DNA of 64,000 nucleotides, from NCBI GenBank assembly GCA_017548275.1, contig JAFZAH010000035.1:1-64000 (forward strand). Direction: 5' to 3'. The DNA comes from Prevotella sp. Lineage in GTDB: Bacteria > Bacteroidota > Bacteroidia > Bacteroidales > Bacteroidaceae. Below the pieces are notes generated by a model. That model was given only the letters and a program-made list of their open reading frames with translations, made no database searches and had not been told where the DNA came from. A program made the translations under genes and the position numbers. Within the stretch, counting starts at the first letter, position 1. The number at the start of each line of letters is the position of its first letter. Shown piece by piece: positions 1-64,000 of this stretch.

Positions 1-100
1 CTTCGGCTGTATCTCCGTCGTCCTGTTTTTTGTGTTTGTTTTTCCGGAAAATCCGGAGACGTCAGTGTTTTGTCTTGTTGCCGCCTGTCAACCCTTATAT

Positions 101-211
101 CAGGTGTTTATTGCGGCGGGGTCCCACCTCTTCCCATCCCGAACAGAGAAGTTAAGCCCGCCTGCGCCGATGGTACTGCAATGCAATGCGGGAGAGTAGG
201 AGGCCGCCTTT
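101..211 (+). rRNA. rrf: 5S ribosomal RNA
   Basis: The segment carries the conserved 5S core, including CCCATCCCGAACAGAGAAG and the GATGGTACTGCAATGC arm, with a terminal stem between GGCGG near 114 and CCGCC near 204. It is the last gene of an rRNA operon whose 16S and 23S lie outside the window. Bases 1-100 look like the 23S-5S spacer; I recognise no 23S sequence in them. Ends are judged by eye to within a few bases. Confidence 0.95.
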
Positions 212-224
212 TTTACATGACACG

Positions 225-263
225 CCAGCCGTCAGGGATGATTCCCCGGCGGCTGGTTTTTTT
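225..263 (+). terminator. Rho-independent terminator of the rRNA operon
   Basis: CCAGCCG (225-231) pairs with CGGCTGG (250-256) and is followed directly by seven T residues. It lies about 14 bases past the 5S gene, so it most likely ends the rRNA transcript. Confidence 0.85.
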
Positions 264-830
264 GTGCCCGTTCCGTTCCCTACCGGAGAGAGGATGAGGG
301 GCAGGGAGCAAGGGGCAAGAGATTACTCCACTAATTACGCTCTCCCCCCCGAAAGGTTGCCTTCCCCTGACAAACGTGGGAGCATGAAGTGGGTTGATGG
401 AGAAGAGGCTCCTCAATTTGCTGACGATTGTCTTAACTCCTTAACTCCTATACTCCTACACTCCAAAGTAATGTCTTTACCTTCCTCCACTGCTTTAACC
501 ACATCGCTTTAACATTTCTTTTCTTAAATTTAATTTTTCTTTACATTTACATTTATAACAATTTTGGATGTTTACAAATGTAAAATACTGATTTCCAATA
601 TGATATAAATCAATTTTTATCTTAAAAATGCTCAACGGAGAGCCGAAAACCGTGGCTGGATGTTTTTTTTTTCGTACCTTTGCACCGAGTTAATTAAATA
701 ATGATCATGTTCTGCTCATTTTTGTAGTCATGATTGAAGTTGAATCAAGAGTCTGACGGGTCTCATCTTATTTCTGACCCGACCCCTGGGATGAACAGCC
801 ATTCCGCAGGCTCTACAAATTAAACTAACA
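264..830. other. Intergenic region with repeat debris and a long leader
   Basis: No convincing gene. Bases 293-330 contain an R3-type repeat (GCAGGGAGCAAGGGGCAAGAG). Bases 430-490 hold R8-like CTTAACTCC repeats and a GTAATGTCTTTACCTTCC motif seen in other gaps. An A/T-rich stretch at 515-640 includes an imperfect inverted repeat (TTTACATTTACA / TGTTTACAAATGTAAA). The last about 145 bases are the leader of the following gene. Confidence 0.6.
675..682 (+). promoter_or_regulatory. Bacteroidetes -7 promoter element
   Basis: TACCTTTG matches the TAnnTTTG -7 consensus, with a T-rich stretch just upstream. No clean TTTG element lies 19-21 bases before it, so the match is partial. It would give the next gene a leader of about 145 bases, long for this genome; the leader contains a GACGGG/CCCG mini-stem around 756-784. 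Confidence 0.5.
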
Positions 831-1256
831 ATGAAGAAATTTGTGAAAATTGTATTGTTAAGCGTAATGATGCTGATGTCTATGCCTGTGCTCGCTACAG
901 GTGAAGGTGAAAATTCCGATTATGACTGGTCGCCAGTTATTGACGCCATTATCCAGGTTGAAAGTAAAGGTAACCCCAATGCCCGCTGCGGTATTTATTG
1001 CGGTGTGCTGCAGATTTCGCCCGTGCTCGTTCAGGAGTGCAACAATATCCTGAAGCGCCGCGGCAGCAGCAAGAGATATTCACTCAACGACCGCTTCAAT
1101 GTGCAAAAGTCAAAAGAGATGTTCGTAGTCATCCAGTCGTACTACAATCCCAAGCACAATGTAGAGCGTGCCATCCGTATGTGGCAGGGTGGATGCAACT
1201 ATAACGTACGCTCCACACAGCGCTATTACGAGAAAGTAATGAGCTATATGAAGTAA
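831..1256 (+). CDS. Secreted lysozyme-like / lytic transglycosylase-like protein
   Basis: 141 residues. Residues 1-22 form a signal peptide (KK, hydrophobic core, ALA-like cleavage region), so the protein is exported. The rest resembles a small lysozyme/SLT fold: a candidate catalytic Glu in IIQVESKGNPNA (about residue 43), a GVLQISP motif like the G-x-x-Q-I/S signature of transglycosylases, and a late MWQGG motif resembling the A-Y-N-A-G region. These would act on peptidoglycan glycan strands in the periplasm. It is shorter than typical Slt domains, and enzymatic activity is inferred. It is a single-gene unit, with its own terminator at 1279-1314. Confidence 0.7.
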   Translation: MKKFVKIVLLSVMMLMSMPVLATGEGENSDYDWSPVIDAIIQVESKGNPNARCGIYCGVLQISPVLVQECNNILKRRGSSKRYSLNDRFNVQKSKEMFVVIQSYYNPKHNVERAIRMWQGGCNYNVRSTQRYYEKVMSYMK

Positions 1257-1278
1257 ATAAATGTTAATTCATATTTGT

Positions 1279-1314
1279 AATCCGAATCGGAGTTTTTTCC
1301 GGTTCGGATTTTTT
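1279..1314 (+). terminator. Rho-independent terminator
   Basis: AATCCGAATCGG (1279-1290) pairs with CCGGTTCGGATT (1299-1310), apart from one wobble, and is followed by a T run. It sits 22 bases after the lysozyme-like gene. Confidence 0.85.
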
Positions 1315-1378
1315 CTGCTCATTAAAAAATGTAAAATAATCCTTTTTTCTGCCAACGGATGAAAAAAACTATTAATTG

Positions 1379-1411
1379 TTTGGCGTTTTCATCATTTTTA
1401 CCCTATCTTTG
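1379..1411 (+). promoter_or_regulatory. Promoter of lemA-M48 operon
   Basis: TTTG (1379-1382), 21 bases, then TATCTTTG (1404-1411), a full Bacteroidetes-type promoter. The transcript would start about 1417, 36 bases before the lemA start codon. Confidence 0.8.
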
Positions 1412-1452
1412 TAGAAAAATCTAACCTATTATTCATTAAAGTATTTTTGATT

Positions 1453-2013
1453 ATGGTATTAATTATCGTTATTGTTATTGTTGTGTTGCTTGCCTTGGTT
1501 TTTATCAGCATTTACAACAAACTGGTGAGACTCCGCAACAACCGTGAGAATGCGTTCGCTAATGTCGATGTGCAGTTGAAACAGCGCTATGATTTGATAC
1601 CGCAGTTGGTGGCTACCGTGAAAGGATACGCCGCACATGAGAAGGAAGTGCTCACAAGAGTGACCGAGGCCCGCGCCGCAGCCATGAGCGCACAGACCGT
1701 CAACGAGAAGGTGGCAGCCGAAAACCAGTTGTCGAGCGCACTCGCAGGGTTGAAGGTGTCGTTAGAGGCTTATCCCGACCTCAAGGCCAACCAGAACTTC
1801 CTCCAGTTGCAGAATGAGATGTCTGACATTGAGAACAAACTGGCCGCTTCACGCCGTTTCTTTAATTCAGCCACGAAAGAACTCAACACAGCCGTGGAGT
1901 CCTTCCCCGCCAACATTATCGCCGGCATGTTCGGTTTCACACGCCAGCCGATGTTCGAGATACCGAAGGAGGAGCGTCAGCAGTACGACCAGGCCCCCAA
2001 AGTAGAGTTCTAA
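1453..2013 (+). CDS. lemA: LemA family protein
   Basis: 186 residues from the ATG at 1453; an in-frame TTG two codons upstream is less likely. Residues 1-20 are one hydrophobic membrane anchor with a short outside segment. The rest is the helical LemA domain, with the conserved N-x-R-x-x-A-F-A-N-V-D-V-Q-L-K-x-R-Y-D-L-I-P motif near residues 28-50 and a C-terminal FPANIIAGMFGF segment. The biochemical role of LemA is unknown. It is followed after 23 bases by an M48 membrane protease, a common pairing in bacteria that suggests a shared role in membrane protein quality control. Confidence 0.92.
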   Translation: MVLIIVIVIVVLLALVFISIYNKLVRLRNNRENAFANVDVQLKQRYDLIPQLVATVKGYAAHEKEVLTRVTEARAAAMSAQTVNEKVAAENQLSSALAGLKVSLEAYPDLKANQNFLQLQNEMSDIENKLAASRRFFNSATKELNTAVESFPANIIAGMFGFTRQPMFEIPKEERQQYDQAPKVEF

Positions 2014-2036
2014 TCCGATAACTATTTCCGGGTCAC

Positions 2037-3041
2037 ATGAAATATGTAGGAATGCAAAGTCAGATCAGCAAGAACAATGCGCTCAGCGTGTTGCTCTTGC
2101 TGCTGTTCCCCGTGATTATTCTCGGGACCATTTATGTGTTCCTCGCCGTTCTCACCATGCTCGGGGGCAGTTATCACGACAGTTACGGCAATGTGCACAG
2201 TGGCGTTGACTGGGAGGCGGCCAACGAGATGTTTCTCCAAACCGTCCCCTGGGTCATAGGCATTGTCGGGCTGTGGTTCGTCATCGCATATTTCTACAAC
2301 ACGGCGATGATTAAGCATGCCACGGGAGCCCGTCCCCTCGAGCGACGCGAGAACCCCCGCGTATATAATATTGTGGAGAACCTGACCATCGCCTGCGGCA
2401 TGGACATGCCACAAATCAATATCATCGACGACCCGCAGTTGAATGCCTTCGCCAGCGGTATCGACAAAAAGAGTTATACCGTCACGCTCACCACGGGCAT
2501 CATCAACATGCTCGACGACAACGAACTGGCAGGTGTCGTAGGTCATGAACTGACCCATATACGCAACAAAGACACGCGGCTGCTCATCACCAGCATCATC
2601 TTCGTGGGCATACTCTCTACCATCATGACCGTAGCCGTGCGGCTCATGGTGCGCACTTTCCTTTGGGGCGGTTCCAGTTCGCGCAGCCGCGACGGGAAGA
2701 ACAACGGAGCCTCGATGGTCATCATCCTGCTGGTGGCGGTCATCTGCAGTGCCATCGCCTATTTCTTCACCATGCTCACCCGGTTCGCCATCTCGCGCAA
2801 ACGCGAATACATGGCCGATGCCGGAGGCGCCGAACTGTGCGGCAATCCCTGGGCGTTGGCGTCTGCCTTGCGCAAAATCTCCAACAATCCCGGTTTGAGC
2901 GACACTGGCCGTGAGGATGTGGCGCAGTTGTTTATCATACACCCCAAACTCACGAAACAGGGATTCATGAGTTTCTTCAACTCACTCTTCAGCACCCATC
3001 CCGACCCCGCCAAGCGCATCGCCATCCTCGAGCAGTTCTGA
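2037..3041 (+). CDS. M48 family membrane zinc metalloprotease (HtpX-like)
   Basis: 334 residues. Two N-terminal membrane helices (about 18-42 and 73-90), then the zinc-binding HELTH motif near residue 169 (VVGHELTHIRNKD), two further membrane helices (about 182-205 and 228-250), and a downstream EYMADAGGAEL segment providing the third zinc ligand Glu. This is the HtpX architecture: an inner-membrane endoprotease that cleaves damaged membrane proteins. ATG 2037 is used; ATG 2052 is possible. Cotranscribed with lemA. No strong terminator follows; the next gene converges from the other side. Confidence 0.9.
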   Translation: MKYVGMQSQISKNNALSVLLLLLFPVIILGTIYVFLAVLTMLGGSYHDSYGNVHSGVDWEAANEMFLQTVPWVIGIVGLWFVIAYFYNTAMIKHATGARPLERRENPRVYNIVENLTIACGMDMPQINIIDDPQLNAFASGIDKKSYTVTLTTGIINMLDDNELAGVVGHELTHIRNKDTRLLITSIIFVGILSTIMTVAVRLMVRTFLWGGSSSRSRDGKNNGASMVIILLVAVICSAIAYFFTMLTRFAISRKREYMADAGGAELCGNPWALASALRKISNNPGLSDTGREDVAQLFIIHPKLTKQGFMSFFNSLFSTHPDPAKRIAILEQF

Positions 3042-3043
3042 CT

Positions 3044-3250
3044 ACTATTTTATAGACTACGAATTTAGCGAATTATACGGATAGGCGTACTAATGTCTGA
3101 ACCCCTGAACTCCTAAAGAAAGACTACGAATTTCTCGAATTTTTCGAATTCAAATAATGATAACGGATGTCGCTAATTTCACGAATTAGGATGAGGGACA
3201 AGGGAGAGCACTAAACCCTCTACCCTAAACCCTCAACCTATTTAGGACAG
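3044..3250 (-). repeat. R4 composite dispersed repeat, copy 1
   Basis: Read on the minus strand this stretch aligns with 42914-43110 over its whole length: AGGGTTTAG motifs, CATCCTAATTCGTGA, ATCCGTTATC, TTATTTGAATTCGAA, AATTCGTAGTCTTT, TTTAGGAGTTCAG, GTTCAGAC and CGCC-ATCCG follow in the same order. It has no coding potential and sits between convergent genes. It may be a non-autonomous mobile element or a decayed composite of shorter repeats. Confidence 0.75.
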
Positions 3251-3254
3251 GTTA

Positions 3255-3860
3255 TTAGAATTTGTATTTCACACCGGCGAGGATGATGCCCTGTTCGCCG
3301 ATACCCACCTCGCAGAATCCTCTGAAGTTCTTGCTGCCAGCCTCGATGCCGAGGAGCGAAGCCTGCCACATGAAGAAGAGGTCGCTGTTGGTTTCCGACT
3401 TGTTGGTTTGCGTATCAGTCTGTTTGTCTGAAAGCATCATGACACCGGCACCGAGTTTGGAATAGAGGGCGAAGTTGTCCTTGTGCACCCAGTCGTATTT
3501 CACTGCCGGCATGACTGTGAAGTAGTTGCGGGTGCGATCACCGACTTTTCCACCGCCACGCTCGACCACGTCTTCTCCAAAATGTGCGAAAGCCAATATA
3601 CCACCTACTGCGAGTCGCGGATTGTTAAGATGATAGAAATACTCAACGCCGATAGTACCGATCTGGACATCACCTTCCGAATCACATCCAGAAGCAGAGT
3701 CGAAAATTGCATTTGACAACTTCGGGCCGAACACGTCGATAATCGCGGAGGCTCCCAGTCCGTAACTGACGCCGATCTCGTGCTTGGGTTCATCACTCTG
3801 TGCGTTAACACTCACTGCCGCCATCAAGGCGACTGCGACCATTGCAAAAAACTTTTTCAT
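3255..3860 (-). CDS. Outer-membrane beta-barrel protein, copy A
   Basis: 201 residues with a signal peptide (MKKFFAMVAVALMAAVSVNA, cut before QSDEP) and alternating hydrophobic/polar strands ending in GIILAGVKYKF, the terminal aromatic typical of outer-membrane barrels. It resembles small Bacteroidales barrel porin-like proteins (OmpW/OMP_b-brl size class); function unknown. A nearly identical gene lies inverted at 20084-20686. The two differ mainly at about residues 95-107 (ERGGGKVGDR against YKKDKVGER), which looks like a surface loop, plus F5/L5 and F/Y at 93. Gene, leader and upstream region are all part of inverted repeat arm A. Confidence 0.85.
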   Translation of the reverse strand: MKKFFAMVAVALMAAVSVNAQSDEPKHEIGVSYGLGASAIIDVFGPKLSNAIFDSASGCDSEGDVQIGTIGVEYFYHLNNPRLAVGGILAFAHFGEDVVERGGGKVGDRTRNYFTVMPAVKYDWVHKDNFALYSKLGAGVMMLSDKQTDTQTNKSETNSDLFFMWQASLLGIEAGSKNFRGFCEVGIGEQGIILAGVKYKF

Positions 3861-3913
3861 TGTTGTACTTTTTTTATTTTGTTATTTTTGTTGTTTTGTT
3901 CTTGATTTCGATG

Positions 3914-3921
3914 CAAAAGTA
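3914..3921 (-). promoter_or_regulatory. -7 promoter element of OMP copy A
   Basis: On the minus strand TACTTTTG fits TAnnTTTG and leaves a leader of about 48 bases before the ATG at 3860. The same element occurs in arm B at 20023-20030. No clear TTTG lies at the usual upstream distance. Confidence 0.55.
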
Positions 3922-4209
3922 ATCGGGTTTTCGATATCACTCATCATTTTCATGCCATTTTTCGATAAAATAGATGCGACAACACCATGTATTAACGACA
4001 TAAGGAGAGAGGGGCGGCGAAATGTGTCGTATACGTGGAACATTGAACGTTGAACGTTGAAGGTTGAACGTTGGAGTTACATACCCCGCCCCTGCCCCGC
4101 CCCTTAGAGTGGTGGGGAGTGGGCTGACGCCCTTGAGATAGTTTGATGTTATTTGCCGGACACCAATAAAAAAGTTTAGGGGTCGCATGTGAGAGTCCCC
4201 AAAACGAAT

Positions 4210-4232
4210 GAAGCCCGACAGATGTCGGGCTT
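4210..4232 (-). terminator. Hairpin downstream of tRNA-Met
   Basis: AAGCCCGACA (4211-4220) and TGTCGGGCTT (4223-4232) form a near-perfect hairpin. On the minus strand a partly T-rich stretch follows (CATTCGTTTTGGGG). It lies about 76 bases past the tRNA 3' end and probably terminates its transcript. Confidence 0.6.
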
Positions 4233-4237
4233 CTATA

Positions 4238-4256
4238 GTTGCGGAGGCAGGACTCG
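4238..4256. repeat. 19-bp duplicate of the tRNA-Met 3' end
   Basis: GTTGCGGAGGCAGGACTCG occurs here and again at 4307-4325, where it is the last 18 bases of the tRNA plus one flanking base. The copies are direct and 69 bases apart. Integrases that target tRNA 3' ends leave such duplications, so this may be an attachment-site scar; no integrase is present and the interval is too short to be an element. Confidence 0.6.
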
Positions 4257-4307
4257 TTCTTCATCGAGCAACAGTCGGCAGTCGCGCAGCGGGGCCGACA
4301 ATGTTTG

Positions 4308-4380
4308 TTGCGGAGGCAGGACTCGAACATGCGACCTCCAGGTTATGAGCCTGGCGAGCTACCAACTGCTCCACTCCGCG
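4308..4380 (-). tRNA. tRNA-Met (CAT), initiator type
   Basis: 73 bases folding as a full cloverleaf with anticodon CAT in loop CTCATAA. The acceptor stem pairs GCGGAG with CTCCGC, leaving C1 opposite A72 unpaired, and the D-stem has A11-U24; both are initiator hallmarks. CCA is not encoded. Two oddities: the anticodon stem reads CCAGG/CCTGG, so the usual three G-C pairs are reduced to AGG/CCT, and the T-stem GCATG/CCTGC has a U-C mismatch. A strong promoter precedes it. Confidence 0.93.
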
Positions 4381-4411
4381 ATATTCAAACCTCTTTTCGA
4401 GTTTTTCGGTG

Positions 4412-4442
4412 CAAAGGTACTGCTTTTTTGCTATTTTTCCAA
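4412..4442 (-). promoter_or_regulatory. Promoter of tRNA-Met
   Basis: Minus strand: TTGG near 4439-4442, 19 bases, then TACCTTTG (4419 down to 4412). Transcription would start near 4405, 25 bases upstream of the mature tRNA. Confidence 0.75.
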
Positions 4443-4530
4443 ATCTTTTTCGAAAAACTTTTAATTCTGGCCCCAAATCCCCCTTTTAATTGATTTAAAA
4501 TAACGTGAGTTCGACGAATTCATTCGTTTT

Positions 4531-4633
4531 TTAGTGCCACTTCGTGTCAGAAATTCTGCAAATCAGTTCAAATCAAACAACAAAAGACTTGGTTGATTTG
4601 TGAGAATAGATTTCTGCCACGGAGTGGCACTAA
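4531..4633. repeat. Long imperfect inverted repeat
   Basis: TTAGTGCCACTTCGTG (4531-4546) is mirrored by CACGGAGTGGCACTAA (4618-4633), and pairing continues inward through CAGAAAT/ATTTCTG and AAATCA/TGATTT. The whole can fold into a stem of about 35-40 bp with bulges. It is unrelated to the R1-R9 families and lies in the gap between divergent tRNA and lipoprotein genes. Confidence 0.6.
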
Positions 4634-4717
4634 CCATTACCTCCCGTTGGTCGTCACTCAATTCCCACCCTTTCGACACGAAACCCCTGGGGTGTCGTGT
4701 GAGATGCCAAATAAAAC

Positions 4718-4748
4718 TTGCAAACATCGCCCAATTGCTTTATCTTTG
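4718..4748 (+). promoter_or_regulatory. Promoter of the lipoprotein gene
   Basis: TTG (4718-4720), 20 bases, TATCTTTG (4741-4748). The predicted leader is about 30 bases to the ATG at 4785. Confidence 0.8.
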
Positions 4749-4784
4749 CAACATCAAACAACTAACCGATAATCATTCACTGTT

Positions 4785-6437
4785 ATGAAACGACAAAAAG
4801 ACTTTGGCCTGCTGTTTTTGGCAAGCATCATGATGGCACTCGTAGTCACGGGTTGTGGTGAGCAAAAAAGGACGTACTATACTGATTCGAAAATGTTGGT
4901 GGTAGAACGACAGTATGTCAAACTGGATGGCACCAGCACTTTTGAAAACGCAGAATTCGTCGCCGATGTGCCTGTCAAAGGACCGCAACCTTTGCTCGAC
5001 TCCCTGATAGTGTTTTTTAACGAAGCACTTTACAGTATGTTCGAAGTCGGTGACGGAGAAGATTTCAATTTCAAATTATATTCCGCCGAAAAAGTCTATT
5101 CTGACGATTTGCCAAATTTGTTGGCATCATACACTGACAAATACCGCAAGCATATAAAAGAGAATCTGGATTGGTTTGTCACCAATAATATTTTCCTGAT
5201 GGCTCAAACGGAGTCGTTCGTGACCTATGGCGTAGAATGTTATCACGGGTCGGCCAGTACGGGTTCTGAATTCTTATGTTATACGTTCGATAAGAAAGAC
5301 GGGCATCGCGTCAGGAATCTCATCACATGGGATGATGTTAAGCGCTTGATTAGTGACCATCCAAAAGTTGCCCATCCTTTTTATGAATGGGACCTTGAAT
5401 CCAAACCCGAATTCATGGATGACCGTTATGACGCGGGTATGCTCCACGACGGTATTCTGCTGGTTAACGAAGATGTGGCAAACCATTATCAGTTGGCAAA
5501 GATTGCATACGAGGATGTGCTTCCCTATCTGTCGGTAGAAGGGCAAAGTCTTGTTAAGAACATGGGCAAGTCCAGTGAATGGGAGGAGTGTTTCTTGGGT
5601 GAAAGGCTTGCAACCCTCAACACCGATGACAAAAGAGTCATCGCGTTGACAGTAAGGCCGGCAGAGCACGACTGGGCAGATGAGGGTAATTTTGACGTAT
5701 TATTGCCGGAAGAGGATTCATCGGAAGACAAGGGATACAGCCTGACATCCAATCTCTGTTATAACGGCGACGATTTGCTTGCTTTTTATGTGGAAGACGG
5801 TGATTTCGTTCCCGCAAACGTACTTGACGGCGATTCTGTCATAACAGGAAATTGGGATGACTATAACACGACCAATCCCAAGAAAAGAGTTTTTGATTTC
5901 GACGCTGCCGGCAACAAACTGTATGTCCCGTCTGCGGAAAATGTGGCGATGGGGCATCATGAGTGTAACGACAGATACATGGTTTATCGTTATGACAAAT
6001 CCGGTAAGTTCGTTTATGAGAGTGAGGACGGCGGCTATTGGCTTTACCCGGGTTTAAGGCAGTTTGGAAGGTTGCATTATGCGCTGAAAACCAAAGAATA
6101 TCTCATCCGGATAGATGAGATGAGAATCTATGACGACCGTTACGACGATCAATATGAGAAATCAAAAACAGACACCCTCCGCTATCGCTATGCGGCATGG
6201 AAAAACAAAGACAACATGCTTGACAAACCTGATTTGGTGATCAATGAAGGGTATATGAGTGATAAAGGATATGTTTTTTCAAACGACGGATACAAATATG
6301 TCATTCAATTAATCGACGAAAGTGGTTCTTCTGAAGGTTGGTTGTTTGTATATAAAGGTGACAAACTCGTCTTAAAACAATGCCTGCGCGATTTTGATTT
6401 CAAAAGTACATTGTCATTTGATTGGGATTGTGATTGA
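4785..6437 (+). CDS. Putative lipoprotein, DUF3298/RsiV-like N-terminal half
   Basis: 550 residues. A lipoprotein signal with lipobox VVTGC puts the lipidated Cys at residue 24, so the protein is membrane-anchored outside the cytoplasm. The first about 270 residues resemble DUF3298-type proteins (long polar N-domain, then SFVTYGVECYHGSASTGSEFLCYTFDKKDGHRV-like strand and a late ILLVNEDVANHY region). I do not recognise the C-terminal half. The gene is visibly richer in A+T than its neighbours (Phe TTT, Leu TTG, Asp GAT preferred), which could mean recent acquisition. Monocistronic, with its own promoter; the following TetR gene has another. Function unknown. Confidence 0.7.
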   Translation: MKRQKDFGLLFLASIMMALVVTGCGEQKRTYYTDSKMLVVERQYVKLDGTSTFENAEFVADVPVKGPQPLLDSLIVFFNEALYSMFEVGDGEDFNFKLYSAEKVYSDDLPNLLASYTDKYRKHIKENLDWFVTNNIFLMAQTESFVTYGVECYHGSASTGSEFLCYTFDKKDGHRVRNLITWDDVKRLISDHPKVAHPFYEWDLESKPEFMDDRYDAGMLHDGILLVNEDVANHYQLAKIAYEDVLPYLSVEGQSLVKNMGKSSEWEECFLGERLATLNTDDKRVIALTVRPAEHDWADEGNFDVLLPEEDSSEDKGYSLTSNLCYNGDDLLAFYVEDGDFVPANVLDGDSVITGNWDDYNTTNPKKRVFDFDAAGNKLYVPSAENVAMGHHECNDRYMVYRYDKSGKFVYESEDGGYWLYPGLRQFGRLHYALKTKEYLIRIDEMRIYDDRYDDQYEKSKTDTLRYRYAAWKNKDNMLDKPDLVINEGYMSDKGYVFSNDGYKYVIQLIDESGSSEGWLFVYKGDKLVLKQCLRDFDFKSTLSFDWDCD

Positions 6438-6500
6438 AACGAGGAATTGTTCGAAATGTCACATTATTTGTTGCTTTTTTCTTGTTTTTTTGTTAAATCA

Positions 6501-6532
6501 TTTGCATACTTCAAATAAATGCTATATTTTTG
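6501..6532 (+). promoter_or_regulatory. Promoter of tetR-type regulator
   Basis: TTTG (6501-6504), 20 bases, TATTTTTG (6525-6532). Transcription would start near 6539. This excludes the in-frame ATG at 6519 and supports the start at 6573. Confidence 0.8.
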
Positions 6533-6572
6533 CACACGTTATTATGATGTGCAAAAATTTGGAGGAGTTATC

Positions 6573-7169
6573 ATGTCTATATCAAAAACAAGACAAAAAT
6601 TTGTGGATGTGGCCCGGCAACTCTTTGCCAAAAACGGCATAGAGAAGACATCGATGTATGATATCGCGGTGATGTCGGGCAAAGGCCGCCGCACGCTTTA
6701 TACGTATTTCAAGGATAAGGATGAGGTTTATTCCGCAGTGATTGAGTCAGAACTGGAGCGGTTGTCTGACAAGTTAGATGAGGTTGCTGCCAAGAAAATC
6801 AGCCCCCAAGACAAAATCATCGAGTTAATTTACACTCATCTGAGCATGATCAAAGAGACCGTGTTCAGAAATGGTAACCTGCGCGCTGAGTTTTTCCGCA
6901 ACATCTGGATGGTGGAGCGGGTGCGTAAGCATTTCGACGAGGAGGAGATAGAACTCTTCCGCAAGGTGTATGCCGACGGTAAAGCCGAGGGCGAGTTCGA
7001 CATCGACGATGTCAATCTCGTGGCCGACATCACCCACTATTGTATCAAGGGATTGGAGGTGCCTTATATCTATGGCCGTCTGGGTCACGGACTGACCGAG
7101 GAGACCAGCCGTCCGTTGGTGGCCAAAGTGGTCTATGGCGCCCTGGGAAAGAGGTATGTGAGCAAGTAA
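6573..7169 (+). CDS. TetR/AcrR family transcriptional regulator
   Basis: 198 residues. Residues 5-50 form the TetR helix-turn-helix (TRQKFVDVARQLFAKNG, then TSMYDIAVMSGKGRRTLYTYF), followed by an all-helical ligand/dimer domain. The start at 6573 is chosen because a GGAGGAG Shine-Dalgarno lies six bases before it, rare here, and because the promoter ends downstream of the earlier ATG. It sits 56 bases before fabG and may regulate that gene or itself in response to an acyl compound; ligand and targets are inference. Confidence 0.92.
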   Translation: MSISKTRQKFVDVARQLFAKNGIEKTSMYDIAVMSGKGRRTLYTYFKDKDEVYSAVIESELERLSDKLDEVAAKKISPQDKIIELIYTHLSMIKETVFRNGNLRAEFFRNIWMVERVRKHFDEEEIELFRKVYADGKAEGEFDIDDVNLVADITHYCIKGLEVPYIYGRLGHGLTEETSRPLVAKVVYGALGKRYVSK

Positions 7170-7225
7170 CTGAGATTGAGACATTGTAAAAAGACAATTA
7201 TTATCCATAAAATCAATAATTAACA

Positions 7226-7972
7226 ATGGGATTATTAGAAGGTAAAACAGCATTGGTGACGGGTGCAGCCCGTGGTATAGGTAAGGCTATCGCCTTGAAA
7301 TTCGCAGAAGAAGGCGCTAACGTGGCATTCACCGACCTGGTGATTGACGAGAACGGTAAAGCCACAGAGGCAGAAATCGCCGCCAAAGGTGTGAAGGCGA
7401 AGGGCTATGCCAGCAACGCGGCCGACTTCGCACAGACCGAAGAAGTGGTCAATCAAGTGAAGGCCGAGTTCGGCAGCATCGATATCCTGGTCAACAATGC
7501 CGGTATCACCAAAGACGGACTGATGATGCGTATGACCGAGGCACAATGGGATGCCGTCATTGCGGTCAACCTGAAGTCAGCCTTTAACTTCATCCACGCC
7601 TGCACACCGATTATGATGCGCCAGCGTGGCGGTTCCATCATCAACATGGCGTCGGTGGTGGGTGTTCACGGCAATGCCGGACAATGTAACTATGCCGCCT
7701 CGAAAGCCGGTCTGATAGCACTGGCCAAGAGCATCGGTCAGGAGATTGGCAGCCGCGGTGTGCGCGCCAATGCCATCGCACCGGGATTCATCGACACAGC
7801 CATGACACAGGCTCTGCCCGACAATGTGCGTCAGGAGTGGATTCAGAAGATACCCCTGCGCCGTGGAGGCACTGTAGAGGACATCGCCAATGTGGCAACC
7901 TTCCTCGCTTCCGACATGTCGTCGTATGTCACTGGTCAGGTGATACAGGTCGATGGCGGAATGAACATGTGA
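7226..7972 (+). CDS. fabG: 3-oxoacyl-[ACP] reductase
   Basis: 248 residues, the usual FabG length. SDR signatures: cofactor loop TGAARGIGKAIA (residues 11-22), NNAG near 91, catalytic Ser in NMASVVG and YAASK (Tyr/Lys catalytic pair near 155-159), and C-terminal VTGQVIQVDGGMNM. It reduces 3-oxoacyl-ACP with NADPH in fatty acid elongation in the cytoplasm. Its stop codon overlaps the next start codon (TGATG), so translation of the pseudouridine synthase is probably coupled. Confidence 0.93.
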   Translation: MGLLEGKTALVTGAARGIGKAIALKFAEEGANVAFTDLVIDENGKATEAEIAAKGVKAKGYASNAADFAQTEEVVNQVKAEFGSIDILVNNAGITKDGLMMRMTEAQWDAVIAVNLKSAFNFIHACTPIMMRQRGGSIINMASVVGVHGNAGQCNYAASKAGLIALAKSIGQEIGSRGVRANAIAPGFIDTAMTQALPDNVRQEWIQKIPLRRGGTVEDIANVATFLASDMSSYVTGQVIQVDGGMNM

Positions 7973-8640
7973 TGAATGTCGTTTACGAAGATAATCACAT
8001 CATCATCGTCAACAAAGAGAGCGGGGAAATCGTGCAGGGCGACAAGACCGGCGACACCCCTCTTTCTGATACGGTGAAGGACTACATCAAGACGAAGTAC
8101 GGCAAACCGGGCAATGTTTTTCTCGGGGTCGTGCATCGTCTTGACCGCCCTGTATCCGGACTCGTCGTCTTCGCACGTACGTCGAAAGCCCTCACACGTC
8201 TCAACGAGATGTTCCGCAAGGGCGAGGTGGAGAAGACCTATTGGGCCATCACCGTCAGCCAGCCCCAATCCGAAGAGGGCGAGGTGGTGAGTTGGCTCGT
8301 CAGAAACGAACGGCAAAACAAAAGTTACGCTTATGACCGTGAGGTGTCTGGCTCGAAAAAAGCCGTGTTGCACTACCGCGTCATCGGCTGTTCCGACCGT
8401 TATCACCTCGTAGAAGTGCGCCTGCTCACAGGTAGGCACCACCAGATACGGTGCCAGTTGGCGCACATCGGTTGCCCCATCAAGGGCGATTTGAAATACG
8501 GGGCGCCACGGTCCAACCCCGACGGCAGCATCTCGCTCCTGAGCCGGAAAATGCACCTCGTGCATCCCGTCTCGAAACAAGACATCACCGTCGAAGCGCC
8601 ATTGCCTGATGACAGGCTCTGGCAAGCAATGCGAATCTGA
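7972..8640 (+). CDS. RluA family RNA pseudouridine synthase
   Basis: 222 residues from the ATG overlapping the fabG stop. The catalytic motif HRLDRPVSGLVVFAR (Asp near residue 58) is the RluA signature, with GRHHQIRCQL later as the conserved R-x-H-Q-I-R motif. There is no N-terminal S4 domain, so it resembles the short RluC/TruC-like branch. It isomerises uridine in rRNA or tRNA; the exact site cannot be read from the sequence. It is 8 bases upstream of tamB and probably in the same transcript. Confidence 0.9.
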   Translation: MNVVYEDNHIIIVNKESGEIVQGDKTGDTPLSDTVKDYIKTKYGKPGNVFLGVVHRLDRPVSGLVVFARTSKALTRLNEMFRKGEVEKTYWAITVSQPQSEEGEVVSWLVRNERQNKSYAYDREVSGSKKAVLHYRVIGCSDRYHLVEVRLLTGRHHQIRCQLAHIGCPIKGDLKYGAPRSNPDGSISLLSRKMHLVHPVSKQDITVEAPLPDDRLWQAMRI

Positions 8641-8648
8641 ACAAGCCC

Positions 8649-11600
8649 ATGAAGAAACTGCTGAAGTGGTTGGGCGTCATCGTGCTCACGCCCATTCTGC
8701 TGTTCATCATTCTGGTGATACTGCTCTATATACCGCCCATACAGAATTGGGTGGCACAGAAGGTGGCGGCATACGCTTCAGAAGAAACAGGCATGGACAT
8801 CAGCGTGGGGCATGTGTCGCTGAAGTTCCCGCTCGACCTCACGGTGGATGATTTCCTGATGATTAAGCCCGACTCCGTCACGGGAGCGCGCGACACCATA
8901 GCCGACGTGGGCCAATTGGTAGCCAGCGTGCAATTCATGCCTCTTTTAAAAGGAAAGGTTGAGGTGGATGCACTTGAATTCAACCGCCTCAAACTTTATA
9001 CCAACGGTTTTATTCCTTCAGCCCGCATCAAGGGCGAACTCGACAGACTCTATGTGGAAAGTCACGGCATAGACCTGAATAACGACTCCGTCTTTGTCAA
9101 TACAGCGCAACTGGACAACGCGCGCCTCAATGTGGAGTTGAGCGACACCGTGCCGCCCGACACCACCGTGAGCGACAACCGGTGGTGCATCGCGCTTGGC
9201 GAACTCAAAATCAACAAGAGCCAGGTTACTATCCACATGCCCGGCGACACGTTGCAACTGTCTGCCTATTTGGGCGATACGCAAGCCTCCGGAGGACAGT
9301 TCGATCTCGGTAGAGGTGAATTCAAGGTGAGCCAATTCAATCTGAACGACGGCGCATTCGACATGGATTACAATTATGAGCCGCAAGCCGACGGGCTGGA
9401 CTTCAACCACCTGTCGCTCTCACAACTCCATATCAAGGCCGATTCGCTCTATTACAGCCCCGACAACACTTCCATCGCCCTGCGCGAACTGTCGTTCAAG
9501 GAAAAGAGCGGGCTCGAACTCAACCATCTGTCGGGCGATGTCCGTCTCGACGGAGAAAAACTGTCCATACCCGCCTTTGAACTCAAAACGTCCGAGTCGC
9601 GCCTGATGGCAGACATTGAGATGGACCTCAACGCCTTCGACTCGTTCCGCCCCGGGCAAATGTATGCGCGCCTCGACGGCTATGTGGGCAAGAATGACCT
9701 CATGCGCTTCGCCGGTGGAGCCATGCCGCGCGAGATGGCGCGACGCTGGCCCAATCGTCCCCTCACCGTCAACGGCATGGTGCGGGGCAATATGACTCAT
9801 TTGGACGCCAAAGACCTCCATCTGTCACTGCCCGGCGCCTTCAATATCAAGACCACAGGTTCGGTCGACCATCTCGACGATACCTCGCGCCTGGCTGCCG
9901 ACCTGCGACTGTCGGGCACGACGGGCGACGTGGGTTTCATCACCTCCTTGCTCGACCCCGAAGTGACCAAAACCGTCAATATTCCCAATGGCATAGGACT
10001 TGACGGACGCCTGAAAATCAACGGCGACAGGTATGCCGCCGACATGGTAGTGAAACAGGGTGGGGGCGTGATGGACGCCGACGTCTCCATCGACACCCGC
10101 ACCATGCGTTATACTGCCGATATAAAGTCAAAGGCTTTCCCCTTGCAGAATTTCCTGCCGAAGATGGGGCTCAGTCCTTTTACCGGCACCGTCAAAGCCA
10201 ATGGCGAGGGATTCGATATCATGTCGCCGAAGACCCGGATGCAGGCCGATGCCCAAATCACACAATTCCGATACGGCGATTTCAACCTTGACGGCATGAA
10301 GGTGAATGCTGATATCCGCAATGGAAATATCAATGCGAATATCGACAGCCGCAACCCCATGCTTACAGGAAACTTCAAATTGAATGCGCAAACATCGTCG
10401 AAAATCTTGAAAGCCACCATCGACTGCGACCTCGCACATACCGACCTTTACAAGATGAAACTGACCGACGAGCCTTTCGTCACGGGCGGATGTGCCTACC
10501 TCGATGTAGCCACCGACATGAAGGATTATTATGACATCGTGGGCACAGTCAGCGACCTGAGAGTTAAATACAAAGACGAGGAAATGCAACTCGATGAGGT
10601 GGCGCTCGACGTCTATCTCAACCGCGACACCACACATGCCCGAATCGAGAGCGGCGACTTGGCGCTCAGGGTCAACGGGCGTGGAGGATATGAGAAAATC
10701 CTCAGTCAGGTGAGCCGTTTCACCGATGAGTTGAACACCCAACTCAAAGGAAAGCGCATCGACCAGCAACTGCTCCGGCAAAAATTGCCCGACGCGCAGA
10801 TTTACCTCAACAGCGGTCACGACAATATCCTCTCGAAACTGTTGCAGCGCGAGGGGCTGAATTTCCATTCCCTTAATGTGGACATGACGTCATCCCACAT
10901 CGACGGACTCAATGGCATGGTCAGTGTCGATACCCTGCGTAATGACGATTTGCAGTTCGATGAAGTGCGCTTCCGAATCTCCACCGACGACGGAGGATTC
11001 AAATACAACGCGCAGGTCAAAAACGGACCCGACAACCCCTTCTATCAGTTCCGCGCCATGGTCGACGGCACTGTCTTAGAAGACGGTTCAGAACTGAACA
11101 CACGCATCTACGACGCCAAAGACTCGCTCGGCGTGAAACTCGGACTGACAGCATCGGTGAAAGACAGTGTGCTCATGCTCAAACTCTCCGATACGCGCCC
11201 TGTCATCGGCTATAAGACCTTCACGGCCAACAAAGACAATTACCTCAGCCTGAGAAAGGGTAACCGCCTCTCTGCCGACCTCACACTCAAAGCCGACGAT
11301 GGCACAGCCTTGCAACTGTACACCGACGATTCCAACTACGAGGCGAAACAAGACCTCACGCTCAGCCTACACAAACTCAATCTGGCGGAAATCGCCGGAG
11401 CCATGCCATTTTTGCCCGATGTGGCGGGAATCCTCGACGGCGACTTCCATATTGTAAAAACCGACAAGAACCTCACCATATCAAGCGATATGACCGTCAA
11501 GAAGATGATGTTCGAGAAAAACGCGTTCGGCGACCTCGGGGCGGAATTTGTCTATATGCCGAACGAGGACGGTTCGCACTATGTCGATGCGGTCATACAC

Positions 11601-13298
11601 AGCAACGGCATAGAGGTGGGCAACATCGTGGGTACTTATTCGCCCGAGGGAAAGGGCAATCTGGCGGCCGAATTTACCTTGGCACGTATGCCGCTCGAAC
11701 TGCTCAACGGATTCATGCCTGACCAAGTCCTCGGTTTCAAGGGATTCGCCGAAGGTACGCTCAGCATCAACGGACCGCTCTCGAGGCCCGACATCGATGG
11801 TGAACTGTTCCTCGACTCTTCTTATGTGATGAGCATTCCATACGGCATGGAGATGCGTATCGCCGATGACCCCGTGGCCATCAAAGACAGTAAAGTGTTG
11901 TTCGAGAATTTCCAGATTTTCGACCAGAACAAGACTCCGCTTGAACTCAACGGCGTATTCGACTTCTCCAACCTCGACAATATGAAGATGGACATGCGGA
12001 TGCAGGCACGCAACTTTATGGTCATCAATGCGAAGAAGAACCCGCGCTCGGAGGCTTTCGGAAAGGCGTTCATCAATTTCACCGGACGTATCCAAGGACC
12101 TGTCGATGCCTTCGATTTGCGGGGTAGGGTAGATGTGCTGGGTAAAACCGACCTCACCTACGTCCTGCGCGACTCACCTTTGACTGTGGACACTCGAATG
12201 GACGAACTGGTCAAATTCGTCGATTTCACCGACTCTACGCAACTGGTGGTGGAGCGTCCTCCTATCTCAGGTCTGAACATGGACCTGACCATCAATATCG
12301 ATGAGCAGGCGCGCATCATGTGTGATCTCAACAACGACCGTCACAACTATATCGACCTCACGGGCGGAGGTGAACTTAGAATGCGCTACAACCCCAATGA
12401 TGATTTGCGCCTCACGGGCCGTTACACCCTCGCCAATGGTGAGATGAAATACTCGCTGCCAGTCATACCGCTTAAGACCTTTACCATTCAGGACGGCAGT
12501 TATATCGAGTTCACCGGCGACCCGGCCAACCCGAAACTCAACATCACGGCTACCGAGCATGTCAAATCGTCTGTCACTTCGGATGGAGGGGTTGGACGTA
12601 GCGTCGATTTCGAGTGCGGCGTGATTATCACCAAAACCCTGCAGGACATGGGCTTGGAGTTTATCATACGGGCACCCGATGACATGGTTGTCACCAACCA
12701 ACTTAACACCATGTCGGTCGAGGACCGCGGAAAATTGGCTGTCACCATGCTCACCACGGGCATGTATCTCGCCGACGGCAATACCACCGGCCTGATGAAC
12801 AGCGCACTCAGTTCGTTCCTGCAGAGTGAAATCAACAACATCACCGGTAACGCTTTGCGCACGCTCGACCTCAGCATCGGTGTCGATAATGCCACTGATG
12901 CCACCGGTGCCATGCACACCGACTATTCCTTCAAATTCTCCAAGCGTTTCTGGAACAACCGCTTGCGTATCGAAGTGGGAGGAAAAGTGTCGACCGGACC
13001 CGATGTGGCCAACCAGAACCAGTCGTTCTTCAACAACGTGACATTTGAATACCGGTTGAGTGATACCAGCAACAAATATCTCAAACTCTTCTACGACCGT
13101 TCCACATACGACTGGTTTGAGGGTGAGGTCGGGAAGTTCGGAGGAGGTTTCCTCTGGAAAAGAAAACTCAGCCACCTGAAAGATATCTTCAATTTCAAAA
13201 GCGATGACACGACGGACATGCCCGTCATGACACAGAGAAGAGATACCGTCGCTGTCGACTCGCTACAACGGATAATGCCTGTAAACGATGAGAAATAA
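8649..13298 (+). CDS. tamB: TamB-like translocation/assembly protein (AsmA/TamB, DUF490)
   Basis: 1549 residues. One N-terminal membrane helix (about 5-30) anchors it in the inner membrane; the rest is a long chain of beta repeats (AsmA-like N-part, with the C-terminal DUF490/TamB_C domain around 1080-1480) forming a periplasm-spanning hydrophobic groove. Such proteins are thought to move phospholipids or help insert outer-membrane proteins. It overlaps the tamL start by 11 bases, consistent with the TamB-TamL complex of Bacteroidetes. The last about 60 residues are polar and end near the overlap. The length is normal for the family. Confidence 0.93.
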   Translation: MKKLLKWLGVIVLTPILLFIILVILLYIPPIQNWVAQKVAAYASEETGMDISVGHVSLKFPLDLTVDDFLMIKPDSVTGARDTIADVGQLVASVQFMPLLKGKVEVDALEFNRLKLYTNGFIPSARIKGELDRLYVESHGIDLNNDSVFVNTAQLDNARLNVELSDTVPPDTTVSDNRWCIALGELKINKSQVTIHMPGDTLQLSAYLGDTQASGGQFDLGRGEFKVSQFNLNDGAFDMDYNYEPQADGLDFNHLSLSQLHIKADSLYYSPDNTSIALRELSFKEKSGLELNHLSGDVRLDGEKLSIPAFELKTSESRLMADIEMDLNAFDSFRPGQMYARLDGYVGKNDLMRFAGGAMPREMARRWPNRPLTVNGMVRGNMTHLDAKDLHLSLPGAFNIKTTGSVDHLDDTSRLAADLRLSGTTGDVGFITSLLDPEVTKTVNIPNGIGLDGRLKINGDRYAADMVVKQGGGVMDADVSIDTRTMRYTADIKSKAFPLQNFLPKMGLSPFTGTVKANGEGFDIMSPKTRMQADAQITQFRYGDFNLDGMKVNADIRNGNINANIDSRNPMLTGNFKLNAQTSSKILKATIDCDLAHTDLYKMKLTDEPFVTGGCAYLDVATDMKDYYDIVGTVSDLRVKYKDEEMQLDEVALDVYLNRDTTHARIESGDLALRVNGRGGYEKILSQVSRFTDELNTQLKGKRIDQQLLRQKLPDAQIYLNSGHDNILSKLLQREGLNFHSLNVDMTSSHIDGLNGMVSVDTLRNDDLQFDEVRFRISTDDGGFKYNAQVKNGPDNPFYQFRAMVDGTVLEDGSELNTRIYDAKDSLGVKLGLTASVKDSVLMLKLSDTRPVIGYKTFTANKDNYLSLRKGNRLSADLTLKADDGTALQLYTDDSNYEAKQDLTLSLHKLNLAEIAGAMPFLPDVAGILDGDFHIVKTDKNLTISSDMTVKKMMFEKNAFGDLGAEFVYMPNEDGSHYVDAVIHSNGIEVGNIVGTYSPEGKGNLAAEFTLARMPLELLNGFMPDQVLGFKGFAEGTLSINGPLSRPDIDGELFLDSSYVMSIPYGMEMRIADDPVAIKDSKVLFENFQIFDQNKTPLELNGVFDFSNLDNMKMDMRMQARNFMVINAKKNPRSEAFGKAFINFTGRIQGPVDAFDLRGRVDVLGKTDLTYVLRDSPLTVDTRMDELVKFVDFTDSTQLVVERPPISGLNMDLTINIDEQARIMCDLNNDRHNYIDLTGGGELRMRYNPNDDLRLTGRYTLANGEMKYSLPVIPLKTFTIQDGSYIEFTGDPANPKLNITATEHVKSSVTSDGGVGRSVDFECGVIITKTLQDMGLEFIIRAPDDMVVTNQLNTMSVEDRGKLAVTMLTTGMYLADGNTTGLMNSALSSFLQSEINNITGNALRTLDLSIGVDNATDATGAMHTDYSFKFSKRFWNNRLRIEVGGKVSTGPDVANQNQSFFNNVTFEYRLSDTSNKYLKLFYDRSTYDWFEGEVGKFGGGFLWKRKLSHLKDIFNFKSDDTTDMPVMTQRRDTVAVDSLQRIMPVNDEK

Positions 13299-15660
13299 GA
13301 ACAACAGACGATATACGCTCTTTCCATGGCTCACGGCATTCATTGCCGCGGCGCTCATGACGGCATGCTCCACGACAAGCGGAGTGCCCGAGGGGGAACA
13401 TCTGTATATAGGCATCGACAAGGTGACCTATGACAATTACGAGGACAACGACCACGCTTCATATACGAAGGAGGAGGTGAATGCCTCGCTCGATTGTGAG
13501 CCCAACGGAGCACTCTTCGGCAGTTCTTATCATCGTACGCCATTCCCCTATGCGCTCTGGGTTTACAACGCATTTTACAAATCCGATTCGCCCTTTGCCA
13601 AATGGATGATCAACACCTTCGGCAAAGAACCCGTGCTCATGAACACCGTCAATCCCGAAATGAGAAGTGCGGTGGCGAAATCAACGCTAAAAACCCACGG
13701 ATACCTCCGCGGAGATGTCACCCATGAGATTATACAACGCAAGAATCCCAAGAAGCAAAAGGTCAGTTACCATGTCGATATGGGCCATCTCTTCACGGTC
13801 GACACGTTGGAATACCTCAATTTCCCGCCCTTGGCGCAACAACTGATTGACAGCACACGCAGCGAGAGTCTCGTCTATCCCGGAGTGCCTTTCGATGTGG
13901 AGACGCTCGACGCCGAGCGGACACGCATCACGAAATTATTCCGCAACAGAGGATATTTCTATTACCAGTCGGGCTATTCGTCCTATCTGGCCGACACCTT
14001 GGCTGTGCCGGGAAAGGTGCAACTGAAATTGCAGATGGCAGACAGCATCCCTCAAGAGGCGATGCATAAATGGTACATCGGGAATAGAAATGTCTATCTT
14101 AAGCGCCATTTCATGGAGAAAACCGACAGCGTAATCAGAAGGGGACGCTCTGCCACATCTATCTATTATAACGGCAGGAAACCGAAACTCAGACCTAATG
14201 TGCTGCTGCACGACCTCAGAATCAGGCACGGACGTGAATTCTGCTATGAGGATTACGAGGAGTCGGTCAATAAAATCACCGGCAATAACATCTTCAGCAT
14301 GGTTGATTTCAAATTCACGCCACGCGACAGTACCGCTGCTTGCGACACCCTCGACCTCGATGTGACGTGCATCTTCGACAAACCCTACGATTTCTATGTG
14401 GAAACAAACCTGGCGGGAAAGACGACGGGATTTCTCGGACCGCAACTCGTCTTGGGTCTCACCAAGCGCAATGCGTTTCATAGCGGCGAGATTCTCAACT
14501 TCAATATCCACGGCAATTACGAGTGGCAGATAGGAAAGACGCAAGACAATAGCGGCAACGTCGATTCATATACCTATGGAGGCGACGTGTCACTTGAGTT
14601 CCCACGGTTGCTCATGCCCAACTTCATTTTCCCTGCGCGCAGAAGTGGTTCAGGACCACGACGCCCAAGATTCTATACCACACCGACCACGCTCATCAAA
14701 GCCAGCAGCGACATCGTCTGCCGGTCAGGGTTCTATACACGTCATATCGTCTCTGGAGAATTCACCTATACGTTCCAGACCTCAGAGACCATACGCCATC
14801 AGTTCTCGCCCCTCGTGCTGGAATACAACTATTTGCGCAAAGCGACAGAAAAGTTTGCGGAAATCATGGTTGAGAATCCCTATTTGTTCATATCGATGGC
14901 CGATGTTTTCATCCCGAAGATGAGATACACGTTCAGTTACTCCAGTCCGCGAAAATACCGCAACCCCATCTTCTGGGAAACGACGCTCAGCGAGTCGGGC
15001 AACCTCCTCTCGCTCGGCTACATGGCGTTCGGCAAAAAATGGAATGAGAAAGACAAGGAGATGTTCAACAACCCCTATGCCCAGTTCTTCAAAGTCGAAA
15101 CCGATTTCACCAAGACATGGAGACTGTCGGAAAATTCGCAATTTCTCGGGCATCTCAGTGCTGGAGTCATCTTCTATTACGGCAACTCTGACGCAAGCCC
15201 CTACACCGAGATGTTCTATGCCGGTGGAGCCAACAGTGTCAGGGCTTTCTCGCTGCGTTCGTTCGGCCCAGGAGGTATGGCTTTGGATGATGACCTTGGA
15301 AATTGGGGGTTCTTGCTCCGCACGGGCGATATGAAACTGTTGGGCAACATAGAGTATCGTACACGTCTCTTCGGCAATCTGCATGGGGCGGTATTCCTTG
15401 ATGCGGGCAATGTATGGAGTGTTGACCCCGAAGACGATGAATACTTCTCGGGCGTTTGCTTCAAGCCGAAGAACCTGCCCAAACAGTTGGCTGTAGGAAC
15501 GGGCGTGGGCTTACGCTATGACCTTGATTTCTTCGTCATACGTCTCGACTGGGGTATCGGTCTCCACTTGCCTTACGATACAGGCAAGAGCGGATTCTAC
15601 AACATCCCGAAATTCCGCGACGGACAAGCCCTCCACCTCGCCATCGGTTATCCGTTCTGA
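13288..15660 (+). CDS. tamL: TamL: lipidated BamA/TamA-family outer-membrane protein
   Basis: 790 residues. Lipobox LMTAC gives a lipidated Cys at residue 27, the hallmark that separates Bacteroidetes TamL from TamA. Periplasmic POTRA-like domains fill about residues 30-360, then the 16-strand Omp85 barrel with the FGPGG-type motif (SLRSFGPGGMALDDD) and a final strand ending in HLAIGYPF. It is the outer-membrane partner of TamB. Translation overlaps tamB, so the two are probably made in fixed ratio. A terminator follows at 15779-15807. Confidence 0.93.
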   Translation: MRNKNNRRYTLFPWLTAFIAAALMTACSTTSGVPEGEHLYIGIDKVTYDNYEDNDHASYTKEEVNASLDCEPNGALFGSSYHRTPFPYALWVYNAFYKSDSPFAKWMINTFGKEPVLMNTVNPEMRSAVAKSTLKTHGYLRGDVTHEIIQRKNPKKQKVSYHVDMGHLFTVDTLEYLNFPPLAQQLIDSTRSESLVYPGVPFDVETLDAERTRITKLFRNRGYFYYQSGYSSYLADTLAVPGKVQLKLQMADSIPQEAMHKWYIGNRNVYLKRHFMEKTDSVIRRGRSATSIYYNGRKPKLRPNVLLHDLRIRHGREFCYEDYEESVNKITGNNIFSMVDFKFTPRDSTAACDTLDLDVTCIFDKPYDFYVETNLAGKTTGFLGPQLVLGLTKRNAFHSGEILNFNIHGNYEWQIGKTQDNSGNVDSYTYGGDVSLEFPRLLMPNFIFPARRSGSGPRRPRFYTTPTTLIKASSDIVCRSGFYTRHIVSGEFTYTFQTSETIRHQFSPLVLEYNYLRKATEKFAEIMVENPYLFISMADVFIPKMRYTFSYSSPRKYRNPIFWETTLSESGNLLSLGYMAFGKKWNEKDKEMFNNPYAQFFKVETDFTKTWRLSENSQFLGHLSAGVIFYYGNSDASPYTEMFYAGGANSVRAFSLRSFGPGGMALDDDLGNWGFLLRTGDMKLLGNIEYRTRLFGNLHGAVFLDAGNVWSVDPEDDEYFSGVCFKPKNLPKQLAVGTGVGLRYDLDFFVIRLDWGIGLHLPYDTGKSGFYNIPKFRDGQALHLAIGYPF

Positions 15661-15693
15661 TAAAATAACTCCCTCCCGTACTCTCTCCAAAAA

Positions 15694-15732
15694 GCCTCAC
15701 CCCCGACCCCTCTCCAAGGGGAGAGGGGAGTA
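15694..15732. repeat. R2 G/C palindrome, left member of an inverted pair
   Basis: CCTCACCCCCGACCCCTCTCC...GGAGAGGGGAGT: itself a hairpin (CCCCTCTCC/GGAGAGGGG), and inverted relative to a near-identical copy at 15862-15901. The two copies flank the tamL terminator. Confidence 0.8.
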
Positions 15733-15778
15733 AATAGCACAGTCAGAACGAACAATCTCCCTTCGAATAATTACAAAA

Positions 15779-15807
15779 AAATCCCAGAAATTATTTCTGG
15801 GATAATT
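15779..15807. terminator. Terminator between tamL and clpB (convergent)
   Basis: ATCCCAGAAAT (15780-15790) pairs with ATTTCTGGGAT (15793-15803). A-rich before and T-rich after (AATTATTTTAATTTC), so it could work for both converging transcripts. Confidence 0.75.
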
Positions 15808-15861
15808 ATTTTAATTTCTTTCCGATACATGTTTTTATAAGCCCTACAATCATTTATGTAT

Positions 15862-15901
15862 CTACTCCCCTCTCCCCTTGGAGAGGGGTCGGGGGTGAGG
15901 C
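15862..15901. repeat. R2 G/C palindrome, right member of the inverted pair
   Basis: ACTCCCCTCTCC...GGAGAGGGGTCGGGGGTGAGG, the reverse complement of the copy at 15694-15732. It lies 22 bases beyond the clpB stop codon. Confidence 0.8.
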
Positions 15902-15923
15902 TTTGGGGGCTCCTAGGTGGGGC

Positions 15924-18557
15924 TTAATTCCTAAACACAATCCCGTCGCCGAAGGAGTCGATGATGATGGTTTTCTCGTGCGTCACCTTGCCGGCAAGCA
16001 GTTGTTTCGACAGGTCGTTGAGCACCAGCCGTTGGATGGCTCGTTTCACAGGACGTGCGCCAAACTCCGGGTCGTAGCCCTCTTCGGCCAGATAGTCGAT
16101 GGCTTGCGGTGTGGCTTCCAATTGGAATCCCTGCGGTGCGAGCATCTTCTTCAGGTTCTCCAGTTGCAGGCGCACCACGTCGGCTATCTGCGTGCGTGTC
16201 AGCGGCAGGAACATGATGGTCTCGTCGATACGGTTCAAAAACTCCGGACGGATGGTCTGTTTCAACAGGTTGAACACATTCCCTTGCAGTGTGTTCAGGT
16301 CCTTGTCTGTCAGCACCATGTCGGCTCCTTGGTCTTTGCTGCGCTCCTCCACAAATTCGCGTATCATCTGACTGCCCAGATTCGAGGTCATGATGATGAT
16401 GGTGTTCTTGAAGTTCGCAGTGCGGCCCTTGTTATCGGTCAACCGCCCGTCGTCGAGCACTTGCAGCAGGATATTGAACACGTCGGGATGGGCTTTCTCT
16501 ATCTCGTCGAACAGCACCACGGAGTAGGGTTTGCGCCTTACGGCCTCGGTCAACTGTCCGCCCTCGTCATAACCAACATATCCCGGAGGCGCGCCTATCA
16601 GTCGGCTTACCGTGTGCTTCTCCTGATACTCGCTCATGTCGATACGCGTCATCATGCTCTCGTCGTTGAAGAGGTAGTCAGCCAAAGCCTTCGCCAGTTC
16701 GGTCTTACCCACGCCCGTTGTTCCCACGAAAATGAACGATGCGATGGGGCGTTTTGGGTCTTGCAGTCCCGCACGGCTGCGGCGCACGGCGTCGGCCACG
16801 GCATTGATGGCCTCGTCCTGACCTATCACGCGTTTGTGCAATTCCTCTTCCAGATGGAGCAGTTTCTCGCGCTCGCTCTGCATCATACGTGTCACGGGGA
16901 TGCCTGTCCATCGGCTCACCACCTCGGCGATGTCGTCGGCGGTCACCTCTTCGCGCACCATGGCGTTGCCGCTCTGCGAGTCGTGCAACTGTTGTTGTAT
17001 CTGCTTGATGTCGTTCTCCAAGGCTTGTATCTTGCCATAGCGAATCTCCGCCACACGCTCGTAGTTGCCCTCGCGCTCGGCACGCTCAGCCTCGAAGCGC
17101 AGGTTCTCCATCTGCTGCTTGTCCTGTTGGATGCGGTTGATGAGTTCGCGCTCGCCTTCCCATTTCGCACGGAATTCATTCTCCTGCTCTTTCAGGTCGG
17201 CTATCTCCTTGTCCAGTTGCGCCAGTTTTGCGGAGTGTTCCACCGCGTCGTTGTCTTCGCCATGTTCCTCCTTGCGGATGGCCTCGCGCTCGATTTCCAA
17301 CTGTGCCAGCCTACGGGTAATCTCGTCCAACTCCTCGGGCACACTGTCGCGCTCCATACGCAGTTTGGCGGCTGCCTCGTCCATCAGGTCGATGGCCTTG
17401 TCGGGCAGGAACCGGTCGCTGACATACCGTTCTGACAGTTGCACGGCGGCGATACATGCGTCGTCTTGGATACGCACCTTGTGGTGGTTCTCGTACCGCT
17501 CTTTCAGTCCACGCAGGATGGAGATGGCGCTCAACTCATCCGGCTCGTCCACCATCACCGTTTGGAAACGCCGCTCCAGCGCTTTGTCTTTCTCGAAATA
17601 TTTCTGGTATTCGTTGAGCGTCGTCGCACCGATGGCACGCAGTTCGCCACGAGCCAGCGCAGGTTTCAGGATGTTCGCGGCATCCATGGCGCCCTCGCCG
17701 CCGCCGGCCCCTACCAGCGTGTGTATCTCGTCGATGAAGAGGATGATACGTCCGTCGCTCTTCGTCACCTCTTTGATGACGCTCTTCAGGCGCTCCTCAA
17801 ACTCGCCCTTGTACTTCGCACCGGCGATGAGTTGGCCCATGTCGAGTGAGTAGAGTTGTTTCTCCTTCAGGTTCTCCGGCACGTCGCCGCGCACAATACG
17901 CTGCGCCAGTCCCTCCACGATGGCGGTCTTACCGGTACCCGGCTCGCCGATAAGGACGGGGTTGTTCTTCGTCCTTCGCGAGAGGATTTGCAGCACACGC
18001 CGTATCTCATCGTCACGGCCTATCACGGGGTCGAGTTTACCCTGACGGGCGTCTTCCACAAGGTTTTTAGCGTATTTTTGCAGACTCTGGTAGTTCTCGT
18101 CACCTGAGGCCGTCTGCACCTTCTCGCCCTGACGCAGTTCCTGCACCGCCTTGAGTGTGTCCTTGCCTGTGATGCCCGCGTCTTTCAGGATGCGGCTCGC
18201 TGTCGAGTTCACATCCACCAAGGCCAGCAGTATCGGCTCGATAGACACATATTCGTCGCCAAGTTTTTGCGAGAAATCCATCGCCCGTTGCAACACTTGG
18301 TTGCACGACGAAGAGAAATAGGGTTGTCCGCCCTGCACGTGCGGCAGGTGTTGGATGGCCTGGTCGGTCACCGTCTCTATCTGCGTGGGATTGAGCCCCG
18401 TCTTTTGGAAGACGAAGTTCACCACGTCGCGCCCTTTTTGCAGCACACCTTTCAACAGGTGCTCAGGCTCCACGGCTTGTTGGCCGTTACGCTCTGCGCT
18501 GTTGATGGCTTCTTGCACCGCTTCTTGCGCTTTAATCGTAAATTGGTCAAAAGTCAT
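15924..18557 (-). CDS. clpB: ATP-dependent chaperone ClpB
   Basis: 877 residues. Double Clp-N domain (1-145), first AAA domain with [13 protein letters not shown] (about 203-215) and Walker [11 protein letters not shown], the ClpB/Hsp104 coiled-coil middle domain (about 410-530) that distinguishes it from ClpA/ClpC, second AAA domain with [10 protein letters not shown] and [10 protein letters not shown], and a D2-small domain. It pulls proteins out of aggregates in the cytoplasm with DnaK. An AAAGGAG Shine-Dalgarno precedes the ATG at 18557. I see no CIRCE operator upstream. Monocistronic, convergent with tamL. Confidence 0.97.
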
Positions 18558-18739
18558 AATTTGCTCCTTTCTTATTTAGTTTGTTGTTTTCTGTCCTTAT
18601 CCTTCCAAATACCGTGCCGAATCACAAAAACCGCCATTTTGTCACCTCCAAGCGACATTTTGACGGAAAGCAAGCAGTTTCACAAATAACGTTACCAATC
18701 TTTTTTTGAGCAAATATGATGATAATCTCTTTTTTTTAT

Positions 18740-18747
18740 TATTTTTG
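18740..18747 (+). promoter_or_regulatory. -7 promoter element
   Basis: TATTTTTG, within an A/T-rich stretch, 45 bases before the ATG of the secreted Asn/Pro-rich protein. No TTTG element lies at the normal distance. Confidence 0.5.
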
Positions 18748-18792
18748 TAGCAGATTATTCAACAAAGGACACATCTATTAACATAAACGACA

Positions 18793-19635
18793 ATGAAAAA
18801 ACTATTAACCTTGGCAGTGATGATGACGATAGCCGTCTCCGCCTCCGCGCTCCCATACTCGCAGGCCCGTACTGAAGCCTTGTTCTTGAGCGACAAGATG
18901 GCCTACGAACTGGGATTGAGTCCCGAGCAGTACAATGCCGTCTATGAAATCAATTTCGACTATTTCTACAGTGTCAACAGCCGCAACGCACTCTATGGCG
19001 TCTATTGGCAGCGGCGCAACATGGATCTACGTTATGTGCTCTCACCATTCCAGTATCAATGCTATCAGGTGGCATCCTATTTCTATCGTCCGCTGACATG
19101 GAATCGTGGTACTTGGCGTTTCGTCATCCGTTCGCGCTATACTGTCGGCACACGTATCTATATGGGAAGGCCTTCGGCATATCACTCTTACAGGGGCGGG
19201 CACAATAAACCCCGTAACAGTTATTATCAGGGGCGCTCGTTCAACCAGCCGGCCGCTCCTAATCCGCAAAACCCGTATCCCGGCAAGAACAAACCGACGA
19301 ACGGAACGAGAAACCACGGACAGACCTCGTTCGACCATAATAACCAGAACAACCAGGCCCGCCCGGGCGGCAATAATCCCCCGCGTCCTAACGGTAACAA
19401 CAACCAGACCCGCCCGAACAACAATAACAATCAGCCGCGTCCCAACGGTAACAACAACCAGACCCGCCCGAACAACAATAACAACCAGCCACGTCCCAAC
19501 GGTAATAACAACCAGCCACGTCCAAGCGGCAATGTGGGGCGCCCGACAAATGGCTCAAATGGCAGTTCCTCACGACCGTCATCCTCTTCTCGACCGTCAG
19601 GCTCATCACACTCCAATGTGTCTCCGCATAAGTAA
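18793..19635 (+). CDS. Secreted protein with Asn/Pro-rich tandem-repeat tail
   Basis: 280 residues. Signal peptide 1-19 (ends SASA). Residues 20-125 form a compact domain with many aromatic residues (EQYNAVYEINFDYFYS, YWQRRNMDLRYVLSPFQYQCY), resembling DUF-type periplasmic proteins whose function I do not know. Residues 126-280 are low complexity: RPNGNNNQT/RPNNNNNQP nonapeptides at 198-242, then Ser-rich. The basic, disordered tail could bind peptidoglycan or polysaccharide, but that is inference. The tail is encoded by a 27-bp tandem repeat and is likely to vary in length. Confidence 0.75.
   Translation: MKKLLTLAVMMTIAVSASALPYSQARTEALFLSDKMAYELGLSPEQYNAVYEINFDYFYSVNSRNALYGVYWQRRNMDLRYVLSPFQYQCYQVASYFYRPLTWNRGTWRFVIRSRYTVGTRIYMGRPSAYHSYRGGHNKPRNSYYQGRSFNQPAAPNPQNPYPGKNKPTNGTRNHGQTSFDHNNQNNQARPGGNNPPRPNGNNNQTRPNNNNNQPRPNGNNNQTRPNNNNNQPRPNGNNNQPRPSGNVGRPTNGSNGSSSRPSSSSRPSGSSHSNVSPHK
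19384..19518 (+). repeat. 27-bp coding tandem repeat, five units
   Basis: Five 27-bp units alternate between an RPNGNNNQ-type and an RPNNNNNQ-type nonapeptide, giving a 54-bp higher-order period. Units differ by only a few bases. Unit changes keep the reading frame. Confidence 0.85.
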
Positions 19636-19808
19636 CTGAATACTTAGATATGATAAGGAGGAAAAACGAATAGGAAAGAAATTCATATTTCTTTTCTATT
19701 CCTTTATTTATATATAGAAGCCCGCTAAACAACATCAAACTATCTCAAGGGCGTCAGCCCACTCCCCACCACTCTAAGGGGCGGGGCAGGGGCGGGGTAT
19801 GTAACTCC

Positions 19809-19910
19809 AACGTTCAACCTTCCACGTTCCACGTTCCACGTTCCATGTTCCACGTTCCATGTTCCACGTTCCACGTTCAATGTTCCATGTTCCACGTTCA
19901 ATGTTCAACG
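19809..19910. repeat. R1 tandem array upstream of OMP copy B
   Basis: About 102 bp of GTTCCAC/GTTCCAT/GTTCAAC/GTTCAAT units joined as 7- and 8-mers. The equivalent array in arm A spans only about 38 bp, so the array length has changed since the duplication. Confidence 0.85.
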
Positions 19911-20022
19911 TATACGACGTTTTTCGCCGCCTCTCTCTCCTTTTGTCGCAAATACACATGTCTGTCGCATCTATTTTATCGAAAAATGGCATGAAAATGA
20001 TGAGTGATATCGAAAACCCGAT

Positions 20023-20030
20023 TACTTTTG
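20023..20030 (+). promoter_or_regulatory. -7 promoter element of OMP copy B
   Basis: TACTTTTG, same position relative to the gene as in copy A, with a leader of about 47 bases. Confidence 0.55.
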
Positions 20031-20083
20031 CATCGAAATCAAGAACAAAACAACAAAAATAACAAAATAATAAAATTACAACA

Positions 20084-20686
20084 ATGAAAAAGTTTTTAGC
20101 AATGGTCGCAGTCGCCTTGATGGCTGCAGTGAGTGTTAACGCACAGAGTGATGAACCCAAGCACGAGATCGGCGTCAGTTACGGACTGGGAGCCTCCGCG
20201 ATTATCGACGTGTTCGGCCCGAAGTTGTCAAATGCAATTTTCGACTCTGCTTCTGGATGTGATTCTGAAGGTGATGTCCAGATCGGTACTATCGGCGTCG
20301 AGTATTTCTATCATCTTAACAATCCGCGACTCGCAGTAGGTGGTATATTGGCTTTCGCACATTACGGTGAAGATGTGGTGTATAAGAAAGATAAGGTCGG
20401 CGAGCGCACCCGCAACTACTTTACGGTGATGCCGGCGGTGAAATACGACTGGGTGCACAAGGACAACTTCGCCCTCTATTCCAAACTCGGTGCCGGTGTC
20501 ATGATGCTTTCAGACAAACAGACTGATACGCAAACCAACAAGTCGGAAACCAACAGCGACCTTTTCTTCATGTGGCAGGCTTCGCTCCTCGGCATCGAGG
20601 CTGGCAGCAAAAACTTCAGAGGATTCTGCGAGGTGGGTATCGGCGAACAGGGCATCATCCTCGCCGGTGTGAAATACAAATTCTGA
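20084..20686 (+). CDS. Outer-membrane beta-barrel protein, copy B
   Basis: 200 residues, nearly identical to the 201-residue copy A at 3255-3860, with signal peptide MKKFLAMVAVALMAAVSVNA and terminal barrel strand ending in KYKF. Difference is concentrated in residues about 93-106 (YGEDVVYKKDKVGER against FGEDVVERGGGKVGDR), consistent with a diversifying extracellular loop in an otherwise conserved, possibly gene-converted, barrel. Function unknown. A strong terminator follows at 20731-20765. Confidence 0.87.
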   Translation: MKKFLAMVAVALMAAVSVNAQSDEPKHEIGVSYGLGASAIIDVFGPKLSNAIFDSASGCDSEGDVQIGTIGVEYFYHLNNPRLAVGGILAFAHYGEDVVYKKDKVGERTRNYFTVMPAVKYDWVHKDNFALYSKLGAGVMMLSDKQTDTQTNKSETNSDLFFMWQASLLGIEAGSKNFRGFCEVGIGEQGIILAGVKYKF

Positions 20687-20730
20687 CAACGCGCCGTCAT
20701 CCCATCACTCGTGACGCTTCGAATGATGAA

Positions 20731-20765
20731 CAATCGGGCGGACCAACTGGTCCGCCCGATTGTCA
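20731..20765. terminator. Strong terminator between convergent genes
   Basis: CAATCGGGCGGACCA (20731-20745) and its complement TGGTCCGCCCGATTG (20748-20762) form a 15-bp perfect stem with a tiny loop, followed by a T-containing tail. Confidence 0.85.
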
Positions 20766-20770
20766 TTCTT

Positions 20771-20862
20771 CAATGTTCAACTTTCAACATTCCACGTTCC
20801 ACGTTCCACGTTCCACCTTCAACGTTCCATGTTCAACGTTCAACGTTCCACGTTCAACGTAA
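20771..20862. repeat. R1 tandem array overlapping the end of the alpha-2-macroglobulin gene
   Basis: GTTCAAC/GTTCCAC units run into the 3' end of the minus-strand gene, where they encode its last residues (LNVER) and the TGA stop at 20840-20842. Confidence 0.85.
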
Positions 20863-23800
20863 CCGCTGGTGCAGTGGCTGTGTATTCCGGTGCGTAAGCG
20901 CACTGGGCGGTGCAGGTGCCGCTCTGGTAGGTGCCGGCGCGGTCTACGTAGAACTCCTTCTCGAACGTGTGGGTGCCTTTCGACAGCATTGAGATGAAAT
21001 ATTGCGTGCTGCAGTCACGGTTATAGACATAATATCCCCTGCGATATCCGCTCAGTGCGTCAACGGGTTCCAGACAAGCCGCCCGACGGTCGTTGATTTG
21101 CACGAAGTCGAGGTCGCGCTCCGCCGTCAGCGTGATACGCACGCGTATCTTGTCGCCCACATGCAATGCACCCTTGTGAGGCGTGATAATCTCACGTTTC
21201 ACGGTCAACCCGTTGCCGGAAGCCTCCACCTCAGCCGACGCTTGCGTATATTGCGCATAAACGGCGCCCCAAGCGGTATGATTGTCAGATTTGTCGATGG
21301 TAAGGTTGAGGGCAGATGTCTTCGTGTCAGGTGTAGTATTTACGCCCCTCGCCCTTTGGAGAGGGGATGGGGGTGAGGCTTTCAGGTATCCCAGCGCTGA
21401 AGTCGCGGATGATGTATCGATGGGTTTTCCGTTGAATTGGATGTCGGGCATGGGTGTCGGGTTGAGCGCCTCCATGTTGCCGTTGAGGAACGCGTAGATG
21501 GCGTTGGCGCTGTTCACCTCGGTCACCCAGTATTGCGTGCGTTTCTCCTGCAACAGCCATTGCCGCATCTCGTCGACTGTCTTCGTGTCTTCGGGACGGA
21601 TGCGTTGCAGTGCCTCCATCACCATCACATGCGTCGGTATCTTGTAGTCCAACCACGAGTAGGGTGCCAGATACGAGTCGAAGTAACGTCCTTTCTCTTT
21701 GTCATAAACGGTCAGCGAGAGTATCTCGTCGAGCAGGTTGCGTGCAGTGTCGCTGTATTTCTTATGCAGCACCATCGCCCGCATAGCGGAGTCATAGATG
21801 TCAGAAATATGGTTGCCCTGTTTTTTGAGGTGCTTCAACTCTTTCCGCACTTCGCGGTGGAGCGAGTCGGCGGGTTCACGCCCGTCGAGCATACAGAGAT
21901 AGAGGTAATGCATGTCGGCACCGTATTTCGCGAGGTATTTGAATGCCTCGTCGAGCATCGGTTGGGTCGCTTTCTGATGACCGCCCAGCACATTGGCGCG
22001 TACCAGTTGCTCGGTCACCACACGTGTGATGAGGTAACTGCCGCCCATGCCCTTGAACCAACTCCACGAGCCGTCTTCGTTTTGCAACGAGCGCAACGCC
22101 AGGATGGCGCGGTTTTGCTTGTCTTTCAAACGCGTGTCGTCGAGCAGGTCGATTAATTGCTCTTTCTGCTCCGTTTCCGTGGTGGCAGCCAATGTCAGGG
22201 GCGACTCCTCCAACAGGATGTTCTTCAGTTCCTCATTGCGCATGAGCGACGATTGCAGGCTGATGCTGTCACCTTCTTCGCTCCATTGGCGGACGGCTGC
22301 TGCCACTTGTGGCTGAGCGGCGATGGCGCCTGTTGCGGTCTGTGAGAAGTAGGCCACGGCCTGGCATACGGCGCACTCGTCGTAAGGATGGTTATAGGTG
22401 TGCAGTGCCTGTACCATCAGCCAAGCGGGGTTGTTCGTGTATTCGAGGGTCAGCCGCTGGTCGGTCGAGCCATTGGGGAAGAGCGGGGCGACGTCGATGG
22501 TGGCCTGACCCGCCTCGCTCAGGGTAAACGAGCGTGCTTGCGTCAGCGTCTCATGGTCAGGCAACACGGGCAGGTAATGCTGTTCGCCGTCGCTCATGTT
22601 GCCTGCTGTCGCCATGATCTTGCAGGTGAGCAGCGAGGGTGTCGCGGCGGTGGGCTTGAAGGTGAAGGTCACTGCCGTGCTGTTGTCGGTTGCTGCGCTG
22701 AAATCCTTCGTCTGTGTATAAACTACTTGTTCGGTCTCGGGGTCGATGAGTTGCATCGTGGCTTTGCCGGTCAGCGCGTGGCCGGAGGTGTTGTTCACCC
22801 GTGCCGTGATGTTCGCCATGTCGCCGCAGCGGATGAATCGCGGCATATTGGGTTGCACCATCAGGTCTTTGTGCACAGTGGCGGTCGCCTCCACCATTGC
22901 CACATCCAAATTGCGCGTATGGGCCTCGCCTAAGAGTCTCCATGAGGTGAGACTCTCGGGCAACGTGAAGGCGATGGACACATTGCCGTTGGCATCGGTG
23001 CGCAGGGCAGGGTAGAAGAAGGCCGTTTCCTGCAAGTTCTCTCGCACGGACATGGTCATCGTTTCATCCTCCACGGCGTCGTATGTCTGTTGGTCTTTCT
23101 TTAACACAGGTTCTGTGTACTTTGTAGAACCCGTTGCCGTGGAGACTTCCAACCCGGCTACTCGGCCTGTGAGTATTGATTTTTTGTTTTCCATATTTTG
23201 AGGTGATCGAGCCCCATAAGCCTTGTCTCTCGCTACGCCATAGCCCACTACGACGACCTCTTCGAGAGCATCGTAGTCCTCTTCCAAACGGATGAATGTG
23301 AGGCGGTTGGTCAGCATCACTGTCTGTGATTTATAGCCGACGTATGCTACTGTAATCTTATCCCCGTAGGAGGCGGCGATGGAGAATTTCCCGTCGATGT
23401 CGGTCACGGTGCCTTGCCGTATCTTGCCCGCAACATATACCGATGCGCCGATAATCGGTTCGCCGTTCTCGTCTAACACCTGTCCGTGGAAATCAGTCCA
23501 AGCTCCGGACCATCCTGATGCCAGATAGGTCATGTCGAACGAAGGCTCTTTCAGATGCTTCAGCAGTCCTGAACCATAATTATGATAAAGTTTGTTTCGT
23601 ACAAGATGGTCATACAACTCGATGGAGGATTGATTCAAGCGTGGACGGAATTCCCATCTGTGGTGTGTAAACTGGTCTAACGAGCGGTCGAAGAGCGTCA
23701 CCATCATCTGTGCGTTGGCGGGTGTGCCGTCGGGATGGGTCAAACGCAATCGCCATTCCTCCTGTTGCCCGGGTACGAGTTTATCGCGGAAAGTGGTCCA

Positions 23801-26353
23801 CTCGGCGTTGAGCTGTTTCTCTGGCAGCGGTTTGTGGAACTCGGTTTCATGATGGTGGTACTTGCCGTTTTTATACCAGGCGTGATACACCGCGATACCG
23901 TCACCGTAAGCCTCCTGATACGGGAACTCTTGGCTGACGATGGCGTCGCTCAGGTCGAGACGGCCGTGTGCCAGCAAGGTGTCAACGCCATAGACGGCAT
24001 AATAGATGTGCACGTCCTTTTCTGACGAACCGATGCGGATGCGGAGCGGTTTCCCGCCCGTGAGGTCAAACGGCTCGTTGTCAGGGTCATACCAGTCATC
24101 GGTCTCAATGCAGGGACGGGTGGCATCGCGGTCGAAGATGACAAACTCCTCGCGCAACGTCTCACCTTGACAAGTGGAGGACAGTGCATAGCGGCCCGGC
24201 TGCAGGTTGGCAGGAAGGGTGAATGTGGTGTCGGTGGTCAGCCGCAGCACCTCCGTTCCCTTGCTGTCCTTCATGTCGCGCGGCAATAGGCAAAGACGGC
24301 TTTCTATCGGCATCTTTACCCGTTCACCGGCAAAATTGCGGGCGCTGACCGTGATTTGCTTGCCTTCAGCCTCTTTCTTCTCAATCCATTCTCCGAAGAT
24401 ATCGTTTGTCAGGTAAAAGCCATTTTGTGTGAAGGTGTAATAGCGCTTGGCATCGTGGCTCTCGCCTCCGGCATCGGTCACGGTGACGGTGACATCCATC
24501 CTTATTTCTTTGGTCTCATTGTCGGCCTCATCGTTGCTCTTCACGGGGATATTGACGGTAAAACGCCCCTGGTTGTCGGTTTGCACCGTGTCTCGACGTT
24601 CTGCGATGGTCTTGCCGTTATATCTTCCTAACATGAGCCGGCTGAAAACGACTGCCGTGGCGTTTCTCACAGGGTCGCCGGTCAACGTTTCGGCGTGGCC
24701 TTTCAATGGCAGGTTGTCGCCGACATGCACAATGTCTTTCGAGTCGTCGATGGCCATTTCAAACGTGGGGCGTTTGTACTCTTCCACGCGGAAAGTTGTC
24801 TCCCCGTCAATATCACCTTCTTCGTCATCTATTTCAAAGTGATACAATCCGAGCGGTGTGTGCTGGGGGATACGGTAATCGCAGTGGGCTGTACCAAATT
24901 CGTCGGTCGTGACATGCAACGTGTCGATGTCGTGGTATTGCGGATTCTGAACGGTGATGTCTATCTTGCGACCCTCTATCGGTTTGTTCACATCACTCTT
25001 CACCGAATATGCCACCAGTGCGAGATGCACCGTCTGCCCCGGACGGTAGATGCCGCGGTCGGTCATCAGTTCGGCGTACTCCTCATCTTCGTCGTTCGCG
25101 TCGGCATCATACTCCACATAAGCATCGTCGTCTTCATTCACGCAGAAAGAACCTTTGTTGATGTGATTGCCCAAAAGCCAGAGGTTACATTCATCGTCAT
25201 CGCAGTCGTCCAAATCAGGCAACGTAGTTTCTGCCTGGGCGTTGAGGGGATAGTAATTGTCGTTGATACGCGTCTTCGCTTGTGGCAATGGTGCACCGCT
25301 GACGGCATCCACCACAGTCATTAAGATGCCTTCATCGGGTAACGGCATCATAATGGGTCTGATGTCGCTCACATGTAAGAGGGTCTTAAACCTGTCTTCG
25401 CGCTTGAACTTTGACTTGGATTTGAATTTGATTGAAACGGAGTAATCACCTACGGGCAGCGGCGGCAGAGTGATGGTGTCAGTCGTTGAGGAATATTCAT
25501 CGAATGTCTTCTCTATCTTGTATTTGGTGCCGGATATCCGCAGTTTCATCCCCTGGGTGTTGCGTTGGTAAACGCGAATACGCACAGAGTCTGCTGTGGT
25601 CAGTTCTCGTTGGTAGAGTGTCGCGTCGTATGTGGGTCGTGTGAATTCGTTGAAGATATTGCGTAGCACATCCACGCGGTCATATTTCTTATAGCGTGTG
25701 ATATATCGGCTCAGTTCGTCAATCTTCTCGCGGTCGCTCAGCAGGTCGCTGTTGATGACCTGCTGGTATTTCTCGATGGCGATTTCCGCACTCACGTCAA
25801 GGTCCTCATACAAGCGCATCAGCGAGTCGAGACGATGGATATAGCGTGGTAATGTCTTCACTCCTCCACTCCTGAACTCCTTCACTCCTTTTTCCTCGCG
25901 CAGCATCTCCAGAGCGGTGAGCATCGTGGCTTCGCGGTTGCCTTGCCGTTGGTAGTAGTCGTGCATCTCGCGGTAGGCCTTCAGTTCGTAGCCCATCGCA
26001 CTGAGCATGTCATCGTTGAAGTAGCGGCCCATAGGTTGGCGTCTTGTCATGGTGGGGTAGTCCTGGACGCGGGCTTGCGCCAGTGCGTCCATGTCGCTGA
26101 GCACCAATGCACGGTAATCGATGCTGTCTTGCGGCAGATAACTGAGAAATGTCTCCAGAATGGCTGCTTTCACTCGGTCGGTATGGCGCAACCGCTCTTC
26201 CAGCCGTTTCACGTCCTGCAAAGCGGCGTTTAGGCTGTCTTCCGATACCGCTGCCCGTTTGCCCAGGTCTTTCAGCACTGCCAACTCATCTTGCGCACTC
26301 ACCTGAAGTGTGCAAGACAGTATGATAAAAATAAATAAATATACTCGTTTCAT
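20840..26353 (-). CDS. Alpha-2-macroglobulin family protein with SusC-like insertion
   Basis: 1837 residues from the ATG at 26353; an upstream ATG at 26398 lies before the -7 promoter element and is rejected. Signal peptide (1-20, ends VSAQ). MG2 domain around YAELMTDRGIYRPGQTVHLALVAY, A2M domain around LQETAFFYPALRTDANGNVSIAFTLPES, and C-terminal helical/bait region. The thioester C-x-E-Q motif is absent (DECAVCQAV at that place), so it cannot trap proteases covalently. Residues about 950-1075 are an inserted carboxypeptidase-regulatory-like domain followed by LEEVVVVGYG and GRVAGLEVS, motifs of SusC plug regions. Two short segments are R8- and R2-derived. Paralogue at 48805-54273 lacks the insertion. 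Probably periplasmic or outer-membrane protease defence or envelope maintenance; unproven. Confidence 0.88.
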   Translation of the reverse strand: MKRVYLFIFIILSCTLQVSAQDELAVLKDLGKRAAVSEDSLNAALQDVKRLEERLRHTDRVKAAILETFLSYLPQDSIDYRALVLSDMDALAQARVQDYPTMTRRQPMGRYFNDDMLSAMGYELKAYREMHDYYQRQGNREATMLTALEMLREEKGVKEFRSGGVKTLPRYIHRLDSLMRLYEDLDVSAEIAIEKYQQVINSDLLSDREKIDELSRYITRYKKYDRVDVLRNIFNEFTRPTYDATLYQRELTTADSVRIRVYQRNTQGMKLRISGTKYKIEKTFDEYSSTTDTITLPPLPVGDYSVSIKFKSKSKFKREDRFKTLLHVSDIRPIMMPLPDEGILMTVVDAVSGAPLPQAKTRINDNYYPLNAQAETTLPDLDDCDDDECNLWLLGNHINKGSFCVNEDDDAYVEYDADANDEDEEYAELMTDRGIYRPGQTVHLALVAYSVKSDVNKPIEGRKIDITVQNPQYHDIDTLHVTTDEFGTAHCDYRIPQHTPLGLYHFEIDDEEGDIDGETTFRVEEYKRPTFEMAIDDSKDIVHVGDNLPLKGHAETLTGDPVRNATAVVFSRLMLGRYNGKTIAERRDTVQTDNQGRFTVNIPVKSNDEADNETKEIRMDVTVTVTDAGGESHDAKRYYTFTQNGFYLTNDIFGEWIEKKEAEGKQITVSARNFAGERVKMPIESRLCLLPRDMKDSKGTEVLRLTTDTTFTLPANLQPGRYALSSTCQGETLREEFVIFDRDATRPCIETDDWYDPDNEPFDLTGGKPLRIRIGSSEKDVHIYYAVYGVDTLLAHGRLDLSDAIVSQEFPYQEAYGDGIAVYHAWYKNGKYHHHETEFHKPLPEKQLNAEWTTFRDKLVPGQQEEWRLRLTHPDGTPANAQMMVTLFDRSLDQFTHHRWEFRPRLNQSSIELYDHLVRNKLYHNYGSGLLKHLKEPSFDMTYLASGWSGAWTDFHGQVLDENGEPIIGASVYVAGKIRQGTVTDIDGKFSIAASYGDKITVAYVGYKSQTVMLTNRLTFIRLEEDYDALEEVVVVGYGVARDKAYGARSPQNMENKKSILTGRVAGLEVSTATGSTKYTEPVLKKDQQTYDAVEDETMTMSVRENLQETAFFYPALRTDANGNVSIAFTLPESLTSWRLLGEAHTRNLDVAMVEATATVHKDLMVQPNMPRFIRCGDMANITARVNNTSGHALTGKATMQLIDPETEQVVYTQTKDFSAATDNSTAVTFTFKPTAATPSLLTCKIMATAGNMSDGEQHYLPVLPDHETLTQARSFTLSEAGQATIDVAPLFPNGSTDQRLTLEYTNNPAWLMVQALHTYNHPYDECAVCQAVAYFSQTATGAIAAQPQVAAAVRQWSEEGDSISLQSSLMRNEELKNILLEESPLTLAATTETEQKEQLIDLLDDTRLKDKQNRAILALRSLQNEDGSWSWFKGMGGSYLITRVVTEQLVRANVLGGHQKATQPMLDEAFKYLAKYGADMHYLYLCMLDGREPADSLHREVRKELKHLKKQGNHISDIYDSAMRAMVLHKKYSDTARNLLDEILSLTVYDKEKGRYFDSYLAPYSWLDYKIPTHVMVMEALQRIRPEDTKTVDEMRQWLLQEKRTQYWVTEVNSANAIYAFLNGNMEALNPTPMPDIQFNGKPIDTSSATSALGYLKASPPSPLQRARGVNTTPDTKTSALNLTIDKSDNHTAWGAVYAQYTQASAEVEASGNGLTVKREIITPHKGALHVGDKIRVRITLTAERDLDFVQINDRRAACLEPVDALSGYRRGYYVYNRDCSTQYFISMLSKGTHTFEKEFYVDRAGTYQSGTCTAQCAYAPEYTATAPAVTLNVER
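21343..21386 (-). repeat. R2 palindrome inserted in frame in the macroglobulin gene
   Basis: CCTCACCCCCATCCCCTCTCC and its complement CGAGGGG side encode KASPPSPLQRARGV on the minus strand. The paralogue is about 14 residues shorter at this point, matching a 42-bp insertion. Confidence 0.8.
25856..25900 (-). repeat. R8 repeat in frame in the macroglobulin gene
   Basis: CACTCCTCCACTCCTGAACT and continuation match intergenic R8 arrays (55453-55515, 43038-43068). On the minus strand it encodes EKGVKEFRSGGVK. Confidence 0.7.
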
Positions 26354-26385
26354 TTTGATGTTATTTTGTCTATTATTTATATATG

Positions 26386-26393
26386 CAAAGATA
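26386..26393 (-). promoter_or_regulatory. -7 promoter element of the macroglobulin gene
   Basis: Minus strand TATCTTTG, followed by GCATAT, gives a leader of about 26 bases to the ATG at 26353. The -33 element is not clear. Confidence 0.6.
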
Positions 26394-26773
26394 GCCATTA
26401 TTAAGTCAAAGAACCATAAATTAACAAACGTTAACTAATTGAATGCAAGTTTTGGTTACGGTTGAAGGTTGTGTGCTGTCAGAGTAGTTTTGATTTGTGT
26501 TCATTTGTTACTTCGTTGAACTGGCTTTCGCTTAGCAATTCAAACAAGTTTGATTGCACTCGCTTACTCGCCGCTTAGCGGCGGAAGATAGTAGACAATA
26601 CTCTGTCTGTGGCATTTCTGCAGCAAAACTAATGTCTTTTATCTCCTTCTGTCTTCATCTAACTCCCTCTATCTACGGAGCAAGCGGAGTTTGCGAAAGT
26701 TGAGTAATATCTCCATTTCAAAATTTTATTGACAAATTTACGTCGAATAGTGTAAAAGAATAAAAATATTTCA
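26394..26773. other. Divergent intergenic region
   Basis: Separates the macroglobulin gene and the TonB receptor gene. It contains a short hairpin CGCCGCTTAGCGGCG near 26569-26583, a CTTAGC motif twice, and otherwise A/T-rich sequence. I see no gene, riboswitch or recognisable operator. Confidence 0.5.
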
Positions 26774-26781
26774 TATCTTTG
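26774..26781 (+). promoter_or_regulatory. -7 promoter element of the TonB receptor gene
   Basis: TATCTTTG; predicted start near 26788, leader about 84 bases, which rejects the upstream in-frame ATG at 26779. Confidence 0.65.
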
Positions 26782-26871
26782 CATACCAATTTTAATTACA
26801 CTCAATTGCAAGGTGAAAGCGGATTGTCAGCGAGACATCGGCGGATGAACCTTGATGGAAAAATTATAAAC

Positions 26872-28767
26872 ATGAAGAAATCAATATTATTTGTCATCGC
26901 ATGCCTCACTTCTATGGGGGCGTTTGCACAAAATGACAGTATTCTGACGTTGGATGAAGTGGTGGTGACCGGTACGCGCAACAGCGTTGACGTGCGCCAT
27001 CTGCCGATGACCGTGAACGTCATCACACGTGAGAAACTCACCGAACAGCACCAGACTTCAGTGTTGCCCACCGTCTTGCAACGGGTGCCGGGTCTCTTCG
27101 TCACCAGCCGTTCGATGATGGGCTATGGCGTATCGACCGGTGCAGCCGGAGGCATCAATATGCGCGGCATTACCGGCGGGGCAGGGCAGATGCTTGTGCT
27201 CGTCGACGGACACCCACAGTATCAGGGCATCTACGGACACCCCATCTCCGACAGTTATCAGACGCTGATGGCCGACCGTGTGGAGGTGTTGCGTGGTCCC
27301 GCCTCCGTGCTCTACGGCTCGAATGCCATGGGCGGTGTCGTCAATATCGTCACCCGTGGGGCGCATACCCGTCCGCTTGAGGGTACACAGGTTCAAACCG
27401 ACATCGTGCTCGGCGCAGGCAGTTACGGCACTGTTCAGGCCGAGGCTTCCAATCAGGTGCGCAGCGGTAAGTTCAGCAGCACTGTGGCAGCCCAGTACAA
27501 CCGCACCGACAACCACCGTCCGCGCATGGGTTTTGAGCAGTACGGCGGATATATGAAACTGGGTTATGACTTCAACGATCATTGGAACGCCTATGTCGAT
27601 GCCGACGTGACACACTTCAACGTCAGTTATCCCGGCTCGGTCAGCAGTCCGTTGTTCAGCGCAAACCAATGGATTACGCGTGGCGTGGTGTCTGCGGCGG
27701 TGGAGAACCGTTACGACCGTACCAGCGGCGCGCTCAGTGTCTATTCCAACTTCGGCCGCCATAAGATAGATGACGGCACTGCCGACCCCGACAAGCCCAC
27801 ACAGCGTTATTTCCGTTCGAAGGATGCGCTCACCGGCATATCATGGTATCAGAGTGCGCGACTCTTTGAGGGCAACCGCCTGACCGTCGGCATCGACTAT
27901 CAACACATCTACGGACATGCTTACTACACCTCGAAAGAGACGGGCGAGGTACTTGACACGCCCAACAAACAGAGCGGCAAGTCCTACCGCAACGAGATAG
28001 CGGGATATGTCGATTTCCGTCAGGACCTGCTCGACTGGCTCACCGTCGATGCCGGACTGCGTGTCGATAACCACAGCATCACAGGCACCGAATGGATTCC
28101 GCAGGCGGGTATCGTGATTCGTCCCATCGCCACGGGTGAGATTAAAGCCATGGCAAGCAAGGGATTCCGCAACCCCACCATGCGCGAGATGTATCTTTAT
28201 CCCCCGTCGAACACAGAACTGGAGCCCGAGCGCCTGTGGAACTACGAACTGTCGTGGCGTCACCGTGTCAATCTCGGTTCAAAAGCACTGACCTATGGGG
28301 CCAACTTCTTCTACATCATGGGCGACAATATGATACAGACTGTGCCCACCGACGGAAAGCCCAAGAATGTGAACACGGGCGAGATAGAAAACTACGGTGC
28401 CGAGGCTGAGGCTACGCTCTACATCAACCGTCACTGGACGCTCAGCACCAACCACTCGTTCCTCCACATGAAGAACGCCGTTATCGCGGCACCAGAGTAC
28501 AAAGGCTTCCTCGGAGCCGATTTCCATTTCTGCAAATGGACGGTCAATGCTGGTGTGCAATACATCAGCGGACTCTATACCGCCGTGGGCGATAACGAGC
28601 AGAAAGAGAACTTCTGCCTCGTCAACCTCGCTGTCAACTATGCGCTGCTGAAAAACCTTAGCCTGTGGGCACGCGGCGAGAACCTGCTGGCACAGGACTA
28701 CGAAATCAACCTCGGCTATCCCATGCCCCGTGCCACCTTCATGGCCGGCGTGAATGTCAGGTTCTAA
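26872..28767 (+). CDS. TonB-dependent outer-membrane receptor (CirA/BtuB-like)
   Basis: 631 residues from ATG 26872. Signal peptide 1-19 (ends AFAQ), TonB box LDEVVVTGTR, plug domain (NVITREKL, NMRGI, LVDGHPQYQGIYG, VEVLRGPASVLYGSNAMGGVVNIVT) and a 22-strand barrel ending in MAGVNVRF. There is no carboxypeptidase-regulatory domain, so it is not a SusC; the size fits siderophore, haem or cobalamin receptors. Substrate unknown. An ECF-type S component 152 bases downstream hints that the pair imports a cofactor or vitamin. Confidence 0.92.
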   Translation: MKKSILFVIACLTSMGAFAQNDSILTLDEVVVTGTRNSVDVRHLPMTVNVITREKLTEQHQTSVLPTVLQRVPGLFVTSRSMMGYGVSTGAAGGINMRGITGGAGQMLVLVDGHPQYQGIYGHPISDSYQTLMADRVEVLRGPASVLYGSNAMGGVVNIVTRGAHTRPLEGTQVQTDIVLGAGSYGTVQAEASNQVRSGKFSSTVAAQYNRTDNHRPRMGFEQYGGYMKLGYDFNDHWNAYVDADVTHFNVSYPGSVSSPLFSANQWITRGVVSAAVENRYDRTSGALSVYSNFGRHKIDDGTADPDKPTQRYFRSKDALTGISWYQSARLFEGNRLTVGIDYQHIYGHAYYTSKETGEVLDTPNKQSGKSYRNEIAGYVDFRQDLLDWLTVDAGLRVDNHSITGTEWIPQAGIVIRPIATGEIKAMASKGFRNPTMREMYLYPPSNTELEPERLWNYELSWRHRVNLGSKALTYGANFFYIMGDNMIQTVPTDGKPKNVNTGEIENYGAEAEATLYINRHWTLSTNHSFLHMKNAVIAAPEYKGFLGADFHFCKWTVNAGVQYISGLYTAVGDNEQKENFCLVNLAVNYALLKNLSLWARGENLLAQDYEINLGYPMPRATFMAGVNVRF

Positions 28768-28785
28768 GGCTTTGGGCACTTATCT

Positions 28786-28895
28786 TAAGAAGTTAAGGAT
28801 AAAGTAGTTAAGGAAATTAAAGAAGTTAAGGAAGTTAAAGACATAACTCTGCGAATCATTCCCTCCCTTGGGAGGGTCAGGGTGGGTCCTTCCTC
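28786..28895. repeat. R9 plus R2 intergenic repeats
   Basis: 28786-28850 is a tandem of GAAGTTAAGG/GAAATTAAA units (R9); 28862-28893 is an R2 palindrome (CCCTCCCTTGGGAGGG then TCAGGGTGGGT). They separate the TonB receptor from the ECF gene. Confidence 0.75.
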
Positions 28896-28919
28896 TATTA
28901 ATTAATTACAATCATCATT

Positions 28920-29420
28920 ATGCAAACAACAGCAAGACTTTACACTCTGAATTTTGACGAGGTGAAAACCTATCTGTGGGCGGCGGTGTTCGTGGCCTGC
29001 AATCTGGCGTTGCCTCGCTTGTTCCACCTCATTCCCGAAGGCGGTATCATCTTCTCACCCCTAACGTTGGTCATCTTGGCCGGTTCGTATAAATTTGGTT
29101 GGCGCGTAGGCCTGATAGCGGCCTTGGCGTCGCCTTTGGTCAATCATCTGGTGACGGGGATGCCCGCAACAGGCGTGTTGCCCGTCATGACTCTCAAACT
29201 GGCAGTCCTTGCCTTGATAGCCGGACTTACCGCTCAGCACTTCAAAAAATGCACGTTGTTGCTGCTCATCGGTGTGGTTTTGGCGACGAAACTTGTCGGC
29301 GGACTCGGCGAACTGGCAATTACCGGCGGCATCGAAGTCACCATCCAGGACTTCACAGTGGGATGGCCCGGACTGCTCATGGCGGTCATCGGCTCCTACC
29401 TCATCTGCAAGTACTTGTAA
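28920..29420 (+). CDS. ECF transporter S component-like membrane protein
   Basis: 166 residues with about five to six hydrophobic helices (roughly 18-35, 45-60, 62-78, 88-105, 110-130, 143-163) and short loops, the size and pattern of substrate-binding S components of energy-coupling-factor importers. No EcfA/EcfT genes are nearby, so a shared energising module elsewhere would be needed. Its position after a TonB receptor suggests the receptor brings the substrate across the outer membrane and this protein across the inner one. Ligand unknown. Confidence 0.72.
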   Translation: MQTTARLYTLNFDEVKTYLWAAVFVACNLALPRLFHLIPEGGIIFSPLTLVILAGSYKFGWRVGLIAALASPLVNHLVTGMPATGVLPVMTLKLAVLALIAGLTAQHFKKCTLLLLIGVVLATKLVGGLGELAITGGIEVTIQDFTVGWPGLLMAVIGSYLICKYL

Positions 29421-29444
29421 TAACCCTTAACCCCTGCTCCAATA

Positions 29445-29477
29445 CCCCTCTCTCGGGAGGGGGTGGAGTGGGATAAT
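29445..29477. repeat. R2 palindrome just before the vanW start
   Basis: ACCCCTCTCTCGGGAGGGGG followed by TGGAGTGGG, ending about 10 bases before the vanW ATG, so it makes up the translation-initiation region. Confidence 0.7.
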
Positions 29478-29483
29478 AAAACT

Positions 29484-30317
29484 ATGGAACGTAAACTGTT
29501 TTGTGAGATTTCTCCTTTTACCTACCGGCTTTCTGTCGAAAAGGGAATACTGACGCGTCACCTGAAAGACTTGTTCGGGAAAGCGCGTTTTGCCCGTAAA
29601 CGTACCGAGGAACGCCTGCCCGTGACCGTCTATAACCACAAGTCGCTCATTCGTCGTCGTTTGGGCAATGTCGATATGCAACTGCAAGAGAACAAGGCCG
29701 GCAATCTGGCCTTGGCGGTGAAACGTATTGACGGCGTGATGATTCGGCCCGGAGAGACCTTCTCCCTCTGGAAAATGGTGGGGAGGACCACAAAACGGAA
29801 AGGCTACAAAGAGGGCCTCGTCATTGCCAAGGGAGAACCCTCGAAAGGCATCGGCGGCGGCATGTGCCAACTGTCGAACCTCATCCACTGGATGGTGCTC
29901 CACAGCGACCTGACCATTACCGAGCATCACCATCACGACGGGCTGGACCTCTTCCCCGACTTTGGACGACAGATTCCTTTCGGTACAGGCACCAGCATCT
30001 CGTATAATTACCTCGACTATCGTTTCACGAACAACACCGACATCACCTACCAACTCCGTCTGTGTGTGGATGGCGAATACCTCTGCGGTGAACTGCGTGC
30101 AGCGGAGCACCAGCCACACACCTTCCACATCCATGCCGAAAACGAGTTCTTCTCGCGCGAAAAAGGTGTCATCTACCGAAACGGACAAGTCTTCCGCGAT
30201 GTCATCGACCCCGAGACCGGCCGCTGCCTCGAAAGCCAACTTATCCGCACCAACCACGCCCGCGTCATGTACGAATGTCCCCCCTCAGTCATCATCCAAG
30301 AACAACCGGAGGCTTAG
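29484..30317 (+). CDS. VanW family protein
   Basis: 277 residues from ATG 29484. The central VanW domain is clear: GNVDMQLQENKAGNLALAVKRIDGVMIRPGETFSLW, then GYKEGLVIAKGEPSKGIGGGMCQLSNLIHWMVLHSDL and ITEHHHHDGLDLFPDFGRQIPFGTGTSISYNYLDYRF. VanW-type proteins accompany some vancomycin resistance clusters, but most, as here, stand alone and have unknown function; no van genes are present. No signal peptide. Confidence 0.9.
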   Translation: MERKLFCEISPFTYRLSVEKGILTRHLKDLFGKARFARKRTEERLPVTVYNHKSLIRRRLGNVDMQLQENKAGNLALAVKRIDGVMIRPGETFSLWKMVGRTTKRKGYKEGLVIAKGEPSKGIGGGMCQLSNLIHWMVLHSDLTITEHHHHDGLDLFPDFGRQIPFGTGTSISYNYLDYRFTNNTDITYQLRLCVDGEYLCGELRAAEHQPHTFHIHAENEFFSREKGVIYRNGQVFRDVIDPETGRCLESQLIRTNHARVMYECPPSVIIQEQPEA

Positions 30318-30589
30318 TCGTTTGGTGGCTTAGTCGTTTGGTTGTTTAGTCGTCTAGTCGTCTAGTCGTTTAGTCGTTTAGTGGTTTGGCCGTTTGGTAG
30401 TTTAGTGGTTTGGTCGTTTGGTCGGATTTGCAATCCGACCACATTGAGTATAAGCATTTTTAATGCGATAATTATATTGTAAACTCGTTTAATGGGTATA
30501 GTCGTCTAGTCGTCTGGTCCCACATTGAGTATAAGCATTTTTAATGCGACAATTATATTGTAGACTCGTTTGGTCATTTCGTTCCTTTC
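30318..30589. repeat. R6 and R7 repeat cluster
   Basis: 30318-30425 is tandem TAGTCGTTTGG/TTTAGTGG (R6). 30421-30490 is R7: GGATTTGCAATCC hairpin, then ATTGAGTATAAGCATTTTTAATGCG, AATTATATTGTA and CTCGTTT. 30517-30570 is a second R7 copy lacking the hairpin. A third R7 lies at 47338-47388. No coding potential. Confidence 0.85.
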
Positions 30590-30934
30590 ATGAACATAGA
30601 AGATTATCGCGCGTATTGCCTGTCGTTGGGTGCGGACGTGGAGGAAAAACTGCCTTTCACGGCTTTTCATCATGCCAGCGGTGTGTTGGTGTTTTATGTC
30701 CATGGCCACATGTTCTCGTTCTTCGATTGCGACAGTTTCAGCGTCATCACACTCAAGTGTCAGCCCGAACGCATCGGTGAACTCCAGGCAAACCACGATT
30801 GCATCGGCAAACCGCATAACATGTCACCCAAATATTGGATAGGCATCAACCCCGACACTGCTCCCGATGAACTCCTACGCGAACTGACACGAAATGCTTA
30901 CGAGATAGTCAAAGCCAAATATAAACACCCTTGA
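30590..30934 (+). CDS. MmcQ/YjbR family protein
   Basis: 114 residues. N-terminal NIEDYRAYCLSLGADVEEKLPF and PERIGELQANH...PHNMSPKYWIGI are typical of YjbR/CyaY-like proteins (double-wing DNA-binding fold). Molecular role unknown. Followed 24 bases later by a small hypothetical gene. Confidence 0.9.
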   Translation: MNIEDYRAYCLSLGADVEEKLPFTAFHHASGVLVFYVHGHMFSFFDCDSFSVITLKCQPERIGELQANHDCIGKPHNMSPKYWIGINPDTAPDELLRELTRNAYEIVKAKYKHP

Positions 30935-30957
30935 CCTTACTAGCCTAATCATAACGT

Positions 30958-31266
30958 ATGAATCTACCCAAGTTTATCATCACAGTTGACGGCTATTTTC
31001 GGATGGGCATGGTCAACCAGCATAAGCATCTGCTGAAGCCGGGTGACCAATGCATTGGCGGCGGTTACTATTACATCGATTTCGTGTCCAACTGCATCAT
31101 CCTCGACAGGGAATCCTATGATTTTGGCCGTCCCAAGTGGCACCTGATAGACACGCTGAAAGTCCCCTCCTCCTATCGCGGACTTCGGATAGTATATCAG
31201 TACGATGATGGCTTCCACGATGATTTCAACGTCACCGATGAACTGACCATCGAATATTATGATTGA
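30958..31266 (+). CDS. Small hypothetical protein
   Basis: 102 residues, acidic, no signal peptide or membrane helix. Contains a Gly/Tyr segment GDQCIGGGYYYIDF and ends FNVTDELTIEYYD. I do not recognise a family. Codon use and closeness to yjbR suggest a real gene in the same transcript. Confidence 0.65.
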   Translation: MNLPKFIITVDGYFRMGMVNQHKHLLKPGDQCIGGGYYYIDFVSNCIILDRESYDFGRPKWHLIDTLKVPSSYRGLRIVYQYDDGFHDDFNVTDELTIEYYD

Positions 31267-31407
31267 ATCACGGTTTAGCCGGGGGTTCTTACCCCTTAGC
31301 ACGTAGTTCTTTGCCAGTTTCCGTTTTTTGTTTTTGTATCTACACCTTATAGTCATCCGGTGTTCTCCTTTCGTATTTGATTCTATCCCAAATTGCCTTC
31401 CGAAATC

Positions 31408-31439
31408 TTTGGAAATGTGGAAAGAATCCTATATCTTTG
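31408..31439 (+). promoter_or_regulatory. Promoter of the AmmeMemoRadiSam genes
   Basis: TTTG (31408-31411), 20 bases, TATCTTTG (31432-31439): exact consensus. Predicted leader about 14 bases to ATG 31460. Confidence 0.85.
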
Positions 31440-31459
31440 CAATCTGAGAACAGACCGAT

Positions 31460-33025
31460 ATGATACTCGACACACTATTTCAAATATTGCCCACTGCGAG
31501 ATGGTTTTTCACGGCTGTCATTATAACCATGTTAAATATGAACCCCGACGACAAACAAATGCCCGCACCCAAAGTCAGACCGGCTACACAGGCGGGAAGT
31601 TTCTACGAGAGTGACCCTAAAGCGCTGGCCAAAGAGGTGGACGGCTATCTGGCGCGACACGCCAAAGACAGTACCTACGCCAATGTGGCAGCGGTCATCG
31701 TGCCCCATGCCGGGCATTATTTCTCAGGCAACGTGGCGGCTGCGGCTTATTCGGCCATCCCGCGCGACAAGCAGTATAAACGCATCTTCATGCTCGGCCC
31801 CAGTCATTATGAGTGGCTCAATGGGGCATCGGTCAACACCGAGGCAGATTATTACGCCACACCGCTGGGAAGGGTGAAGGTGGACCGTGAGACTGCCCGC
31901 CAGTTGACCTTGGCTGACACCGTGTTCACCTACCGCTCGAAGGCGCACGACCGCGAGCACTGTCTGGAGGTGCAATTGCCCTTCCTGCAACGCAGGATGA
32001 AAACTGTGCCGCCCATCGTGCCGATTATCATCTCCACCAACGACTTCATGCAGATGCGACGGATGGCTGAGGTGCTGAAACCTTATTTCAACGATGAGAA
32101 CCTCTTCATCATCAGTAGCGATTTCTCGCATTATCCTGCCTATAAAGACGCTTACAAGGCTGACGGCAAGACACGCGACGCTATCCTGACCGGCGACGTG
32201 GAAAAGTTCATCCTCGCTGTTGAGGAGAACCGTCGCAGCGGCATACCCAACCTCTCGACCAGTGCCTGTGGAGAGGACCCCATTATCACACTGATGCTGA
32301 TGCTCGACCAGAGTTATGATATCAAGCATCTGCTCTACCAAAACTCCGGCGACATCGACCATCACGACCCGCGGAGAGTCGTGGGTTACCACGCCTTTGC
32401 TATCTTGAGAAAAGCCGCTGAGAGCAAGCCTTCCGTCGAGAAAACCGCTGCCGCAGCATCGGAGCCGTTGACCACGGGCTTTACCCTGACCGAGTCTGAC
32501 AAGAATATGCTCAAGCAGATAGCCCGCGAGAGCATCGTGGCAGGCTTTGAGGGAAAAACTTATCATCCCGACAGCAAAGCCATCGCTGCTTCCAATCCCA
32601 CGCTCACGAAGAAATGCGGCGCCTTTGTCACACTCACCCAGCGCGGACAACTGCGCGGCTGCATTGGTCTGATGAGCGGTTCGCTGCCCCTGTATGAGAC
32701 CGTGGCCGAGATGGCACATTCCGCCGCCTTCGAAGACCCGCGCTTCGACCCGCTGCGCCGTGGCGAATTTGACAAGACCGACATAGAAATCTCCGTCATC
32801 ACTCCGATGCGCCGCATCAAGAGCATCGACGAGTTCGAATTGCACCGTCATGGCATCTACATCAAGAAAGGCTACCACAGCGGCACATTTCTTCCCCAAG
32901 TGGCGGACGAGGTGAACTGGACGAAAGAGGAATTTCTCGGCCATTGCTCGCGCGACAAGGCCGGACTCGGTTGGAACGGGTGGCGCGACGCCGAACTTTA
33001 CATTTACGAGGCTATCGTGTTCTGA
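31460..33025 (+). CDS. amrB: AmmeMemoRadiSam system proteins B and A fused (Memo-AMMECR1)
   Basis: 521 residues. Residues about 39-305 are the Memo-like domain (VRPATQAGSFYESDP, VPHAGHYFSGNVAAAAY, LGPSHYEWLNG, EHCLEVQLPFLQ, SSDFSHYP, CGEDPI). A linker rich in Ala/Glu follows, then the AMMECR1 domain from about 347 (GFVTL-type FVTLTQRGQLRGCIG, ending CSRDKAGLGWNGWRDAELYIYEAIVF). A hydrophobic N-terminus (TARWFFTAVIITML) may be an anchor. The three-part system is widespread and its reaction was not established to my knowledge. The radical SAM partner follows after 94 bases. Confidence 0.92.
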   Translation: MILDTLFQILPTARWFFTAVIITMLNMNPDDKQMPAPKVRPATQAGSFYESDPKALAKEVDGYLARHAKDSTYANVAAVIVPHAGHYFSGNVAAAAYSAIPRDKQYKRIFMLGPSHYEWLNGASVNTEADYYATPLGRVKVDRETARQLTLADTVFTYRSKAHDREHCLEVQLPFLQRRMKTVPPIVPIIISTNDFMQMRRMAEVLKPYFNDENLFIISSDFSHYPAYKDAYKADGKTRDAILTGDVEKFILAVEENRRSGIPNLSTSACGEDPIITLMLMLDQSYDIKHLLYQNSGDIDHHDPRRVVGYHAFAILRKAAESKPSVEKTAAAASEPLTTGFTLTESDKNMLKQIARESIVAGFEGKTYHPDSKAIAASNPTLTKKCGAFVTLTQRGQLRGCIGLMSGSLPLYETVAEMAHSAAFEDPRFDPLRRGEFDKTDIEISVITPMRRIKSIDEFELHRHGIYIKKGYHSGTFLPQVADEVNWTKEEFLGHCSRDKAGLGWNGWRDAELYIYEAIVF

Positions 33026-33084
33026 CGATTGGTTGAGTGTTCTTATGGGTAATTAAAGAAGTTAAAGGCCATTACCGCACTTAT

Positions 33085-33119
33085 TGCTCCCTCCCTTTGG
33101 GAGGGTTGGGGTGGGTATT
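33085..33119. repeat. R2 palindrome abutting the radical SAM start codon
   Basis: CTCCCTCCCTTTGGGAGGG plus TTGGGGTGGG ends four bases before the ATG at 33120 and supplies the whole initiation region. Confidence 0.75.
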
Positions 33120-33992
33120 ATGAATTTATACGAATGTCGATATTACCAGATGCAAGATGACGGAGTGGCCCAGTGCCAACTCTGTCCTCACCACTGCCGC
33201 ATATTACCCGGTAAAACGGGATTGTGTCTCAGTCGGCGCAATGTGGACGGACGGCTCGTAAGCGAGGTTTATGGACATCCCTGCGCCATCGCCGTTGACC
33301 CCATAGAGAAAAAGCCGCTCTATCATTTTCATCCCGGCACGACCTGCCTCTCCATTGCTTGCACTGGCTGTAATTTCCGCTGCCTGAACTGTCAGAACCA
33401 CGATATCTCACAGGTGGCGCCCTCACAAGTACGGCACATCGACCTGACACCCGGACAAGTGGTCGATATCTGCATCGAACAACGCTGTCCGGGCATCGCT
33501 TACACCTACACCGAACCGCTCACTTGGTTAGAATACATGACCGACACCGCGCGGCTGGCACATGAGCGGGGACTGTGGAACATCCTTGTCACTGCGGGTT
33601 ATGTCTGCCAAGAGCCGCTCCGCGACCTGTTACCTTATATCGACGCTGCCAATATCGACCTGAAATCTTTCAGTGACGATACCTATCGCAAGGTGAGCGG
33701 TGGCAGTCTGGCACCTGTGCTCAACACCATCCTCGCCATGCGCGATGCGGGCGTGTGGATAGAACTCACCAACCTCGTCATCCCCGGCATCAACGATTCC
33801 CCCGACAACATTCGTGCCCTCTGCCGTTGGATGGCCGACAACCGTCTTCAAGACACGCTGCTCCACTTCAGCCGTTTCTTCCCCCGCTATAGGATGAACG
33901 ACACTCCTCCCACACCGCTGAAAACATTAAAAATGGCCCGCCAAATCGCCCTCGATGAAGGCATCCAAAACGTATATCTGGGAAATGTTTAG
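33120..33992 (+). CDS. amrS: AmmeMemoRadiSam system radical SAM enzyme
   Basis: 290 residues from ATG 33120; in-frame codons upstream are repeat sequence. The radical SAM cluster motif C-N-F-R-C-L-N-C is near residues 82-89, preceded by CQLCPHHCRILPGKTGLC (extra Cys group near 16-33) and PLYHFHPGTTCLSIACTGCNF. Later segments (GIAYTYTEPLTWLEYM, NIDLKSF, LVIPGINDS) are typical of this family. It probably uses a 4Fe-4S cluster and S-adenosylmethionine to modify an unknown substrate with the upstream Memo-AMMECR1 protein. Confidence 0.93.
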   Translation: MNLYECRYYQMQDDGVAQCQLCPHHCRILPGKTGLCLSRRNVDGRLVSEVYGHPCAIAVDPIEKKPLYHFHPGTTCLSIACTGCNFRCLNCQNHDISQVAPSQVRHIDLTPGQVVDICIEQRCPGIAYTYTEPLTWLEYMTDTARLAHERGLWNILVTAGYVCQEPLRDLLPYIDAANIDLKSFSDDTYRKVSGGSLAPVLNTILAMRDAGVWIELTNLVIPGINDSPDNIRALCRWMADNRLQDTLLHFSRFFPRYRMNDTPPTPLKTLKMARQIALDEGIQNVYLGNV

Positions 33993-34130
33993 AGCCCTTT
34001 AAGGGGCAAGGTGCAGGGGGCAAGGAGCAAAAGAATATTCCATTAATGGAACCCCGCAGTATCCTATAACTCTCAGAGTTCCCATCGTTCCCATTACTCC
34101 CATTCAAAGTAAACAACTAATTCCACGAAT
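33993..34130. repeat. R3 repeat in intergenic gap
   Basis: 34002-34045 reads AAGGGGCAAGGTGCAGGGGG, then CAAGGAGCAAAAGAATATTCC: the same block found in frame in the P-type ATPase. The rest is A/T-rich and holds no gene. Confidence 0.75.
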
Positions 34131-35768
34131 ATGACAAAAATGAAACATCCGAGATTTCTAACCCATTATCGTTCAATCTCAAGTAGGTTCTCCCTTCCTT
34201 CGGAGGGGGGTAGGGGGAGGTTCCTCTTAACCGTCATCCTTCTGGCATTCTGCGTCGGTCTTCAGGCGCAAGAGTCAGAGAAGTATGTCGTGAAAACCGC
34301 CTCGGGTATGGTACGCGGCTTTGACCAGGAAGGCAGCATCGCATTTCTGGGCATCCCCTACGCCCAGACCGAGCGCTTCATGCCGCCCCAACCCGCGAAG
34401 CCTTGGAGCGACAAACGCGAATGCAACAAATGGGGACCTCAAGCCATGCAGCGGGTGTTCGGCAGAAAACTCGGCGAGGACGAGATGTCGGAACAATGCA
34501 CGGTGCTCAATGTTTGGACAACCGATCTCCATGCTTGTAAACCCGTGATGGTGTGGTTGCACGGCGGCGGTTTTGACTCCGGCACCTCGGCGTGGAACCC
34601 CGGCATGAGTCTTGCGCAAAACGATGTGGTAGTGGTAAGCGTCAATCACCGTCTCAACATCCTCGGATTCCTCGACCTCAGCGCCTGTTCGCCACGTTAT
34701 AAGGAGTCGGCCAACGTCGGTATGCTCGACGTGGTGGCTGCCCTGCAATGGGTGCGCGACAACATACGACAGTTTGGTGGCGATGCAGACAACATCACCA
34801 TCTTCGGTGAGTCGGGTGGGGGTGGCAAGGTGGGCACACTGCTCTGTATGCCCGCTGCCCGTGGTCTCTTCCACAAGGCCATCATCATGAGCGGCACCAT
34901 CCTCAACGTCAACACGAAGAGCATGAGCGAGGAGTTGGGAAAAGCCGTCCTGCGCGAACTGGGCATCGACGCGGCACACATCGACCTTATAAACGATGTG
35001 CCTTATGACACGCTCTATGCCGCTGGACAACGGGCCATGGCTGCCAGCATCGGCACACGTGCTCCCGGCACCCCGATGATGTGGGGCTTCGGACCCTCTC
35101 CCGACGGCGTCAATCTGCTGCAACAACCCTTCCAACCGGGTTTCGCAGCCATTTCCGACGATATCCCCATTCTCATTGGTACCACGTTCAATGAACTACA
35201 ACGGTTGACATACGACCAGCCCATGAACGAGAAAAAGGCGCGCGAGGCGCTGCAAAAGACCTTTGGTGTCGACACGGACGATTATATCCGCACGTTCAAA
35301 TCAACCTATCCAGACCGCACACCGCAAGACTGGTTGAGCATCGACTGGCTCTTCCGTCCGAAAACCATCATCACCGCCGACTACATCTCCACGCACCGCA
35401 ATGCGAAGACCTTCATGTATATGTTCACTTGGCGCTCCCCAGTCAATAAAGGTTCCGTGCACGGACATGAACTGAAATTCTGCTTCAACACGCTACGTCA
35501 TGGCAAAAACGAATTGCCTGAACCCACCTCCGCCGATCAGCAACTGGCAGACCGCATGAGCCGCGTTTGGGCGCAGTTCGCACACACTGGCGACCCCAAC
35601 ATACCAGAACTCCCTCTTTGGCATCCTTACAACCCTGATAATGGCGAGATGATGATTTTCGACTACAACTGCCGCATCACCAACAATCCCGACCGCGACC
35701 TGGAAGATATCATCAACAAGCATTGCTTCAAACAATTAGATGAGTTCAGACAGAAACATGCCCAATAA
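34131..35768 (+). CDS. Secreted type-B carboxylesterase
   Basis: 545 residues (ATG 34131; ATG 34140 also possible). Nucleophile motif FGESGGGGK (Ser near 225), oxyanion WLHGGGFDSG, DNIRQFGGDADNITIFGESGG typical of the COesterase family, and a C-terminal HGHELKFCF with the catalytic His. The signal peptide is odd: a 30-residue N-region containing an R2 repeat (SLPSEGGRGRF) precedes the hydrophobic core LLTVILLAFCVGLQA. The enzyme hydrolyses esters outside the cytoplasm; substrate unknown, possibly acylated plant polysaccharide. Confidence 0.88.
   Translation: MTKMKHPRFLTHYRSISSRFSLPSEGGRGRFLLTVILLAFCVGLQAQESEKYVVKTASGMVRGFDQEGSIAFLGIPYAQTERFMPPQPAKPWSDKRECNKWGPQAMQRVFGRKLGEDEMSEQCTVLNVWTTDLHACKPVMVWLHGGGFDSGTSAWNPGMSLAQNDVVVVSVNHRLNILGFLDLSACSPRYKESANVGMLDVVAALQWVRDNIRQFGGDADNITIFGESGGGGKVGTLLCMPAARGLFHKAIIMSGTILNVNTKSMSEELGKAVLRELGIDAAHIDLINDVPYDTLYAAGQRAMAASIGTRAPGTPMMWGFGPSPDGVNLLQQPFQPGFAAISDDIPILIGTTFNELQRLTYDQPMNEKKAREALQKTFGVDTDDYIRTFKSTYPDRTPQDWLSIDWLFRPKTIITADYISTHRNAKTFMYMFTWRSPVNKGSVHGHELKFCFNTLRHGKNELPEPTSADQQLADRMSRVWAQFAHTGDPNIPELPLWHPYNPDNGEMMIFDYNCRITNNPDRDLEDIINKHCFKQLDEFRQKHAQ
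34188..34226 (+). repeat. R2 palindrome inside the esterase signal sequence
   Basis: TTCTCCCTTCCTTCGGAGGG followed by GGGTAGGGGGAGGTTCC; reads through in frame as FSLPSEGGRGRF. Same type as intergenic copies at 56629-56658 and 58501-58530. Confidence 0.8.
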
Positions 35769-35776
35769 GTTCTATG

Positions 35777-35813
35777 GAAAAGCGAAAGAAAAGCGATTTT
35801 TCTTTCGCTTTTC
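35777..35813 (+). terminator. Hairpin after the esterase gene
   Basis: AAAAGCGAAAGAAAA (about 35779-35793) pairs with TTTTTCTTTCGCTTTT (about 35798-35813), then CATTCTTTTATTT. It lies immediately before the next promoter. Confidence 0.7.
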
Positions 35814-35826
35814 ATTCTTTTATTTA

Positions 35827-35834
35827 TAACTTTG
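35827..35834 (+). promoter_or_regulatory. -7 promoter element of the GH94 gene
   Basis: TAACTTTG, leader about 30 bases to ATG 35871. The -33 element overlaps the terminator hairpin and is not distinct. Confidence 0.6.
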
Positions 35835-35870
35835 CACCTAAATACTGAAAAACCTAAAAAACATACATTT

Positions 35871-38312
35871 ATGACCAACAAAAAGTACGGACATTTCGAT
35901 GATGAGCATCGCGAATATGTCATTACCGACCCGCAAACGCCGTGGCCGTGGATTAACTATCTGGGCAATGAGGATTTCTTCTCGCTCATTTCCAACACCG
36001 CCGGAGGATATTCCTTCTACAAGGACGCGAAATTCCGCCGCCTGACACGTTACCGCTACAACGGGGTGCCGATGGACAATGGTGGACGTTATTTCTACAT
36101 CAAAGACGGTGATACCGTGTGGTCGCCGGGATGGAAACCCTGCAAGACACCGCTCGATTTCTACGAGTGCCGTCATGGCATGAACTACACCCGCATCACC
36201 GGACGGAAAGACGGTGTTGAGGCGAGCGTCCTCTTTTTCGTGCCGCTCAAGACTTGGGGCGAGGTGCAGAAACTTACCCTCAAGAATGAGTCGAAGGACG
36301 TGAAGACCATCAAACTCTTCTCGTTTGAGGAGTGGTGCCTGTGGAACGCCGCCACCGACATGGAGAATTTCCAGCGCAATTTCTCGACCGGTGAGGTGGA
36401 GATAGAGGGCTCGGTCATCTATCACAAGACCGAATACCGCGAGCGCCGCAACCATTATGCCTTCTATGGCGTGAATGTGCCCATTCAGGGTTTCGACACC
36501 GACCGCGAGACCTTCATCGGCCTGTACAATGAGTTTGCCAATCCCGACGCCGTGATGGAAGGACGTCCGCGCAACAGCCATGCACACGGATGGAGCCCTA
36601 TCGCCTCACATTACATCGAGGTGACGCTGCAACCGGGCGAGGCGAAAGATTTTATCTTCTTCTTAGGTTATGTCGAAAACGAGCAGGAGGAGAAGTTCGC
36701 CGAACATCAGGTCATCAACAAAGACAAGGCGAAAGCCATGCTGGAACGTTTCGACACGACCGAGAAAGTGGACGCCGCCTTTGCCGAACTCAACGCATAT
36801 TGGGACAGTCTGCTCAATATCTACAACGTGGAAACGGGCAATGACAAACTCGACCGTATGGTCAACATATGGAACCAGTATCAGTGCATGGTCACCTTCT
36901 GTATGTCGCGCTCGGCATCGTTCTTCGAGAGCGGCATCGGACGTGGCATGGGATTCCGCGACTCCAACCAGGACCTCGTGGGATTCGTGCATCAGATACC
37001 TGAGCGTGCTCGTCAGCGCATCATCGACATCGCTTCGACGCAGTTCCCCGATGGTGGATGTTACCACCAGTACCAGCCGCTCACCAAGCGTGGCAACAAT
37101 GATATCGGTGGCGGTTTCAACGATGACCCCTGCTGGCTGATTTTCGGCACCGTGGCTTATATCAAGGAGACGGGCGATTTCTCCATCCTTGACGAGATGG
37201 TGCCCTTTGATAACCAGCCCGGTTCGGAGGTGACATTGTTCGAGCACCTGCGCGTGTCGTTTGACCATGTGATTAACAACCTCGGTCCTCACAAGTTGCC
37301 CCTCATCGGACGCGCCGACTGGAACGACTGTCTCAACCTCAACTGCTTCTCATGGGATCCCAATGAGAGTTTCCAGACCACCGAGAACAAGAGCGAAGGT
37401 TCGAAGGCCGAATCCGTGATGATTGCCGGACTGTTTGTCGTCACCGGTAAGGATTATGTGGCGCTCTGCCGTCGCACAGGACGTGACGACGAGGCCAATC
37501 GTGCCCAGAAACACGTTGACGCGATGGCTGAGGCGGTGAAACAGCACGGATGGGACGGCGAATGGTATCTGCGCGCTTACGATTTCTTCGGCAATAAGAT
37601 TGGTTCCGACGAGTGCGAGGAGGGTAAAATCTTCATCGAGTCCCAGGGCTGGTGCACCATGGCCGGTATCGGTCTGGAAGAGGGCCTCGTAGGCAAGTCG
37701 CTCGACAGCGTGAAAGAGCGTCTCGAGTGCGAGCATGGCATCGTGCTCAACAATCCCGCTTTCACTACCTATCATGTCGAGATGGGCGAGATATCGTCTT
37801 ACCCCGAAGGATACAAGGAGAATGCCGGTATCTTCTGCCACAACAACCCGTGGGTCATCATCGGCGAGACGGTGGCTTCGCGTGGCGACGACGCATGGGA
37901 GCACTACAAGAAGATTCTTCCGTCATACGTGGAGGAAGACCGTCAGACGCTGCACAAGGTGGAGCCTTATGTCAACTGCCAGATGGTGGCGGGTAAGGAT
38001 GCTTTCCGTCCCGGTGAGGGTAAGAACTCTTGGCTCACCGGCACTGCAGCATGGATGTGGTACACCGTTTCGGAGTTCATCCTTGGCATCAAGCCCGATT
38101 ACGACGGCATCCTCATCGACCCCTGTCTGCCCAAGACTGCGAAGGAATACACCGTGCGTCGTAAGTTCCGCGGTGCGGAATACACCATTCATGTGCTCAA
38201 TCCCGACGGCGTAAACAAAGGTGTGAAGAGCGTCACTCTCGATGGTAAAGCCCTCGACGGAGCAATCGTCCCCTTCACTCCCGGCAAACACACCGTTGAA
38301 GTAAGAATGTGA
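35871..38312 (+). CDS. GH94 glycoside phosphorylase (cellobiose/cellodextrin type)
   Basis: 813 residues from ATG 35871. The N-terminal beta-sandwich starts [28 protein letters not shown], the family signature; the (alpha/alpha)6 barrel contains [23 protein letters not shown] and the catalytic-Asp region [12 protein letters not shown] (near 487), and the phosphate site lies in HNNPWVI. It cleaves beta-1,4 (or related) glucosides with phosphate to sugar 1-phosphate. No signal peptide, so it acts on imported oligosaccharides in the cytoplasm. The first about 300 residues closely match cellobiose phosphorylases; chitobiose specificity cannot be excluded. Confidence 0.9.
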
Positions 38313-38322
38313 CATACCTTAC

Positions 38323-38356
38323 CTGGGGCATCTTAGGTCTTCCTATGATGCCCCAG
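38323..38356 (+). terminator. Hairpin after the GH94 gene
   Basis: CTGGGGCATC (38323-38332) pairs with GATGCCCCAG (38347-38356), with a possible inner AGG/CCT pairing. There is no T run after it, so termination is probable but not certain. Confidence 0.6.
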
Positions 38357-38424
38357 TATATCGCCGGGCATACCCCGGAATCCCTAAGCCAACATAGAAA
38401 AACCTGTCAAAACCTTAAATACTA

Positions 38425-39933
38425 ATGAACACAAACTATGAATTACAGATGAATGCCAACGCGCTGGTGGCATTCTTGCAAAAACCGTCTGCTGAGTTCA
38501 CACGTGCCGATATCGTCCATTTCGCAGAGGAAAACGATATCCGTATGGTTAATTTCATGTATCCCGGTGGTGACGGTAAACTGAAAACACTCAATTTCGT
38601 CATTACCAACAAAGCATATCTGGAGACCATCCTCACCTGTGGCGAACGGGTGGATGGCAGCAGCCTCTTCTCATTCATTCAGGCGGGCAGCAGCGACCTC
38701 TATGTGTTGCCGCGCTATTGCACCGCATTCGTTGACCCATTTGCGGAGATACCCACACTGTGCATGCTCTGCTCCTTCTTCGACAAAGACGGCCATGCGC
38801 TAGAAAGTGCCCCGGAGCACACGTTGGCGAAGGCTTGCAAGGCTTTCCGCGAGGTCACTGGCATGGAGTTTCACGCCATGGGCGAACTGGAGTATTACGT
38901 CATTTTCCCCGACGACGAGATGTTTCCCGCCATCGACCAACACGGATACCATGAGTCGGCCCCGTATGCCAAGGCCAATGAGTTCCGTGCCAAGTGCATG
39001 AAATACATCGCACAGGCGGGCGGACAAATCAAATACGGACATTCCGAGGTGGGCAACTTCGTACACGACGGAATGGTATATGAGCAAAATGAGATAGAGT
39101 TCCTCCCCGTAAAGGCGGAACAGGCTGCCGACCAGTTGATGATTGCCAAATGGGTCATCCGCAATCTGGCCTATCAGATGGGGTTGAATGTGACGTTTGC
39201 CCCGAAGATTACGACGGGTAAGGCCGGTTCGGGTCTGCATATCCACATGCGGATGATGAAAGACGGGCATAACATGATGCTCAAAGACGGACAACTGAGC
39301 GATGATGCGCGTCGTATGATAGCCGGCATGATGGACTTGGCACCCAGCATCACGGCTTTCGGCAACAAGAATCCCATGTCGTATTTCCGGCTCGTGCCGC
39401 ATCAGGAGGCACCGACTAATGTCTGCTGGGGCGACCGCAACCGCTCGGTGTTGGTGCGTGTGCCTCTAGGTTGGACCGCTAAGACTGACATGAGTTGCAT
39501 CGCCAATCCGCTGGAGAAACCCTCCGACTACGACACCTCGCTCAAACAGACCGTGGAGATGCGCTCGCCCGACGGTTCTGCCGATCTCTATCAGTTGATT
39601 GCAGGATTGTGTGTGGCGTGCCGACACGGTTTTGAGATGCCAGATGCCCTTGAGGTGGCTGAACGTACTTATGTGAATGTCAATATCCACGACAAGGCTC
39701 ACAAAGACCGCTTGGAACAGTTGGCGCAGTTGCCCGACAGTTGTGTGGCTTCGGCCGACTGTTTACAGCGTCAGCGCAGTGTGTTTGAGGAATACGGTGT
39801 GTTCAGTCCCGCCATGATTGACGGCATCATCGCCGCTCTCCGCAGTTGCAATGATGCCGCAATGCGTCATGACATTGAACGTCTCCCCGGCGAAATCGAC
39901 AAACTCGTCCGCCGCTATTTCCATTGTGGATAG
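38425..39933 (+). CDS. glnA: Glutamine synthetase, type I-like
   Basis: 502 residues. Beta-grasp N-domain with RMVNFMYPGGDGKLKTLNF, metal-binding MGELEYYVI (Glu pair near 152-154) and NEIEFLPV, ATP/ammonia region GSGLHIHMRM (His near 269) and catalytic Arg segment RNRSVLVRVP. This branch is shorter and more divergent than GSIII (about 730 residues) and lacks an obvious adenylylation-loop Tyr motif. It joins ammonia to glutamate in the cytoplasm; some relatives act on other amines, so substrate is not fully certain. Confidence 0.88.
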   Translation: MNTNYELQMNANALVAFLQKPSAEFTRADIVHFAEENDIRMVNFMYPGGDGKLKTLNFVITNKAYLETILTCGERVDGSSLFSFIQAGSSDLYVLPRYCTAFVDPFAEIPTLCMLCSFFDKDGHALESAPEHTLAKACKAFREVTGMEFHAMGELEYYVIFPDDEMFPAIDQHGYHESAPYAKANEFRAKCMKYIAQAGGQIKYGHSEVGNFVHDGMVYEQNEIEFLPVKAEQAADQLMIAKWVIRNLAYQMGLNVTFAPKITTGKAGSGLHIHMRMMKDGHNMMLKDGQLSDDARRMIAGMMDLAPSITAFGNKNPMSYFRLVPHQEAPTNVCWGDRNRSVLVRVPLGWTAKTDMSCIANPLEKPSDYDTSLKQTVEMRSPDGSADLYQLIAGLCVACRHGFEMPDALEVAERTYVNVNIHDKAHKDRLEQLAQLPDSCVASADCLQRQRSVFEEYGVFSPAMIDGIIAALRSCNDAAMRHDIERLPGEIDKLVRRYFHCG

Positions 39934-39941
39934 TATATGAA

Positions 39942-40040
39942 GAGGTGAGAAATAATGAGGTGAGAGGTTGGAGATATGTCAAGCAATTGAAAATGATTGC
40001 ATGAGTATTCTCTTACCTCTCACCTCTTACCTCTCACCTC
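39942..40040. repeat. Inverted GAGGTGAGAG repeats between convergent genes
   Basis: GAGGTGAGAAATAATGAGG and TGAGAGGT (39942-39968) are mirrored by ACCTCTCACC...CTCACCTC (40014-40040). A large hairpin is possible and may serve as a bidirectional terminator. Confidence 0.65.
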
Positions 40041-40047
40041 AAAATAG

Positions 40048-42108
40048 TCACTTCTCAATCAATATCCTCGCATCCACGGCGATGACATTCTTTTCGTCGG
40101 CGAGGAGCGGGTTGATGTCCATCTCTTTGATTTCCGTGGCGAAACGGAGCAGGGTGGACAGGCGCACAATAATCTCGGCATAACGTTTCTCGTTGATGCC
40201 CGCCTGACCGCGTGTGCCTTTGATAATCTTGTAACTGCGCAGGGAACGAATCATCGAATAAGCCTCGTCGTAGGTGAGGGGTGCCAAACCGCTCGACACA
40301 TCTTTCAGCACCTCGACGAAGATACCGCCCAAGCCGCAGAGCACGATATGGCCGAATCGTGGCTCATATTTCGCGCCGATAAACAGTTCGGTGCCTTTTA
40401 TCATCTTCTGAACCATCACGGCGGTGGCGTCAGGTATCTGCATCATGCGGTCAAACTCCAGTGCCAGATGCTTGTCGGTGCGCACGTTAAGCGCCACACC
40501 GCCCACGTCACTCTTATGCACGGGACCCACCACTTTCGCCACAACAGGATAACCCGTCTTTTGGGCAAAGGCTATCAAGTCCTCTTTCTTCGCGCTCACC
40601 ATCTCCGGCACCATCGGAATGCCGGCACAAGAGAGCAGTTCATGCACCTTGTCGGGCGAGATATAACCGTTCTCTTTGATGCCTGAGATAATCTCGCGGA
40701 TGCGCGGCACATCCACCCCGAACAACTCTATCTCGGTCGATGCGGGTTTGGGCGTGCGCATGATTTGTGTCAGGGCGGTGGCAAGGGTCACCTCGTCGCT
40801 GAAATTGACGTGTCCTTTCTTCAAAAACTCCTCCACTTCAGGTCCGGCGGTGTGGAGTGACGGCAGGATGGGGAAGACGGGTTTCTTGCACTCCAGAATC
40901 TTCTTGTGCAGCACATCATAGGTCTCGTAGAGTTGCACCAGTCCGGGTGTGCCGAAGATGACCATGATGGCGTCGATATCGTCGAATTTGTTTTCGCAGT
41001 AGTCGATGGCGATGCCCAGATGTTCGGGCGTGCCGGTGGCGAGGATGTCGATGGGGTTGGCGGTGGATGAACCGGGGAAGAGTTGGGCTTTCAACTCCTC
41101 TGCCAAAGGACCGCTCAGGGGCGGCACTTGCAGACCGCCTTTCGACAGCGCGTCGGTGAGCATCACGCCGGGACCGCCGGCATGGGTCACGATGGCGAAG
41201 TTCTTTCCCGTCAGCGGCGGCAGGGTGAAGATACATCCTACGGTGGTCAGTTCCTCGCGTGAGAAACAGCGCACGATACCCGCCTTACGGAACAATGCCT
41301 CGACGGCGGAGTCGCTCGATGCGATGGCGCCCGTGTGTGACGAGGCGGCACGGCTTCCGCTCTCGCTGCTGCCTGCTTTGATGGCTGCTATGCGGCACCC
41401 TTTCTTAATCAGCGATGAGGCGTGGAACAGCAGTTTGTCGGGATTGGAGATATTCTCGATATACAACAATTTCACCGGCGAATCGGTCTCGGGGTCGAAG
41501 TTCTCATCCATGTATTGCAGCACATCTTCGATACCTATTTGCTTGCCGTTGCCGATGCTCCAGACAGAGTTGAACTGCAAGCCCTTGATGACTGCCGACT
41601 CCAGAATGAAGACGGCCGTGGCACCCGAGCCGCTGATGAAATCCACGCCCTTGGGGTTGAGTTGAGGTATGGGTTTGGTGAACACGCTGTGGTGCCATGC
41701 CGTAAGCAGACCGATGCAGTTGGGACCGATGAGTGCAGCCCCGTATTGTTCGCAGGTGTCGAGGATTCTCTGTTCAAGAACGGCACCCGCTTTCGTCTCC
41801 TCGCCGAATCCGGCAGAGATGATGATGAATGCGCGCACCTCTTTGTCGCGGGCTAGCATCTCCACGTAGTCGGGGCAGAATTTGGCAGCCACCACGAGTA
41901 TTGCCAGTTCCGTCGGAGGAATCTCTTTCACATCGTGAAACACTTTGATGCCCTGCACCTCATCTTCTTTGGGGTTGACGATGCGCAGCGTGCCTTGATA
42001 GCCGCCCTGCAACAGGTTTCTCACCACGGCTCCGCCCGGCTTATGCACGTTGTTGGAACCGCCGATAACCACAATACTCTCTGGTCGAAGCAATTGTCTG
42101 TTAATCAT
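40048..42108 (-). CDS. ADP-forming acyl-CoA synthetase (alpha-beta fusion)
   Basis: 686 residues. Residues 1-125 are a CoA-binding Rossmann domain (SIVVIGGSNNVHKPGG), 150-290 the CoA-ligase domain, with the phospho-histidine motif AASSHTGAIA (His near 257), and from about 470 an ATP-grasp domain (FAQKTGYPVVAKVVGPVHKSDVGGVALNV, DINPLLADEKNVIAVDARI). It interconverts acyl-CoA, ADP and phosphate with acid, CoA and ATP, giving ATP in fermentation; the acyl group (acetate, branched or aryl) is unclear. Own promoter at 42139-42168. Confidence 0.93.
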   Translation of the reverse strand: MINRQLLRPESIVVIGGSNNVHKPGGAVVRNLLQGGYQGTLRIVNPKEDEVQGIKVFHDVKEIPPTELAILVVAAKFCPDYVEMLARDKEVRAFIIISAGFGEETKAGAVLEQRILDTCEQYGAALIGPNCIGLLTAWHHSVFTKPIPQLNPKGVDFISGSGATAVFILESAVIKGLQFNSVWSIGNGKQIGIEDVLQYMDENFDPETDSPVKLLYIENISNPDKLLFHASSLIKKGCRIAAIKAGSSESGSRAASSHTGAIASSDSAVEALFRKAGIVRCFSREELTTVGCIFTLPPLTGKNFAIVTHAGGPGVMLTDALSKGGLQVPPLSGPLAEELKAQLFPGSSTANPIDILATGTPEHLGIAIDYCENKFDDIDAIMVIFGTPGLVQLYETYDVLHKKILECKKPVFPILPSLHTAGPEVEEFLKKGHVNFSDEVTLATALTQIMRTPKPASTEIELFGVDVPRIREIISGIKENGYISPDKVHELLSCAGIPMVPEMVSAKKEDLIAFAQKTGYPVVAKVVGPVHKSDVGGVALNVRTDKHLALEFDRMMQIPDATAVMVQKMIKGTELFIGAKYEPRFGHIVLCGLGGIFVEVLKDVSSGLAPLTYDEAYSMIRSLRSYKIIKGTRGQAGINEKRYAEIIVRLSTLLRFATEIKEMDINPLLADEKNVIAVDARILIEK

Positions 42109-42138
42109 AGTTTGTCAAGGTTTAAGATTATTCTGAGG

Positions 42139-42168
42139 CAAAGGTACGAATAAGCGAGTAAAAAGCAA
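42139..42168 (-). promoter_or_regulatory. Promoter of the acyl-CoA synthetase gene
   Basis: Minus strand: TTG (42168-42166), 19 bases, TACCTTTG (42146-42139); leader about 25 bases. Confidence 0.8.
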
Positions 42169-42390
42169 AATATTTTTTGCTTTTTCGAGCGTGAGAACCT
42201 TCGGACGAAGTTCAAAGGTACGATTAAGTGAGCGAAAAACCAAATTTTGAAGCAGCGAAAGCAGAATATGCTTGCATAATTCTGCAGAGTCGTGACAAAA
42301 TTCGGTGGAACACCAAATTTATTTGAGTTTTTCCGAACGTGAGTACCTTAGCGCGAAACGCAAAGCACGAATAAGCGTGTAAAAAGCAAA
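42139..42390 (-). repeat. Threefold imperfect repeat of a promoter-like cassette
   Basis: On the minus strand the block GCTTTTTAC-CGCTTATTCG-TACCTTTG recurs at about 42139-42170, 42213-42245 and 42360-42390, each with CGAA/GTGAG half-sites. The last has lost the -7 element. The same cassette precedes the TPR gene at 62927-62972. Otherwise this gap contains no gene. Confidence 0.65.
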
Positions 42391-42392
42391 AT

Positions 42393-42500
42393 TATGTATT
42401 TCGTAATTCGTAATTCGTAATTCGTATTTCGTAATTCGTAATTCGTAATTCGTATTTCGTAATTCGTAATTCGTAATTCGTATTTCGTATTTCGTAATTC
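42393..42500. repeat. R5 tandem repeat AATTCGTA/ATTTCGTA
   Basis: About 108 bp of 8-base units (ATTCGTAATTCGTA, interrupted every third or fourth unit by ATTTCGTA, giving a higher-order period of about 24-32). It reaches the stop codon of yjbQ at 42499. Confidence 0.9.
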
Positions 42501-42912
42501 ACTTTTCCCCCACCACTGTCGCCACGATGCGGCGTGGCCCCCCATAGTCGCGGAATTCGCAGAGATAGATACCTTGCCATGTTCCGAGGTTTACCCTGCC
42601 GCGTGTGATGGGGATGGTGAGGCTCACGCCTACGATGGTCGATTTGGCATGTGCGGGCATATCATCTGGTCCTTCGAGTGTGTGGTAATAATAGGGCTCG
42701 TTTTCACGCACCAGATGATTGAATATTTTCTCCATGTCGCTGCGCACGTCGGGGTCTGCGTTCTCGTTGATGCTGAGGGCGCACGACGTGTGTTTCACAA
42801 ACAAGTGCAGCAGTCCCGTTTCGGGCAGGGGTGGCAACTGCCTGAGTATCTCATCCGTTACCAGATGAAATCCCCTTCGTTTCGCGCTTAATGTAAATTC
42901 CGTCTGTAACAT
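42499..42912 (-). CDS. yjbQ: YjbQ / UPF0047 family protein
   Basis: 137 residues. Signature pieces GLLHLFVKHTSCALSINENADPDVRSDMEKIFNHLV, HAKSTIVGVSLTIPITRGRVNLGTWQGIYLCEFRD match YjbQ, a family in which some members show weak thiamine-phosphate synthase activity; the true role is uncertain. The His-x-x-Ser-Cys and later His provide a probable metal/phosphate site. An R5 tandem begins right at the stop codon. Confidence 0.92.
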   Translation of the reverse strand: MLQTEFTLSAKRRGFHLVTDEILRQLPPLPETGLLHLFVKHTSCALSINENADPDVRSDMEKIFNHLVRENEPYYYHTLEGPDDMPAHAKSTIVGVSLTIPITRGRVNLGTWQGIYLCEFRDYGGPRRIVATVVGEK

Positions 42913-42913
42913 A

Positions 42914-43110
42914 TATCAAGGGTTTAGTGTAGAGGGTTTAGTGTTTAGTGCTCTCTCGTGTTCTCATCCTAATTCGTGAGATTTGCGATATCCGTTATCT
43001 TTATTTGAATTCGAATAATTCGCTTAATTCGTAGTCTTTATTTAGGAGTTCAGGATTCAGGAGTTCAGACGTTAGTTCGCCAATCCGCATTCGCTTAATT
43101 CGTTGTCCTA
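42914..43110 (+). repeat. R4 composite dispersed repeat, copy 2
   Basis: Matches the minus strand of 3044-3250 with motifs in the same order (see copy 1). Both copies begin with AGGGTTTAG tracts and end in CTAAATTCGT/CTTAATTCGT plus GTCCTAAAT. Confidence 0.75.
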
Positions 43111-43114
43111 AATA

Positions 43115-43225
43115 AGTTTAAGGTTGAGTGTGGAGGGCTTAGTGTCTTGTCCCATCCGAATCCGTTAAATCCGTGCCATCCGTTGTTTTTTTCGAATAAT
43201 TCGCTTAATTCGTAGTCCTAAAAAA
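43115..43225 (+). repeat. R4 partial copy in tandem
   Basis: Repeats the R4 order in shortened form: GTGTGGAGGGCTTAGTGTCT, CATCCGAATCCG, GCCATCCGTTGTT, TTCGAATAATTCGCTTAATT, CGTAGTCC. The block between 43115 and 43225 therefore duplicates about half of copy 2. Confidence 0.65.
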
Positions 43226-43262
43226 GATTTAGTTGTCGAAAAGAGTCTCGTGCACTATTTAT

Positions 43263-43332
43263 GCCCTCCCCTCGGGGAGGGTTAGGGTGGGGGCTTCGTT
43301 TCGCAATCATTCATCCCTCAGGGGTGGGGGCT
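43263..43332. repeat. R2 palindrome pair overlapping the bcp 3' end
   Basis: CCCTCCCCTCGGGGAGGG and TTAGGGTGGGGGCTT (43264-43297), then a second degenerate half, CATCCCTCAGGGGTGGGGGC, at 43313-43332. The second half encodes the last residues of the minus-strand bcp gene. Confidence 0.75.
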
Positions 43333-43775
43333 AATATCTGTCTTGCGTGCTCTTTCGTTTTCACCTGTTTTGGAGTGATGATGCGTTCGATGATGCCTTC
43401 CTCGTTGATGATGAAGGTCGTACGGAAAGTGCCGAAGTATTTACGTCCGTACATGCTTTTTTCTCCCCATGTGCCGAAGGTCTGGTTGAGCGTCAGGTCG
43501 GTGTCGGCGATGAGGTGGAAGGGCAGGTCGTTCTTCTCGATGAATTTCGTGTGCGACTTCTCGTCCTGTACACTCACGCCTAATACTTCAAAACCGTGCG
43601 CCTGCAGTTCGCTGTAGTTGTCGCGCAGGTTGCATGCTTGTGCGGTGCATCCCGACGTCATGTCTTTCGGGTAGAAATACAGCACCAGTTTCTTACCACG
43701 GAAATCACTCAGACGGATTTCCTTTCCGTTCTCGTCGCGTCCCAGTATCTCGGGAGCCTTGTCGCCTATGTTCAT
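43311..43775 (-). CDS. bcp: Thioredoxin-dependent thiol peroxidase (Bcp/PrxQ)
   Basis: 154 residues. Peroxiredoxin fold with catalytic Cys in YFYPKDMTSGCTAQACNLRD (peroxidatic Cys near 43, resolving Cys near 48, as in the PrxQ 1-Cys/2-Cys type), and later GTFRTTFIINEEG. It reduces peroxides using thioredoxin in the cytoplasm. The last six residues, APTPEG, and the stop codon come from an R2 repeat, so the original C-terminus has probably been replaced. Confidence 0.93.
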   Translation of the reverse strand: MNIGDKAPEILGRDENGKEIRLSDFRGKKLVLYFYPKDMTSGCTAQACNLRDNYSELQAHGFEVLGVSVQDEKSHTKFIEKNDLPFHLIADTDLTLNQTFGTWGEKSMYGRKYFGTFRTTFIINEEGIIERIITPKQVKTKEHARQILAPTPEG

Positions 43776-43910
43776 GGGAATGATAGATTAAAAATTCAAG
43801 ATATCTTTTTGCAAAAATAATCATAATGATTCTCATTGCCAAAAAAGATTACGTTTTTTTTGGCAATGAGAATATGGTTTTTCCGGGCAGGGTAAAAAAC
43901 GCACGGCTTT

Positions 43911-43942
43911 TTTGGTTGTTTGCGACGTTATTTGTATATTTG
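43911..43942 (+). promoter_or_regulatory. Promoter of the Ser/Thr kinase gene
   Basis: TTTG (43911-43914), 20 bases, TATATTTG (43935-43942); leader about 17 bases to ATG 43965, and the earlier ATG at 43920 is excluded. Confidence 0.8.
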
Positions 43943-43964
43943 CACACGTAGAACAACCTTTGCT

Positions 43965-46070
43965 ATGTCACAAATCAATCTGTCACAGATGTTGCCCATC
44001 GGAGTCATCCTCGGTGGCCGTTACCGCATTGAGCGCTATTTGGCGTCGGGCGGTTTCGGCAACACATATGAGGTGATGCATACTCATTTGGGACAAAAAA
44101 TGGCTCTCAAGGAGTTTTTCATGACGGGCGTCAACCACCGGGGCGTTGACCATGTCTCCGTGATGGTGAGCAACGAGGCCAATACGTCTGACTACACGCT
44201 GCAGATGGACAAGTTCCGACGTGAGGCGCAGCGGCTCAGTCAGTTGCATCATCCCAATATCGTGCACGTCACTGACTTGTTCGACGCAAACGGCACATCG
44301 TATTATGTGATGGATCTCATTCAGGGCGATGCGCTCTCCGCAAGATTGAAACGTGGACCGCTGACGGAGAACGAAGCGCGCAACGTGCTCACGCAGTTGC
44401 TCAACGCCTTGGAGACCGTCCACAATGCGGGGCTGACACATTTGGACATCAAGCCCGACAATATCATGGTCGACCGTACCTGGCACGCCACATTGATAGA
44501 TTTTGGCGCCTCCAAACAATTATTCCAGAACCAACGATCCAGCATGTCAATGTCGGGTATGGCTTACACACCCGGCTATGCGCCGTATGAACAAGTGGCG
44601 CAGATGACGGACAAATTAGGTCCGTGGACTGATTTCTACGCTGTCGGAGCCACGATGTATCATCTCTTGACAGGGAATCGGCCACCTGAGGTGGAGCCTA
44701 CCGCATTCACCGAATCCGCGCTCGTGTTCCCGCCACAGGTGAGCACACCGATGCGGCAGTTCGTCTTCCGTATGATGAATCCCGACCGCCACAGCCGTCC
44801 CCAAACCGTCAGTGAAGCACGCGCTCACCTGACATCCGATACGGTCGTCAGACCTAATAATACCACCCGGCCCTATCTTCAAAACGGGTCCACCCAACCT
44901 TATCCGACCAATAGACCCAATAGGCCCAATTCGCCTAATAAACCTAATCCTCCCAAGAAATCCCCTTTCGCGAAGGCTTTCCTTTATATCGTGCCTATAG
45001 CCATTATTTTGATCGTGGCTGGCATTATATTGTTGAACAACCTCAAAGAGAAACCGGGCGACAATCCTGAACCTCCTACGCCTCCCGAAAACCAAGACCC
45101 CAAGAAAGAACTGGATGAATCCATCACATATTCGGAATCCCCGTTCGATAATTGCGGAACCTTCCACGATGGCCTCGCTCCCGCTTTAATCAAAGGCAAA
45201 TGGGGGTATGTCAACAAGGATGGGCAATGGGTGGTCAAGCCCAAATACGACAAGGCGTATGATTTCTCCGAGGGGATGGCATGGGTGATACAGAACAACC
45301 GCTCTGGCTACATCGACAAAGAAGGCAATGAGGTTGTGCCGCTTATTTACGAATCCGGCGGTTTTTTCGTGGATGGGCTGGCAGCAGTCAGACTCAACGG
45401 AAAAGTGGGATTTGTCAATCTTGACGGAAAATTGGTCATCGCCTGCAAATATGAGCGTGCGTGGAATTTCAAAGAAGGCATGGCGGCAGTCATGGCTGAC
45501 GGCAAATGGGGCTACATTGATAAGGAGGGTGAAGAAGTCGTACCACGTATTTTTGACGATGCCGACGATTTCCATGATGGATATGCACGGGTGAAGAGGG
45601 ACAGTGAATATTTACTGATTGACCAGTCGGGAAACAACGTCTTGAGTGAGACTGGCGCATATTTGGGCGAATACTCCGAAGGTCTGGTTTGTATCGGCAT
45701 CAACAATCAATACGGCTTTATCAATATCGACGGAGGGGTGGTTGTGCAGCCGATATACGATTTTTGCGGTGCGTTTAAGGAAGGACTTGCTGCTTACCAG
45801 ATGAACAACGAATGGGGTTTCATCGATAAGACCGGCGATGTCATCATACCTGCCAGATACCAAGATGTGGAGAATTTCGAGGATGGTCTGGCTCGTGTCA
45901 AACGTAACGGAAAATGGGGTTATATTGACAAAAACGGTGAAGAGGTCATCCCTGTAGAATATGACGATATAGGGGCTTTCTCCGAAGGACTGGCCTATTA
46001 CAGACTTGACGGCAAATACGGCTATCTCGACAAACAAGGCAACAAACGAAAAATAAAAATCAACAAGTAA
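43965..46070 (+). CDS. Transmembrane Ser/Thr protein kinase with WG repeats
   Basis: 701 residues. Kinase domain 15-280: Gly loop LASGGFGNTY, Lys in MALKEFF, catalytic loop THLDIKPDN, DFGAS and the activation-segment MAYTPGYAPYEQ. A Pro/Asn-rich linker (YPTNRPNRPNSPNKPNPPK) leads to one membrane helix (about 337-358). The outside part carries nine WG-type repeats (such as WGYVNKDG, WGYIDKEG, WGFIDKTG), a beta-repeat sensor or binding module. This is a PknB-like receptor kinase; ligand and substrates are unknown. The Gly loop and catalytic residues look intact. Confidence 0.93.
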   Translation: MSQINLSQMLPIGVILGGRYRIERYLASGGFGNTYEVMHTHLGQKMALKEFFMTGVNHRGVDHVSVMVSNEANTSDYTLQMDKFRREAQRLSQLHHPNIVHVTDLFDANGTSYYVMDLIQGDALSARLKRGPLTENEARNVLTQLLNALETVHNAGLTHLDIKPDNIMVDRTWHATLIDFGASKQLFQNQRSSMSMSGMAYTPGYAPYEQVAQMTDKLGPWTDFYAVGATMYHLLTGNRPPEVEPTAFTESALVFPPQVSTPMRQFVFRMMNPDRHSRPQTVSEARAHLTSDTVVRPNNTTRPYLQNGSTQPYPTNRPNRPNSPNKPNPPKKSPFAKAFLYIVPIAIILIVAGIILLNNLKEKPGDNPEPPTPPENQDPKKELDESITYSESPFDNCGTFHDGLAPALIKGKWGYVNKDGQWVVKPKYDKAYDFSEGMAWVIQNNRSGYIDKEGNEVVPLIYESGGFFVDGLAAVRLNGKVGFVNLDGKLVIACKYERAWNFKEGMAAVMADGKWGYIDKEGEEVVPRIFDDADDFHDGYARVKRDSEYLLIDQSGNNVLSETGAYLGEYSEGLVCIGINNQYGFINIDGGVVVQPIYDFCGAFKEGLAAYQMNNEWGFIDKTGDVIIPARYQDVENFEDGLARVKRNGKWGYIDKNGEEVIPVEYDDIGAFSEGLAYYRLDGKYGYLDKQGNKRKIKINK

Positions 46071-46107
46071 TCTCAAACCTCAAATCTCAAACCTCAAACC
46101 TAAAAAT

Positions 46108-47295
46108 ATGAAAGATTTCAATTATTATGCTCCTACACAAGTGGTGTTCGGACGCGAATCAGAAGAGCAAGTGGCAGAACTGGTGAAAAAATACGGCGGA
46201 ACGAAAGTGCTGGTCCATTATGGCGGTGGCAGTGCCCGACGCTCGGGACTGCTTGATAAGTTGTTCAGAATACTTGGCGATGCCGGCATCCCGTTCGTCG
46301 AACTGGGCGGCGTGGTGCCCAATCCCCGTCTGTCGCTGGTGCGCGAAGGCATTGACCTATGCCGCCGCGAACAGGTCGATTTCATCCTTGCCGTGGGTGG
46401 AGGCAGTGTCATCGACTCGTCGAAAGCCATCGGCTATGGCGTGCCCTTCGATGACGACGTTTGGAACTTCTGGATAGGGAAGGCCAAACCTCAGGCCTGT
46501 CTGCCCATCGGTGCTGTGCTCACCATACCTGCTGCGGGCAGCGAGATGAGCAACTCATGTGTCATCACCAACGACGATGGAGACCTGAAAATGGGCATCA
46601 ACAGCGACCTATGCCGCTGCCGTTTCTGTATCATGAATCCTGAGCGCACCTTCACCCTGCCACCCTATCAGACGGCAGCGGGTGCCACCGACATCATGAT
46701 GCACACCATGGAGCGTTATTTCACACCCCATACAGACATGACCCTGACCGATGCCATAGCAGAGGCCTTGATGCGCACGGTGAAAGACAGCGTGTTTGAG
46801 GTGCTCCGCAATCCCGAGGATTACCGCAACCGCGCACAAATCATGTGGGCGGGCAGTCTGTCGCACAACGACCTGACGGAATGTGGCACGTGTAAGGACT
46901 TTGCCACCCACCGCATCGAGCATGAGTTGAGTGCGATGTTTGATGTGACGCATGGCGCTGGCCTCGCTGCTCTCTGGGGCAGTTGGGCACGTTATGTCAT
47001 GTCGGAGAATGTCAGCCGTTTTGTACAGTTCGCCGTCAATGTGATGGGTGTGCAGAACGACCTCGCCGACCCGCAGCGCACCGCCGAGAAAGGTATCGAG
47101 GCCATCGAGCGTTTCTACCGCGCCATCGGCATGCCCGTCAATATCCCCGAACTCTTAGGCCGCCCTGCCACCGAGGAGGAAATCGTGGAGATGGCCCGTA
47201 AGTGCTGCCACGACGGCAAAATCACCCAAGGCTCATTCAAGGTGCTCCGACAAGATGACGTCGCCGCCATCTACCGCATGGCGAATGTGGAGTGA
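46108..47295 (+). CDS. Iron-containing alcohol dehydrogenase (butanol dehydrogenase-like)
   Basis: 395 residues. Typical Fe-ADH: nucleotide site VGGGSVIDSSKAIGYG (about 94-109), metal ligands in ATDIMMHTMERYF and HRIEHELSAMFDVTHGAGLAALWG (His residues near 269-285). It reduces aldehydes to alcohols with NAD(P)H and fits the YqhD/BdhA branch. Located 37 bases after the kinase gene, possibly cotranscribed, though with no evident functional link. Confidence 0.92.
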   Translation: MKDFNYYAPTQVVFGRESEEQVAELVKKYGGTKVLVHYGGGSARRSGLLDKLFRILGDAGIPFVELGGVVPNPRLSLVREGIDLCRREQVDFILAVGGGSVIDSSKAIGYGVPFDDDVWNFWIGKAKPQACLPIGAVLTIPAAGSEMSNSCVITNDDGDLKMGINSDLCRCRFCIMNPERTFTLPPYQTAAGATDIMMHTMERYFTPHTDMTLTDAIAEALMRTVKDSVFEVLRNPEDYRNRAQIMWAGSLSHNDLTECGTCKDFATHRIEHELSAMFDVTHGAGLAALWGSWARYVMSENVSRFVQFAVNVMGVQNDLADPQRTAEKGIEAIERFYRAIGMPVNIPELLGRPATEEEIVEMARKCCHDGKITQGSFKVLRQDDVAAIYRMANVE

Positions 47296-47337
47296 CGCAT
47301 GGCGAAATGTGGAATGGTGAATGTTCGCATCCCGTTC

Positions 47338-47388
47338 GGTCGGATTTCAAATCCGACCGAATTGAATATAAGCATTTTTAATGCGCAA
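47338..47388. repeat. R7 repeat, third copy
   Basis: GGTCGGATTTCAAATCCGACC hairpin followed by GAATTGAATATAAGCATTTT and TAATGCG, close to the copies at 30421-30570. Confidence 0.75.
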
Positions 47389-47462
47389 AAAACACCGACC
47401 CCCGACGCACTATTGTCTTTAACTTCCCATCTACCCTGACCTCCCAAATCCCCATCCTCCGC

Positions 47463-48740
47463 TTGGCGTTGCCGATGATTGTGACGAACATCACCGTGCC
47501 GCTGTTGGGACTGATAGATGTGGCTATCGTCGGACACATTGGCGATGCCACCTATATCAGTGCCATTGCTGTGGGGTCGATGATCTTCAATGTCATCTAC
47601 TGGATTTTCGGTTTTCTCAGGATGGGAACGTCGGGTCTGACCTCGCAGGCCCTCGGACAGCGCGACTTGACGCAGACCACCCGCCAACTGGCCCGGTCTT
47701 CGGTGGTGGCTTTTGGCATCGCCGCTCTCGTCATCGTCTTGCAAGTTCCCCTCAAACATTTGGCCTTTGTCGTGATACGTCCTGATGCCGAGGTCATACC
47801 GCTCGTGTCTGTCTATTTCGACATCTGTGTGTGGGGCGCTCCCGCCATGTTGGTGCTCTACAGCCTGTCCGGATGGCTGGTAGGCATGCAAAACACCCGT
47901 TTGCCCATGTGGATTTCCATCACGCAAAACGTGGTCAATATCCTTGTCTCACTCGTGTTGGTGTTCGGATTGGGTTGGCGCATCGAGGGCGTGGCGGCAG
48001 GCACTCTCATCGCGCAATATGCCGGTCTGCTGATGGCTGTGGGGTTAATCGCATGGCATTACGGCCGATTGCGGCGCTATTTCACGTCAGAGGGCTTGTT
48101 GAGATGGAAGGAAATGTCAAGATTTTTCCGCGTCAACACCGACATCTTCTTACGTACGTTGTGTCTGGTTGCCGTCAATCTCTATTTCCTCGCGGCGGGC
48201 AGCCGGCAGGGGTCGCTCATCCTTGCGGCCAACACCCTGCTCATGCAGTTGTTCATGCTTTATTCCTATATCATGGACGGTTTTGCTTATGCGGGCGAGG
48301 CATTGAGTGGCAAATACCTGGGGGCAGGCAACCGCGCCGCCTTGAAAAAAACCATCCGCCATTTGTTCGGATGGGGTGGGGCGGTGGTCATCATTTTTAC
48401 TGCCGTTTATGCGTTGTGGGGACCGTCATTCCTCACGCTGCTCACTGACGATGCGACGGTGGTCAGTACCGCCACCGGTTATTTCCCCTGGGCAGTGGCA
48501 GTGCCGCTGGCGGGCATGGCGGCCTTTATCTGGGATGGCGTCTTCATTGGCACCACCTACACGCGTGGCATGCTTATCTCTTCGGTCATCGCTGCCGCGG
48601 TCTTCTTCCTCGTCTATCTTCTGCTCCGACCTGTATGGGGCAATCATGCGCTATGGCTCGCATTTATTCTTTTTTTACTGATGAGAGGCCTCGTGCAGTC
48701 GGTTTTAGTTTTTTTTAGTAAGCGAAAATCGTCTGTTTAG
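47463..48740 (+). CDS. MATE family multidrug exporter
   Basis: At least 425 residues with twelve hydrophobic helices; NITVPLLGLIDVAIVGHIGDATYISAIAVG and GTSGLTSQALGQRD are MATE/DinF hallmarks. It expels cationic drugs or metabolites using Na+ or H+. The start is a problem: the conserved reading SQIPILRLALPMIV extends upstream of the TTG at 47463, but no ATG, GTG or TTG exists there; candidates are CTG 47436 or ATT 47412, inside an R9-like block. Either a non-standard start or partial damage. Confidence 0.88.
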   Translation: MALPMIVTNITVPLLGLIDVAIVGHIGDATYISAIAVGSMIFNVIYWIFGFLRMGTSGLTSQALGQRDLTQTTRQLARSSVVAFGIAALVIVLQVPLKHLAFVVIRPDAEVIPLVSVYFDICVWGAPAMLVLYSLSGWLVGMQNTRLPMWISITQNVVNILVSLVLVFGLGWRIEGVAAGTLIAQYAGLLMAVGLIAWHYGRLRRYFTSEGLLRWKEMSRFFRVNTDIFLRTLCLVAVNLYFLAAGSRQGSLILAANTLLMQLFMLYSYIMDGFAYAGEALSGKYLGAGNRAALKKTIRHLFGWGGAVVIIFTAVYALWGPSFLTLLTDDATVVSTATGYFPWAVAVPLAGMAAFIWDGVFIGTTYTRGMLISSVIAAAVFFLVYLLLRPVWGNHALWLAFILFLLMRGLVQSVLVFFSKRKSSV

Positions 48741-48752
48741 GTAAAAATACAT

Positions 48753-48760
48753 TATCTTTG
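48753..48760 (+). promoter_or_regulatory. -7 promoter element of the second macroglobulin gene
   Basis: TATCTTTG, leader about 38 bases to ATG 48805. The -33 element is weak (TGTTTAG). Confidence 0.65.
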
Positions 48761-48804
48761 CAAGCATATAGGTATCTCTTTTTATTCATTAAAGACATTC
48801 GCTT

Positions 48805-51800
48805 ATGAAACGTATAGTAAAAATCCTGTTACTTATCACGCTTTTTATGCCTATGAAATTGTTTGGTCAGACATATAGCACACTTTGGAAACAAGTGGAG
48901 ACGGCTCAAAAGAAAGACAAGCCACGTTCGGTCATGGCCGAACTTGACAAAATACGCAATAAAGCAGAGAAAGAGAAAGAATACGGCCATCTGCTTAAGG
49001 CGGAGTTACTTTATATTCGCACCGAGACGAGCATCACGCCCGATTCGTTGCAACCTTCCGTTGAGCGTTTGGTGGCTAAGGAAGCGAAAATACGTAAGAA
49101 AAGTCCGGCGTTTGCCGCAGTGTATCAAACGGTGTTGAGCCGTATCTACAACCGATACAGTACCCTCGGTTCCGATCACTACAAAATCAGCAGAGAATAC
49201 AAGGAGTTGGCGATGCAGAATCCCGCTTTGCTGGCAGCCACAAAAGCGACGGAATATGAGCCGCTGCTCATAGAGGGGTATGACAGCCGCTGGTTTGACA
49301 ACGACCTGCTCAGCGTCATTGGTTATGAACTGGATGAATACCAGAAAATGCATGACTATTACGTCAAAACGCCACTGCGTACTGCCGCCTGTCTCACCGC
49401 TCTGGAAATGGCCAATGAGCACCGGTGGTGGGGGAAGAGAGAGGTGAAGGATTCGAAGTACATCCACGAATTGGACTCCCTTATCAGTGAATACGGCGAC
49501 CTGACCGTGGCAGGTGAGATTGCCATCTCAAAATATGAGTTCATGGAAAGGGCCACTGATGTGACCGTTGCAGATAGGGTCGATTACATCAATAACGCCA
49601 TTAACAAATGGGGCGACTGGCCTCGGATGAACCAGTTACGCAATGATTTGAAAGACCTGACCCAACCCGAGTTTAACGTGGATTTCGGAATGAGCGTGAT
49701 GCGGCCGGGCATGGAACGCAAAGTGGTGATAGAGAATTTGCGCCACATCGGACAACTGACCATGACCGTGACACAGTTGAATCTGGATGCCTCAAAAGAT
49801 TATAATGTCTATGAAAAAGACACTTACGCTATTCTGAAAAAAGCGAAGATGGCGGGCACGGAACGCGTTGTGAGAAAAAAGTATAACGGAATGCCTGACT
49901 ATCATATCGTGGAGAAAGACTCGGTGACCATCGAACCCCTTCCCATCGGTGTCTATCTTGCGGAGTTCACAACAGACAACAGCAGTGTCGAGCCGATGCG
50001 TTTCATGTTTTATGTCACCGATTTATATGTTATGCAGCAGGAGTTGCCCGGCGATAAACTGCGTATCGTGGTCGTGAATGCCACTACCGGCCAACCAGTG
50101 CCGAATGCCAACCTGAGGTTTCTTCCCGGCCGGTGGGCAAGTGACAAAACGGTCACCGAGGCAAAGTGCAACGCGAAGGGCGAGTATGTGACCAACTATA
50201 ACAACAATAACTTTGAAATATTCGCTTACACCGCCCAAGACAAAGCGTTGCCAACCGTAGGCGCTAATGGCAATTACAGTTATTATCCAGAGAGTCAGAG
50301 CACACGATATATCCATCATGTATATACCGACCGCAGCATCTACCGCCCCGGGCAAACTGTTCATGTGGCGGTGGTGGCCATGAAGAATAAAGGCGGACTG
50401 GAAACAGAAGCCAGTGCCAGAGAATTGATTAACGTCACCCTGCGCAATGCCAATTGGAAAGAAATCGCCGCAGAGACATTAACCGCTGATGAGTTCGGCA
50501 CCGCCTATGTGGATTTCACACTGCCTAATGACGGTCTCAACGGCCGTTACTCCATCCGCACCGACAACGGTAGTTGCAGTTTCCGTGTCGAGGAATACAA
50601 GCGTCCCACGTTCCAAGTGGAATTTCCCAAAGTGGAACAACTCTACCATATCGGCGACACCGTCGTTGTGTCTGGCCATGCCCGTACCTACGCCGGTGTG
50701 CCTGTTCAGGGCGCTAATGTGAAATATACCATCACACGCCGGCAGTCGTGGTGGTGGCATCGCTATGGAGGCTCTTCCGATTATGGTACACAATTAGCCG
50801 AAGGCACCGCAGTTACTGATGCCGATGGCGCATTTCGGGTAGAGATACCTATCGAAGTGTCGGAATCGGAAATCAACAGCCGTTATCCTCAGTTCTATAA
50901 CATCACCACTGTGGCTGAGGTGACCGACCAGGCTGGCGAAACCCGCACCGGCGAACTCGTGCTGCCTATTGGCACTCGCGAGACGGCGTTCAGTTGTGAC
51001 ATCCCCGACAAATTCGAGCAAGATTCCCTGAAGAATATCACCTTCGCACTTAATAACGCGGCGGGTGTGCCGGTCAAAGGAACTGTCAGTTATCAGTTCG
51101 ACGACGGAAAGGTGATGAAGACCGAGGCCAACAAGGAAGTGACACTGCCGAAATTCACATCAGGCAAGCACCATCTCCATGCTGTTTGCGGTAAGGAGAC
51201 GTTCGACCGCGATTTCGTCGTGTTCTCCCTTTCCGACAAGCGCCCTTGCATAGAGACTCACGACTGGTACTATCTCACAGATAATACATTCCCGAGAGAC
51301 GGAGGCGCAGTGCACCAGCAGTTGGGCACGAGCGATGACCATGTGCATGTCATCTACACCATCATTTCGGGGAACAACCTCCTGGAGAGCGGTTCGTTTG
51401 AATTGAACAACGAGAATCAAAACCGCGACTTCAAATACAAAGAGGAGTGGGGGTCAGGCATTATTCTCAATTATGCATGGGTGCGCGATGGCATCCTCTA
51501 CAAACATTCGCAGACCATAGCCCGGCCGCTGCCCGAAAAACGGCTCAAATTGGAGTGGACCACCTTCCGCGACCGCTTGACACCTGGTCAGGAGGAGACG
51601 TGGACCCTGCGCGTGACGAACCTCGACGGAACACCGGCCAAGGCGCAGATGCTGGCCGTGCTCTACGATCAGTCGCTCGACCAGATCGTGAAGCACCATT
51701 GGTCATTCGATCCGCAATTGCGACAGTCACTGCCCTCGAACTCTTGGGCGGGCATGTCATTCAGTTCCATGTCGTCTAAGAGTGTCGAACCCTATAAGCG

Positions 51801-54273
51801 GCTGTCGGTCAAAGACATCAAACTTTACCATTTCGATAGCGACCTGTTCGACTTCTTTTCAGGTCCGGTATTCTATCATATGAATGCCGCAGGCGGTGCT
51901 GTCAGGTTGAAATCGGCCATGGTGGAAGACATGGCCGTGGCGGAAGAATCGACGGATTATATGATGGCAACCCGGGCGGAAAAGGCCGAAAGACCCGCGA
52001 AGGAAGAAGACAGGTCGGACACGGCGAAGAGCGACGGTGTTCAACTGCGCGAGAATCTCAATGAGACGGCGTTCTTCTATCCTGCTTTACTTGCCAGTGA
52101 CAACGGCGACGTGACCGTCAAATTCACGCTGCCCGAAAGCATCACCACCTGGCAGTTCATGGGAATGGCACATGACAAACAGATGAATTACGGATTCCTC
52201 AACGGCGAGTCGGTTGCGAAGAAAGATGTCATGGTGCAACCCAATATGCCGCGGTTCGTGCGTGCAGGCGACCAGGCGCAGATTACCACGAAGATTTTCA
52301 ACACGTCGGATAAAGACCTCACCGGCACCGCCAAGATGGAACTGCTCGACCCCGAGAACGAGGCGGTCGTGTTCACACAGAGTCAACAGTATTCCGTGGC
52401 GGCCGGACAGACGGCAACCATCACCTATCCCTATCAGCCTGATGGTGAGCATCCCCTGCTTATCTGCCGCATGACAGCCAAAGGTGACGGTTACAGCGAC
52501 GGTGAGCAGCATTATCTGCCCGTATTGCCCGACCGTGAGCAGGTGCTGAATACGCGTGTCATCACACAGCATCATCCCGGCATCAAGGAAATCGACATCA
52601 ACCAGTTGTTCCCCGCAGGCACTTCTGACCGCAGCCTCACCGTGGAATATACCAACAACCCGGCTTGGATGATGATTCAGGCACTGCCTACGCTTGCTGT
52701 CGATGACAACGAGAATGCCATCTCGCAGGCTGCGGCGTTCTATGCCAATGCCATCGGACAGTATCTGATGAACCAGTCGCCGAAAATCAAAGAGACAGTC
52801 GAGGCATGGAACCTTGAGCAGGGCGACCAGACGTCGCTTAACAGCAATCTGGAGAAGAACCAGGAGTTGAAGAACATCGTGCTCAATGAGACTCCTTGGG
52901 TCATGGACGGTGACTTCGAGACCAATCAGCGCAGACAGTTGGCCGACTTCTTCAACGAGGAGAAAATCAACAACCGTTTGGCTGCCGCTGTCGATAAATT
53001 GAAATCACTGCAAAACGGCGAAGGTGCTTGGAGTTGGTGGAAAGGCATGATGAGCAGCCCCTACATCACCACTGAGGTGACAGAGATGCTTGTCAGGCTG
53101 AACACCATGACCGAGACGCGCGAGGAGACCGCCCGAATGCTCGAACGTTCTTTCAAATATCTTGGAAAAGAACTGGTCGAGGAGATGGAAGAGATGAAAA
53201 AAGCGGCGAAGAAAGGCGCGAAAGACGTACGACCGTCGGAATGGGCCGTGCAGACGCTCTATACCTTTGCCCTCGACGGACGCGAATTGCCTGCCAATGT
53301 GGCTCAGGCACGTCAGTATATGGTGAATATCTTGGCAAAACGCACCACCGAACTGACCATCTACGGAAAGTCTGTCGTGGCTGTCATCCTTGCCAAGAAC
53401 GGAAAAGGGAAGAAAGCCGAAGATTATCTCGAGAGCATTTGGGAATACAGTGTGATGACCGAGGAGATGGGCCGTTATTATGACACACCGAAAGCCTATT
53501 ATTCATGGTTCGATTATAAGATACCTTCACAGGTGGCTGCCGTTGAGGCCATACAACTGCTGCGGCCTTCTGATGAACAGACCATTGAGGAGATGCAGCG
53601 GTGGTTGCTTATGTCGAAACGGACACAGGCTTGGGATACGCCCATCAACAGTGTCAATGCCGTGTATGTCTTTATGAAGGGCAACAACAAATTGCTCGAT
53701 GACCGTGAACCCGCTACCATCATGGCTGACGGACGCCAGTTGACCGTGGAGGCGAGAAATGCCGGACTGGGCAGCGAGAAACATCGTTTGACGGAGGGTG
53801 AGATACCCGCCAAGATTACCGTCGATAAACCTTCGACAGGCACATCGTGGGGCGCGGTCTATGCACAGTTCACACAAAAGACCACGGAGATTTCCGATGC
53901 TTCTACGGGGATGTCCGTCAAGCGTGAGATTATCGGCAAGGCTCCGTTCAAAGTGGGCGACCGTGTAAAGATACGTCTCACCATTGAGGCAACCCAGGAC
54001 TTCGACTTCGTGCAGGTCATCGACAAGCGCGCGGCATGCCTGGAACCTGTCTCGCAACTCAGCGGTTACCATTACGGGTATTACTGCTCGCCCAAAGACC
54101 AAGTCACCAACTACTATTTCGACCGGATGCCGAAGGGCAAACATGTGATCGAGACAGAGTATTATATTGACCGTGAAGGCTCTTACACCACCGGTTCATG
54201 CACCGTGCAGTGCGCTTATGCACCGGAATACAGCGCAAGGGCTCATGCGGAAACCATTCAAGTCATCAAATGA
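48805..54273 (+). CDS. Alpha-2-macroglobulin family protein, second paralogue
   Basis: 1822 residues. Signal peptide (1-22, ends LFGQ). MG2 region YTDRSIYRPGQTVHVAVVAM, A2M domain LNETAFFYPALLASDNGDVTVKFTLPES, Leu/Gln-rich helical thioester domain with NAISQAAAFY where C-x-E-Q would be, so thioester-free, and C-terminal receptor-like domain ending SCTVQCAYAPEYSARAHAETI. It aligns with the protein at 20840-26353 throughout but lacks the SusC-like insertion and the R2 segment. Its stop overlaps the start of the DUF1573 gene (ATGA). Likely periplasmic; role as protease inhibitor or envelope factor is inferred. Confidence 0.9.
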   Translation: MKRIVKILLLITLFMPMKLFGQTYSTLWKQVETAQKKDKPRSVMAELDKIRNKAEKEKEYGHLLKAELLYIRTETSITPDSLQPSVERLVAKEAKIRKKSPAFAAVYQTVLSRIYNRYSTLGSDHYKISREYKELAMQNPALLAATKATEYEPLLIEGYDSRWFDNDLLSVIGYELDEYQKMHDYYVKTPLRTAACLTALEMANEHRWWGKREVKDSKYIHELDSLISEYGDLTVAGEIAISKYEFMERATDVTVADRVDYINNAINKWGDWPRMNQLRNDLKDLTQPEFNVDFGMSVMRPGMERKVVIENLRHIGQLTMTVTQLNLDASKDYNVYEKDTYAILKKAKMAGTERVVRKKYNGMPDYHIVEKDSVTIEPLPIGVYLAEFTTDNSSVEPMRFMFYVTDLYVMQQELPGDKLRIVVVNATTGQPVPNANLRFLPGRWASDKTVTEAKCNAKGEYVTNYNNNNFEIFAYTAQDKALPTVGANGNYSYYPESQSTRYIHHVYTDRSIYRPGQTVHVAVVAMKNKGGLETEASARELINVTLRNANWKEIAAETLTADEFGTAYVDFTLPNDGLNGRYSIRTDNGSCSFRVEEYKRPTFQVEFPKVEQLYHIGDTVVVSGHARTYAGVPVQGANVKYTITRRQSWWWHRYGGSSDYGTQLAEGTAVTDADGAFRVEIPIEVSESEINSRYPQFYNITTVAEVTDQAGETRTGELVLPIGTRETAFSCDIPDKFEQDSLKNITFALNNAAGVPVKGTVSYQFDDGKVMKTEANKEVTLPKFTSGKHHLHAVCGKETFDRDFVVFSLSDKRPCIETHDWYYLTDNTFPRDGGAVHQQLGTSDDHVHVIYTIISGNNLLESGSFELNNENQNRDFKYKEEWGSGIILNYAWVRDGILYKHSQTIARPLPEKRLKLEWTTFRDRLTPGQEETWTLRVTNLDGTPAKAQMLAVLYDQSLDQIVKHHWSFDPQLRQSLPSNSWAGMSFSSMSSKSVEPYKRLSVKDIKLYHFDSDLFDFFSGPVFYHMNAAGGAVRLKSAMVEDMAVAEESTDYMMATRAEKAERPAKEEDRSDTAKSDGVQLRENLNETAFFYPALLASDNGDVTVKFTLPESITTWQFMGMAHDKQMNYGFLNGESVAKKDVMVQPNMPRFVRAGDQAQITTKIFNTSDKDLTGTAKMELLDPENEAVVFTQSQQYSVAAGQTATITYPYQPDGEHPLLICRMTAKGDGYSDGEQHYLPVLPDREQVLNTRVITQHHPGIKEIDINQLFPAGTSDRSLTVEYTNNPAWMMIQALPTLAVDDNENAISQAAAFYANAIGQYLMNQSPKIKETVEAWNLEQGDQTSLNSNLEKNQELKNIVLNETPWVMDGDFETNQRRQLADFFNEEKINNRLAAAVDKLKSLQNGEGAWSWWKGMMSSPYITTEVTEMLVRLNTMTETREETARMLERSFKYLGKELVEEMEEMKKAAKKGAKDVRPSEWAVQTLYTFALDGRELPANVAQARQYMVNILAKRTTELTIYGKSVVAVILAKNGKGKKAEDYLESIWEYSVMTEEMGRYYDTPKAYYSWFDYKIPSQVAAVEAIQLLRPSDEQTIEEMQRWLLMSKRTQAWDTPINSVNAVYVFMKGNNKLLDDREPATIMADGRQLTVEARNAGLGSEKHRLTEGEIPAKITVDKPSTGTSWGAVYAQFTQKTTEISDASTGMSVKREIIGKAPFKVGDRVKIRLTIEATQDFDFVQVIDKRAACLEPVSQLSGYHYGYYCSPKDQVTNYYFDRMPKGKHVIETEYYIDREGSYTTGSCTVQCAYAPEYSARAHAETIQVIK

Positions 54274-55334
54274 GAAAAATCTTTATTACCATGCTGGCGG
54301 CGACAGCACTGCTGCCGCTGTCAGCACAAACTATCACCCCAACATCCAGTGTTATCGACTGCGGACAGGTAGTATATCAAAGTCCTGTCACAGCACAGTT
54401 TGAATTGCTCAATGAGAGCGACAAGGCCATCTATATTTCTGACGTGCAGACCAGTTGCGGATGCACCACGGTCAATTATCCCACGGGCAGCATCCCAAAA
54501 GGCAAACCGTTTGTCATCACGGCACAGTACGATGCCAAGATGCTCGGACACTTCGAGAAATATGTCGATGTGTTCACTTCGGGCAGTGAAGAGCCGCTCA
54601 TGCTCACCATGAGAGGTGTGGTCGTGGCCGAACTGAAGGGCTATGTCGGCGAATACAACTTTGTCGTGGGACGGTTGAAGACCGATGCCCAGGATTTGCT
54701 CTACGATGATATCAACCGTGGCGAACGGCCAGTGCATGAGATTCACATCCTCAACTCTACCAGTGAAACCGTGAATCCTGTGTTCATGCACCTGCCCGAT
54801 TATCTTAAGGCCGAGGTGTCGCCTTCGACACTCGCACCGGGACAGTCGGCTGTGGCACGCCTCACGCTCGAGTCGGACAAACTGCGCGACTTTGGTCTGA
54901 CGCAGACGACCATCTATCTCGGACAATATCCCGGCGACCGCATCAGTCCTGAAAAGGAAATGGTCATTTCAACGATATTATTGCCTGATTTCACACATCT
55001 CACGGAGAATCAGTTGGCAAGGGCTCCGCAGGTGCAGGTTTCGACCTATAACCTCGATTTGGGACGTTTCGAAGGCAAAAAGAAGAAGAAGGGTTCGGTG
55101 GAGATTGAAAATACCGGTCAGACACCCCTTGAGATACGGTCGTTGCAGATGTTCACACCCGGACTTAAAGTGGAGTTGGGTACACAACGCCTTAGACCCG
55201 GAGAGAGCACGAAGTTGAAAGTCACTGCTGAACGCAATGTACTGCGTAATGTGAGAACACAACCGAGAATCCTCATGATTACCAACGACCCCACCAACCC
55301 CAAAGTCGTCATTAATATCGATGTGGAAGAGTAG
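54270..55334 (+). CDS. DUF1573 family secreted protein
   Basis: 354 residues from the ATG overlapping the macroglobulin stop codon. Signal peptide (ends LPLSAQ). DUF1573 Ig-like repeat with conserved ISDVQTSCGCTTVNYPTGSIPKGKPFVITAQYD; three tandem Ig-like (ASPM/SPD2-like) modules follow. DUF1573 proteins often act in the periplasm with unknown role. ATGA coupling with the macroglobulin suggests they are made together. Confidence 0.9.
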   Translation: MRKIFITMLAATALLPLSAQTITPTSSVIDCGQVVYQSPVTAQFELLNESDKAIYISDVQTSCGCTTVNYPTGSIPKGKPFVITAQYDAKMLGHFEKYVDVFTSGSEEPLMLTMRGVVVAELKGYVGEYNFVVGRLKTDAQDLLYDDINRGERPVHEIHILNSTSETVNPVFMHLPDYLKAEVSPSTLAPGQSAVARLTLESDKLRDFGLTQTTIYLGQYPGDRISPEKEMVISTILLPDFTHLTENQLARAPQVQVSTYNLDLGRFEGKKKKKGSVEIENTGQTPLEIRSLQMFTPGLKVELGTQRLRPGESTKLKVTAERNVLRNVRTQPRILMITNDPTNPKVVINIDVEE

Positions 55335-55335
55335 G

Positions 55336-55515
55336 ATTGAACGTTGAACATTGAACATTGAACATTGAACATTGAACGTTGACTTTAAGGTCGTTAATGC
55401 CCCTAAAGACCTTAATGGCCTTAAAGTCCTTAAAGACCCTACCATCATCAAATGTCTGAACTCCTGAACTCCCGACTTCTGAACTCCTAACAAACCTCCA
55501 CTCCTTCACTCCTAA
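55336..55515. repeat. R1, R9 and R8 repeat cluster
   Basis: 55336-55382 R1 (TTGAACATTGAACATTGAAC); 55383-55445 R9-like TTAAGGTCGTTAATG and CCTTAAAGTCCTTAAAGACC; 55453-55515 R8 (CTGAACTCCTGAACTCCCGA). Three families in a row without a gene. Confidence 0.85.
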
Positions 55516-55525
55516 AAATAACACT

Positions 55526-56626
55526 ATGGAACACCCGGAAAACAGCGAAGAATATAAAGGATTGACCGTCAACAGTGGCGTGGAACAACCGTCAATCATC
55601 AATCCCTATCTGAAGCGCAACCGTTTCAAAAGGCGCGAGATGACTGTGGCCGAGATGGTTGAAGGCATCACACGAGGTGATGTCACCATACTTAGTCAGG
55701 CGGTCACGCTTGTGGAAAGCGTCAACCCGACTCATCAGGCGAAAGCGCAGGAGGTGATTGAGAAATGCCTCCCCTTCAGCGGCAAATCCATACGCATAGG
55801 CATCAGCGGTGTGCCCGGCGCAGGAAAGAGCACGTCGATTGACGAATTCGGCTGTCATGTGCTCGACCGTACAGGCGGCAAACTCGCCGTGTTGGCTATC
55901 GACCCGTCATCGGAGCGCTCAAAAGGCAGCATCCTTGGCGATAAGACACGTATGGAGAAACTGTCCGTGAGAAAGGAGTCGTTTATACGCCCTTCGCCCA
56001 CGGCAGGCTCACTCGGAGGCGTGGCGCGCAAGACTCGCGAGACCATCATCCTCTGCGAGGCGGCAGGATATGACAAGATTTTCGTCGAGACCGTAGGAGT
56101 AGGGCAGAGCGAGACGGCTTGCCACTCCATGGTTGATTTCTTCCTGCTCATTCAGTTGGCGGGAACGGGCGACGAGTTGCAGGGCATCAAGCGCGGCATT
56201 ATGGAAATCAGCGATGGCATTGTCATCAACAAATGCGACGGCAACAATGTGGATAAATGCCACATGGCGGCTACTAATTTCCGCAACGCCCTGCATTTCT
56301 TCCCCATGCCTGAGAGCGGATGGTTGCCCAAGGTGCTCTGCTACAGCGGGTTCTACGGTACAGGCATCAAGGAGATTTGGGACATGATTTTTGAATATAT
56401 CGATTTTGTCAAGGCCAACGGCTATTTCGACTACCGGCGCAACGAGCAAAGCAAATACTGGATGTATGAGACTATCAACGAACAGTTACGGCTCAGTTTC
56501 TACAACAATCCGGACATCGACAGTCAACTCGCCCAGGCCGAACAGACCGTATTGCAAGGGCACAAAACCTCCTTCGCTGCGGCGCAAGACCTCCTCAACC
56601 GCTATTTCGAAGGGTTGAGAAAGTGA
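55526..56626 (+). CDS. meaB: Methylmalonyl-CoA mutase-associated GTPase MeaB
   Basis: 366 residues. P-loop GISGVPGAGKST (about 92-103), DPSSERSKGSILGDKTRM, ETVGVGQSE (Switch III region) and NKCDG base-recognition motif. G-protein chaperone that protects and reloads adenosylcobalamin in methylmalonyl-CoA mutase, part of the succinate-propionate pathway common in these bacteria. mutAB is not in the window. Confidence 0.95.
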   Translation: MEHPENSEEYKGLTVNSGVEQPSIINPYLKRNRFKRREMTVAEMVEGITRGDVTILSQAVTLVESVNPTHQAKAQEVIEKCLPFSGKSIRIGISGVPGAGKSTSIDEFGCHVLDRTGGKLAVLAIDPSSERSKGSILGDKTRMEKLSVRKESFIRPSPTAGSLGGVARKTRETIILCEAAGYDKIFVETVGVGQSETACHSMVDFFLLIQLAGTGDELQGIKRGIMEISDGIVINKCDGNNVDKCHMAATNFRNALHFFPMPESGWLPKVLCYSGFYGTGIKEIWDMIFEYIDFVKANGYFDYRRNEQSKYWMYETINEQLRLSFYNNPDIDSQLAQAEQTVLQGHKTSFAAAQDLLNRYFEGLRK

Positions 56627-56729
56627 GCCTCCCCCTATCCCCCTCCGAAGGAAGGGGAAACCTGCATGTGGAGGAGAATAGACGGTTTTGTGTACTGGGC
56701 ACATCTCTTGCTCCTTGCCCCTCAAAGAA
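56627..56729. repeat. R2 and R3 repeats before ispH
   Basis: 56629-56660 is an R2 palindrome (CCTCCCCCTATCCCCCTCCG, AAGGAAGGGGA). 56704-56727 is R3 in reverse (CTCTTGCTCCTTGCCCCTCA), ending three bases before the ATG. Confidence 0.75.
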
Positions 56730-56730
56730 T

Positions 56731-57576
56731 ATGAAAGTAGAAATAGATAATGGCAGCGGCTTCTGCTTTGGTGTGACAACAGCCATCAAAAAAGCGGAAG
56801 AAGAATTGGCAAAGGGCACCACGCTCTATTGCCTCGGTGATATCGTGCACAACGGCATGGAGTGTGAGCGTCTGCGCGACATGGGACTCGTCACCATCAA
56901 CCACGACGACCTCAACCGTCTGCATGATGCCAAGGTGCTGCTCAGGGCTCATGGCGAACCGCCAGAGACCTATGAGACGGCCAAACGTAACAACATCGAA
57001 ATCATCGACGCCACATGCCCCGTGGTGCTGCAGTTGCAACGCCGTATCAAACAGCGGTTTACGGAGAATCCCGACGCGCAAATCGTCATCTTCGGGAAAA
57101 ACGGACATGCCGAGGTGCTCGGATTGGTAGGGCAGACCGAGAGCAAGGCTATCGTAGTGGAAAAACTCGATGATGTCAAATGCCTTGATTTCCAGCGTGA
57201 TATCTTCCTCTACAGCCAGACAACAAAGTCGCTCGATGAGTTCCGGCGCATCATCACCTACATACAGGAGCATATCTCGGAAAAGGCGCAGTTTCGCAGT
57301 TTCGACACCATCTGCCGACAAGTGGCTAACCGTATGCCCAACATCTCGCAGTTTGCCGCGCGCCACGACCTCGTGCTCTTCGTCAGCGGAAAGAAAAGTT
57401 CCAACGGGCGTGTGCTCTTCAATGAGTGTCTGCGCGTCAATCCCAACAGTCATCAGATAGAGAGCGCGGCCGAGATTGACCCTTCTTGGTTGCAAGGGGT
57501 GAATGCCATTGGCATCTGCGGTGCCACTTCCACCCCCAAATGGCTTATGGAGGAATGTCGCGACGCCCTCGTCTGA
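56731..57576 (+). CDS. ispH: 4-hydroxy-3-methylbut-2-enyl diphosphate reductase
   Basis: 281 residues from ATG 56731. Cluster ligands: Cys12 in GFCFGV, Cys in IIDATCPVV (near 91) and Cys in FDTICRQVANR (near 192), with the catalytic HNGMEC His near 37. It makes IPP and DMAPP in the last step of the MEP isoprenoid pathway. In-frame sequence extends upstream through R2/R3 repeats, but the ATG fits the family start. The upstream gap has no promoter I can recognise, so it may be cotranscribed with meaB. Confidence 0.95.
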   Translation: MKVEIDNGSGFCFGVTTAIKKAEEELAKGTTLYCLGDIVHNGMECERLRDMGLVTINHDDLNRLHDAKVLLRAHGEPPETYETAKRNNIEIIDATCPVVLQLQRRIKQRFTENPDAQIVIFGKNGHAEVLGLVGQTESKAIVVEKLDDVKCLDFQRDIFLYSQTTKSLDEFRRIITYIQEHISEKAQFRSFDTICRQVANRMPNISQFAARHDLVLFVSGKKSSNGRVLFNECLRVNPNSHQIESAAEIDPSWLQGVNAIGICGATSTPKWLMEECRDALV

Positions 57577-57648
57577 CATCGGCGGATGAACCAACCACAT
57601 TCCCCGATGACGGACATCCTCAATTTCTAAAAAAGACTTACAATTATA

Positions 57649-58362
57649 ATGAGACGAATACTCTTATTTCTCTTTGTCGCATGGTTGACGGTTTGCACCG
57701 TCGAGGCGCGCATATATGCTGTGTGCGTGGGACTGTCAGACTATCCCGGCAAACGCAATGACCTGACCGTGAGCGACAATGACGCGCGGTCGATGAGCAA
57801 ACTGCTGAAAGATAACAGTTCCGCTCATGTGGTAAAACTTCTGACGAACCAAAATGCCACAGTCAGCAACGTGAAAAACACCATCTATCACACGTTTCTC
57901 GCCGCAGGTCCGAGCGACGATATCGTGTTCTATTTCAGCGGTCATGGTATTAAAGGCTCGTTCGTTTGTTACGACGGCATGCTCACCTATTCGTCTATTC
58001 TCTCCACAATGGGTCGCAGCCGAGCACGCAGCAAAGTGATTTATGCCGACGCATGTTTTGCTGGCGACATACGACAAAACCGCGGCAGGGCCAACAGCAA
58101 TACCCCGAAAAATGTGATGTTCTTTCTGTCATCGCGCAGCAACGAGCGGTCACAGGAATGGTACGGACATCCCAACAGCAAATTCACCGCTTTCCTCCTC
58201 GAAGGATTGCGCGGGGCTGCCGACAACGATAAAAACAGGGTGGTCACGGCCATTGAACTCTACAACTATGTAAAAAGCCGTCTCAATGCCAACTCCCGTA
58301 TCCAACACGCCGTGATGTGGGGCAATTTCGAACGCAATATGCCTCTCATGAGATGGCGATAA
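57649..58362 (+). CDS. Secreted caspase-like (C14) protease
   Basis: 237 residues. Signal peptide 1-20 (VCTVEA), then a caspase p20 core: IYAVCVGLSDYPG, catalytic His in YFSGHG (His99), catalytic Cys in YADACFAGD (Cys136), and SRSNERSQEW specificity region. The p10 part is short. Such bacterial metacaspases cleave after Arg/Lys and are usually cytoplasmic; here the signal peptide points to the periplasm. Physiological substrate unknown. Confidence 0.88.
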   Translation: MRRILLFLFVAWLTVCTVEARIYAVCVGLSDYPGKRNDLTVSDNDARSMSKLLKDNSSAHVVKLLTNQNATVSNVKNTIYHTFLAAGPSDDIVFYFSGHGIKGSFVCYDGMLTYSSILSTMGRSRARSKVIYADACFAGDIRQNRGRANSNTPKNVMFFLSSRSNERSQEWYGHPNSKFTAFLLEGLRGAADNDKNRVVTAIELYNYVKSRLNANSRIQHAVMWGNFERNMPLMRWR

Positions 58363-58551
58363 AACCACTCTGAAACCCGTCCCAACCCTCTTTAAAGGAA
58401 AGGGCGATTGGCAGAGTAATGTCTTTAACTTCTTTATCTTCTTGAACTCCACAACTAAAATACGAATAAAACGAATAAACACATCCAACCTCAAATAGAA
58501 ACATCGGAAAGGGGTAGGGGGAGTCTCTCAGGTATCTTCCCCGTCATAGGC
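58363..58551. repeat. Repeat-filled gap before the P-type ATPase
   Basis: 58377-58408 is an R2-like arm (CCCGTCCCAACCCTCTTTAA/AGGAAAGGGCG); 58418-58450 reads TAATGTCTTTAACTTCTTTA (R9); 58500-58530 is R2 (CGGAAAGGGGTAGGGGGAGT), which occupies the place expected for the ATPase start codon. Confidence 0.75.
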
Positions 58552-60768
58552 ATGATGTGCGCCGTGTGTAGCGCTACCGTCGAGCGGAAACTGTCTTCGC
58601 TCGAGGGCGTCCATGCCGTGTCGGTCAGTCTGCCCTCGCGCACAGCGATGGTCGATTACGACCCTGAGGTCATTACGCCTGAGCAGATGAAGAAGGAATT
58701 GACGGTTGTTGGTTACGATATGGTCATCGAGGCCGACCGGAGCACCGAGGAGATTGAACATCGCAGCATGGTGCTCCTCCGCCGCAAGGTCATCCTGTCA
58801 TGGGTCTTCGCGCTGCTCACGATGTCTATCTCGATGGGGTGGATACATATCGGCAATCGTGATGTGTCAAACCAGACGATGCTCATCATCGCCTTGGCCA
58901 ACCTCGTGTATTGTGGTCGGCAGTTTTATGTTAACGCATGGCAGCAACTGCGCCATCTCTCCGCTGGCATGGATACATTGGTCGCCCTGTCCACTTGTGT
59001 GTCATTCTTGTTCAGCGCGTTCAACACGTTCTTTGGCGAACAGGTCTGGGGCAGTCGCGGCATCGAGTGGCATACCTATTTCGACGCATCCGTCATGATT
59101 ATCACCTTTGTTCTCACGGGCAGGTTGTTGGAGGAACGTGCGAAAAACAGCACGGCCTCTGCCATCAGAGCACTGATGGGACTGGCTCCCAAAACCGCCC
59201 GTGTGGTCAACACTGACGGCTCGGTCGATGATGTGCCCGTCAGCACTCTGACCAAGGGCGACGTCATAGAAGTAAGTGCTGGACAGAAAATCCCGGTTGA
59301 CGGAAAAACCATAGTGGAGCAAGGGGCAAGGTGCAAGGAGCAGGAGAATAGTCATGAGGGGCAAGGAGCAAGGTGCAAGGAGCAAGAGAATACCTCTGCG
59401 TTTGTAGGGGCGGTGCACCCGTGCCCGCCCGCACGAGCGGGAGCGAGTTCAACAAGTGCCAATGTTCATAATGACAACGTTCAATGTTCAACCTCCAACG
59501 TTCCACGTTCCACGTTCAATGTTCCACGTATTTCAGTTGATGAGTCGATGATTTCCGGCGAACCCGCTCCCGTGGAGAAACACGATGGCGACAAGGTCTT
59601 TGCTGGTACTATCGTCAAGGAGGGCACTCTGCGCTTCCGTGCCGAGGCGGTGGGCGAGAAAACCGTTTTGGCCAATATCATCCGCATGGTGCAACAGGCG
59701 CAAAACTCCAAGGCCCCTGTGCAGCGGACCGTTGACCGCGTTGCGCTCATTTTCGTTCCCGCAGTGCTGTGTCTGTCGTTGCTCACGTTTATCGTATGGT
59801 TTATCGTGGGCGGTCAACCCGCTTTACCGCGCGCCATTCTCTCAGCCGTGTCAGTGCTCGTCATCGCCTGTCCCTGCGCCATGGGGTTGGCCACGCCTAC
59901 CGCCCTGATGGTGGGCATCGGCAAGGCGGCACAGCACAATATCCTCATCAAAGACGCCACGGCACTCGAACAAATCCGCCGCATCACCGCCCTCGTCATC
60001 GACAAGACCGGCACATTGACGGAGATTACAGATGAGCAAGACGCAGCGTGCAAGGCGCAAGAAAATACCCCATCACACATAGTGGCGGCGCCCCCTTGCC
60101 CGCCCGAACGAGCTGCAGCGAGTCCAACAAATGAAGAAAATCAGGATCAAACCAACCATAACCCCCAATGTTCAACGTTCAACGTTCAACGTTCCACGTT
60201 CAATGTTCAACGTGAATCCCTCAAGCCCCATGCTGCCGAGGCCATTTCGATGTTGCATGAAGCGGGAGTCGAGGTATATATGATGAGCGGCGATGTGGAG
60301 GAACATGCCCGTTATTGGGCAGAACAGGCAGGCATACGTCATTATCAGAGCCGTGTGATGCCCCAGGACAAGGAAGACCTCGTGCGTCGTCTTCAGACTG
60401 AGGGAAAGGTCGTGGCGATGGCGGGCGACGGCATCAATGACACACAGGCTTTGGCTGCCGCTGATGTGAGCATCGCCATGGGACAGGGTACCGACATTGC
60501 CATGGATGTGGCGCAAATGACGCTCATGGGCTCTGACCTGCGGCGCATCCCCGAGGCCATCTCTCTTTCACGGCGCACTGTCAACATGATTCATCAAAAC
60601 CTCTTTTGGGCGTTTATCTACAATATCATCTGCATCCCATTGGCTGCCGGGGTCCTTCGTATCTTCGGCATCGATTTCCAAATCACACCTATGTGGGCCA
60701 GTGCGCTCATGGCGTTCTCCAGCGTCAGTGTCGTACTCAATAGTCTCAGACTAAAATTAAACAATTAA
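58552..60768 (+). CDS. Copper-type P-type ATPase with two repeat-derived insertions
   Basis: 738 residues. HMA domain with CAVC metal motif, membrane helices, A-domain SGEP (335-338), CPC motif (440-442, typical of Cu+ exporters), phosphorylated Asp in DKTGTLT (484-490), SGD and GDGIND (625-630). Residues 257-326 are R3-spacer-R1 sequence just before the SGEP loop. After DKTGTLT, residues 495-554 are the same composite and only about 65 residues separate it from the P-domain, where the ATP-binding N-domain would need over 100; no HP motif is visible. The FPVIGMMC start region extends upstream without a start codon. Probably a damaged or decaying gene; function doubtful. Confidence 0.8.
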   Translation: MMCAVCSATVERKLSSLEGVHAVSVSLPSRTAMVDYDPEVITPEQMKKELTVVGYDMVIEADRSTEEIEHRSMVLLRRKVILSWVFALLTMSISMGWIHIGNRDVSNQTMLIIALANLVYCGRQFYVNAWQQLRHLSAGMDTLVALSTCVSFLFSAFNTFFGEQVWGSRGIEWHTYFDASVMIITFVLTGRLLEERAKNSTASAIRALMGLAPKTARVVNTDGSVDDVPVSTLTKGDVIEVSAGQKIPVDGKTIVEQGARCKEQENSHEGQGARCKEQENTSAFVGAVHPCPPARAGASSTSANVHNDNVQCSTSNVPRSTFNVPRISVDESMISGEPAPVEKHDGDKVFAGTIVKEGTLRFRAEAVGEKTVLANIIRMVQQAQNSKAPVQRTVDRVALIFVPAVLCLSLLTFIVWFIVGGQPALPRAILSAVSVLVIACPCAMGLATPTALMVGIGKAAQHNILIKDATALEQIRRITALVIDKTGTLTEITDEQDAACKAQENTPSHIVAAPPCPPERAAASPTNEENQDQTNHNPQCSTFNVQRSTFNVQRESLKPHAAEAISMLHEAGVEVYMMSGDVEEHARYWAEQAGIRHYQSRVMPQDKEDLVRRLQTEGKVVAMAGDGINDTQALAAADVSIAMGQGTDIAMDVAQMTLMGSDLRRIPEAISLSRRTVNMIHQNLFWAFIYNIICIPLAAGVLRIFGIDFQITPMWASALMAFSSVSVVLNSLRLKLNN
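59320..59529 (+). repeat. In-frame composite repeat insertion 1 (R3, spacer, R1)
   Basis: R3 (CAAGGGGCAAGGTGCAAGGA, twice, to about 59391), a spacer GGGGCGGTGCACCCGTGCCC with ACGAGCGGGAGCGAGTTCAA (to about 59462), then R1 (AACGTTCAATGTTCAACCTC to 59529). 210 bp, a multiple of three, with no stop codon. Encodes 70 residues in the actuator loop. Confidence 0.85.
60034..60213 (+). repeat. In-frame composite repeat insertion 2 (R3, spacer, R1)
   Basis: Degenerate R3 (GAGCAAGACGCAGCGTGCAA), the same spacer (GGCGGCGCCCCCTTGCCC, GAACGAGCTGCAGCGAGTCC), then R1 (GTTCAACGTTCAACGTTCCA). 180 bp, in frame, same orientation and order as insertion 1, and R1 read in the same frame (NVQRSTFNVQ). Confidence 0.85.
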
Positions 60769-60780
60769 ACAAATAATCCA

Positions 60781-61920
60781 ATGAAACATTTATTCAGACT
60801 TTTCCTTATGTTTATGATGCTGCTGGCAACGAATACCGTTTCTGCGCAGCGCATCCAGGTAGTAGATGATGATGGCGATGCTATAGCCTACGCCTCGGTC
60901 ATGACACAGGATGCCAAGTTTCTTGGCATTACTGACTTCGACGGCTATTTGGATGATGTCAAAGGAGCCAACGTCATTACCGTCAGCCATGTGGCTTACA
61001 AGACGCAGACTGTCGATCTCTCCAAACTGACCGAAAAACGTATCGTTCTCGAGGACTCCGATTTCGGACTCAAGGAGATTACAGTCACTCCTAAGCCCTA
61101 TGTCTATGTGCAAACCTACTACCGCACGTATATGTACGACGATCATGAAGGCATCGTCTATTACCGTGCGGGTATCACTGACAATATTTATGAGCGGGCC
61201 ACGCACAAATTGAAGACACACACTACCCATGTGTCGAAATCGTATAAAGGCATCATCAAGACAGTCATCAATATGCTTTTTGGCTCAAAGATTGACGGAA
61301 CTAGCAAACTATCAGTGCGCGATAATGACGAAGATCGCAAGATGCCGCTCGAACAGTACTATAAGAAACGATGGAAAGAAAAATATGATATCGACGTGGA
61401 TGTCACCGAGGTAGAACCCAATAAGATGTGTCTCAGCGACAGCATAGGAGTCATAGGTTATGTCATCTATGACAAGGAACTTGGGCAGCGCCACTACACC
61501 TATGACAGTGAGGGATGGGCCAATCGAAGGAGAGAGAAAGAGGGTACGAAAGCGGAGAAGAAACGCCATGCCAGAAATGAAGCCAAGACCACAAACAAAG
61601 TGGATGTGGATTACATCATCTATAAGATGGACGAGGATGGCAATGTGTTGCCCGAAGACTTCATGATGCGTATGAACTTCTCCTCGGACGACAAGGAGGA
61701 GAAAGACGGAATACACCACAATATCTTTGCCATACAAGCGTATGCCATTGACCGCGCCTATGTCGATAAGGACGAATTGAAACAAATCCGTAAAGACAAC
61801 AAAATCAAGGCCTCCTACGCCAATATACGCCAGTTTGAGCGTGAACACAATATTCCTGAAATGGAACCTGCTGTGCAGCAAAAACTCGATGAACTCTGGA
61901 AAGCAGATTCAGGCGATTGA
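60781..61920 (+). CDS. Secreted protein with carboxypeptidase-regulatory-like N-domain
   Basis: 379 residues. Signal peptide (1-22, ends VSAQ), a CarboxypepD_reg-like domain (YASVMTQDAKFLGITDFDGYLDDVKGANVITVSHVAYKTQTVDL, about 30-92), then a DUF-type region of about 280 residues rich in Asp/Glu/Lys that I do not recognise. Outside-facing envelope protein of unknown function, 13 bases after the ATPase gene, so probably cotranscribed. A strong terminator follows. Confidence 0.75.
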   Translation: MKHLFRLFLMFMMLLATNTVSAQRIQVVDDDGDAIAYASVMTQDAKFLGITDFDGYLDDVKGANVITVSHVAYKTQTVDLSKLTEKRIVLEDSDFGLKEITVTPKPYVYVQTYYRTYMYDDHEGIVYYRAGITDNIYERATHKLKTHTTHVSKSYKGIIKTVINMLFGSKIDGTSKLSVRDNDEDRKMPLEQYYKKRWKEKYDIDVDVTEVEPNKMCLSDSIGVIGYVIYDKELGQRHYTYDSEGWANRRREKEGTKAEKKRHARNEAKTTNKVDVDYIIYKMDEDGNVLPEDFMMRMNFSSDDKEEKDGIHHNIFAIQAYAIDRAYVDKDELKQIRKDNKIKASYANIRQFEREHNIPEMEPAVQQKLDELWKADSGD

Positions 61921-61943
61921 TAATAAAGGATTGAGAACAATGA

Positions 61944-61981
61944 AAACTCGGAGCAATCGGCCGATTGCTCCGAGTTTTTTG
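61944..61981 (+). terminator. Strong Rho-independent terminator
   Basis: AAACTCGGAGCAATCGG (61944-61960) is a perfect palindrome with CCGATTGCTCCGAGTTT (61961-61977), followed by further T residues. Confidence 0.9.
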
Positions 61982-62046
61982 TCGGTTATCTGGTCTGAGG
62001 GGGCAGTCAGTGAGAACTACTTACAGCATTTTTCACCATTTTCTCT

Positions 62047-62805
62047 TTACGGTTTCCTCTTATACTCAAACCGTTCAACGGGATAGTTGAAATGTGTGGG
62101 GTTGTCGTAATTCACTGCTTCCACTGACACCTGCATCGAGAATGAGGGCGACAAATTGTATCGCACAGCGGCGCCGATACGGTCGCCGATATCGCTGACG
62201 TCATACAGGGGCAGTGGATAGCGGTCGCCCCGGACAAGTGATTTCTGCGCATAGATATAGGCTTCCCAATGCTCGTCGAAACGATAGCCGAGCACTGCAG
62301 AGATGCCAGCGTTCTGATAGGAAGACCGTGCCCATAACAGGTTGCTGAAATAACCGCCGATGGCAAGCGACAGACGGTCGCTCAACGGGATGGCGTACAT
62401 CATGGAGATGTTCTGCCCGAATCCTGTTCCGCTCGGAGCGTTCTTCCCGAAGAATCCGAACACCGACGCGCCGAGGCTCACGTTCAATCCTTGGTGCAGG
62501 TCCCATGCGTGCCAACCGCCCCAGTAATATGGCCATCCTCCTAAGCGCATCACCTGACCATGCGAGTTTAACTCGGGCAGATGCAATGCCTCGGCCTCGC
62601 GATAGCGGGCAAACATCTCGTCTGCGCTCAACGGCTCATAATACGACTGCAAGTCGCTCACCACCTCCGTCATGGGCTCGCTCTCGGTCATAGCAGCAGG
62701 TGCCGACAGAGGAAGGGTGTCGTTTACCGCTGTCGTCGTCACCTCTTGTGCGCTGACAGTCATATAGCCGCAAAGGGCTGCGAAGAATAGGAATAGTCGT
62801 TTCAT
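62047..62805 (-). CDS. Envelope protein with predicted beta-barrel C-half
   Basis: 252 residues from ATG 62805. Signal peptide (ends VSAQ), a Ser/Thr/Pro-rich stretch (about 22-60), then short alternating strands (GLNVSLGASVFGFFGK, LSLAIGGYFSNLLWAR, SMQVSVEAVNYDN) and a terminal YKRKP. No family recognised; likely an outer-membrane protein. Promoter elements end seven bases before the ATG, so the mRNA appears leaderless. Confidence 0.7.
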   Translation of the reverse strand: MKRLFLFFAALCGYMTVSAQEVTTTAVNDTLPLSAPAAMTESEPMTEVVSDLQSYYEPLSADEMFARYREAEALHLPELNSHGQVMRLGGWPYYWGGWHAWDLHQGLNVSLGASVFGFFGKNAPSGTGFGQNISMMYAIPLSDRLSLAIGGYFSNLLWARSSYQNAGISAVLGYRFDEHWEAYIYAQKSLVRGDRYPLPLYDVSDIGDRIGAAVRYNLSPSFSMQVSVEAVNYDNPTHFNYPVERFEYKRKP

Positions 62806-62811
62806 CAGCGG

Positions 62812-62843
62812 CAAAAATAAAGTTTTTCCCTGATAACGACAAA
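62812..62843 (-). promoter_or_regulatory. Promoter immediately before a start codon
   Basis: Minus strand: TTTG (62843-62840), 20 bases, TATTTTTG (62819-62812). The usual start site falls on or within a base or two of the ATG at 62805. Confidence 0.78.
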
Positions 62844-62926
62844 ACCCGTTAACGAAGTTTGAGATTTTTGACCCTTCTTTTTGCGATATTTTGCAAAAAA
62901 TACAGCCATAAGGTACTCATGTTCGA

Positions 62927-62972
62927 AAAAGCAAGAATCTTTTTGCTTTTTGCTCGCTAAATCGTACCTTTG
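62927..62972 (+). promoter_or_regulatory. Promoter of the TPR gene
   Basis: TTTG (62942-62945), 19 bases, TACCTTTG (62965-62972), inside a cassette GAAAAAGCAAGAATCTTTTT-GCTTTTTGCTCGCTAAATCG that matches those at 42139-42390. Leader about 9 bases. Confidence 0.8.
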
Positions 62973-62987
62973 CAAAAAATTTTGATT

Positions 62988-63845
62988 ATGGGCTTTTTCA
63001 AATCATTTTTCGGGCTGGAAGAGAAATCGCCCGAGCAGCAACAACAAGAAGACGAGGCACGCCGGTTCGACGTGCTCAAATACGATGGATTGCGCGCCAT
63101 GCAGGCACGGCACGCAGACCATGCGCTGAAATGTTTCAAGGCGGCGCTGGAGATACACGATGACCTTGAGATACACGATTATCTCTCGCAGTTGTATATC
63201 CATACCGACGACCTGCATGAGGCGGTCGAGGAGATATGCCTGATGTCCAAGGCCCAGCCCGACAACGTGCAGATACCGCTCCGTCTGGCCCATGTGGCGT
63301 ATATGATGGAGGATTACGACCTGTTGTTGGAGGCCTGCGGAAAAGCCGAGGCTCTTGATGCTGACAACGAGGAGATGCTTTTCCTCTATGCTCGTGCCTA
63401 CATCGGCAAGCAGCAGCCGGAGAAAGCCGTGGAATACCTTGACCGTATCATCGACGACAAGCCTCATTTCGATGCCTTGCTCTTACGTGGCGACACCCTG
63501 ATGAAGATGGGCGACACCGATGCTGCTGAGCGCGATGCCGACCTGTTGCTCGACGCGGTGCCCGGCCACGAGGATGTGCTGCTGCTCAAGGCCCGCATTT
63601 GTCGCGAGAAAGGACTGCTCGATGAAGCCAGGACAGTCTATGGTCAGGTCATCGACGCCAACCCCTTCTGCATCGCTGCTTTCCGCGAACGGGCAGAGGT
63701 GCGTCAGGCGTTGGGCGACGAGCAGGGTGCTGAGGAGGACAGGAACACGCTCATGGAACTGTCGCCCGATGAGATGGGCGAGGTGAAGAGCGTGGAAGAG
63801 ATGATGAAAGAGCAGTCAGAACTCATCAATCCGCTCGGATTGTAA
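62988..63845 (+). CDS. TPR-repeat protein
   Basis: 285 residues from ATG 62988 (an upstream TTG overlaps the -7 element). Q/E-rich start, then about six 34-residue tetratricopeptide repeats (DGLRAMQARHADHALKCFKAALE; EAVEYLDRIIDDKPHFDALLLRGDTLMKMGDTDAAERDADLLL; LDEARTVYGQVIDANPFCIAAFRERAEVRQALGDEQGAEEDRNTL). Scaffold or chaperone adaptor; partner unknown. Cytoplasmic, as no signal peptide. Confidence 0.9.
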   Translation: MGFFKSFFGLEEKSPEQQQQEDEARRFDVLKYDGLRAMQARHADHALKCFKAALEIHDDLEIHDYLSQLYIHTDDLHEAVEEICLMSKAQPDNVQIPLRLAHVAYMMEDYDLLLEACGKAEALDADNEEMLFLYARAYIGKQQPEKAVEYLDRIIDDKPHFDALLLRGDTLMKMGDTDAAERDADLLLDAVPGHEDVLLLKARICREKGLLDEARTVYGQVIDANPFCIAAFRERAEVRQALGDEQGAEEDRNTLMELSPDEMGEVKSVEEMMKEQSELINPLGL

Positions 63846-63873
63846 GAGTTTTTGCAATTTTTCTTGCAAAATG

Positions 63874-63905
63874 TTTGCAGGAACCGAAAAAATGTGATAA
63901 TTTTG
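63874..63905 (+). promoter_or_regulatory. Promoter of the aromatic leader peptide
   Basis: TTTG (63874-63877), 20 bases, TAATTTTG (63898-63905): full consensus. Start expected about 63912. Confidence 0.82.
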
Positions 63906-63932
63906 CACCCGATAACAAGAAAAAGCATCGAT

Positions 63933-63992
63933 ATGAGTCACTCTTATGCATTTTTTTACGGCTTCTACTATTACTTTGCAAGCAAATTGTGA
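63933..63992 (+). CDS. Phe/Tyr-rich leader peptide (probable attenuator)
   Basis: 19 residues, MSHSYAFFYGFYYYFASKL, ended by TGA. Nine of its 19 residues are Phe or Tyr, and nine of the eleven from Tyr5 to Phe15. It sits 21 bases after a predicted transcription start and is the only ORF there. Such runs mark leader peptides that sense charged tRNA, as in PheL of enterics; the controlled genes (perhaps chorismate, prephenate or aromatic aminotransferase) lie beyond 64000. Too short for a normal gene. Confidence 0.75.
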   Translation: MSHSYAFFYGFYYYFASKL

Positions 63993-64000
63993 AGCGGTGA

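Follow-up and report, generated by a model that had tools for sequence, protein, structure and literature searches.

In-frame dispersed repeats in two loops of a copper-type P-type ATPase without N-domain from Prevotella

Prevotella is abundant in the gut and rumen. A stretch of 64,000 nucleotides from a Prevotella sp. genome (hereafter the window; the assembly is a draft, 87% complete, in 56 contigs) carries a gene for a copper-type P-type ATPase in which two segments made of short repeats lie in frame, and the locus raises the question of what these segments are, how they came to be there and whether the gene has survived them. From the sequences compared, we consider it likely that dispersed repeat composites were taken up by loops of a P1B copper-type ATPase that has no N-domain, with selection sparing the copies that fell in loops. 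The repeats are dispersed through the genome, the same or similar ones interrupt some dozen further conserved genes without breaking the frame, and the homologues of the ATPase and of MetG are free of the inserts.

The ATPase gene and its two inserts

The open reading frame (Table 1) has zero internal stops and matches the Pfam domains HMA, E1-E2_ATPase and Hydrolase (HAD), while NCBIfam assigns it to TIGR01511, copper-translocating P-type ATPase, with 493.9 bits against a cut-off of 397. The motifs and family score of a P1B copper ATPase (HMA, CPC, DKTGT, SGD/TGD, GDGxND and the score itself) are present, with CxxC at residue 3, SGE at 335, CPC at 440, DKTGT at 484, SGD at 579 and GDGIND at 625. 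The one damaged part of the gene is its start: the earliest in-frame ATG, GTG or TTG lies within the HMA motif, and the domain match enters the HMA profile at position 7. The protein of one relative (L143) starts with MKRPFPVIG, whereas no usual start is evident before the ATG inside HMA in the window gene or in its nearest relative (L141), and loss of the native start codon could lower function. An R2 repeat had been proposed to cover the expected start codon region; the G-rich stretch does lie where relatives have their start codon, but its status as a repeat was not borne out, with no second copy of 58507-58525 found in the window within 3 mismatches.

At site 1, two R3 arrays precede a REP palindrome of GTAG type, after which come a spacer and an R1 array; at site 2 the R3 and REP parts are degenerate and the spacer before R1 is rich in Asn. 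Accordingly, the repeat search found R3 twice at site 1 and once, in degenerate form, at site 2, and period-7 R1 arrays at both. The two sites are 76% alike over 103 nt, with R1 parts up to 92% alike, and they agree in order, orientation and frame, just as the original prediction stated. Its remark that they contain no stop also stands, but a length divisible by three is not evidence, since it follows from lying in an open reading frame. In folding, the window composites did no better than their shuffles (z -0.02 and -1.06), which gives no support to a foldback of the whole composite for these copies; the REP module is their sole hairpin part, and the whole element is not one long-stem palindrome.

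Table 1. Coordinates of the ATPase gene, its inserts and related repeats in the window
Feature	Position	Strand	Basis or remark
P1B copper-type ATPase gene without N-domain, 738 aa	58552..60768	+	ORF, Pfam, NCBIfam, motif positions
G-rich, R2-like stretch (end approximate) at the position of relatives' start codon	58507..58532	+	by eye; single copy in the window
Site 1 composite insert, in frame, about 72 aa, actuator-domain loop between PVDG and VDES	about 59314..59529	+
R3 heptad array (GCAAGGA type), copy 1, site 1	59316..59350	+	repeat family D3
R3 heptad array, copy 2, site 1	59358..59392	+	repeat family D3
GTAG-type palindrome (REP module), site 1	59404..59430	+	26/27 consensus positions; hairpin in fold
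R1 heptad array (GTTCAAC/GTTCCAC), site 1	59478..59529	+
Site 2 composite, in frame, linker from DKTGTLT to LKPHA, in which this group's homologues lack an N-domain	about 60033..60213	+
REP module of site 2, degenerate	60079..60105	+	23/27 consensus positions
R1 heptad array, site 2	60163..60213	+	period-7 scan
Intergenic R1 array, family as in the ATPase inserts	19793..19923	+
Intergenic R1 array, flanks as in the 19.8 kb copy but inverted	4019..4088	-
Intergenic R1 array	55321..55399	-

Homologues, loop lengths and the state of the gene

A protein search with the ATPase matched 33 of 60 relatives (E<=1e-30) and, within the genus, 199 of 398 genomes (E<=1e-60); of the 142 relatives given by the contig search, the best 80 were taken. 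The segment from DKTGTLT to SGD spans 38-98 aa (98 in the window) and holds no N-domain in 124 of the 136 fetched homologues in which both segments were readable; the 12 that remain belong to different families of the order and keep the N-domain in a segment of 147-176 aa, while every homologue fetched from the genus search is without it. A 747-aa frame from the same genus (G010), which has 45% identity to the ATPase and lies outside the fetched set, may be a full-length paralogue. The N-domain was therefore gone before the site-2 insert arrived, and the original proposal that insert 2 sits in place of this gene's N-domain is rejected. Among the matches listed, all open-licence papers, we found no literature on a P-type ATPase without N-domain.

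Aligned with the window gene, the fetched homologues do not have its two inserts. After 13 duplicate pairs had been merged, the 124 sequences became 111 distinct ones, window included, with the broken L154 excluded from the segment counts. Site 1 measures 22-29 residues in 98 of them and more than 29 in 13, while site 2 has up to 54 residues in 94 and more than 54 in 17. Long loops are scattered over the tree; for instance, the long L063 has a short neighbour in L064, and L101 is long where L136 is short.

The DNA of these loops was compared with itself at a lag of 7. By a line of 0.75, which was chosen after the values were seen, 3 of 13 long segments at site 1 (window, L063 and L066) and 5 of 17 at site 2 (window, L077, L078, L098 and L109) scored as periodic; none of the 123 short segments of site 1 had a lag-7 match of at least 0.8, against 2 of the 103 of site 2. 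The idea that all long ATPase loops are heptad arrays is thus not borne out by this test, most of them having no evident period of 7, and the loop of L101 contains two inverted palindromes rather than a heptad array (fold z -9.9), while the other long segments show no evident repeat of any kind. Two relatives' inserts were searched against their own genomes, and with the query counted, that of L063 has 57 matches and that of L078 has 28; their fold z values are -5.1 and -1.7, respectively, the latter not clearly better than shuffles. The site-2 segments of L077 and L078 differ by 42 nt, which equals two 21-nt turns.

Such loop peptides might have been recruited as linkers for regulation or interaction, filling above all the gap of the missing N-domain. 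In favour of such adaptive inserts, longer versions of these two loops recur across several lineages, R3 in genes mostly lies in the orientation that encodes hydrophilic KEQGARS (by reading, with exceptions in short reverse stretches of MetG and of an oxidoreductase tail), and REP is read in one single frame at both ATPase sites, in a kinase and in a ketoacyl synthase. However, the peptides differ among lineages, and the commonest site 2, of only 53 residues in 61 of the 111 homologues, indicates that a long insert is not needed; recruitment is therefore an unlikely explanation, though the best of the rivals.

Decay of the gene by repeat bombardment, one of the two outcomes originally envisaged, would make the open frame a transient accident in a pseudogene. 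Two inserts and the loss of the usual start codon would fit such a history, but every catalytic motif looked for is present, and the core of the gene, outside the inserts, is under purifying selection. By the NG86 method with inserts left out, dN/dS of the window gene is 0.068 against its nearest relative L141 (623 codons), 0.069 against L144, 0.093 against L143, 0.151 against L145 and 0.114 against L146, figures that are rough because dS is near saturation (silent sites are saturated for L142 and L147); the value of 0.068 resembles the 0.077-0.099 found among L141, L143 and L144 themselves. A branch test with L143 and L144 as outgroups counted 11 amino-acid and 30 silent changes for the window against 12 and 50 for the sister, with no sign of relaxed selection on the window branch relative to the sister (Fisher p = 0.47) and no excess of amino-acid changes. 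As well, the sister (L098/L141) is likewise without the usual start and likewise conserved, and similar inserts sit in MetG and Lgt. The gene thus shows no sign of visible decay, and we regard a decaying pseudogene as quite improbable.

The repeats elsewhere in the genome and in other genes

The site-1 DNA has at least 68 matches in the genome at E<=1e-3, query and site 2 counted in, from the scoring of 40 among 161 candidates; translated, it has 114 at E<=10. Taken alone, the R3-REP part is matched at E<=1e-6 by 15 of 299 genomes in the genus, this genome being one of them. With these matches and the insert-free homologues, the original view that both segments are dispersed repeats and not ATPase sequence is upheld. 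R3, REP and R1 are mutually unrelated families, each with further copies in the genome, and the repeats occur in many copies both between and inside its genes, as protein-embedded repeats do.

A period scan covered 1,095,144 bases, namely the window and 60 stretches of its own genome. In this sample, which is enriched, 20 stretches and three more having been placed on repeat matches, there are 110 period-7 arrays compared with 3, 27, 29 and 3 for periods 6, 8, 9 and 10, and 62 of period 14, a harmonic of 7; such an excess of period 7 characterizes heptanucleotide dispersed tandem repeats. Repeats lie close to contig starts in 6 of 37 stretches. Because 7 and 3 share no factor, a period-7 array without stops on one strand can be read through in every frame of that strand: arrays of GTTCAAC and CTCAAAC have all three forward frames open and all reverse frames closed, while those of GTTCCAC and GCAAGGA are open in both directions.

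Between genes, single modules, R3+REP, R2+R1 and inverted REP pairs occur, the last in L170 (13709+/13787-), L186 (5427+/5516-) and L227 (11557+/11643-). The complete composite of R3, spacer with palindrome, and R1 was found inside genes only. The search of the genome thus confirmed dispersed matches, but not the earlier statement that the R3-spacer-R1 composite fills intergenic gaps. A strict scan of the sample, which asked for an R1 array no more than 260 bases after R3 on the same strand, recovered only ATPase site 1; by reading, an R3...R1 composite is also present at ATPase site 2 and in an NRPS gene, and degenerate intergenic copies could therefore have escaped the scan too. The NRPS composite was considered as R3-REP-R1 and rejected, the DNA showing an R2-type palindrome in the middle instead.

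The REP module has the GTAG tag and short stem-loop of a GTAG REP. A search for a RAYT in the 87% complete draft returned one Y1_Tnp locus, at which the scan detected no GTAG REP across 3,339 bases and a different palindrome was seen by eye; within this scope a RAYT bordered by the same REP did not turn up, and a RAYT mobiliser was set aside. Removal of a stop in the REP copies of open reading frames was also considered, on account of the TAA in the intergenic GAGTTAAAC tail, and dropped, as copies without TAA exist elsewhere.

Inside open reading frames of at least 150 aa lie 17 of the 110 period-7 arrays; open reading frames make up 84% of the sample, and arrays are therefore depleted from genes. 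Four of the 17 (L169:17904, L185, L188 and L224) were discarded by reading as spurious frames or false N-terminal extensions. The 13 credible arrays belong to 8 genes, encoding the ATPase, TopB (topoisomerase III), an NRPS with reductase (two inserts), MetG, GH43, GH3 (two inserts), Lgt and an AMP-binding protein. More in-frame cases were found in a ketoacyl synthase, a kinase-FGE protein, CobT, a DUF6057 protein (three R1 inserts), a DEAD helicase (two R3) and the oxidoreductase tail; from the listing behind the last three, four entries read in a wrong frame were left out. Pfam matches run on past the insert on both sides in seven proteins (ketoacyl synthase, NRPS, MetG, kinase-FGE, GH3, CobT and DUF6057).

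Homologues were aligned for four genes (ATPase, MetG, CobT and DUF6057), and an in-frame insertion facing insert-free homologues was established for the ATPase and MetG. In MetG, a net insert of 19 aa is missing from 29 of the 29 other aligned homologues, of which L240 carries a different insert of about 22 residues beside the site and L242 and L249 a few extra residues. Eight further MetG loci are without the insert by match length (57 or 60 nt shorter), the site DNA having been read in seven, and L347, a MetG fragment of 59% identity, was set aside from this count. The empty site of L346 (genome G394) stands in a gene 97% identical over residues 1-657. The 57 net inserted bases of MetG bring a forward and a reverse R3 arm, which form a foldback (z -3.6). 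The CobT linker is of variable length among homologues (23 of 24 loci aligned; L275 fell out). The DUF6057 gene of G022 has clean period-7 DNA at two of its three loops (lag-7 0.92 and 1.0); G019 has weaker runs (0.79 and 0.67), with the gene split across two contigs at the middle loop, and no evident repeat stands at these loops in G020 and G028, two of the four closest relatives. In a few relatives, then, other dispersed or period-7 repeats fill the same ATPase or DUF6057 loops.

Plain slippage of local simple sequence, with no dispersed element inserted, would agree with arrays that are tandem and change by whole units, as between L077 and L078, and with most long loops not being evident period-7 arrays. 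It is nevertheless very unlikely, given that the inserts combine three unrelated families with other genome copies, and that MetG has R3 in both directions while its 97% identical copy has neither. Least probable of all is an assembly artefact that spliced repeats into genes, which the draft state of the genome and the repeats near contig starts in those 6 stretches might suggest, but against which stand the Pfam matches continuing on both sides in seven proteins, the difference between the two ATPase copies (76% over 103 nt) and the different repeats that assemblies of other species have in these loops of the ATPase and DUF6057.

Possible mechanism and comparison with known systems

In the uptake of dispersed composites by loops that we favour, two length-tolerant loops of the ATPase, the actuator loop before VDES and the linker after DKTGTLT, would have received composites in this species, each with a purine-rich R3 array and an R1 array, both of period 7, on either side of a REP palindrome of GTAG type and a spacer. 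Resident repeats would reach coding loops, selection would clear the copies that fall in folded cores or bring stops, and hydrophilic loop peptides would persist as near-neutral ballast. Given the phase neutrality of period 7, the phase of insertion and changes by three units would therefore not matter. Foldback structure and microhomology probably seeded the spread of the arrays through copying and slippage, which is the least certain step; copying or strand switching is what the MetG junction and the foldback of some inserts point to. A transposase could be the spreading agent, though none is tied to these repeats. More tentatively, and rather less likely than the uptake itself, the Prevotella group may have a phase-neutral loop diversifier, in which species-specific period-7 families are repeatedly written into the same loops, those of the copper pump and DUF6057 being recurrent sites.

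If the uptake of composites is true, the invasion of conserved proteins by small in-frame repeats extends to Prevotella, including the core genes MetG, Lgt and TopB; a period prime to three would be a simple reason for the suitability of heptad arrays, and the inserts would be natural insertion experiments that map permissive loops. Moreover, a large set of copper-type P-ATPases without the ATP-binding domain is exposed, whose mode of phosphorylation calls for an explanation. The window protein shares HMA, CPC, DKTGT, GDGxND and a score over the cut-off with CopA-type P1B ATPases (TIGR01511), while the fetched Prevotella-group homologues differ in being without the N-domain.

Rickettsia palindromic elements (RPE) reportedly have counterparts in Wolbachia. 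According to the available part of the RPE report, these small dispersed repeats lie between genes and are fused in frame in conserved genes, and the gmk product containing one is translated and active (PMC2229807). The repeats described here are likewise both intergenic and in frame inside conserved genes, and the original suggestion that such peptides are tolerated as in Rickettsia agrees with the same kind of insert in other genes. The RPE, in the same partial text, are stem-loops of 105-146 bp, while here heptad arrays and a separate palindrome are found, with several families per genome. A mobile, ORF-tolerant repeat system in a Bacteroidales genome had been thought undescribed. Among the literature matches listed, none describes repeat-invaded genes in Prevotella; however, from the parts of two reports available, RPE-like and in-ORF repeats are known in other phyla, and the class is therefore already known (PMC3733652, PMC2229807).

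In the accessible portion of the REP survey, GTAG REPs are reported from Proteobacteria, Cyanobacteria, Chloroflexi and PVC, with only CGTC repeats in Bacteroidetes, and both types occur inside ORFs of several phyla, some ORFs having two inserts (PMC3733652). Like those GTAG REPs, the module described here starts with GTAG, folds into a hairpin, forms inverted intergenic pairs and is also found inside ORFs, whereas its host is outside the GTAG phyla named in that portion and is without any seen RAYT flanked by the same REP. Within the Bacteroidales, the excerpted description of BrickBuilt, a MITE with a minisatellite in Porphyromonas gingivalis, also concerns a repeat of tandem units inside mobile flanks (PMC4596501); its units are of 23 nt and intergenic, while those described here are heptads and also occur in genes. 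Finally, G-rich heptamer repeats have been reported in Xanthomonas and Nostoc (PMC4692102, as excerpted), and the in-ORF sets of TAACTGA heptamer repeats lie mainly at protein ends or in hypothetical proteins, as far as the available text of that study goes (PMC4679880). The arrays of this genome resemble the heptamer repeats of those excerpts in being dispersed, period-7 tandem arrays with orientation-dependent stops, some of them inside ORFs; unlike the TAACTGA sets so described, they lie inside conserved enzymes and sometimes share a loop position across several species, and this recurrence of different repeats at the same loops is the most surprising part of the finding.

P1B ATPases lacking a nucleotide-binding domain

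By sequence comparison, the nucleotide-binding domain is absent from a large set of copper-type P1B ATPases of the Prevotella group (124 of the 136 homologues fetched), and the P-domain motifs are retained in the proteins that lack it. Among the open-licence papers listed, none was seen to describe a P-type ATPase without this domain. In the ATPase of locus L101, an inverted pair of R2-type palindromes is carried in frame within the P-domain, between the LKPHA and SGD motifs, and its RNA fold gives a z of -9.9. The gene directly upstream of the window ATPase is presumably caspase-like, judging from its SGHG and DACFAG motifs.

Repeats in other genes and at contig ends

At the insert loops of the DUF6057 membrane protein, other period-7 runs occur in two of four close relatives. 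As well, a second MetG is present in genome G394, with 97% identity to the MetG of the window's own genome (G000) over residues 1-657, which perhaps reflects strain mixture in the G394 assembly. The period-7 repeats may break the assembly: of the 37 stretches L189-L225, of which all but L215 start at a contig end (36/37), 6 carry such an array no more than 120 bases from their first base.

Y1-transposase match and intergenic element

The Y1-transposase match is flanked by a different palindrome, of the GCCCTGAAAGGGC type (by eye), and the GTAG REP was not found flanking it.

Coordinates of the features described
Feature	Location
Caspase-like gene (presumed)	window 57649-58362
P1B ATPase region without nucleotide-binding domain	window 59980-60300; also L121, L147 and others
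Palindrome pair in ATPase	L101:5660-5785
Second MetG	L346 (G394:C140:1538-3451)
DUF6057 membrane protein, three R1 inserts	L348:1178-3013 (G000:C23:186677-188512)
Y1-transposase match, sole one found	L168 (G000:C36:119113-119451)
Longer intergenic element, two mutually inverted copies	window 3960-4180 and 19640-19950

Both copies of the longer intergenic element have conserved flanks and differ in the length of their internal R1 array, and the element resembles a MITE carrying a minisatellite.
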